This document shows positions 1 through 28,916 of a stretch of DNA of 28,916 nt, piece after piece. Under the pieces are notes generated by a model that was not told where the DNA came from, ran no database searches, and saw nothing but the letters and a program-made list of their open reading frames with translations. The stretch lies in the IMG/VR virus record IMGVR_UViG_3300030060_001196, positions 2,388-31,303 of that record, one strand, 5' to 3'. The DNA is from a virus. Within the stretch, counting starts at the first letter, position 1. Every line of letters begins with the position of its first letter. Both the position numbers and the translations under genes were made by a program.

Positions 1-19
1 TATTTTGTAACCAGTCCAT
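1..19 (-). CDS. Partial gene, N-terminus only (MDWLQN...)
   Basis: An ATG at position 19 (minus strand) opens a frame reading Met-Asp-Trp-Leu-Gln-Asn before the window ends. It lies one base after the stop of the nidogen-like gene, and a strong Shine-Dalgarno (GGAGGT) sits about 5 bases upstream inside the end of that gene. This is the tight spacing seen throughout this operon. Nothing can be said about function from six codons. Confidence 0.6.
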
Positions 20-20
20 A

Positions 21-2246
21 TTACCTCCATATTTCAGGTTGATTTTGCATCATGCTTTGTAAATTATTTATATTTGTACTCGCATAATTATAAAAAGCGT
101 TTATGTTGTCATCTAGTGTAGCAGAGGTGTATATGTCTTGAGAAGTGTACCAACTAGGACTATCCGGGATTGTGGTTTGCGTATATGAGTTAAATTGTGG
201 AACATATCCTATCAAAGCAACCAGCCCGGACTCGTCACTATACTCACCTGTGGCTTGTTGTTCCTCTTGCATTTCTTCTTGTTGAGCCTCTATATTTTGG
301 GCGATAATTTTATCTGCTATTTGATCAGCTTCTGATTGAGTCATTACACCACCAATAGCAGTATCTATTTCACCTTGGACGTTTTGAACTTGCACATCAG
401 CCATCACTACCTCTGTACCGCCATCAACGGTATTCATAGGCGTAATACTAATCGTTACAGATCCACCAACATCTCCGCTCATAGATAAAACCTGGTTGTT
501 TTGGGCTGTAGCACTAGCATATTGATCTGAAATACTAGGCGAGCTAGATGTGCTGATACCCCCACCAGACCCAGAACTAGATGTCTGATTAACAACACTA
601 GAGCTGACATTTGTATTAGAACTTGATTGATTGGTAGTAGAACCATAGTTTACGCTGCTTGAGGCTACGTTTAAGGCATTTTTAATAACATTAAGTGCAA
701 CAACCCTATTTTTGTTTTTACCTGTAGGCTCATCACTCTCAATAACTTCTAGCTCCTCTATAATTTCTTCTTGCTGTTCTTCTTCAACCTCTGCCAATCT
801 TTCTTGTTCTAGCTCTTCAAACACTTCTTCTAACTCTTCAAAAACTTCCTCAACCGCCTCTTCTTCAAATATCTCTTCTATAAACTCTTCTTCAGGCTCA
901 TCTCTTTCAGCAATTCTTTCTTCTCTGATCTCTTCTCTTATCTCTCTAGTTTCTTCTTCAAACCAATCATCAAGTTCTTCTATAGTATTAATAGCTAAGA
1001 AATTTTCAGGTTCTGTAAAATCTTCTACAAATAAAGTTTCTTGTAAAACAAACTGTTCTAACAATACATCTTCTTGGTGTAGTGGATCTTCATGCCTTGG
1101 TCTAAAATCATCTATAAATGGCAAAGGTTCTGGTTCAAATAAAATAATGAACTCATCTTCTTCAGGCTCGCCAAAAAAATCTTCAAAGTCATCATGGCCA
1201 AACTCTTCAAAGGGCGGAAACATTTCTTCTTCAAAAATATCTATAGTAATAAAAAGTTCTTCTTCATGGTGATGCGGACCATCATCTATAAATATACCTG
1301 TAGCAAATTGCTCTTGCTCATCTTCAAAACCAAAGTCAACATTCCTGTCATCAAAGAAAGCTACTGATTCCTCTTGTCTAAAACCTGGACAAAAGGGTGC
1401 ATATTGAGGATCTTCGTCACATTGCTGGTCATCATAAGCTGCCCAGTAACTAGGACATGATTCACTATAAAGCTGGCTTATATTGCATTGTTGCGTTAAT
1501 AAAGCATCGGCATAACCGCTACAACTAGAATCATTTAGTGGATTGCTACAATCAAGACCATTACCACTACCTGATCCATACAGAGAACCACCGTTTTCTA
1601 ATGTGGTATTGATAGCTGTATTGTTCCAGTTAGTGTTTACGCAAGTAGAAGAGTTCGTTGTACCAGTATTACATTCATCGTGATAGTAATAGGTGTATGA
1701 ATTTTCCTTACTAGAACCAACTTCACCAATCAACACATCATGGTTAATAATATTTAGTTCTCTGTAGCGAATGTCAAATGAATTGTTGTTCCAAAGAATT
1801 ATCTCAAAACTATTGTCTGTATTTGCACGGTTGTATTCTCTAAGATAATACCAGCCAAAAATCATCTTTGAACTATCGCCCCAAGACTTCATACGAGAAT
1901 TGTTATCTCTAATTAGGTCTGTCCAAAAAGGGTATATGGTATAGGTGTGCTGTCCGTTAAGTGGATCAGGAGTATAGTCGTTGCAATAGCTGCCACTATT
2001 GCCAAAGTGTAAACAACCATTGGTCGCCATTCGTGCTTGTGAAAATGTAGAGCCATAAAAAGTAAAGTCAAAAGAAAGATCAATTGCAGGTGAAATACCG
2101 TCATCAACTACCTCGTATGCTAACTCACCTTGAAAGTTATTAGCGTTATCGTGCAAATCATATAAAGGCTGATTAGCCTCGTATGTGTATTGTCCCGGAA
2201 GATTGCAGGATAGAAGGATTAACCCCCATATAACTCTTTTTTGCAT
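21..2246 (-). CDS. Large secreted nidogen-like-domain protein with acidic mid-region
   Basis: The 741-residue protein begins with a hydrophobic signal (about residues 4-14); LLSC at 11-14 makes a possible lipobox with Cys14. Residues about 55-190 resemble a nidogen-like (NIDO) domain (DFTFYGSTF, ATNGCLHFGN, IYPFWTDL). A Cys-rich stretch follows (about 200-290, ending QYAPFCPGF), then an extremely Glu/Asp/Phe-rich acidic region (about 291-515), a Ser/Asn-rich low-complexity linker, and a C-terminal part (TGEYSDESGLVALIGYVP) resembling proteins I associate with marine phages. It is the last complete gene of the minus-strand operon and overlaps its upstream neighbour by 28 bases. A surface or virion-associated role, possibly adhesion, is inferred; no enzymatic motif is seen. 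Confidence 0.8.
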   Translation of the reverse strand: MQKRVIWGLILLSCNLPGQYTYEANQPLYDLHDNANNFQGELAYEVVDDGISPAIDLSFDFTFYGSTFSQARMATNGCLHFGNSGSYCNDYTPDPLNGQHTYTIYPFWTDLIRDNNSRMKSWGDSSKMIFGWYYLREYNRANTDNSFEIILWNNNSFDIRYRELNIINHDVLIGEVGSSKENSYTYYYHDECNTGTTNSSTCVNTNWNNTAINTTLENGGSLYGSGSGNGLDCSNPLNDSSCSGYADALLTQQCNISQLYSESCPSYWAAYDDQQCDEDPQYAPFCPGFRQEESVAFFDDRNVDFGFEDEQEQFATGIFIDDGPHHHEEELFITIDIFEEEMFPPFEEFGHDDFEDFFGEPEEDEFIILFEPEPLPFIDDFRPRHEDPLHQEDVLLEQFVLQETLFVEDFTEPENFLAINTIEELDDWFEEETREIREEIREERIAERDEPEEEFIEEIFEEEAVEEVFEELEEVFEELEQERLAEVEEEQQEEIIEELEVIESDEPTGKNKNRVVALNVIKNALNVASSSVNYGSTTNQSSSNTNVSSSVVNQTSSSGSGGGISTSSSPSISDQYASATAQNNQVLSMSGDVGGSVTISITPMNTVDGGTEVVMADVQVQNVQGEIDTAIGGVMTQSEADQIADKIIAQNIEAQQEEMQEEQQATGEYSDESGLVALIGYVPQFNSYTQTTIPDSPSWYTSQDIYTSATLDDNINAFYNYASTNINNLQSMMQNQPEIWR

Positions 2247-3343
2247 TGTCTTTTAGATTTTGTTTTTCTTGTATAAATAACTTTAACTGCTCCAACAACA
2301 TCTTTATTTATTTCATCTCTTTTGGGATTGCGTTCTTGACTACAATCTGCAATAAACTCTTGTTCAATATCTTTTCTATCTGGCCTTTTAGAAGGATTAG
2401 CTAACCATAATTTTTTTGCCTCTTCTCCTATCTTGCCTTCGTATGGAGCAGGTGTGCCTGCTTGCCACATGGCCTTAAACACTCTTTCGTCTTGAGCCAA
2501 CAAAGATATTGCAGCTACTTTCATACCCATATCGTATAAATATTTAGACAGTTTTAATCTTTCACAATTCATATCTCTTACTGATTTACCACCAGACAAA
2601 CCAAACACTTGACCTTGAAAAGCTCCACTCAGACCAGTAGTACATAAATCCTGTGAATAACTCATTATAGATGGAGCAATAGCACTAGCTGGTGGTGCTT
2701 CAGACTTCACATTTTGATTAATTGTCTGAACTGATTTTGATTCATTAATGTTTCTATTGGTGTTATCAGATTTAGTGTTGTTGTTATTCTGATTCACATT
2801 ATTAGTCTGCACGTTTGATTGCGAAGTGGATTCATTAATATTTCTATTTGTATTGTCAGACGTGCTAGTTGATGTATTTACATTCGTATTATTGACAGTT
2901 TGATTTACTGTCGAATTTACATTACTGGTTGAAGTAGATGTGTTTATATTTGTATTAGTATTATTTGATGTGCTAGTAGCGGTCGAAGTATTTACATTTG
3001 TATTTACATTGGTGTTTTGATTTGTATTTACGTTTGTATTTGTTGACGTGTTAGTGTTAGTAGATACATTTGTATTTGTTGAAGTATTTGTATTATTAGT
3101 GGTTGTATTATTGGTATTGGTATTAGTATTTGTATTAGTGTTGGTATTAGTTGTGGTCGTTGTGTTAACTGTATCTAAACTATTATTTTCACAATATTGA
3201 GTGCCATTTACACAAGCTGTGCCTGATTGTTGACTTGACTGTGCTTTAGTTTGTAAAGAAAATCCAATGGCCAATGTAATACAAAACATTAATATAGCCC
3301 AAGCTACTATGTTGTCATGTTTTTTTTGGTCATCATCTTTCAC
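2219..3343 (-). CDS. Secreted or anchored Asn/Thr-repeat protein with conserved C-terminal domain
   Basis: This 374-aa protein starts at GTG (3343), giving a 4-base GTGA overlap with the holin-like gene; no better ATG is in frame. A membrane segment or signal covers about residues 14-32. Residues about 57-215 are almost entirely Asn/Thr/Ser/Val repeats (TNTN, NTNVNTS), with a duplicated block containing SDNTNRNINES. The C-terminal 150 residues are non-repetitive (SQDLCTTGLSGAFQGQVFG, MNCERLKLSKYLYDMGMK) and resemble a conserved domain of unknown function that I recall from pelagiphages and cyanophages. Curli-like or beta-helical folding of the repeats is only a guess. Position after the holin candidates suggests a late envelope or virion function. 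Confidence 0.8.
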   Translation of the reverse strand: MKDDDQKKHDNIVAWAILMFCITLAIGFSLQTKAQSSQQSGTACVNGTQYCENNSLDTVNTTTTTNTNTNTNTNTNTNNTTTNNTNTSTNTNVSTNTNTSTNTNVNTNQNTNVNTNVNTSTATSTSNNTNTNINTSTSTSNVNSTVNQTVNNTNVNTSTSTSDNTNRNINESTSQSNVQTNNVNQNNNNTKSDNTNRNINESKSVQTINQNVKSEAPPASAIAPSIMSYSQDLCTTGLSGAFQGQVFGLSGGKSVRDMNCERLKLSKYLYDMGMKVAAISLLAQDERVFKAMWQAGTPAPYEGKIGEEAKKLWLANPSKRPDRKDIEQEFIADCSQERNPKRDEINKDVVGAVKVIYTRKTKSKRQCKKELYGG

Positions 3344-3726
3344 TTTTCTTCGCCTTTAAAACTTTTACTACTACCGCTTGTTCCAGCATACAATCCAAAC
3401 CATGCAGCCCCTGCTCCAACAACTACTGAGATAAGTCCTGATTGTTCAAAGTTTGGAGACTCTAAATCCATAAACCACATTACTGTTGTATATAAAAGAA
3501 TAATATATACGGTTAAAAAAGCTCTTGGGAAAATGCGCCATGAGTCAACAGCTTGAGCTAGATGAATCCATTTTTGGTGCGGGTTTACATTGGTAGCATC
3601 TTCTAATTCTCTAATTTTATCTTTGAGATGTGATATTTCTTCTATCATAGACATGAATTTGTTGAGATCCATCTCAACTTCATTACGGTCCATATCTCCA
3701 GAAAATCTACTTCTGTGTTCGTCCAT
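3340..3726 (-). CDS. Putative holin (two-helix membrane protein)
   Basis: The 128-aa protein has a charged, coiled-coil-like N-terminal half (about 15-45) and two hydrophobic segments (about 66-86, FPRAFLTVYIILLYTTVMWF, and 97-114, SGLISVVVGAGAAWFGLY), then a short charged tail. The segment EQSGLISVVVGAGAAWFGLY is typical of a holin-like family that I recall in marine T4-like and pelagiphages. It starts at ATG 3726, sharing one base with the TAA of the upstream gene (TAATG), so translation is probably coupled. It sits among several small membrane proteins, as expected for a lysis cassette, but no endolysin is visible beside it. Confidence 0.65.
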   Translation of the reverse strand: MDEHRSRFSGDMDRNEVEMDLNKFMSMIEEISHLKDKIRELEDATNVNPHQKWIHLAQAVDSWRIFPRAFLTVYIILLYTTVMWFMDLESPNFEQSGLISVVVGAGAAWFGLYAGTSGSSKSFKGEEK

Positions 3727-3908
3727 TACAAAAATTTAGCTAATACTACGCTTATCACAATAAAAGGGTAAACGCCCCATATCATGTTTTCTAATTTATC
3801 AAATCTTTTTGAGCCTGATTCTAATCTTTTCTCTATATTGGCATATCGAATGGCACACTCTCTTTCGTGTGACTCTATCTTTCTGAGAGAATCATTAGAT
3901 GTATTCAT
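3726..3908 (-). CDS. Small coiled-coil plus C-terminal TM protein (XhlA-like architecture)
   Basis: Sixty residues: a charged helical part (about 6-40, heptad-like spacing around HERECAIRYANIEKRLES) followed by one membrane helix (about 42-58, WGVYPFIVISVVLAKFL). This is the architecture of haemolysin XhlA/holin-associated proteins; sequence identity to that family is not claimed. It starts three bases after the stop of the 65-aa gene, and its TAA shares a base with the next ATG. Likely part of the lysis cassette with the two-helix protein downstream. Confidence 0.65.
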   Translation of the reverse strand: MNTSNDSLRKIESHERECAIRYANIEKRLESGSKRFDKLENMIWGVYPFIVISVVLAKFL

Positions 3909-3911
3909 TAC

Positions 3912-4109
3912 TTATTTTTTCTTTTTAACTTTTACTTTTTTATAAGCCTCATTTACATCCGGGGTGGATGGATCATCTGCAACATATCTACCTTTTTTGT
4001 TTCTTGCTCTTACTAACTCTGTTTCATACTCTTCTTCTTTTAAGGGATTTGGCAGCTCATCTGCTGGTAAAGGCTTGAAGAAATTAATTACTTTTTTCCA
4101 CCAACTCAT
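3912..4109 (-). CDS. Small charged protein of unknown function
   Basis: A 65-aa protein with an aromatic/basic N-terminus (MSWWKKVINFFKPL, possibly an amphipathic membrane-surface helix), an acidic middle and a very basic end (KKVKVKKKK). The ATG at 4109 overlaps the upstream stop in an ATGA, supporting the start by translational coupling. It is flanked by small membrane proteins, so a role in the lysis/membrane cassette is plausible, but no family is recognised. Confidence 0.7.
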   Translation of the reverse strand: MSWWKKVINFFKPLPADELPNPLKEEEYETELVRARNKKGRYVADDPSTPDVNEAYKKVKVKKKK

Positions 4110-4282
4110 TTATCTTTCGCCTTGCCAATATTGATTGCACACCAATCTATTAGCTTATAAATTTTACCAATCCATACATCATCACGCGGGGTTGGAGTTA
4201 TTGAAGCTATTAAAGAAGCTCCTGTAACAACCCAAGGAATGATTTGAATTAATTTTAATATTAAATCTAACATATATACCAT
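4106..4282 (-). CDS. Small membrane protein, possible holin component (58 aa)
   Basis: A short frame running from ATG 4282 to TGA 4106. Shine-Dalgarno AGGAG lies 6 bases upstream. Residues about 5-28 are hydrophobic (LDLILKLIQIIPWVVTGA), and the rest (TPTPRDDVWIGKIYKLIDW) resembles a short conserved membrane protein that I recall from marine phages. Its TGA overlaps the ATG of the 65-aa gene in ATGA. It fills what would otherwise be a 180-base gap in a tightly packed operon, which also argues that it is real. A holin or holin-accessory role is inferred from size, topology and neighbours only. Confidence 0.75.
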   Translation of the reverse strand: MVYMLDLILKLIQIIPWVVTGASLIASITPTPRDDVWIGKIYKLIDWCAINIGKAKDK

Positions 4283-4291
4283 AATTATCTC

Positions 4292-4831
4292 CTATGAAGT
4301 TGGTGGAGTTGGAAACTCACCCAGTGGTCTTACTGGTGGTGTAGCATCATTGTATTTATAAAGATCAGCTAAAGCATCTACATTTGCAACTGCATTTATT
4401 TTTGTTTTCATGTCAGTTGCTGCTGTTCTTACTCCTACTCTGTAATCTAACCAATCTGAGGGTATAGCTTTAGAACTTTCTGCATTTCTAACTACCATCC
4501 AATCATTAGGTTGTAATAAACCGTAAGCTTGATTGTCTATTCTTTGACAATGCTCTGTTTTTAAAGTATCTAAATCTTTTGCTGTAGCTGTTCCATAAGT
4601 TGCTGTTACTTTATTACTAGCAAATGCAAAAGACTGATTTGTATTAATATAATATTCAGGATCTTTATAATTAGTGTTGTCTATAATAACTTCATAAATA
4701 CCTATAGCTTTAAGCTCTGCCTCAGACCAAAGGCTATGAATATTACTAGGATATTTAACATCCCCTATTGTTAATTGTGTAGGTTTATTATAAACCTTAC
4801 TTATTTTACTATCTTCTACTAATGCCCACAT
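4292..4831 (-). CDS. Tail-fibre-associated or assembly-like protein
   Basis: The 179-aa soluble protein begins MWALVEDSKISKVYNKP and contains a middle part with LWSEAELKAIGIYEV, followed by a helical C-terminal part with a WMVVRNAE/IPSDWLDYR segment and a Pro-rich end. This layout (small beta N-terminal domain, then a helical region with W..R motif) is like the small proteins that follow tail-fibre genes in many phages, some carrying DUF4376-like or tail-fibre-assembly domains. GAGGT lies 11 bases before the ATG. It is immediately downstream of the DUF7483-type fibre gene, which supports a tail-fibre link. Exact function is unknown. Confidence 0.6.
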   Translation of the reverse strand: MWALVEDSKISKVYNKPTQLTIGDVKYPSNIHSLWSEAELKAIGIYEVIIDNTNYKDPEYYINTNQSFAFASNKVTATYGTATAKDLDTLKTEHCQRIDNQAYGLLQPNDWMVVRNAESSKAIPSDWLDYRVGVRTAATDMKTKINAVANVDALADLYKYNDATPPVRPLGEFPTPPTS

Positions 4832-4859
4832 AATTTTATATTACCTCAAATTAATTATT

Positions 4860-5933
4860 TTACCTAGCTGTTGTTGGTATACCAGTTGATGAAACGAAAG
4901 GGTTTTCTGCAAATGCTATATAGACATAATTACCAGAATTTTGATTAAAAATACTGTGATTGCTGTTAGGTCTAAATCCATTAGATAATAAATCTAATGT
5001 ATAAGTGCTAGATTCTGCGTTTGTTAAATCAGCAAATACAGTTTTAGTATCACCATTAAACCCTCGTTTATTATCTACAATTCCCCAACTGTTTGCTGAA
5101 TCTGTTCTTCTAATAAGAACAAAAGCTGGTTTAAAACCTGTATAAACAAATGGAGAACTACTACCAGCACCTGTATATTCACCCACTTTGCTAAAACCTT
5201 GTATGTTCTTGAAAGCATAAAAAATATATCCTGCTGTATTACCATTTACTGCCGCATGCGGTCCTATAGGAATTGTTGTGGTAGTAAATGCTGTGTTATA
5301 CCATATAGTAGTATTAGTTGCGATTGCAGAATCTGTGTCTAAAAACAGAGTTTTACTGCCGCCATTTCCAAAAGTTGTTGTATTAGGCATTCCAACTACC
5401 CAATATTGAGCCGCACCACCTTGTCCATTTCCATCTACACCTTTAATAATTACAAGGTCAGGAATAGCACCTAAACCATGACCAATAGTTGTATAGCCAC
5501 CATTTCCAGTGTAAGTTCCTATATTGAAACCAGCAGTAGAATTACTTTGAATTGTAGTTGTAAGTCCACCATCTGTATTAGAGCTAGTTGATCCAGCACC
5601 TGATTTCCACAACCAAGAACATTGAGCAGTGCTACTAGAGTTCATAGAACTATCACCACCTGCCGCTGTAAAACCATTAGAATCAAAAGAACTTAAATAA
5701 TTTGAAAAAGTAGATTCAACAGCACTGCTATTTGATGCAAAATATTTAGTTACTCCTCTACTACTGTCAAATTGATGCCAACCATTTGTATCATTTTGTT
5801 CTTTATGCCACATAAAATCTGCTTGCATATCTGTATTACCATCAAGGGTAATAGCATTAGTTGAAGCATTACCAGTCCATTTTTTAACTTGAAAGTGTGC
5901 TGATGGATCGTCTATTGCTGTGTATTTACCCAT
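4860..5933 (-). CDS. Tail protein with DUF7483-like repeats
   Basis: The 357-aa protein has beta-rich sequence with two related modules: about residues 135-235 (FNIGTYTGNGGYTTIGHGLG, PDLVIIKG) and about 248-345 (FSKVGEYTGAGSSSPFVYTG, PAFVLIRR, ENPF). These are hallmarks of the DUF7483 tail-protein module of marine phages. The N-terminal part (DPSAHFQVKKWTGNAS) looks like the linker that normally joins this module to a LamG/SPRY portion. Its ATG shares a base with the stop of the upstream LamG/SPRY gene (TAATG), so the two are probably made together and may form one fibre or spike. Receptor binding is inferred from the family context. Confidence 0.75.
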   Translation of the reverse strand: MGKYTAIDDPSAHFQVKKWTGNASTNAITLDGNTDMQADFMWHKEQNDTNGWHQFDSSRGVTKYFASNSSAVESTFSNYLSSFDSNGFTAAGGDSSMNSSSTAQCSWLWKSGAGSTSSNTDGGLTTTIQSNSTAGFNIGTYTGNGGYTTIGHGLGAIPDLVIIKGVDGNGQGGAAQYWVVGMPNTTTFGNGGSKTLFLDTDSAIATNTTIWYNTAFTTTTIPIGPHAAVNGNTAGYIFYAFKNIQGFSKVGEYTGAGSSSPFVYTGFKPAFVLIRRTDSANSWGIVDNKRGFNGDTKTVFADLTNAESSTYTLDLLSNGFRPNSNHSIFNQNSGNYVYIAFAENPFVSSTGIPTTAR

Positions 5934-7378
5934 TATGCTGAACCTCCATCAGATGCAAGATTTTTTGTGCAAAGAGCTAAATAGCCACTAGGCGGTGCAT
6001 ATTCAAAAGTTCCATGTCCATTAGCATCACTTGCACCACTTGAAATTGTTGTATAAGTATAACCACCATAATTTATTGCAATACTATTATTGTTTGCGTA
6101 TATTGCAGCTGCCATAGTATATGCTTTTGTTGGAGAGGGTAAGTCTATTGCACCAGTTCCAGTAGCACCACTGGTAGGATCACCTGAGTTTTGCCAAACA
6201 TTAGCTTTTGCAAAATAAACTTTTCCATTATCCATATCTAAAGCTATACCCATAATATCGCCAAGACCTGCACCACTTTTCCAATTATCACCATATGAAG
6301 AATTACCACCATCAAGGTATTTATTACCATTGTTAGCATAATAACTTACACCACCATCTCCAGATTGAGATCCTGGATAATTAGATATTGCTCCACCTGC
6401 ACTAATTATAGGGCTATCATCAGGCATGACACTACACTGTGCTGTTGTATTTGAATTTAGTATGGATTGCACCTCACAATACCATTTGCCTTTTGTAACA
6501 TAAATTGTTCCTGATATAGTTTCCCATCCATTAGCACCTTTAGTCATTAAAGTTCCACCCTCTGTAACAATTTGACTTGATGGGTTAGTAAATCTAACTA
6601 AATTATTTCCTGTGCAAAAATTATTGGTGCAAGTGTCAGTTGCTTGATCTGCAGCTGCTACATTGTTTTCAGTAAAATCTGTACCACCACTTACATCATT
6701 ACCTAAATTAGAAGAATCTTCAAAATCTAAATAAAATTTATTAGTGCCTGAAGGTTTGCTTGCTACATCTATTGGTTTCCATATTGCACTACCACTATCA
6801 AACTCACCAAACTCTGTAGGTGCTGATGCAGTGCCGTCTTGATAACAAATTTCACACATATAACCAGCAAAAGGTTGTCCATTATCAATAGAGTTATAAC
6901 CTATAACTTGTTTTTCAAAATTAATCCCTAAATTATCATTTTGACTTGGATTATTTGTAGTGCTAAAAGAAGTTTCTTGCACCCCGTTTACATACAGTTT
7001 AAATCTATCATTAGCTGTGCTTTGTGTTGTATCAAAAGCTATTACAATATGATACCAAGCAGAAACATCTCGAAACACTCTGTCTGTATTTCGCCAAGTA
7101 GTAGTTCCACCAGCTATTCTTAATGTATCATCTGCTTGAAACCTAGCAAAAGTTCTACCATTATCATTATCAGTATTACCAAAAGTAAAAAGATATTGAG
7201 CAGTGCTAATTTCTGTTCTTTTAATCCACATACTAATAGTGCCTGTGTATCTACTTCCTGCACTACTAACATCTCTTGTAAGATATTCAGTATTATCAGC
7301 TTCAAACTTTAAAGAATTAACAACATCATATCCAGTAGAAACACTTCCTCGATTAGCTGTTCTTTGTAAAGTTTCCAT
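5933..7378 (-). CDS. Tail fibre/spike protein with LamG-like and SPRY-like lectin domains
   Basis: The 481-aa protein carries a concanavalin/LamG-like domain at about 22-195 (SLKFEADNTEYLTR, GTISMWIKR, WYHIVIAFD, FKLYVNGVQE, FAGYMCEI), a joining segment containing TDTCTNNFCTGNN, and an SPRY-like domain at about 285-430 (GKWYCEVQS, IMGIALDMDNGKVYFAKANV). These domains bind glycans or proteins in many families, so host-surface recognition is the likely role, though no ligand can be named. It lies between the 22-aa micro-ORF and the DUF7483-type gene, with one-base TAATG overlaps on both sides. Confidence 0.8.
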   Translation of the reverse strand: METLQRTANRGSVSTGYDVVNSLKFEADNTEYLTRDVSSAGSRYTGTISMWIKRTEISTAQYLFTFGNTDNDNGRTFARFQADDTLRIAGGTTTWRNTDRVFRDVSAWYHIVIAFDTTQSTANDRFKLYVNGVQETSFSTTNNPSQNDNLGINFEKQVIGYNSIDNGQPFAGYMCEICYQDGTASAPTEFGEFDSGSAIWKPIDVASKPSGTNKFYLDFEDSSNLGNDVSGGTDFTENNVAAADQATDTCTNNFCTGNNLVRFTNPSSQIVTEGGTLMTKGANGWETISGTIYVTKGKWYCEVQSILNSNTTAQCSVMPDDSPIISAGGAISNYPGSQSGDGGVSYYANNGNKYLDGGNSSYGDNWKSGAGLGDIMGIALDMDNGKVYFAKANVWQNSGDPTSGATGTGAIDLPSPTKAYTMAAAIYANNNSIAINYGGYTYTTISSGASDANGHGTFEYAPPSGYLALCTKNLASDGGSA

Positions 7379-7446
7379 TAGTAATCTTCAGGATTAGGTA
7401 ATAAATAACCAAATATAATCCAAAAAGCTAAAAATAGTTCAAGCAT
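7378..7446 (-). CDS. 22-aa hydrophobic micro-protein between tail genes
   Basis: ATG at 7446 opens a 22-codon frame (MLELFLAFWIIFGYLLPNPE plus Asp-Tyr) ending in TAA at 7380-7378. Its ATG shares one base with the stop of the upstream fibre gene, and its stop shares one base with the ATG of the downstream LamG/SPRY gene, so it exactly fills the gap with TAATG junctions on both sides. Residues 2-17 could form a membrane helix. Without it there would be an unexplained 67-base gap. Function is unknown. It may be a tiny membrane protein or simply a coupling device that delivers ribosomes to the LamG gene, which has no clear ribosome site of its own. Confidence 0.6.
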   Translation of the reverse strand: MLELFLAFWIIFGYLLPNPEDY

Positions 7447-8426
7447 TAGCTTTGGGTTAAGTTTTGACTAATACCGATATTTTGCCATTTTGAACCATTA
7501 TATCTAAAAGCATATATATCAGTCTTAGCGTCTGTAGCTGTCTGTGTTGGAGTTTCATCACCAACGAACTCAAATACTGCGTTCCATGCCAAAGTATATG
7601 GACCGCTCGAAGCGTGCTGTGCTACTTCAATACTAATAATAGCTCCTTCTACTGAATTACTTGGGCTACCTATGGTTGAATTTTCTTCTAGTAATAAGAA
7701 AGCATTTGCTGCAGCTTTTGCATCCCAAGATACTGTGCCATCTGTTAAAGCTACTTGAGTAATATTAGCTGAAGTAGATGCAGTAACTATTTGTGGCATG
7801 GTAACATTTTGGTTTTCATCCACTGAGATTGCAGGTGTTGTTCCTACTGCTGATCCTAAACCTATGACTAAATCATCTGCACTATCATCAAGGCCTATGT
7901 AAAAATCTTGTGCATTACCATCAAATACTATTTTAGTATCTTCAGCAGTAGCATCACCTATGGTTAAGGTTGTGCCATTGATTGATAAGCTATCGGTAAC
8001 AGCTAGATCTGTAAGCGCATCTAAAACTGCTGCTCCAGAACCTGCTCCATCTAATTGAACGACTGCTACTTTGCCTGGAGCGATAGTTACATTAGCTCCA
8101 GATCCTTGCGATATAATTATATTTTGGGATCCACTTGTTGCATTTTCAATTATTTGAACCCTTTTCATAGTATTAGGGCCAATAGTTATTGTGCAAGCTG
8201 AATCTAACGTGCCTGTATATTTTAAATAAAAAGCCCTGCCTTCATCAGAACTACCATCTGCAACTGTTGTGGTGTGTGTATCTGCGTTGGTAGTAATTGC
8301 TTCTGTTCCTACACCTAAAGCCTCTCCTATTAGCTCTAAATTGGTATTTGTAGAAGTACCCCAAGTTCCAGACTCGTCACCTGTTGCTATTTCTTTTAAC
8401 CTTAAATTATTAACGTAAGTTGCCAT
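7446..8426 (-). CDS. Tail fibre-like virion protein
   Basis: A 326-aa Thr/Ser/Ala-rich beta-type protein. The N-terminus (MATYVNNLRLKEIATGDESG, then TWGTSTNTNLELIGEA) is the opening I recognise from many marine phage tail-fibre-like proteins; this segment probably attaches to the tail. The middle has repeated beta elements (TLTIGDATAEDTKIVFDGN, DDLVIGLGS) and the end contains YAFRYNGSKWQNIGIS. A GAGG site lies 9 bases before the ATG. It precedes the micro-ORF and LamG/SPRY gene, so it is likely part of the same distal tail structure. Confidence 0.7.
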   Translation of the reverse strand: MATYVNNLRLKEIATGDESGTWGTSTNTNLELIGEALGVGTEAITTNADTHTTTVADGSSDEGRAFYLKYTGTLDSACTITIGPNTMKRVQIIENATSGSQNIIISQGSGANVTIAPGKVAVVQLDGAGSGAAVLDALTDLAVTDSLSINGTTLTIGDATAEDTKIVFDGNAQDFYIGLDDSADDLVIGLGSAVGTTPAISVDENQNVTMPQIVTASTSANITQVALTDGTVSWDAKAAANAFLLLEENSTIGSPSNSVEGAIISIEVAQHASSGPYTLAWNAVFEFVGDETPTQTATDAKTDIYAFRYNGSKWQNIGISQNLTQS

Positions 8427-8453
8427 AGTTTTTTACCTCGTCTCTATATTAAA

Positions 8454-9089
8454 TTATGCCGCCACTTCTGTCCAATTAGGAGTTTGATTATCATCTACCT
8501 CTTGCCATTTAAACGGAGTGCCGAGTTCTCCTGTGGCTGATACACCTGTAATTGTAACATTAGCTTTACAATTAAATGTAAATGATCCAACAAGACCATT
8601 AGCATTAAAGTTGACTGTTTCAAACCTATTATCAGTTTGAGTGGTTGCAGTACCTAAAGCTGATGTTCCAGCTTGTCCTGTTGGAGTTTGATTGGCTTTG
8701 GCTATAGTGGTTGGAGAGCCTACAGCTCCAATACCTTCTTGACCAGTTAATGATACATTCGCTTCTGCATCCGGGACAATAGATCCAACGCCTGTTGTAC
8801 CTGCAAGGCCGCTAACACTTATACTATTGTTTGATATAGTTGTAGCTGTACCTAAAGCAGATACGCCTGCAAAGCCATTAACTCCTACAACACCACCAGC
8901 ATCAATAGCTGCTCCTCCATTAGTGACTGTAGCAGATAAACCGCTAGGTGATACTTTAGCTTTCGCTACAACTGATATTGTTCCTAGGGCAGAGGTTCCT
9001 GCTCCTGGAGCTGATAGTGTGACTGGTATAGGTTCGCCCCATGTGAGCTGACCCCATGTGCCTCGGCCCCAGCCGTTAATGATAGCCAT
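8454..9089 (-). CDS. Repetitive Gly/Ala-rich tail-associated protein
   Basis: The 211-aa protein starts with a Trp/Gly-rich segment (GWGRGTWGQLTWGEP), which I recall as a conserved opening of small tail proteins in marine phages. It is followed by about six degenerate repeats of roughly 20-30 residues built around G-x-x-G-[TV]-[ST]-A-L-G-T (GAGTSALGTISV, GFAGVSALGTAT, GQAGTSALGTAT), and ends FKWQEVDDNQTPNWTEVAA. The repeats suggest an extended beta-structure such as a small fibre. It lies between two other small virion-type genes. Confidence 0.65.
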   Translation of the reverse strand: MAIINGWGRGTWGQLTWGEPIPVTLSAPGAGTSALGTISVVAKAKVSPSGLSATVTNGGAAIDAGGVVGVNGFAGVSALGTATTISNNSISVSGLAGTTGVGSIVPDAEANVSLTGQEGIGAVGSPTTIAKANQTPTGQAGTSALGTATTQTDNRFETVNFNANGLVGSFTFNCKANVTITGVSATGELGTPFKWQEVDDNQTPNWTEVAA

Positions 9090-9095
9090 TTAAGG

Positions 9096-9521
9096 CTAGG
9101 CGATTCTTATAATCGCTGTAGAAGCAGCAGCAGCTGGAAATACAATAGTAAAGTCTCCAGCGGTGGATGTTTTATCGCCACCAAAATCTATAGTAGCTAC
9201 AGATTTATTACTATCACTTGAATTATAAATCATGCAACCTCTAGCAGTTACCGTTGCTGTGCTGAATGTTAAATCAGCAAAGTCAGTAAAAGCAGTTGTG
9301 CCAGAGCTAGTCGGTGCAACTTTAGTTAAAGTGCCTCCGCCTGAACTATAATTAGTTCCACTGGCTTGTCCAGTTGTTGTGAACGAAGTTGTAGTAGCTC
9401 CTAATGTTGCTGAACTTGTATATAAAGCAAGTTTGAAAGTATCTCCATTAGTTGCAAAATTATGATTGCCAAGCAGTAATTCTTTTTTAAAGCTTGTCGT
9501 TAGAGTTGATGATATTGCCAT
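9096..9521 (-). CDS. Small virion/tail protein
   Basis: A 141-aa Thr/Ser-rich protein beginning MAISSTLTTSFKKELLLGNH and containing GDTFKLALYTSSATLG, a pattern I recall as common among small structural proteins in marine phage tail modules. The body is predicted beta-rich (FADLTFSTATVTARGCMIYN, AGDFTIVFP). Its start lies inside the end of the upstream 108-aa gene (35-base overlap), so expression of the two is probably linked. The precise position in the particle is unknown. Confidence 0.65.
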   Translation of the reverse strand: MAISSTLTTSFKKELLLGNHNFATNGDTFKLALYTSSATLGATTTSFTTTGQASGTNYSSGGGTLTKVAPTSSGTTAFTDFADLTFSTATVTARGCMIYNSSDSNKSVATIDFGGDKTSTAGDFTIVFPAAAASTAIIRIA

Positions 9522-9813
9522 AGTTTTTCCTAATTAAATCAGCAGCTTCTTTCAAACCTGCTTTTTCTAATTTATTGTTTAATGTAATCCTATCAGATTT
9601 TATAGCATTTTGCATATACTGTTCAATAACTTTTTGGATGTTGTCTTGATAGGTTTTTACTTGATCTTTAATATCTTGTGGAGCATCTTCGCTAACTGCT
9701 ACAATTTTTTTTACGCATAAGTCTGCCCAAAATTCTATTGAGTGTCCACCATTGCTTGTTGTATGCACTTCAATTATTCCAAGCTCTGGACCAGCTTTAT
9801 AACTTATTACCAT
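9487..9813 (-). CDS. Hypothetical alpha-helical protein in tail module
   Basis: A 108-aa protein with a short beta-type N-terminus (MVISYKAGPELGIIEVHTTS, GHSIEFWADLCVKKIVAV) and a long helical C-terminal half (DIKDQVKTYQDNIQKVIEQY, EAADLIRKNYG). It overlaps the upstream Rossmann-type gene by 7 bases and the downstream tail protein by 35 bases. No family is recognised beyond similarity to small marine-phage hypotheticals. Its placement suggests an accessory factor for neighbouring virion genes. Confidence 0.6.
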   Translation of the reverse strand: MVISYKAGPELGIIEVHTTSNGGHSIEFWADLCVKKIVAVSEDAPQDIKDQVKTYQDNIQKVIEQYMQNAIKSDRITLNNKLEKAGLKEAADLIRKNYGNIINSNDKL

Positions 9814-10550
9814 ACTTTTGGATCTCCAGCTCTATTTTTTTGTAGATGAGTATCATTTCTATCTATTAAAACTGGTTCTGGCTCTTGTTTATATTGCATT
9901 ACTTCACTTTGTTTTTTTGGAATTAAATGTCCATGTTCGTTGGTTATTACGACCAATGGATCATCTAATCTATGATAACCATAAAGTTTTTCATTATTTG
10001 GAACTGCTGTATCTAATAAGTAACTCGTATGTGCAACTTCAACTTGAATGCCTTGATTCATAGCTTTACTTAACCAAAACTCAACAGATGCACGACCTGC
10101 TTCTGCAAAATATAAATTTCCTTTGTAACCAAAATCTACACCAAACATTTTTATCTTTTCAACTTTATTCCAAATAGCAAAAGCAACTGCGTATGAAACA
10201 GTGTTGTTTAAGTAATGACAACCACATGCACCTAATACTTCTTCAATAGGATATTCAATTAATCCCGGACATCTTTCATCTAATTCACATGTATATATTG
10301 GACCTTCATGTTCTTGTAATAATTTAGACATGCTATCTGTTTGGCCGCCTGCATCATCAGTATCTAAAAATCTAGATGGTGGATCCATCATAAAAACTCT
10401 GTCATGAAATATAACTGATGCTACTGAATTTATTGTCCACACTTCATCGAAATGTGCGCCATGTGATTTTGCTAAATTATAGTCAAACCAACTTTTGCCC
10501 ATACCTACTATGGCCACAGTCTTGCCCTCTAGCTTTTTGATTGGTTCCAT
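9807..10550 (-). CDS. Rossmann-type protein resembling GT42/DUF115 nucleotide-sugar enzymes
   Basis: The 247-aa protein opens with a strand-loop-helix (KTVAIVGMGKSWFDYN, residues 11-25) like a nucleotide-binding G-x-G-x-S loop, followed by FDEVWTINSV and VFMMDPPSR, and a later KIKMFGVDFGY (134-142). The order of these elements recalls CST/GT42 sialyltransferases and DUF115 (MAF-flagellin-modifying) proteins; that assignment is inference from pattern, not a search. GGAGAG lies 4 bases before the ATG. It is embedded in the virion module between an adaptor and tail genes, so it could modify a virion or host-surface glycan, or be a structural protein that re-uses the fold. Confidence 0.55.
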   Translation of the reverse strand: MEPIKKLEGKTVAIVGMGKSWFDYNLAKSHGAHFDEVWTINSVASVIFHDRVFMMDPPSRFLDTDDAGGQTDSMSKLLQEHEGPIYTCELDERCPGLIEYPIEEVLGACGCHYLNNTVSYAVAFAIWNKVEKIKMFGVDFGYKGNLYFAEAGRASVEFWLSKAMNQGIQVEVAHTSYLLDTAVPNNEKLYGYHRLDDPLVVITNEHGHLIPKKQSEVMQYKQEPEPVLIDRNDTHLQKNRAGDPKVW

Positions 10551-10560
10551 CTTTCTCTCC

Positions 10561-11244
10561 TTATGTAACCGGTGATCTTAAAGAGTCATATCTATATTCG
10601 TCTCTTCTACCTCTTGCTTCTGCTTTGTTTTTAAGTCTAGCCATTTCTTGTTGAAATCTAGATTCGTATAAATTCATCATCTCTACGTCACCTTTCATAA
10701 AAGTATAAGCTTCTACTAAACAGCCATAAAGAAGTCCATTTCTTGCATGTTCTGATATCCATGTGCCTGTTGTATCTGTAACTAAAGAATTAGGTTTATA
10801 TAAATAATGCAGTTCCACATCATAATTTTGGTCTGGCACCGGGGCTATAATAATAGTAGATTCCTTTGTTCCTGTATGTAAGTCTTTATCAAAATCTCCA
10901 TAATACAAAGGCAGTCCACGAGAACCAGAGTCTGTTGGGTCTGGAGAATATTCTTGCATAAAGCTAGTATGTTTTTTATCTAAAAAACTATAATCTCCAT
11001 TTGTATTTATTACAGCTAATGAAAAAGATAATTCAAAATCATCTGGTGTTGTTAAAAATCTAGAACCAGCTGTCATCAAACCTTTTACATTTTTTCTAAA
11101 ATAATCAAATTGCACTAGCTCAAATATTCTTTCTTCAGTATTTTTTATTATATCGTCCAAAGTGCTAACAAAAGTTGTTTCACTGTTTTGAGTATAATTT
11201 TGAATTAACGTTTTAAGTTCTGATAATGTAATTGGACTACTCAT
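10561..11244 (-). CDS. Head-tail adaptor/tail-tube-like protein
   Basis: The 227-aa protein begins with a helical segment (ITLSELKTLIQNYTQNSETT) and contains the pattern PDDFELSFSL ... LPLYYGDFD ... IIIAPVPDQNYDVELHYLYK ... GLLYGCLVEAYTFMKGD ... YESRFQQEMARLKN, which is characteristic of gp4-like phage adaptor proteins that sit below the portal. It is one of two such genes, separated by the zinc-ribbon/cupredoxin gene. A role in closing the portal or starting the short tail is inferred from family resemblance. Confidence 0.65.
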   Translation of the reverse strand: MSSPITLSELKTLIQNYTQNSETTFVSTLDDIIKNTEERIFELVQFDYFRKNVKGLMTAGSRFLTTPDDFELSFSLAVINTNGDYSFLDKKHTSFMQEYSPDPTDSGSRGLPLYYGDFDKDLHTGTKESTIIIAPVPDQNYDVELHYLYKPNSLVTDTTGTWISEHARNGLLYGCLVEAYTFMKGDVEMMNLYESRFQQEMARLKNKAEARGRRDEYRYDSLRSPVT

Positions 11245-11245
11245 A

Positions 11246-11968
11246 TTATGTATTCAATTGTCCACCCATACCTGAGTGATTAGTACAGTAATAGTAAAGT
11301 GTAGGAGCTCCACTTGCAACTTCTATCTGGGTGTAAGCTCCTGAAGACCCTGGTGTTCCTGATGTCGTTACGCCAGTAGTGTACTCAGATCCGCCACCAT
11401 GAGTGCCATTTGCAGTAGTTGAAAATCTTAACGGATGACTGCCATTAGTGCTATCTGACTGGTCAAATTTATAAGTTTGGCCTTCTGTAAGACTTAATGT
11501 AGGAGCTCTAGAGCCATCGATGTAGAAATAATTAGAGCCGTAATAACTTGCCACAGTTACTGTATAAGTTGTAACAGATGGACTAGGTGTAGGACTAGGT
11601 GTAGGGCTTGGGCTTGGTGTTACTGAACCATCAGTGCTAACAGTTATGCTGCCTAACTCTCCATCCATTCTAGACAATAAAAAATTAGATCCTATGATAT
11701 CTTTATCCATATAATGTTGTTTTGTAATGTCGTTGTATATTACGACAACGAAACCCTCGCCAACTTCTTGGTCATTGTTGGGCCTAGGTTCATATAAAGC
11801 CTCTGGATCAATTACATGTGGTAATGGGTCTAACTGCGGATGTTTTGGTTCATAACAACTAGGGCAAGTTTTTAAACCATTCCATTCTTCTCTAAGTTTT
11901 AATAATTTATATTCAAAACCACATCTATCACAAATAGCCTTTGCATATTTTGCTGAAGCATATGCCAT
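11246..11968 (-). CDS. Virion-module protein: zinc ribbon plus cupredoxin-like domain
   Basis: The 240-aa protein has an N-terminal four-cysteine zinc ribbon (C13-x2-C16 and C35-x2-C38; CDRC and CPSC), a segment ending near DGELGSITVS, a Ser/Pro/Thr linker (SPSPTPSPTPSPS, about 125-140), and a C-terminal beta domain (about 141-240). In that domain His178 (GSHPLRF), Cys228, His231 and Met234 (YYYCTNHSGMGG) match the order of type-1 copper ligands. Similar domains occur in marine phage structural proteins. It is tightly packed between two adaptor genes (1-base spacers), so it probably belongs to the neck or tail. Copper binding is inferred, not shown. Confidence 0.7.
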   Translation of the reverse strand: MAYASAKYAKAICDRCGFEYKLLKLREEWNGLKTCPSCYEPKHPQLDPLPHVIDPEALYEPRPNNDQEVGEGFVVVIYNDITKQHYMDKDIIGSNFLLSRMDGELGSITVSTDGSVTPSPSPTPSPTPSPSVTTYTVTVASYYGSNYFYIDGSRAPTLSLTEGQTYKFDQSDSTNGSHPLRFSTTANGTHGGGSEYTTGVTTSGTPGSSGAYTQIEVASGAPTLYYYCTNHSGMGGQLNT

Positions 11969-11969
11969 A

Positions 11970-12644
11970 TTAGTATCCGTGTCTTAAATAAGGCGCAATT
12001 CTAAAAGAAGACCTGTCTTCATCTTGTGATAAAGCTCTTTCAAACTCTTCTTCATACATTTGTTTTAACATGACAGCTCTATCTGGTGCTTTTTTTATAG
12101 ATATGTAATATGCTAGACCAGCTGCAAAACAGGGATAAAACCTAAATGGCATGTCCATGGTATTAGTTGCTGCGTCTGCATCATCCATTCTTACAATTTT
12201 ATTGAATACTAAAATATCAGTAGAGTTTTCTGGTGATGGCCATATTTTTAAAACAGGAGTATTTAATTTATCTAAAAAATATTGCGATGGTCTTGATTCG
12301 CTTGCTTTATTAGGAATATTTAAGTATTCAGATCTACTAACTCTAGACATTTGTAAATCAGTGGTTGTTCCACTAACTGTTCTTCTTATAGAACAATCCA
12401 ATACATCAACTATGTTAGCGTTTAAAGTATAGTCGTTTTGACTTTGTACTACAGTGACAGTTTCTTGCTCTATAGTCCATTGGTTAAGACCACGGTTAGC
12501 CCATTCAGCTAACATAAGATTAATTGATCTTTTAGCTGTTTTTAAGTCATATCCAGTCCTAAGTTCCAGGCCACATCTTTCAAACGCTTCTTCTACAAAC
12601 TCAGCTACGTTTGGCTCAAAATCTGTACTACCTGAACTTGCCAT
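11970..12644 (-). CDS. gp4-like head-tail adaptor
   Basis: A 224-aa protein with an N-terminal helical part (VAEFVEEAFERCGLELRTGY, LMLAEWANRGLNQWTIEQ), a beta-rich middle (NDYTLNANIVDVLDCSIRR, PVLKIWPSPENSTDILVFN) and a helical C-terminus (FAAGLAYYISIKKAPDRAVM, MYEEEFERALSQDEDRSSFR). This is the usual signature of phage adaptor proteins (P22 gp4-type) that bind beneath the portal ring. Its stop is followed one base later by the zinc-ribbon gene. Confidence in the adaptor family is fair; the individual role versus the second adaptor is unknown. Confidence 0.7.
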   Translation of the reverse strand: MASSGSTDFEPNVAEFVEEAFERCGLELRTGYDLKTAKRSINLMLAEWANRGLNQWTIEQETVTVVQSQNDYTLNANIVDVLDCSIRRTVSGTTTDLQMSRVSRSEYLNIPNKASESRPSQYFLDKLNTPVLKIWPSPENSTDILVFNKIVRMDDADAATNTMDMPFRFYPCFAAGLAYYISIKKAPDRAVMLKQMYEEEFERALSQDEDRSSFRIAPYLRHGY

Positions 12645-12646
12645 GA

Positions 12647-13321
12647 TTAATCCTCGTTGTATAAATTATCGAATACTCGATTGACATCTAAAGTATAGTC
12701 TAAATCAGATTTAGAATAATGTATATGTTGAGAAGGTCTAAAGTCAGGTGCTCCCTCTCCAACTTGAAACCAAGCAGGATGTGTAACTCTAACTCTATTA
12801 TTTGGCAACGCTACAATGTTTCCTGTCCATTCGCCTGCATCAAGAAGCTCTAAAACATGACTGCTTTTATGTTGCGCTGGATCGTCTGCTATTTCGCTTT
12901 CTGCATAATCAACGGTAAAGTAATATTTAGCCGGGAACATTTTGCCATCTATCTTTGCAAGCCAAGGACATGGCGTTGCCCTATCTATGACATAAACTGA
13001 ATTGTGATGCGAAGAACAATCCCAAGGCTGTGCATCATGAACTTGCATTGGCTCTGCCCATTCTTCAAAAGGTGTATCGCCAACTAAAGCTGTTATAGGC
13101 ATGCGAGCCCACATAGCTCCACCATGAACTGTGTCCTCTGGCTCACCATCAGCTTCTACGCCTGTAAATATAATGTGAAAACTAAGACATCTGTTTGGCA
13201 TTGTGGTAACACCAACAGCCATGGCATGTAAAAATTCACCATGATATTTATCATGGTTATGCGTGTACTCTCTCCTTACCCAGCACTTAAAGTGGGGTAT
13301 GTTACTGTATAAATAAGGCAC
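12647..13321 (-). CDS. Conserved hypothetical protein of virion module
   Basis: The 224-aa protein starts at GTG (13321), three bases after the stop of the KGGM-repeat gene; no ATG is available near this point. It is rich in His, Trp and Pro (MPYLYSNIPHFKCWVRREYT, HDAQPWDCSSHH, DRATPCPWLAKIDGKMFPAK). It looks like a globular beta protein and resembles hypothetical proteins from uncultured marine phages. I do not recognise a domain. Its place next to the adaptors suggests a virion or virion-assembly function. Confidence 0.65.
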   Translation of the reverse strand: MPYLYSNIPHFKCWVRREYTHNHDKYHGEFLHAMAVGVTTMPNRCLSFHIIFTGVEADGEPEDTVHGGAMWARMPITALVGDTPFEEWAEPMQVHDAQPWDCSSHHNSVYVIDRATPCPWLAKIDGKMFPAKYYFTVDYAESEIADDPAQHKSSHVLELLDAGEWTGNIVALPNNRVRVTHPAWFQVGEGAPDFRPSQHIHYSKSDLDYTLDVNRVFDNLYNED

Positions 13322-13323
13322 TT

Positions 13324-13524
13324 TTACTTGCTTACTTTTCCGCCCTTAGAATATCCTTTGGTCATTCCACCTTTCTTGTAGCCTTTAGTCATGCCGCCTT
13401 TTTTATAACCCTTAGTCATGCCACCTTTTTTATAACCTTTGGTCATACCGCCTTTAGCCATTCCTTTAGGTTTCATTCCACCTTTTTTGCCACCTTTAGA
13501 GTAGCCTTTAGTTTTTTTAAACAT
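13324..13524 (-). CDS. Lys/Gly repeat protein (KGGMTKGYK)
   Basis: Sixty-six residues, almost all Lys, Gly, Met, Thr and Tyr, with a 9-residue unit KGGMTKGYK repeated about four times; the DNA shows matching 27-base tandem repeats. The protein is extremely basic and probably disordered. Similar KGGM-type small proteins are recurrent in marine phage structural modules; a nucleic-acid-binding or virion-internal role is inference. Confidence 0.7.
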   Translation of the reverse strand: MFKKTKGYSKGGKKGGMKPKGMAKGGMTKGYKKGGMTKGYKKGGMTKGYKKGGMTKGYSKGGKVSK

Positions 13525-13542
13525 AATTTGTCCTCTGTTTAA

Positions 13543-13830
13543 CTAACATTTCCACCTACGTCTAGCTTGTCTTATTCTAGAATTAGGATTGTTTCTTGTT
13601 TTAGCTGAACTGCGTTTAAGTTGGCCAAGAGATCTAGCGCAATAAGACTTGCGTCTTTTAGCGGCCTTGCTCCCTTTTTTAACTTTGCCTGTTACAGCAG
13701 TTTTTAATTTAGAACCTGGATTTAATTTACGGTACGCTTTGACCCCAGCTTTTGTCATGCCAGCACCCTTTTTAGTGGGTCTAAAATTCCTCTTACTGCG
13801 TGGAGGCATTTTAGTTCTTTTGCGTACCAT
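13543..13830 (-). CDS. Small basic protein with KAAKRRKSYCARS motif (DUF6321-like)
   Basis: A 95-aa strongly basic protein. The motif run (GMTKAGVKAYRKLNPGSKLK, TGKVKKGSKAAKRRKSYCAR, QARRRWKC) matches a small family common in marine phages that I associate with DUF6321. Two cysteines lie in conserved positions (YCARS and the C-terminal RRWKC). The charge suggests nucleic-acid contact, perhaps with packaged DNA. It is one of several basic proteins in the head module. Confidence 0.7.
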   Translation of the reverse strand: MVRKRTKMPPRSKRNFRPTKKGAGMTKAGVKAYRKLNPGSKLKTAVTGKVKKGSKAAKRRKSYCARSLGQLKRSSAKTRNNPNSRIRQARRRWKC

Positions 13831-13835
13831 AAAAA

Positions 13836-14240
13836 TTAATCGTACTTTTTAATTAACACCAAAATAATGTTATAAGTATCTCCACTCGAATGACCAACTG
13901 TGGTGAAATCTATATCACCAGTTACGCCACTACCTGCATTGTTAGGTATAGCAGTAAAATAGTCATAATACTCATCGCCTGTACTATCAGAGGGCAAGCC
14001 TGCAAATAATACATTAGCTGTAGCATCAAATTCCATGTTTACACCCATGCCTCTTGTCATCCAGTAAATACGAGCGACAGATACTTTAGTGCAAGCTTCA
14101 CCTTTGCTATTTGCAGATAATGCAGATACATCAACTTTTTTAACAGCACTTTCTCCAGTGCCATCAGAAACATTGGTGAATTTTAAAATAGCTTGCCTTT
14201 CATCATCCTGTATTGTTTGGGATGTAACTGTATCAGCCAT
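13836..14240 (-). CDS. Small virion protein
   Basis: A 134-aa beta-type protein (ERQAILKFTNVSDGTGESAV, VSVARIYWMTRGMGVNMEFD, GDTYNIILVLIKKYD). It resembles small structural proteins encoded just after the capsid in marine phages. Shine-Dalgarno GGAG lies 6 bases before the ATG. With the 168-aa gene upstream it forms the first part of the segment beyond the capsid terminator. Exact role unknown. Confidence 0.6.
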   Translation of the reverse strand: MADTVTSQTIQDDERQAILKFTNVSDGTGESAVKKVDVSALSANSKGEACTKVSVARIYWMTRGMGVNMEFDATANVLFAGLPSDSTGDEYYDYFTAIPNNAGSGVTGDIDFTTVGHSSGDTYNIILVLIKKYD

Positions 14241-14255
14241 ATTTAACTCCTATTA

Positions 14256-14762
14256 TTAAGCGTCAGCAAATGGAGTTACTAAAGTTCCAGAGCCAAGTGT
14301 TATACCTTCAACGGCATACTTAGCAGATCCCATAGCAGTACACTTAATTATAGATCCTGCAAGACCACCTTTAGTTGAACCATTAAGAGTTATAACATCG
14401 TTAGATGCGCCTGAAATAAAAGTTTTACCTGTTGCATTGTTAACACCAGTGTAAAGACCACCTACAAATTTATCTGTGCCATCAGTTTTAATATCGAGGT
14501 CAGTTGCTGCTGTCTCAATAACAAAAATAAAAGTAGCTCCTAAATTATTTAATGAATTAGGATCTGTAGGATCAGTAGGTGCAGTTGTAACAATTGAGGG
14601 CAAAGTAAATTTACCATCAGCATCATTACAAGTAAGCACCTTACCTGAGTGTGCATCTACGGTTAAAGTTGTATCAGCAGTTAAACTGACAATAGCAGTA
14701 TTACCTGCTGAAATAAATCCAGATATAGATCTAACTGGACCTGAAAAAGTTGATTTAGCCAT
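14256..14762 (-). CDS. Putative head-decoration or structural protein
   Basis: The 168-aa Thr/Gly/Ala-rich protein (MAKSTFSGPVRSISGFISAG, TADTTLTVDAHSGKVLTCND, GATFIFVIETAATDLDIKTD) looks like a beta-sandwich virion protein. It is preceded by a good ribosome site (TAGGAG) and lies just beyond the strong terminator that follows the major capsid gene, so it needs either readthrough or its own promoter in the 100-base leader. Head decoration is the best guess from position. Confidence 0.6.
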   Translation of the reverse strand: MAKSTFSGPVRSISGFISAGNTAIVSLTADTTLTVDAHSGKVLTCNDADGKFTLPSIVTTAPTDPTDPNSLNNLGATFIFVIETAATDLDIKTDGTDKFVGGLYTGVNNATGKTFISGASNDVITLNGSTKGGLAGSIIKCTAMGSAKYAVEGITLGSGTLVTPFADA

Positions 14763-14865
14763 TATTTTCTCCTAACTAAATATGTTGCGCCATCTTTGGA
14801 GTAAGTCTGCCGAGCCAGTTGGTGCAACTTGTTAATCCCGGTTTATTCGATTGTATGTTAAATAC
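14763..14865 (-). promoter_or_regulatory. Leader between capsid terminator and 168-aa gene
   Basis: About 100 bases without a gene. It contains an imperfect palindrome AGTTGGTGCAACT (14817-14829, arms AGTTG/CAACT around GTG) and AT-rich stretches that could serve as a promoter (minus-strand TTGTATTTAACATACAAT near 14848-14865), but no convincing -35/-10 pair is seen. Because a strong terminator stands upstream, some re-initiation signal or partial readthrough is expected here. Confidence 0.35.
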
Positions 14866-14896
14866 AAGAAAAAAGAAAGGGAGCCGAAGCTCCCTT
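14866..14896 (-). terminator. Strong intrinsic terminator after the major capsid gene
   Basis: On the minus strand, AAGGGAGC (14896-14889) pairs with GCTCCCTT (14884-14877) around a TTCG tetraloop and is followed by TTTCTTTTTTC. The stem is 8 bp and perfect, and TTCG loops are especially stable. It lies about 35 bases after the capsid stop. Confidence 0.9.
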
Positions 14897-14900
14897 ACTC

Positions 14901-14917
14901 AAGTGTTTCAAACACTT
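14901..14917 (-). repeat. Palindrome just ahead of the capsid terminator
   Basis: AAGTGTTTCAAACACTT is a perfect inverted repeat (8-base arms around one base; 6 bp with a 5-base loop as RNA). It lies between the capsid stop codon and the terminator hairpin and may protect the 3' end of the capsid mRNA or form part of a tandem terminator. Confidence 0.6.
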
Positions 14918-14931
14918 AATCCAAAATAGGA

Positions 14932-15840
14932 TTACGCACCTTGTGATGCAAAGACAGCTCTTGGGTTTGAGAAACCAAAAGAATATCTCTCTCTAGCTTT
15001 GAATCTGACATTGCCAGTATCAAAGTCGCCTTCCATAGAAGTAGAAAGAGCAGATCTCTCAAAGTGTTTAAAGCCATCTGGGCAATCAGTCTTCAAGAAC
15101 CATGCATCAGTGTCAGTTAAGAAATGGTTAACTGTGTAACCTTCTGGGACCATTCCCATATTTCTTATTGAATTGATGTCATTGTCAGAAGTGCTAACTC
15201 TACCAGGAGTGTTAAGCAATCTATCAGCCACGAACTGAAGTTGTGGTGGAATGATTAGCTTAGTTCCTTGTAAAGCAAGAATCATATTTTTGTCATCAAC
15301 AAAAGTTGAAACAGAAATAAGAGCATCTTCTAATGAAGTCTCATTTAAGTCAGTATAAGTGCTTGGTCTGTTTGAAAATGTTCCTCCGCCTACTAATGGG
15401 TGAGAAGTATTCACGAGTGATACTCCGTCTCCACCGGTAAAGCTTGATGAGAAAGCATTGTTCAACACAGAAGCAGCTTTTACTTGCTTGGTGTGCGCCA
15501 TAGATCTAGCTAGAGCTTTTGTATATCTAGCTCCTAGTCTATCGTAGAGGTTGTCCTCGATTGCTTCTTCTGTTAGAGCGAATGCTAACGCAACGGTTTC
15601 ATGTGAATACCTTGCAGTAAATCCTTCTGAAGCGTTGTCGAATGCGACTCCGTTTCCTTCTGGTTTTACTTGTGCGTTACCGAAACCTACTATTAAGGTT
15701 TCTTCTTCAAATGCTCTATCTGAAGATTCAGTGTCAAAGATTTCCGCGTGCTCGTTTTCGTACCTGTTGTATTCCATGCCAAATAAGGCATTTAAACCAG
15801 GCTCGAGCTCCTTCGCTAATTGTGAACGATTAATCGCCAT
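14932..15840 (-). CDS. Major capsid protein (HK97-fold type)
   Basis: The 302-aa protein has the composition and layout of a phage major head protein: N-terminal helical arm (INRSQLAKELEPGLNALFG), a central region with FTARYSHETVALAFALTEEA and ARYTKALARSMAHTKQVKAA, a P-domain-like segment (LIIPPQLQFVADRLLNTPGR) and a beta C-terminus (DTGNVRFKARERYSFGFSNP). It recalls the Mu gpT-like branch of HK97-fold capsids. It has a good ribosome site (GGAG), lies downstream of scaffold and decoration candidates, and is followed by a strong terminator, as expected for the most abundant virion protein. Confidence 0.85.
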   Translation of the reverse strand: MAINRSQLAKELEPGLNALFGMEYNRYENEHAEIFDTESSDRAFEEETLIVGFGNAQVKPEGNGVAFDNASEGFTARYSHETVALAFALTEEAIEDNLYDRLGARYTKALARSMAHTKQVKAASVLNNAFSSSFTGGDGVSLVNTSHPLVGGGTFSNRPSTYTDLNETSLEDALISVSTFVDDKNMILALQGTKLIIPPQLQFVADRLLNTPGRVSTSDNDINSIRNMGMVPEGYTVNHFLTDTDAWFLKTDCPDGFKHFERSALSTSMEGDFDTGNVRFKARERYSFGFSNPRAVFASQGA

Positions 15841-15843
15841 TGG

Positions 15844-16422
15844 TTATACTCCAGTTACTTGAGCGTAAAAATGCTCGTTAATTTTGACTATCATATTGAC
15901 GTTAGCTGATTGAGAACCAGTACCTAAAGTATTATTCTCAGGATCGTTAGAAATTCCAACAATTCTAAGTTGAGCAGTAGTAGCAGCTGTTGTTCCACTG
16001 ATGGTAACAGCAGACTGTCCATTTGATGTTGAACCAGTAGCGTATACAATATCAGCGTTGTTACCAACAACTGTTTGTACAACTGAACCAGTTGCAGCAC
16101 TTTCTACTTCAAATAATGCATTAGGATCGTCAACTACGAAAGCCACCGCGTCTGATGAGACAGTACCATTAGGCCAGTAAGAAGAATAAATTATTTCTCC
16201 ACTAGAATCGGTATATCTGCATCCCCTAAAGACTCCCAGTAATTGATCGCCAGCTGCAGCTACTAAAATAGTACCTGTAGAAGCCATCTTAACTGGATCG
16301 CCTGAAAATATGTTTCCGCTTGCACCTGAAGCAATTGAGTATTCTGTAGTTCCTTCGGAATTTACATTACTACCTAATTTGCCTAAAGGTCTCAAGCCGA
16401 AAGCAGCATTTTGGTTTGCCAT
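15844..16422 (-). CDS. Head decoration-like protein
   Basis: A 192-aa Ala/Ser/Thr/Gly-rich protein (FGLRPLGKLGSNVNSEGTTE, SGASGNIFSGDPVKMASTG, QLLGVFRGCRYTDSSG, NDPENNTLG). The opening N-A-A-F-G-L-R-P and the beta-rich body match small proteins encoded directly upstream of major capsid genes in many marine phages, where they are annotated as capsid-stabilising or decoration proteins. Shine-Dalgarno AAGGA lies 7 bases before the ATG; the capsid ATG follows after three bases. Confidence 0.65.
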   Translation of the reverse strand: MANQNAAFGLRPLGKLGSNVNSEGTTEYSIASGASGNIFSGDPVKMASTGTILVAAAGDQLLGVFRGCRYTDSSGEIIYSSYWPNGTVSSDAVAFVVDDPNALFEVESAATGSVVQTVVGNNADIVYATGSTSNGQSAVTISGTTAATTAQLRIVGISNDPENNTLGTGSQSANVNMIVKINEHFYAQVTGV

Positions 16423-16468
16423 AGTTATGTCCTTTAAATAAGGTTAAATTAAAAGAAGAAACAAATTA

Positions 16469-16978
16469 TTATTTGCCTCCTCCGCCAAATGTTACCCTTG
16501 ATTTCATATCTCTAGAGATAGGCATCGCAGGATTTTCTTCACGCATTAGGTCGTTCTCTACTGCATTCATTTGGTTATCAGTTTGGGCCGCGAAATATTC
16601 ATTACGCTGTTCTGCGATTTCTTTCGGTATCTTGCACAGTATTAACCCACCAACACCTATAATTCCAGCATGTCGACCATCATCGACTATAGGCAAATCA
16701 TGAAATCCGGGGAGTTCCTCTGGTCTAACCGGCTCGAATCCTTCACGAAATCTTTTTGAGACATTCGTTTTGTCATCTTGGCCAGCTACAGATTCTCTTA
16801 CCCAGCGATAAACAATCCCTTGAGATTTTGCAATTTCGATAGCCTCTTCAGGTAACTCAAGAGCACTTGGCATTTTCCATGCTTTTGGTCTCTCTTGTCT
16901 AGCTCTAGATTCTGAATCTCTTGGAGCTCTATCATCGTTGCTGTTAGCTCTTGTTACTTTTATCTCTTTCTTACTCAT
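16469..16978 (-). CDS. Conserved head-module protein of unknown function
   Basis: The 169-aa protein has a charged, disordered N-terminus (about 1-35), then IAKSQGIVYRWVRESVAGQD, VSKRFREGFEPVRPEEL and GIIGVGGLILCKIPKEIAEQ, and ends in Gly/Lys. Its relatives, as I recall them, sit between scaffold and capsid genes in marine phages. It overlaps the scaffold candidate in ATGA, so the two are translationally coupled. A role in head assembly is likely but unproven. Confidence 0.65.
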   Translation of the reverse strand: MSKKEIKVTRANSNDDRAPRDSESRARQERPKAWKMPSALELPEEAIEIAKSQGIVYRWVRESVAGQDDKTNVSKRFREGFEPVRPEELPGFHDLPIVDDGRHAGIIGVGGLILCKIPKEIAEQRNEYFAAQTDNQMNAVENDLMREENPAMPISRDMKSRVTFGGGGK

Positions 16979-17979
16979 GATTTTTGTAGCCTCGCTTTTT
17001 GTATTGCGTAATCTTTAAATGACACTCCAAGCTTTTTAGCTAGTAGCTGTTCGCTCGGTGTCAACTCGATACGATTTTTTTGTTTGCGTCCAGTCGATGT
17101 TGTGCGTGTTGGCGAAGCGACTGTTTGGACGGGTTTTTTGTCAGCTTCCACGTTAAATTTGTGAGGCAACTCTTGTCGCACTCGTTTATCTATCTCACTA
17201 TAATACTCATCTGAGTCAGTGTCAAAGCCTTCATTCTCTAATTGCTTATGAACAGCAAATGCAACTGACGTTGCAACTTGGTCTTGTCCAAACCAAGTAT
17301 TCTTCTGCGCCCATTCACGAGCTTTAGGTGATGGCTCATTAAACTCTTCAGCTGGTTGAGCAGTTGTCTCTATAGGTTGATTTTGTTGTTGCGCTAAATA
17401 AGCGGCTTCTTGTTCTTCATATTGTTTTTGTGCTTGAGAATATTGCTCAAGTCTAGCTTTATCAGTCGTAGCTAAAGTTAAAGCCTCAGTAGCGGCAGCA
17501 ACAGCTTCTGGATCACCAGCTTCTGTTGCTTGCTTTAAAGCTTGTTTTGCTAAAGTCATTTGAGATTCAACCCTGTTGGTGAACTCATCACTGTAACTAC
17601 TAGAGAAAGACTTTTGTTGTTGTCTTAATTTTTCGTTTTGATCTTTAAGATCTTTAGCATACTGCACTGCCATAAGCTCTCTTCTTTGGAACTCTTTGGC
17701 TTGCGCTACTGCTTTGTTAATTCTGTTTTGTGCTAGAGATGCTCTTTTTTCTACCTCAGATAAATCTTTTGCTTCTTCTTCTACTTTAGGAGAAACCTCA
17801 AAATCTTCTTTAACTTCATCTTCAGTGACAGGAGATACTTCTTGAGAATTATCACCTAATGATATTTCAACAGCCTCATCACTAACTTCTTCTTCAACTC
17901 TTTTCTTTTCAGGCAGAGCGGCCTTTTCAATTTTTTCTTCTGTTATTTCAACATCTATACTTTCTGCTTCATTAGCCAT
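16975..17979 (-). CDS. Putative scaffolding protein
   Basis: The 334-aa protein has a very acidic N-terminal third (about 1-75), a long coiled-coil Gln/Glu/Lys/Ala-rich middle (about 75-200; EKRASLAQNRINKAVAQAKE, YSQAQKQYEEQEAAYLAQQQ), and a conserved C-terminal part (KAREWAQKNTWFGQDQVATS, SDEYYSEIDKRVRQELPHKF) that ends basic. Acidic plus coiled-coil plus basic C-terminus upstream of the capsid gene is the classic scaffold layout. The WAQKNTWFG and YYxEID motifs recur in scaffold-like proteins of marine phages. Confidence 0.75.
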   Translation of the reverse strand: MANEAESIDVEITEEKIEKAALPEKKRVEEEVSDEAVEISLGDNSQEVSPVTEDEVKEDFEVSPKVEEEAKDLSEVEKRASLAQNRINKAVAQAKEFQRRELMAVQYAKDLKDQNEKLRQQQKSFSSSYSDEFTNRVESQMTLAKQALKQATEAGDPEAVAAATEALTLATTDKARLEQYSQAQKQYEEQEAAYLAQQQNQPIETTAQPAEEFNEPSPKAREWAQKNTWFGQDQVATSVAFAVHKQLENEGFDTDSDEYYSEIDKRVRQELPHKFNVEADKKPVQTVASPTRTTSTGRKQKNRIELTPSEQLLAKKLGVSFKDYAIQKARLQKS

Positions 17980-17988
17980 AATTACCTC

Positions 17989-18447
17989 TTATAAAGATTT
18001 AATATCATCCGGATCTAAAATAGTTCCAATTACATCATCATCATTAATGATTCTGACTTCGTGATCGTCTTCTAAACGGAAACGAGATCCAGCGTATCTG
18101 CCAATCAATACCCAGTCTTTTTCTTGACACCAGGGTTTGTTTCCATATTTTTCTGTTTCTTTATAAGCTAAAGGGCCAACTTTTAGAACGTAAGCAACCA
18201 CTGTAGATAGAGACTCTCTGTCCATGGTTTCTTTGACCAATTGAATACCGCCTTCAGTTACGCCTTTGCCACGATAAGGTAATACCAATATTCTCCAACC
18301 TGTTGGAGACGGCATTCTATCTAATAATGATTTGTTTAATAAGGTGGGATCTAAGACTCTTGAATCTTCTTTTACAAAAGCTTGATCTAATTCTGATGAG
18401 GATTCTTCTTTTATATTTTCTGCGACTTTGTCATTCATCGATATCAT
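17989..18447 (-). CDS. Phage GroES-like co-chaperonin
   Basis: The 152-aa protein has a Cpn10-like core from about residue 48: PTGWRILVLPYRGKGVTEGG (mobile-loop region with the glycine pair), a middle VLKVGPLAY, VLIGRYAGSRF and a final EVRIINDDDVIGTIL. Host GroES is about 95-100 aa; this protein has an extra 45-residue acidic N-terminus. Like T4 gp31, it probably caps host GroEL during capsid folding; it is located in the head-assembly block next to scaffold and capsid genes. Two ATGs (18447, 18438) are possible; both overlap the upstream gene and neither has a strong ribosome site. Confidence 0.8.
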   Translation of the reverse strand: MISMNDKVAENIKEESSSELDQAFVKEDSRVLDPTLLNKSLLDRMPSPTGWRILVLPYRGKGVTEGGIQLVKETMDRESLSTVVAYVLKVGPLAYKETEKYGNKPWCQEKDWVLIGRYAGSRFRLEDDHEVRIINDDDVIGTILDPDDIKSL

Positions 18448-18625
18448 CCATATGCAGCGTTTCTTTTAAATCGTCTATGAGTGAGCGAACGGCTGACAAC
18501 GCACCCATATGATATTTGTAGTCTTCCATGGATTGTACATTCCCTGCTGAAAGACTGTCAACTAAATCCTGTTCTCTTTTGCGCAAAGTCTTAAAAAAAT
18601 ACTCCGCGAGTTTTACGCTATCCAT
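18431..18625 (-). CDS. Small helical head-module protein
   Basis: A 64-aa predicted all-helical protein (VKLAEYFFKTLRKREQDLVD, GNVQSMEDYKYHMGALSAVR, LIDDLKETLHMDD). Small proteins with LAEYxFKxLRxREQ and GNVQSMExY patterns recur beside portal and scaffold genes in marine phages. AGGAG lies 9 bases before the ATG. It overlaps the GroES-like gene by 8-17 bases depending on that gene's start. Function unknown. Confidence 0.7.
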   Translation of the reverse strand: MDSVKLAEYFFKTLRKREQDLVDSLSAGNVQSMEDYKYHMGALSAVRSLIDDLKETLHMDDIDE

Positions 18626-18649
18626 GGCTCTCTCCTGCCGGTGTAGTGT

Positions 18650-19726
18650 TTATCTTAAATTGATGTTTCTAAAACTTGGAATCATTGGTCTCCTACCTGT
18701 ACTTGGTAAATCAAATTTAGGTGTGTTTGACACATTAGGATTTATAGGGGTTGTAATACCCTCAAAAGGATCAATGCCAATAGGACTTGTAGGGCGATTA
18801 AATATTGGTTTTGTTAAGACAGGATCTACATCTCGATTACCAAAAGTAAAAGTTGGAGCAACCATATCAGGAGGAGCATCATACAAAGGATTACCCGGTC
18901 CCATAGGTCTGTCATAAAAAGAATCTGGATATCTCCTAGTTGGATTTCCATCTTTATCCAAAGCAATTGCGTCATTAAAACCAATAAAAGGAGTAGATCT
19001 AGGCATTTCTACAGGAGGAGTAAATGTAGGCATGTCTACAGGTTTACTTCTAAACAATCCACCCAATGAATCATTTTCTTTCATTGTTTTCGGAATACGA
19101 TCACCCAAATCTTTTTTTTCTTTAAACTGATTCATAATTTCATCATAGTCAAAGTTTGATAAACCAGGTAGATTACTAAAATCTATGTCTCTTATAAAAT
19201 CTGGTATTCCGGGAAAAGGACCGCCTGGTACAAAAGGTTCTGGATCAGGCATTGGAGCAGGTTCTGGCGTAGCCAACTGGCCTTCTAGTTCTGCGATACG
19301 ATCCATCATTTCTTGAAACCTTGCATCTTGAGCTGCTTGCGCTTCAGCACGAGCCGCTGCTTCAGCTTCTCTCATTGGAGCTTGCGTTGCTTCGTACTGA
19401 TCTATAAATTGTTGACCCATTGGGCTTTCGTATTGACGCATAAACTGTTGCCCAATTGGATCAGGTCTTCTATCAGTTGGCATGAAAGCTTCTGTGGGCT
19501 GAGGTGGGGCATTGTAGCCTTGGGGGGTAAAATATGCTGGTCCACCTACAACTGCTGTAGGTCTGCCTATTGGCATGGGTTCTGGTGGCATTGCCATTTG
19601 TCCGGGTGCTTGACCCAAGCCTTGAGCATATCCGGGAACACCCCTAGCAGGCGTATATCCCATACGCTCTGATTCTAAATCTGGTCTAGAAATACCTTGA
19701 GGCGCAACTCTTGCAATTCCGCTCAT
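18650..19726 (-). CDS. Proline-rich hypothetical protein
   Basis: A 358-aa protein unusually rich in Pro, Met and Gly, with a short helical segment (about 115-150, EAEAAARAEAQAAQDARFQE) and long low-complexity flanks. The ATG at 19726 is chosen because it shares a base with the upstream stop (TGATG) and has GGAG 7 bases away. The sequence looks mostly disordered and no domain is recognised. Position between portal and scaffold hints at an internal virion or assembly factor. Confidence 0.65.
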   Translation of the reverse strand: MSGIARVAPQGISRPDLESERMGYTPARGVPGYAQGLGQAPGQMAMPPEPMPIGRPTAVVGGPAYFTPQGYNAPPQPTEAFMPTDRRPDPIGQQFMRQYESPMGQQFIDQYEATQAPMREAEAAARAEAQAAQDARFQEMMDRIAELEGQLATPEPAPMPDPEPFVPGGPFPGIPDFIRDIDFSNLPGLSNFDYDEIMNQFKEKKDLGDRIPKTMKENDSLGGLFRSKPVDMPTFTPPVEMPRSTPFIGFNDAIALDKDGNPTRRYPDSFYDRPMGPGNPLYDAPPDMVAPTFTFGNRDVDPVLTKPIFNRPTSPIGIDPFEGITTPINPNVSNTPKFDLPSTGRRPMIPSFRNINLR

Positions 19727-19899
19727 CAATAAACTCCGCTAAACTTAGTGCCTCTCAATGCAGCTCCTCCACCACGAGATTTACCTTTGCCATATGGTTT
19801 AGGTGCACCGGGGTTTGGCATCTCCTCTGTTTGTTTGTAATTAACAGTGCCTTGGTCTTTAATATTAACGCTTGCTTTTACGTTTTTTACTTTTTCCAT
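19726..19899 (-). CDS. 57-aa basic protein ([16 protein letters not shown] ending)
   Basis: A short frame from ATG 19899 to TGA 19726. Shine-Dalgarno GGTGAG lies 5 bases upstream. The protein runs from [17 protein letters not shown] to [20 protein letters not shown]; the Gly/Arg-rich tail is a pattern I recall in tiny proteins next to marine-phage portals. Its first 35 bases overlap, in another frame, the end of the DUF6496-like gene; its stop shares a base with the next ATG (TGATG). Coupling on both sides supports it as a real gene. Function unknown. Confidence 0.7.
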
Positions 19900-20038
19900 T
19901 TTTACTCACCTTTCTTTTTTTCTTACCAGCTTGCGCTAGTGCGATGGCCACCGCTTGTTTTTGCGGCTTGCCAGATTTCTTTAACTCTTTTATGTTAGCA
20001 GATATTGTCTTCCTACTGCTACCTTTTTTTAGAGGCAA
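19865..20038 (-). CDS. 57-aa basic DUF6496-like protein, TTG start
   Basis: Reading from TTG at 20038 to TAA at 19867-19865 gives [20 protein letters not shown], then [20 protein letters not shown] and a Lys/Arg tail. The pattern MPLKxGxSxKTISxNIxxL...[10 protein letters not shown] is very common in phages (DUF6496-type), which is why a TTG start is accepted; no ATG exists between the upstream stop and this core. It begins 2 bases after the stop of the 78-aa gene and overlaps the next gene by 35 bases in another frame. A nucleic-acid or virion role is a guess from charge. Confidence 0.75.
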
Positions 20039-20040
20039 CT

Positions 20041-20277
20041 TTAACTCTTCTTACTTTTGGTTTTTTTAGCTGTTGTTTTTTTCGCTTTGGTTTTAGCTTT
20101 AGTCGCAGTTTTTTTAACTTTAGCGACTGTTTTTTTAACAGCTTTTTTCTCGACCTTTTCGGCTTCGTTATTTGCATCTTCATTGATGATCGGTTGATTG
20201 CCATTTTGTAATCTTGCCTCTTCTTCTTTCATCGCAGCCTTGTTAATGGCCGCCATTTTTTGTCTAACTGAACTCAT
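20041..20277 (-). CDS. Histone H1-like Lys/Ala/Thr-tail protein
   Basis: A 78-aa protein: a helical acidic/basic first half ([20 protein letters not shown]) and a tail of Lys, Ala and Thr (about 42-78; [20 protein letters not shown]) like histone H1 C-termini or bacterial AlgP/HC-like proteins. It overlaps the portal stop in ATGA. The tail would bind DNA without sequence specificity; packaging or condensation of phage DNA is a possible role. Confidence 0.7.
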
Positions 20278-22733
20278 TTGTTACCTCGCATGATATCCAT
20301 TGCTTTAAATTGATTCTGTTGTTCGATTCTTTCACGAGCAATAGCATCTTTCATCATAGCAATTTCTTGTTGAATTGCTAGTCTTTGCTCTGCAAGATCT
20401 TTGTTTTGCATAACTCTCATTGCATCAAACTGTTGACGTTGTGCAAACTCTTCACGCTTGCGTTGTACATCATCAGCTTTAATGTCTAGTTCTTTGCCTC
20501 TTAATTCTACCAATGGATCTGGCATAGGCGGAGGTGGCATAAACATTTGATTGATTTGTTCAGTCAACTGCGATACCACTGCGGCCACATCACGAGCCAC
20601 AGAATCCTGTAGTTGTTGCTGATAGCCCATGGCTATTTCCGGTGGCAACATACTGATTTGCTGTAGCATTGCTTGAAACTCTGGATTCTGTGCATTTTGT
20701 TGATCCACTATCTCAGCCGCTCTAAAAGATACATGCTGATAAATGTGTGCTTGTATCAAAGATAAAACTGGCGGATTGGTTTGTGCAGTTACAGTGCCAT
20801 ACAAAGACATGTGTGAATTAATGTGAGAGTCATGATCTTGGCCTGCAAAAGCTTGTTGTGGCAAACCAGAAATTAACCCTGCGTTCTCACTTGCAGGGTC
20901 CATGGGTTGTGGTTGTGGGGGTGGTGGCAATAACTGTTCTATGTTTTGCACACCCATCGATGCATACATTCTTCTGTAAGCTTCGTGAATACCATTGGGG
21001 CCATGAATCTCTGGATTGCTTTGTACTGTTCTAAGTAACTCTTGAGCCATCATGACTCTTTGAGACATAGAAAAAGTATTTGGATCTGAGATCGGCAAGA
21101 CATCCACACGCTCATCAAAGTCTGTTTGCTTGATAACTTGATTGCCATTGGCTGTCATGTATGGGTAGTCTGGTGGCAAATACTCAGCAAAGACTTGCGC
21201 AAGGAGTTCAAACTCTATGCGCTGACTTGAATGCAAACGTTTGTGAATTGCAGACATAACCCTCGTGCCACGCTCAAGCAAGGCAACCGTTGTGCCTACT
21301 GGTGCATTGGCATTGGCATCGCCCACTTGCAAATCAGCAATCGAAGCGAAACGCCTTCCACTATCAACAAGGATTCCCAGGAGAGAAAGTAACGTTTGAG
21401 AAGGTTCCTTGAACGGTAGCGGTACGAAAGCGTCTCGCAAACTTCCTCCCGGAGCGTCCATGTCACGGAACTCGCCAGGTTGTAAAGGTTGATCGTCATT
21501 GCGAATACGAATCCCACGAGCTTTAAACCCTGCTGGTAAATTAGATAATGTGCCTGCATCGATTAATTGTCGTAAGATTGAGGTTGAGGCTTTCGATAAG
21601 CCTCCGATCATGTGCGTTAAACCAAAGCCATAGAAACCTAGACCGGGTAAAAACTTGTAATGCACAAAGTAATTAATTTTTTGTTTGAGTGGATCTTCTT
21701 GTTTGTAGTTTCTTCTGATAGATAAAACTTTGTCATCAGCAATGGTAACGATGTAAGGCAGTTTGATGCCTGTCTCTTCACCTTCAGCGTTCATGTCTTG
21801 ATAGCCAGTGATATCTAAATCAGTGTGAATCTCATGGAGTTGACACATGTCATCATCGCCATAGCTAGGCTTGATGCCTTGAATATCATCTATCTCTTCT
21901 TGCACATCGTCATATTCATCAGCGTTATAACTGTCATCACTGATATCTATGTCTTTGTAAAAACCTACTTGCTGTAACTTGCGCACATCATTCATGGACA
22001 TGCTCACCACATGAGTTACTCTATTGGCACTGTGCAAGTCAGTTGTGCCATAAGGCACAATTAAGTCTTCGCTTGGAATAAATTTAGAAACAGCTCGATT
22101 AACATTTTGGTCGTAATAAACTTTTCTAAAAGCTGAACCACTCAGTGGTAGATAGAACAACATCTGATCGGTTTCAGGATCATACTCTTTCATCACTTGC
22201 ATAAGCTGATAGTTCATAAACTCTTGCACGCGTGATGCTTGTTGTTCTGTCTCAGGAGTTGTCATACCTATGACTTGAGTTTTAACTGGGCCTTGCGATG
22301 GCAAGATCTCATTGTAAGCTTGCGCTTGGAATTGGGTCACGGATTCTGCCAATAGAGGATGCATCACCCCACTTGCACCCTCAAAGGGTTGTGACCTTTC
22401 TTCATACTTCATGCCAAGGTACTCTAGGCCGTCACGATAAGTTTGCTCCCAATCGCTGCGCGAATCTTTGTCAGACTCAACGCTATCCATGAGATCATTC
22501 TTAATTACATTAAGCTCTTGGCTATTAATACTCTCAGCCAAGTTAGCATAGAAATCTGTGTTATCTAGTGGGGGTGCGACTGCACCAAAGACTAGAGTTC
22601 CATCTTCTAGCTCTTCAAAATCATCAAGCTCTGGTTGTTCTTCTTGAACATCAATCTCCATCTCTTTGGATCTGTCTCTAACTTCAAGATCAATTTGATC
22701 CTCAACGGTGATTGCTTTGTCTACTGTTGCCAT
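20274..22733 (-). CDS. Portal protein
   Basis: An 819-aa protein with the sequence style of long podovirus-type portals: acidic N-terminus, SRSDWEQTYRDGLEYLGMKY, FEGASGVMHPLLAESVTQFQ, LPLSGSAFRKVYYD, FVHYKFLPGLGFYGFGLTHM, and the conserved segment PVGTTVALLERGTRVMSAIH. The C-terminal 200 residues are Gln/Pro/Met-rich then coiled coil (LRGKELDIKADDVQRKREEF), as in portals with an extended barrel. It forms the DNA gate at one capsid vertex and docks terminase. It lies one gene downstream of terL, the standard order. The ribosome site is weak. Confidence 0.9.
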   Translation of the reverse strand: MATVDKAITVEDQIDLEVRDRSKEMEIDVQEEQPELDDFEELEDGTLVFGAVAPPLDNTDFYANLAESINSQELNVIKNDLMDSVESDKDSRSDWEQTYRDGLEYLGMKYEERSQPFEGASGVMHPLLAESVTQFQAQAYNEILPSQGPVKTQVIGMTTPETEQQASRVQEFMNYQLMQVMKEYDPETDQMLFYLPLSGSAFRKVYYDQNVNRAVSKFIPSEDLIVPYGTTDLHSANRVTHVVSMSMNDVRKLQQVGFYKDIDISDDSYNADEYDDVQEEIDDIQGIKPSYGDDDMCQLHEIHTDLDITGYQDMNAEGEETGIKLPYIVTIADDKVLSIRRNYKQEDPLKQKINYFVHYKFLPGLGFYGFGLTHMIGGLSKASTSILRQLIDAGTLSNLPAGFKARGIRIRNDDQPLQPGEFRDMDAPGGSLRDAFVPLPFKEPSQTLLSLLGILVDSGRRFASIADLQVGDANANAPVGTTVALLERGTRVMSAIHKRLHSSQRIEFELLAQVFAEYLPPDYPYMTANGNQVIKQTDFDERVDVLPISDPNTFSMSQRVMMAQELLRTVQSNPEIHGPNGIHEAYRRMYASMGVQNIEQLLPPPPQPQPMDPASENAGLISGLPQQAFAGQDHDSHINSHMSLYGTVTAQTNPPVLSLIQAHIYQHVSFRAAEIVDQQNAQNPEFQAMLQQISMLPPEIAMGYQQQLQDSVARDVAAVVSQLTEQINQMFMPPPPMPDPLVELRGKELDIKADDVQRKREEFAQRQQFDAMRVMQNKDLAEQRLAIQQEIAMMKDAIARERIEQQNQFKAMDIMRGNK

Positions 22734-22744
22734 TTATGTTTTTT

Positions 22745-23464
22745 TTATCTTCTGCCTTTCATGTAAGCTTTACCAAATCCTCTCTTGGCAGCACCGGTAG
22801 CTTTTCTTTTGTTAACTGAACCACCGCTTCTGTAGCCTTTAGACTTCATCATGCCACCGCCTGCTTTCTTCTTAGGCTTTCTAATAAAGTCAATTGCGCC
22901 TTTATCGCCACCGAACTTCTTGTCTTTACCTAAAAGAACTTTCTTAGCTTTTTGACCTAATCTATTTAAAGGACCTCTGGCTTTACCGCCACGCTTGTTG
23001 TAAGCAGCAAGCTCGTTAGCATCGTAACCTTTTTTCTTTAGGTCAGTTTTAGTCACAGCAACATATTGTTTGCCATCATGAGTAAACTTAGTGCCTTCAC
23101 CTTTGGCTCTAGCTTTTTTAAATGCTTGAGCAAATGTTTCTTTTGGTGCTGGTTTCTTTTTATTTAAAGTTCCAATCGCTGCAGCTGATGCGCCTAGTCC
23201 AAGAGCAGTGGCTCTAATGTTTCCTCTGCCACTGGTTTTCTTTGCAGCTGTTGCTGGTGTTGCTTTTAATGCTTTCTTAGCAATAGACTTAGAAGTTCTT
23301 TTGTTAGCCGCTGCCTTGTTAGCTGCTTCTATTTTACTTCTTTCTGATTGAATAGGGCCTTTTTTAAGTTTAGTTGTTTTTGTTTTATTAGTAGATCCCT
23401 TGGGTCTACCTCTGCCACGTTTGATTCCTTCTTTAACCGCTTTTTTAATTATTTTTCTTGCCAT
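22745..23464 (-). CDS. Basic AT-hook protein of packaging module
   Basis: The 239-aa protein is strongly basic. GRGRPKG at residues 17-23 is a clear AT-hook (minor-groove AT-binding) motif. A likely folded part lies around 113-160 (ETFAQAFKKARAKGEGTKFT, HDGKQYVAVTKTDLKKKGYD); the C-terminus is Gly/Lys-rich (GYRSGGSVNKRK, GFGKAYMKGRR) like other small marine-phage basic proteins. Ribosome site GAGG lies 9 bases from the ATG. Between terL and the portal gene, it could help DNA recognition or be packaged with DNA; it might occupy the slot of a small terminase, but no small-terminase helix-turn-helix is recognised. Confidence 0.65.
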   Translation of the reverse strand: MARKIIKKAVKEGIKRGRGRPKGSTNKTKTTKLKKGPIQSERSKIEAANKAAANKRTSKSIAKKALKATPATAAKKTSGRGNIRATALGLGASAAAIGTLNKKKPAPKETFAQAFKKARAKGEGTKFTHDGKQYVAVTKTDLKKKGYDANELAAYNKRGGKARGPLNRLGQKAKKVLLGKDKKFGGDKGAIDFIRKPKKKAGGGMMKSKGYRSGGSVNKRKATGAAKRGFGKAYMKGRR

Positions 23465-23475
23465 GATTATTACCT

Positions 23476-24945
23476 CTAATAATATATTCTCTGTTTGGGG
23501 ATTGGCTCTTCATCCTCTTCGTCAGTTGCCAATCGCACAAAGTTACCTTGACGAAATCTTAGTATAGCCTGTGTTGTCGAATCTACAAAATCATCATTTT
23601 CGCCATACGGAAAGGCTGCACATTCTTCCATGACTTCATCTGCATAAATAGCTTCTGGAGCCCATACCATACCAGCTTCAAACACAGGTGACACTGAGTG
23701 CACCCTAGTAACTTTATCCTTGCCCTTGGTAGGTCGATAGTTCACCACCGGGATTCCCATCATCCGCAACTCATGGGTCAAAGGCGTACCACTTGCTTGG
23801 GATTCTACCAAGACAGTATCCGGTTGCCAATACATGTATTCATCGTAAGCTGTGGTTTTCAACTCTGGAAAGTCCCAACGCCCACGTTTGGCATCAAGCA
23901 AGATAATCGACTCAGGTGCACCATCACTCGGACGAAACACGCCCCAGGTGGTAATGGCACTATAGTCAGCAGTCTGCTTAGAACTAAAAGCGGTATCGTA
24001 AGACTGGAGTATGTATGAACAAGGGGGTGGATCATCGTGCTCCCATATCTGCCACCACTCACGTTTAATCAAAGCTCCCTCTTCAGAGGTGGGGTTTTGC
24101 ATGTACTGGGCGTTCCACTTGGCCACCGGCAAAGAAGCTTTCACTGACTCAAGTTCTTCGAGCTTCCAAAAACCAGGCCACAAGGGTTTACCGCTTTCCA
24201 AAATGGCAGGGAGTTCCAAGACTTCCCACTTATCTGCATGGTCTTCGCCCATACGTCTTAACAGCTTCTCAGTTAAATCAAGCGTGCTCCACCTAGTCAT
24301 GACTATCACAATAGCTCCACCCGGTTGCAAACGCTGACGCGGACCAGAGGTATACCACTCATAAGCCGACTCAAGCGCAGTGGGCGAAAGGGCATCCTGT
24401 TCAGAGTGGGGGTCGTCAATAATCAGCAGATCCGCACCTCGCCCAGTAATCGCACCGCCAACCCCAGCAGCAAAGTATTCGCCACCGTGACTCGTCTCCC
24501 AGCGACCCGCCGACTTGGAATCAGCCGATAGGTTTACGTTTTCAAAGATCTGCTTGTATTCTGTGGTGTCCATCAAGTTACGCACCTTGCGGCCAAACCT
24601 TGCTGAGAGTTCGGCGGTGTGGGTGGTCTGCATGATTTTCATGTCAGGCTTTAGGCCCATGATCCAGCTAGGGAAGTAAACTGAAGCAAACTCAGATTTG
24701 GTATGACGTGGGGGCATGTTAACGATGAGGCGTTTACATTTGCCTTGGGCGACAGCTTCAAGTTTTTTGGCGAAGAGCTTATGGTGCTCGCCTTCGATGA
24801 AGCCATCCCATACATTTTTGATGTAGTGGATGAAGTCTTTCTTAGCTTTGCCGCTGGTATCTAATTTTTTTATGCGATCTTGTATAGCGACTATCTCTTT
24901 GAGAGCGTCATCTGAAACATGACCTAAGAATGCTTCTTTATCCAT
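23476..24945 (-). CDS. terL: Large terminase subunit (ATPase/nuclease)
   Basis: This is the DNA-packaging motor. With ATG 24945 as start it is 489 aa; a TTG 33 bases upstream is possible but lies inside the repeat region. ATPase signatures: Walker A-like MPPRHTKS (77-84), Walker B LLIIDDP (173-179) with catalytic acids, and motif III VMTRWS (about 215-220). Nuclease half: acidic residues in SYDTAF (D317), VESQ (E381) and a late DDFVDST pair. Walker A has Thr where G-K-S is common, which is tolerated in PPRHxKS terminases. It is the first gene of the leftward block. Confidence 0.95.
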   Translation of the reverse strand: MDKEAFLGHVSDDALKEIVAIQDRIKKLDTSGKAKKDFIHYIKNVWDGFIEGEHHKLFAKKLEAVAQGKCKRLIVNMPPRHTKSEFASVYFPSWIMGLKPDMKIMQTTHTAELSARFGRKVRNLMDTTEYKQIFENVNLSADSKSAGRWETSHGGEYFAAGVGGAITGRGADLLIIDDPHSEQDALSPTALESAYEWYTSGPRQRLQPGGAIVIVMTRWSTLDLTEKLLRRMGEDHADKWEVLELPAILESGKPLWPGFWKLEELESVKASLPVAKWNAQYMQNPTSEEGALIKREWWQIWEHDDPPPCSYILQSYDTAFSSKQTADYSAITTWGVFRPSDGAPESIILLDAKRGRWDFPELKTTAYDEYMYWQPDTVLVESQASGTPLTHELRMMGIPVVNYRPTKGKDKVTRVHSVSPVFEAGMVWAPEAIYADEVMEECAAFPYGENDDFVDSTTQAILRFRQGNFVRLATDEEDEEPIPKQRIYY

Positions 24946-24962
24946 AATTGCAATATAGTATC

Positions 24963-25116
24963 TCAATAGGGGTCCCAAAACTAATTTTTTGCTGATTGTT
25001 TGTGTTTATTGTTATTTTACTAGCACTACACACAACACATACCCCCTTAATCGTGGGGGTGGGGGTCAGCAAAAAAAAGCTGCAAAAAAATGGGACGCGA
25101 TTCAATAGAGACCCAA
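24963..25116. repeat. Divergent-junction repeat region: direct repeats around nested inverted repeats
   Basis: Near-identical direct repeats flank the element: TCAATAGGGGTCCCAA (24963-24978) and TCAATAGAGACCCAA (25102-25116). Inside are a 6-bp inverted pair GTCCCA/TGGGAC (24972-24977, 25091-25096), a perfect 11-bp inverted pair TTTTTTGCTGA/TCAGCAAAAAA (24985-24995, 25066-25076) and a 6-bp hairpin ACCCCC/GGGGGT (25041-25046, 25055-25060). It separates the leftward terL block from the rightward genes. An origin, a packaging (cos/pac) site or a bidirectional control region are all possible. Confidence 0.6.
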
Positions 25117-25154
25117 GCTTATAATTATGTATGTAAATTAATGTATAAAAAGTG

Positions 25155-25183
25155 TTGCAAAGTGTTTAATAAATCTATATACT
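25155..25183 (+). promoter_or_regulatory. Sigma70-type promoter for first rightward cassette
   Basis: TTGCAA (25155-25160), a 17-base spacer and TATACT (25178-25183) form a good consensus promoter directed at the rightward genes. Other AT-rich boxes lie just upstream (TATAAT at 25120-25125 and TGTATAAAA near 25142), so more than one start is possible. Confidence 0.7.
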
Positions 25184-25197
25184 GAACGTAGTTCAGT
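25181..25197. promoter_or_regulatory. Palindromic operator candidate over the -10 box
   Basis: ACTGAACGTAGTTCAGT is a perfect inverted repeat (7-base arms, 3-base centre). It overlaps the last three bases of the -10 hexamer and would span the transcription start, the classic position for a dimeric repressor. No repressor gene is in the window. As RNA it could also form a 5'-end hairpin. Confidence 0.6.
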
Positions 25198-25250
25198 TGG
25201 TAATTAAATATCCAAACATTATGACAACTGACAATTTGGAGAAAGAACTA

Positions 25251-25601
25251 ATGAAACAATTAGATCAACTTAAAAGCTTACAGTCTGCTTTAAAGACTTT
25301 AGAAACTCAAGAAGTAAGAGATTACTTAGAGTGTAAAAGAATGATTGATGCATTACGATCTGAAGTAAGAAAAGATGTATGCAGTCAGTTAATCCTAAAA
25401 CCAAATGGCTTTGGAATTCCTAGAACTTTCAAGTCATGGTCTGAGGTTAACTTGATTGATGCTCATATTACTAAAGACAGAAAGCAAGTTAGAGGTATTC
25501 TAAAAGGTGATAAAGAGTTAGCAGATATCTTGATATCTCATAGAACTCCACCTGTTTCTAGACCAAGTGCTCAATTCAAAATCAATGGATGGGTAGCATA
25601 A
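25251..25601 (+). CDS. Hypothetical helical protein, first gene of rightward block
   Basis: The protein is 116 aa from ATG 25251, which has GGAG 9 bases upstream; an in-frame ATG at 25221 without a ribosome site would add 10 residues, and a TTG further up overlaps the operator palindrome. The first half is helical, probably coiled coil (QLDQLKSLQSALKTLETQEV, LECKRMIDALRSEVRKDVCS); the second half has GIPRTFKSWSEVNLIDAHIT and RPSAQFKINGWVA. No family is recognised. Its TAA shares a base with the next ATG. Confidence 0.65.
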   Translation: MKQLDQLKSLQSALKTLETQEVRDYLECKRMIDALRSEVRKDVCSQLILKPNGFGIPRTFKSWSEVNLIDAHITKDRKQVRGILKGDKELADILISHRTPPVSRPSAQFKINGWVA

Positions 25602-26134
25602 TGCCAAATCATACATCTAACTTTGTTGAAGTTGAAACTAATACAGGTTGCTCGAAAGAGCAACTTGCATTACATAGCCTTAGAACCATGCTCTCTATTC
25701 ATAAAGGTGAGTTTGATTTTAATGCAATGATACCCATGCCATCTGACCTAAAGAAAGCTTTAGAGATTGATGACCCATTTGCCTTTGGCGATGGCGACCC
25801 TTGGATGCTTAAAGATGGTCATCTTGTGCCATCTGATGCATTCACTCGCAAGCGATGGATTAGAGAGCATGGAGCTGATAATTGGTATCGATGGAGCATA
25901 GACAATTGGGATACCAAATGGAATGCTTACGATGTTGATATTGACATAGATGATATGAATCAACTCCATGTTAATTTCTTAACAGCTTGGTCATGCCCCA
26001 CTAAAATCTATCTCAAGCTAAAAGAGTATTGCGATGAGCATAATCTATCTTTAGATTGGGGAGTGCAATTTGAAGGCGAAGATGAATACTTCGATCTGAA
26101 AGAGCAAGATCTTGAAGATGGGAGGTGGCAGTAA
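25601..26134 (+). CDS. Api92/YubB-like (ferredoxin-like domain) protein
   Basis: The 177-aa protein starts at ATG 25601, overlapping the upstream stop as TAATG (an ATG 12 bases earlier is less likely). It has the recognisable pattern of Api92/DUF1281-type proteins: MPNHTSNFVEVET, FDFNAMIPMPSDLKKAL, WSIDNWDTKWNAYDVDID, LHVNFLTAWSCPTKIYLKL, WGVQFEGEDEYFDL. This family is spread on plasmids and phages; its role is unknown. It is very acidic, and DNA mimicry or a host-interaction role could be tested. Strong coupling to the 40-aa gene follows. Confidence 0.7.
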   Translation: MPNHTSNFVEVETNTGCSKEQLALHSLRTMLSIHKGEFDFNAMIPMPSDLKKALEIDDPFAFGDGDPWMLKDGHLVPSDAFTRKRWIREHGADNWYRWSIDNWDTKWNAYDVDIDIDDMNQLHVNFLTAWSCPTKIYLKLKEYCDEHNLSLDWGVQFEGEDEYFDLKEQDLEDGRWQ

Positions 26135-26256
26135 TGAATAGCTTTAATCAATTTGTTAAAGAGCTCAAGTCTATGGAGGGACTTGAGCGATTTAATTGGT
26201 ATGTCCTGAAACCAATTGCACTCATTATATGCATCCTAGTGGTTGCATTTATGTAG
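26134..26256 (+). CDS. 40-aa single-helix membrane peptide
   Basis: ATG 26134 shares a base with the upstream TAA (TAATG), with a strong GGAGG site just before it. The peptide begins with a charged amphipathic part (MNSFNQFVKELKSMEGLERF) and ends in a membrane helix (about 23-39, YVLKPIALIICILVVAFM). It is the last gene before a strong terminator. Function unknown; small membrane peptides of this kind can alter host membrane or defence proteins. Confidence 0.65.
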   Translation: MNSFNQFVKELKSMEGLERFNWYVLKPIALIICILVVAFM

Positions 26257-26275
26257 AATAGGCCAACACCAACTA

Positions 26276-26301
26276 GGGGAGCAACTGCTCCCCTTTTTTT
26301 T
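26276..26301 (+). terminator. Strong intrinsic terminator, cassette 1
   Basis: GGGGAGC (26276-26282), AACT loop, GCTCCCC (26287-26293) and eight T residues. The stem is 7 bp and perfect. The T-run continues into GGACTGG, the same 7 bases found after the cassette-2 terminator. Confidence 0.92.
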
Positions 26302-26303
26302 GG

Positions 26304-26354
26304 ACTGGCGGCCCAGTTCATTTGCAGATCCCAGGCCTGGTTCCCGGATCCGGG
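26304..26354. repeat. Three consecutive GC-rich palindromes after terminator 1
   Basis: ACTGG/CCAGT around CGGC (26304-26317), CCAGGCCTGG (26331-26340) and CCCGGATCCGGG (26343-26354) are perfect palindromes in a row. They are much more GC-rich than the surrounding genes. With the direct repeats to the right they fill most of the non-coding stretch 26302-26497. Confidence 0.7.
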
Positions 26355-26377
26355 ACTAACGCTCCAGGCCTAAAGCT

Positions 26378-26447
26378 AACGCCAAAGATCGCAAGCTGCT
26401 AGTCAACGCTGAAGATCGCAAAAAGAATTGAACGCACAAGATCGCAA
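26378..26447 (+). repeat. Three iteron-like direct repeats (AACGCNNAAGATCGCAA)
   Basis: Copies at 26378-26394, 26405-26421 and 26431-26447 share AACGC, two variable bases, then AAGATCGCAA, spaced 27 and 26 bases start to start. A fourth partial AACGC stands at 26358. The regular spacing (about 2.5 helical turns) suggests a protein-binding array or an origin element; no replication protein is present in the window to support the latter. No gene is seen in 26302-26558. Confidence 0.65.
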
Positions 26448-26497
26448 AAGCTAAACCAATTCGCAAATGACATGAGAAGTTTTTGCAAAATATTAAT

Positions 26498-26526
26498 TTG
26501 TTTATATATGTTAATCGATGTATAAT
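26498..26526 (+). promoter_or_regulatory. Promoter of cassette 2 (GATGTATAAT type)
   Basis: TTGTTT (26498-26503), a 17-base spacer ending in CGATG, and TATAAT (26521-26526). The box CGATGTATAATTAAT closely matches the cassette-3 and cassette-4 promoters. The mRNA leader ends with AAAACGGAGAAAAATT before the ATG. Confidence 0.8.
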
Positions 26527-26558
26527 TAATTATTGTTAACCTAAAACGGAGAAAAATT

Positions 26559-26990
26559 ATGGGAACAAGAAGTAATGTTGCATATGCAACTGAGGACGAT
26601 AAAATCATTGCAAGTTATTGCCATTATGATGGTTATATCGAATATAACGGAGTAATGCTTTTGAAGTATTACAATGGAGAAAAACAAGCTAGAGACTTAG
26701 TAGACAATGGCTATATGTCTTCTCTTCAGCCTACCATTGAGTTAATCAATGATGGCAGAGTGCACAAAGACAAACCTATTGAGTATTCTAATGAGCGTTT
26801 ATTCATGCGTGAACTAGACGCTTTATGGATTGAGTTTGTTTATCTTTTTAAAGATGGAAAATGGCATGTTGCTCAGTCTGATAATATCAGCACGCCTCAA
26901 GCCTACGAGGGAATGAGTCAATGGTTTCATACAAATTTCAAACCACTTGATGAAGTTGTTACTCTTGAGATGATGGAAGAGGTGGCGTAA
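26559..26990 (+). CDS. Conserved phage hypothetical (MGTRSN family)
   Basis: A 143-aa protein with the opening MGTRSNVAYATEDDKIIASY and CHYDGYIEYNGVMLLKYYNG, a pattern I recognise in many phage and bacterial hypotheticals that begin MGTRSN with a CHxDGY motif. The rest includes LMRELDALW-like and WIEFVYLFKDGKWHVAQSDN segments. Ribosome site ACGGAG lies 7 bases upstream. Its stop shares a base with the next ATG (TAATG). Function unknown. Confidence 0.75.
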   Translation: MGTRSNVAYATEDDKIIASYCHYDGYIEYNGVMLLKYYNGEKQARDLVDNGYMSSLQPTIELINDGRVHKDKPIEYSNERLFMRELDALWIEFVYLFKDGKWHVAQSDNISTPQAYEGMSQWFHTNFKPLDEVVTLEMMEEVA

Positions 26991-27364
26991 TGCATAAGCT
27001 AAAATTCAAATCTAATAAAACTTTAAGGTCTCTTGCGAAAGAGACCTTGAACGCTGATACTTTTAAGATTGCTTACAGTAAAGAAACCACAGATCAAAAA
27101 GGGTTCTACCTTGTTAAAGACGAGGGCATTTACTTGATGCAATCTTATCTCAAGAAACCATCATCATCGAATAAGGTTGTCTATGCTAGTGGATACAATC
27201 CCAAGTATGACAAGCATGATGATCTATGGGACAGAACGCACGAAGTTAGTGGCGATGACTTTGTAGAAGATATCCCTTTAGATATATCTGCATTAATTCG
27301 TTTACGAGATGGTGGCAACTTAACCATCAATCTAAGTGAAACTCAACTAGAGGTGATCGCATGA
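26990..27364 (+). CDS. DUF3085-like hypothetical protein
   Basis: A 124-aa protein: basic N-terminal part (MHKLKFKSNKTLRSLAKETL), then GFYLVKDEGIYLMQSYL, VVYASGYNPKYDKHDDLWDR and VSGDDFVEDIPL. The order YLVKDEGIYLM ... VVYAxGxNP ... WDR ... GDDFxE resembles DUF3085 proteins found on plasmids and phages. Its ATG overlaps the previous stop (TAATG) and its TGA overlaps the next ATG (ATGA), so three genes are coupled. Function unknown. Confidence 0.65.
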   Translation: MHKLKFKSNKTLRSLAKETLNADTFKIAYSKETTDQKGFYLVKDEGIYLMQSYLKKPSSSNKVVYASGYNPKYDKHDDLWDRTHEVSGDDFVEDIPLDISALIRLRDGGNLTINLSETQLEVIA

Positions 27365-27516
27365 AACAAGGATTTACTTTAGGCATACTCACTGCATTAG
27401 CAGTGAGTGTTCCCTTTCAACTAAGTTATTATGTGGCCGTCATTCCTGGCGGCCTAGTCTTCCTGGCTGGCGCAGTCTTCGGTGTCTGCATATTCAAGCT
27501 CGCACAAGCTTATTAA
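27361..27516 (+). CDS. 51-aa two-helix membrane protein
   Basis: A frame from ATG 27361, overlapping the upstream stop as ATGA, to TAA 27514-27516. It contains two hydrophobic segments (about 5-22, FTLGILTALAVSVPFQL, and 26-46, AVIPGGLVFLAGAVFGVCIF) separated by a short turn. It resembles small holin-like or regulatory inner-membrane proteins in topology only. It closes cassette 2. Base composition is more GC-rich than its neighbours. Confidence 0.65.
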   Translation: MKQGFTLGILTALAVSVPFQLSYYVAVIPGGLVFLAGAVFGVCIFKLAQAY

Positions 27517-27529
27517 TCCTCCGGGATCT

Positions 27530-27547
27530 CCGGGCCGCAAGGCCCGG
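27530..27547 (+). repeat. GC-rich hairpin with GCAA loop
   Basis: CCGGGCC (27530-27536), loop GCAA, GGCCCGG (27541-27547): a perfect 7-bp stem with a stable GNRA tetraloop. No T-run follows, so it is not a standard terminator; it may protect the mRNA 3' end. The stretch 27517-27625 otherwise holds no gene I can support. Confidence 0.75.
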
Positions 27548-27625
27548 TGTCTTTACATCCCAGGCCGCACATGTTATGGTTCGCAAATTCATAATTGTTT
27601 TTCTCCAAAAAACAAATACATCAAG

Positions 27626-27651
27626 GGAGGCCGCAAGGCCTCCTTTTTTTT
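27626..27651 (+). terminator. Strong intrinsic terminator, cassette 2
   Basis: GGAGGCC (27626-27632), GCAA loop, GGCCTCC (27637-27643), then eight T. The stem is 7 bp and perfect with a GNRA loop. The following GGACTGG repeats the sequence after terminator 1. Confidence 0.92.
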
Positions 27652-27666
27652 GGACTGGGTTTTTAT

Positions 27667-27695
27667 TTGTAGTCATGTGTTATTTGATGTATAAT
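27667..27695 (+). promoter_or_regulatory. Promoter of cassette 3 (GATGTATAAT type)
   Basis: TTGTAG (27667-27672), 17-base spacer, TATAAT (27690-27695). About 40 bases (GGGTTTTTATTTG to TATAATTAATA) are nearly the same as the cassette-4 promoter at 28105-28150. The leader ends in ATACGGAGG before the ATG. Confidence 0.85.
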
Positions 27696-27725
27696 TAATA
27701 ATCATAATAAAATACGGAGGAAATT

Positions 27726-28070
27726 ATGAATGTTCAAGAAAATTTAGATCCAAAGATCTTACCTGATTTGGTTAGCCAGGCTGTGCCAAAAGAAAAAGCG
27801 GCTGATATGTTGTATCAAGCTTTGCGTAAACAAGCAAAGCTCATGGGATTTGATCCAGATACAGAGGTATCAATGACAAAAAAATCTGGTGATTATCCAC
27901 AAGAAATAGGTAAAGAGGATATCTGGGTAACTTTCGAGGCCGGTCCCTGGGAATGGGGCGTTGCTTATTCTTTAAGCTCGCACCCAAAAAGTTATGACAT
28001 GTTTAGCAATCCTAATGACTGGTATTTAGAATGCTATTATGGCTTTGATGTGATATTTACTGATTGCTAA
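27726..28070 (+). CDS. Conserved phage hypothetical protein (WVTFEAGP motif)
   Basis: A 114-aa acidic protein: helical first half (KILPDLVSQAVPKEKAADML, YQALRKQAKLMGFDPDTEV) and a beta/aromatic second half (DIWVTFEAGPWEWGVAYSLS, WYLECYYGFDVIFTDC). The GPWEWGVAYS and LECYYGFDVIF strings resemble small phage hypotheticals I have seen, without known function. It has its own promoter, an excellent ribosome site (CGGAGG) and its own terminator, so it is a single-gene cassette. Confidence 0.75.
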   Translation: MNVQENLDPKILPDLVSQAVPKEKAADMLYQALRKQAKLMGFDPDTEVSMTKKSGDYPQEIGKEDIWVTFEAGPWEWGVAYSLSSHPKSYDMFSNPNDWYLECYYGFDVIFTDC

Positions 28071-28091
28071 GTAAGCTAAACAACAATCAAG

Positions 28092-28113
28092 CCCGGCTTA
28101 TGCCGGGTTTTTT
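28092..28113 (+). terminator. Intrinsic terminator, cassette 3
   Basis: CCCGGC (28092-28097), TTAT loop, GCCGGG (28102-28107) and six T. The T-run ends two bases before the -35 box of the next promoter. Confidence 0.92.
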
Positions 28114-28115
28114 AT

Positions 28116-28145
28116 TTGCATTTAAGTGTTGAATTGATGTATAAT
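28116..28145 (+). promoter_or_regulatory. Promoter of the non-coding cassette 4
   Basis: TTGCAT (28116-28121), 18-base spacer, TATAAT (28140-28145) in the context TTGATGTATAATAAATA. It matches the cassette-3 promoter almost base for base. Transcription would start near 28152, at the first arm of the long-range stem described for the RNA. Confidence 0.8.
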
Positions 28146-28151
28146 AAATAC

Positions 28152-28332
28152 AAGCTTTGATGATGGCAGCGCTCTTGTAAAAGCCCGGAGCTATACGCGG
28201 GTTAGAGCTGAAGTGGATAAGTGGAAACCAGCCACCACGCCAAAGCTTACCAGTAAGATCCTGAATGGCGGATCTTAATTCACGAGGCCGGATCTGTGAA
28301 ACGACTAAGCCCGGTTAACGCCGGGTTTTTTT
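28152..28332 (+). ncRNA. Candidate structured non-coding RNA, about 180 nt
   Basis: Promoter and terminator enclose no convincing ORF, but the sequence shows many exact pairings. P1: AAGCTTTG (28152-28159) with CAAAGCTT (28241-28248). Inside it, P2: CAG/CTG plus CTCT/AGAG (28167-28175 with 28204-28210, CG bulge), capped by P3 AGCCCG/CGGGTT (28182-28187, 28198-28203); and P4 GTGG...TGG-AAA-CCA...CCAC (28213-28238). After P1 come P5 TAAGATCC/GGATCTTA (28254-28261, 28270-28277, loop TGAATGGC), P6 TTCAC/GTGAA (28279-28283, 28296-28300) and the terminator hairpin. This resembles a three-way junction with two 3' hairpins. I do not recognise it as tRNA, tmRNA, 6S, RNase P, pRNA or hammerhead. Function unknown. 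Confidence 0.7.
28310..28332 (+). terminator. Intrinsic terminator, cassette 4
   Basis: CCCGG (28310-28314), loop TTAACG, CCGGG (28321-28325) and seven T. Its sequence is a close relative of the cassette-3 terminator (AAGCCCGG...GCCGGGTTTTTT). Confidence 0.88.
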
Positions 28333-28364
28333 ATGCCTGGAATCCGGGAAAGCTTACGAATAGA

Positions 28365-28436
28365 CACGCAAGGCCGCACGCAATAGGCCGCAAAACCTGG
28401 TGTGGGGGTGCGAAAGGACGCAAAAGGACGCAAAAG
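28365..28436 (+). repeat. CGCAA-rich non-coding stretch with tandem repeat
   Basis: CGCAA occurs at least five times in about 70 bases, in contexts such as ACACGCAAGG, GCACGCAATA and GGCCGCAAAA. It ends in a 10-base tandem AAAGGACGCA (28413-28422 and 28423-28432). No gene is seen in 28333-28588: one 17-codon frame and one 42-codon frame exist but lack ribosome sites, and the latter runs through the promoter. Confidence 0.6.
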
Positions 28437-28536
28437 TATAGGCAATGAGGGTGGGAGGCTTTGTATTGCGAATAAAGTATCTCATCACCGACATTTTTTT
28501 TATCTGTTGTTATCCTGTGGGATATGTAATTCTGTG

Positions 28537-28564
28537 TTGTTTTTATAGTAAAAGTCTGTATAAT
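28537..28564 (+). promoter_or_regulatory. Promoter of cassette 5
   Basis: TTGTTT (28537-28542), 16-base spacer, TATAAT (28559-28564) preceded by CTG. The leader ends AAACGGAGAAAAAT before the ATG, almost identical to the leader of the 26559 gene. Confidence 0.75.
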
Positions 28565-28588
28565 TTATAGGTATAAACGGAGAAAAAT

Positions 28589-28861
28589 ATGAAACCTACA
28601 AAAAAAGAATTACAAGGAATACTTGAAGCTCATGAAAAATATTATGGTGGGCCAGAGATTACCTTAGAACATTTAAATAACGTTGCCATTATCAGAAATT
28701 ATGTTCCAGATAATCCTGGTTGGTGTGGCGATATAGCTTTAGTTGTTCATGGAGACGCTTGTTATAAAGATATATTTTATTACGATTACAAAAGTGATAA
28801 ATGGTCTTTAGCTGAGTCAATGAATGAGGGCGATTACGAAGTTAACAAAGAGGTATATTAA
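28589..28861 (+). CDS. Hypothetical acidic protein
   Basis: A 90-aa protein with a helical start (TKKELQGILEAHEKYYGG) and a beta-type remainder (NNVAIIRNYVPDNPGWCGDI, ALVVHGDACYKDIFYYDYKS, DKWSLAESMNEGDYE). No family is recognised. It has the conserved ACGGAG ribosome site and its own promoter; the next gene begins immediately after its stop, so cassette 5 holds at least two genes. Confidence 0.7.
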   Translation: MKPTKKELQGILEAHEKYYGGPEITLEHLNNVAIIRNYVPDNPGWCGDIALVVHGDACYKDIFYYDYKSDKWSLAESMNEGDYEVNKEVY

Positions 28862-28916
28862 ATGACTGAACACACAGACAAAGTAAAAAAACATAAGAAG
28901 CTTCTTGAATTAGAGA
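28862..28916 (+). CDS. Partial gene at right window edge
   Basis: ATG 28862 directly follows the stop of the 90-aa gene, with AGAGG about 9 bases upstream. The visible part, MTEHTDKVKKHKKLLELE, is charged and helical and runs off the window. No function can be assigned. Confidence 0.6.
   Translation, partial: MTEHTDKVKKHKKLLELE

Follow-up and report, generated by a model that had tools for sequence, protein, structure and literature searches.

A putative stand-alone RNA gene in an uncultured tailed phage and the new three-way-junction RNA family to which it probably belongs

Introduction

The pRNA of phi29 is a structured RNA from a single phage gene and forms part of one packaging motor. 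Phage HK022 carries two copies (putL and putR) of put, an RNA of approximately 70 nt with two stem-loops that lies just past the early promoters and acts in cis, with no phage protein needed (PMC9378689). The small RNAs PreS of lambda, VpdS of VP882 and 24B_1 are thought to target host or phage in trans; described phage sRNAs act by base pairing, and PreS is Hfq-dependent (review PMC12197685). GOLLD, ROOL and the motifs of PMC2864571, metagenome candidates represented in Rfam, were found by comparative genomics, and some are phage-borne and many have no assigned function.

Here we analyse a cassette at positions 28116-28332 of a 28,916-nt stretch of viral DNA, referred to throughout as the window, whose 5' domain (module A) has probable relatives in many other phages. 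Like put, the cassette would encode a small structured phage RNA close to early promoters, but it has a three-way junction with a closing stem P1, occurs in one copy and is found in stand-alone cassettes with a terminator. It resembles PreS, VpdS and 24B_1 as a small phage-made RNA, with trans action proposed here; those are single-phage RNAs, whereas module A forms a wide family, unmatched in Rfam, whose members share a conserved three-dimensional core. Module A shares with GOLLD, ROOL and the PMC2864571 motifs its discovery by comparative genomics, but none of them matches it at gathering score. Phage sRNAs as such are already known; the module-A family is new to Rfam.

Results

The window corresponds to bases 2388-31303 of a 31.3-kb viral record and has the gene content of a tailed phage, with an SU10-type portal, TerL and capsid. 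TerL was nearest (approximately 60% identity) to those of phage 023Pt_psg01, Pelagibacter phages HTVC027P and HTVC023P, and phage DSL-LC04, and the virus probably infects marine bacteria. Between 27500 and 28600 the early region is made up of insulated units of promoter, gene and terminator, whose promoters and terminators are nearly identical from one unit to the next; in relatives, whole units are gained or lost between terminator copies. The approximately 45-bp promoter region of the cassette recurs with 82% identity at about 27657-27701, before the 114-aa gene. Neither the 114-aa protein nor the 90-aa protein of the next unit matched a Pfam or PHROG family. At 15 viral loci the 114-aa protein has relatives, with identities down to approximately 50%.

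The cassette was also present in L004 (95%), L106, and L006 and L007 (79%). L005, L008 and L011 carried no cassette at this site, and there the terminator of the upstream gene runs into sequence resembling that found after the RNA. L106 has the RNA and lacks the preceding 114-aa gene cassette. Judged from these empty sites and from L106, the region around the cassette thus reads as a series of interchangeable units with promoter, gene and terminator, among which one is predicted to encode an RNA. The gene following the RNA in L106 differs from the 90-aa gene of the window, which argues against a fixed gene partner for the RNA.

Table 1. Positions of the cassette elements and of the two adjacent gene units in the window.
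Feature	Position	Strand	Remarks
114-aa protein gene	27726..28070	+	Has a promoter of its own and a terminator at 28089-28110; illustrates how cassettes are laid out in the region
Promoter region	28105..28151	+	-10 TATAAT at 28140-28145; weak -35 TTGCAT at 28116-28121
Module A, three-way-junction domain	28152..28248	+	Fold common to the family; compensatory changes relative to L004 in P2 and P3
P1, long-range 8-bp stem AAGCUUUG/CAAAGCUU	28152-28159/28241-28248	+	
P2	28171-28175/28204-28208	+	Part of bulged stem-loop
Bulge UGUAAA	28176-28181	+	Between P2 and P3
P3	28182-28187/28198-28203	+	Part of bulged stem-loop
P4, GUGG/CCAC hairpin	28213-28216/28235-28238	+	
P4 loop region AUAAGUGGAAACCAG...	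28217..28234	+	Counterpart of the conserved family loop AAUGAGnACUAAACCACCA
Inner UGG/CCA in P4 loop	28222-28224/28228-28230	+	
Second module	28254..28300	+	Two 3' hairpins
Perfect 8-bp hairpin, 8-nt loop UGAAUGGC	28254-28261/28270-28277	+	In second module
5-bp hairpin UUCAC/GUGAA	28279-28283/28296-28300	+	In second module
Intrinsic terminator AAGCCCGG-UUAA-CCGGGUUU plus T run	28307..28332 (stem 28307-28328)	+	Also present in relatives
90-aa protein gene, next unit	28589..28861	+	Own promoter-like TATAAT upstream

The initial annotation had described a stand-alone structured RNA of unknown family between a consensus promoter and an intrinsic terminator, and all the stems it listed (the 8-bp long-range stem, the bulged stem-loop, the GTGG/CCAC, 8-bp and 5-bp hairpins and the terminator) are present in the sequence (Table 1). 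Its promoter stands as far as the perfect TATAAT is concerned, with P1 starting at approximately the expected +1 position downstream; the word consensus does not hold, as the -35 element is off consensus and a promoter scan did not list the site. The promoter region is identical in L004, L006 and L007. Between the -10 box and the terminator lie approximately 155 nt without a conserved ORF. The initial annotation gave no ORF for the interval; on the sense strand a single ORF of 20 codons or more is fully contained in the cassette, a 21-codon GTG frame (28213-28278), and canonical relatives have not retained it. The extent of perfect pairing, put forward as strong evidence in a dedicated transcription unit, proved by energy to be within chance. 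The minimum free energy of the cassette sequence alone gave z = -1.15, with 29 of 200 shuffles folding at least as well, and with so ordinary a folding energy the single sequence is no proof of an RNA.

It is the comparison with relatives, not folding energy, on which the cassette was judged a real RNA. Between the window and L004, seven substitutions fell on paired bases and none broke a pair; three pairs, located in P2 and P3, were changed on both sides and one changed from U-A to U-G. Seven random substitutions would hit at least three pairs on both sides with P = 0.0009 and leave no pair broken with P = 0.023. Pair-preserving substitutions in homologues, whose absence the initial annotation had named as refuting its reading, were therefore found both here and across the family described below, and they bear out its central claim. 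A dedicated, free-standing, structured phage RNA outside any known family is thus supported by the sequence comparisons.

L006 and L007 share the locus, promoter and P1 of the window and have a different interior. A pattern search with the core of this interior, AAATGAGNACTAAACCACCATGCAC, returned 74 IMG/VR stretches, and a 5' pattern gave 118 matches in IMG/VR; 80 distinct family members were delimited, and the RNA is compact, at 85-100 nt. A MAFFT alignment of 55 members, not fitted to any structure, pointed to a three-way junction formed by P1, a bulged P2/P3 arm and P4. Seven of the nine P1 pairs were changed on both sides, and P1 was 97.1% paired. P4 was 98.9% paired, with variants such as CACG/CGUG, CAUG/CAUG, and GUA/UGC or GUA/UAC, and support was weaker for P2 (84% paired) and P3 (80% paired). 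Double-change cells numbered 111, compared to 29.7 +/- 4.3 after shuffling (none of 500 shuffles as high) and at most 13 in slid controls, the fairer control since the structure was partly read from the same sequences. In 35 of the 55 members the pair at the centre of P4 is U-G, as suits pairing in RNA and not in DNA.

Across the 55 members AGUG, the UnAAAA bulge and most of the P4 loop were invariant or nearly so, while the tip of P3 ranged from a GAAA or UUCG hairpin up to approximately 60 nt. The alignment therefore reads as a freely varying scaffold of helices carrying a conserved surface made up of the P4 loop of approximately 18 nt, the bulge and the joining strands. On the covariation, the existence of this RNA as a new family is nearly certain. 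It is rare to find a strongly covarying three-way junction with a nearly invariant loop that is common in uncultured phages and lies outside Rfam. Two earlier ideas were discarded. The first covariance model (R1) extended P1 by a GUG/CAC pairing, which new variants disproved, exposing P4; R1 was for this reason replaced by R2, which includes P4 and was built without the window lineage. A peptide, MRTKPPCT, readable in the type-1 core was rejected as a gene, its ATG frame being lost in the window and the variants changing by base pairing. One and the same P3 insert (about CCATTATAAATCCTAGATTAAATTCGGGGACATGG) was seen on otherwise different module-A RNAs (L103, L112, L126, L218, L220, L240, L244), and P3 caps look as if swapped by recombination.

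The window was not recovered by an R1 search with default filters. With R2 the best match in the whole window lay exactly at the cassette, at a marginal score (17.2 bits, E = 0.034); L004 and L106 scored 16.2 bits. The window has the arm order and P4 position of the family, the UUGUAAAA bulge and GUUA (in GGGUUA), and thus keeps both the UnUAAAA bulge and the GUUA adjoining P2/P3. Of the P4 loop consensus AAUGAGnACUAAACCACCA it keeps AU-AG and AAACCA only, and J1/2 differs from the consensus GGAGUGAG. A second divergent variant, in L011, has the same fold (23.5 bits with R2) and sits in the same opposite-strand cassette where L009 has a canonical RNA. A pattern for window-like variants matched the window lineage only, plus apparent chance matches.

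The window RNA is on these grounds likely a divergent member of the family, an assignment that depends mainly on synteny and architecture as the blind model score was marginal. That an unrelated structured RNA has replaced module A at this locus would account for the marginal E value, the different J1/2 strand and the restriction of the window version to three near-identical contigs. We consider such a replacement distinctly unlikely, however, given that locus, promoter and P1 sequence are those of the canonical L006 and L007, that arm order, bulge, GUUA and P4 position agree with the family, that the best R2 match falls here in the window record and at the predicted locus in G017 and G018, and that L011 provides another divergent variant with the same fold. 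The RNA would then be built of two modules, only the 5' 97 nt belonging to the wide family and the 3' hairpins being lineage-specific.

With R2, 30 carrier records of at most 59 kb each gave one copy and no more, a count that informs copy number and not frequency since these records were selected as carriers. No match was found in four GenBank relatives or in 22 of 23 further viral records, mostly TerL relatives of the window, the single match being the record of L011. Carriers comprise two phage groups with few shared genes, one window-like and the other, from our reading of its gene set, presumably akin to HMO-2011/T7-like podoviruses. Most members lie in leaders upstream of genes, and the downstream genes belong to more than 20 unrelated families. 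A -10-like box just before P1 was present in 43 of 78 members compared to 18.3 in controls. After some leader copies come a U-tract (L112, L107) and a ribosome-binding site. Gene-less promoter-RNA-terminator units were found in the window lineage and also in L009 and L011, on the other strand and at another site. No protein family was common to all five large records, the contigs being mostly incomplete, and so a phage-encoded partner of the RNA is not evident, a conclusion that is not firm.

Searches of Rfam 15 with the window and 11 loci gave no match at gathering score, two canonical modules had none at E <= 2, and permissive thresholds returned nothing convincing, which agrees with the absence of a known family suggested at the outset. 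No tRNA or tmRNA was found. When GenBank phages and plasmids were searched by BLAST with the window RNA, all matches were terminator-only or chance, and BLAST gave no true match among 50,697 GenBank phage records. A 31-nt match of a canonical module in MT836214 apparently lies inside a protein-coding stretch and looks like chance. Exact patterns had no match in the GTDB genomes searched, and our literature search found no paper describing a module-A RNA. A retron or DGR noncoding RNA was rejected, as the reverse transcriptase PF00078 was absent from 17 of 17 records in a search whose controls were positive, and a replication origin was rejected on the GC-skew minima, which lie elsewhere.

Discussion

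The best explanation of 28116-28332 is, tentatively, a free-standing RNA that acts in trans on a host partner. It is favoured because of the single copy, the lack of a fixed downstream gene, the gene-less cassettes and the conserved loop on a variable scaffold. The cassette would be a self-contained gene from which the host housekeeping RNA polymerase makes a structured RNA of approximately 175 nt. Early in infection the free RNA would act in trans, with the P4 loop and junction binding a host component, protein or RNA, that would be redirected or blocked. Related phages alter the RNA sequence and keep the fold, a pattern to be expected if the RNA adapts to a different host partner. Against trans action, the leader location and the -10-like box before P1 would fit a role in cis equally well, and a cis role, put-like or other, keeps part of the probability because most copies are in leaders.

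One such cis role would be antitermination as in HK022 put, in which the nascent RNA folds and binds host RNA polymerase so that terminators are read through. Module A often starts at the expected transcript start, as put lies just past its promoters, and module A is succeeded by a terminator or U-tract and then by a same-strand gene in the window, L009, L011 and L107. However, six of eight large records have no strong intrinsic terminator within 16 kb downstream and the other two have one; the next gene of the window is preceded by a promoter-like site of its own and varies from phage to phage, and put has two stem-loops in place of a three-way junction. We regard antitermination as rather improbable. 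A ligand- or protein-sensing leader that switches termination or translation of the next gene is somewhat less probable again: the leader positions, U-tracts and ribosome-binding sites noted above are what it predicts, but the downstream genes form no consistent class, there is a single copy per genome, three lineages have no gene in the unit and no expression platform is shared.

If the module served early mRNA as a structural element of the 5' end or in processing, by protecting or trimming the message, the frequent closure of P1 exactly where the 5' end is expected would be explained. A plain hairpin would suffice for this, however, and the near-invariant P4 loop, the single copy and the gene-less cassettes would be left unexplained, making such an element very unlikely. 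Equally remote is an element working as DNA or as a catalyst (a replication origin, packaging site or self-cleaving ribozyme); one copy per genome and conserved junction strands would suit it, and it conflicts with the positions of the GC-skew minima, the common U-G wobbles in P4 and P1, the RNA's own promoter and terminator in the window and the lack of any match to a known ribozyme family in Rfam. The packaging-RNA role raised by the initial annotation is also disfavoured. Unlike the phi29 pRNA with its one motor, module-A RNA is carried by two groups of phages that have few genes in common, and most searched TerL relatives are without it. Among the roles suggested there, we prefer a host-directed RNA.

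Taken together, the single copy, the unrelated carrier phages and the gene-less cassettes suggest that the family members may have a shared host target. If so, the host would be handled by means of RNA, in a way that cannot be seen when viral metagenomes are annotated for proteins. A broader proposal, which we put forward as speculative and on balance unlikely, is a new class of trans-acting, single-copy early RNAs exchanged between unrelated marine phages, with a P4 loop that inhibits or hijacks a host factor, e.g., a defence or RNA-decay component, and a sequence retuned on a constant fold. The carrier viruses thus seem to have in common an unstudied RNA tool.

Leaders of family members often carry further structured modules. 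The second module of the window RNA is almost invariant among window-lineage phages. In L100 and L101, close to the match, and on the minus strand of L107 it was seen directly before a gene, enclosed in a GGGC/GUCC-type stem with 7-8 T after it, an arrangement resembling a leader terminator or attenuator; in L100 and L101 it forms a U-tract leader by itself. In the podovirus-like group, leaders (L110, minus strand, approximately 4020-3650; L127, L151, L163 and L170, after module A) contain rows of structured modules, among them apparent H-type pseudoknots with A-rich third loops, e.g., GUAGG-UU-GGUAG-U-CCUAC-ACAAAAAA-CUACC, and hairpins such as UUGUCCGAG..GGACA.
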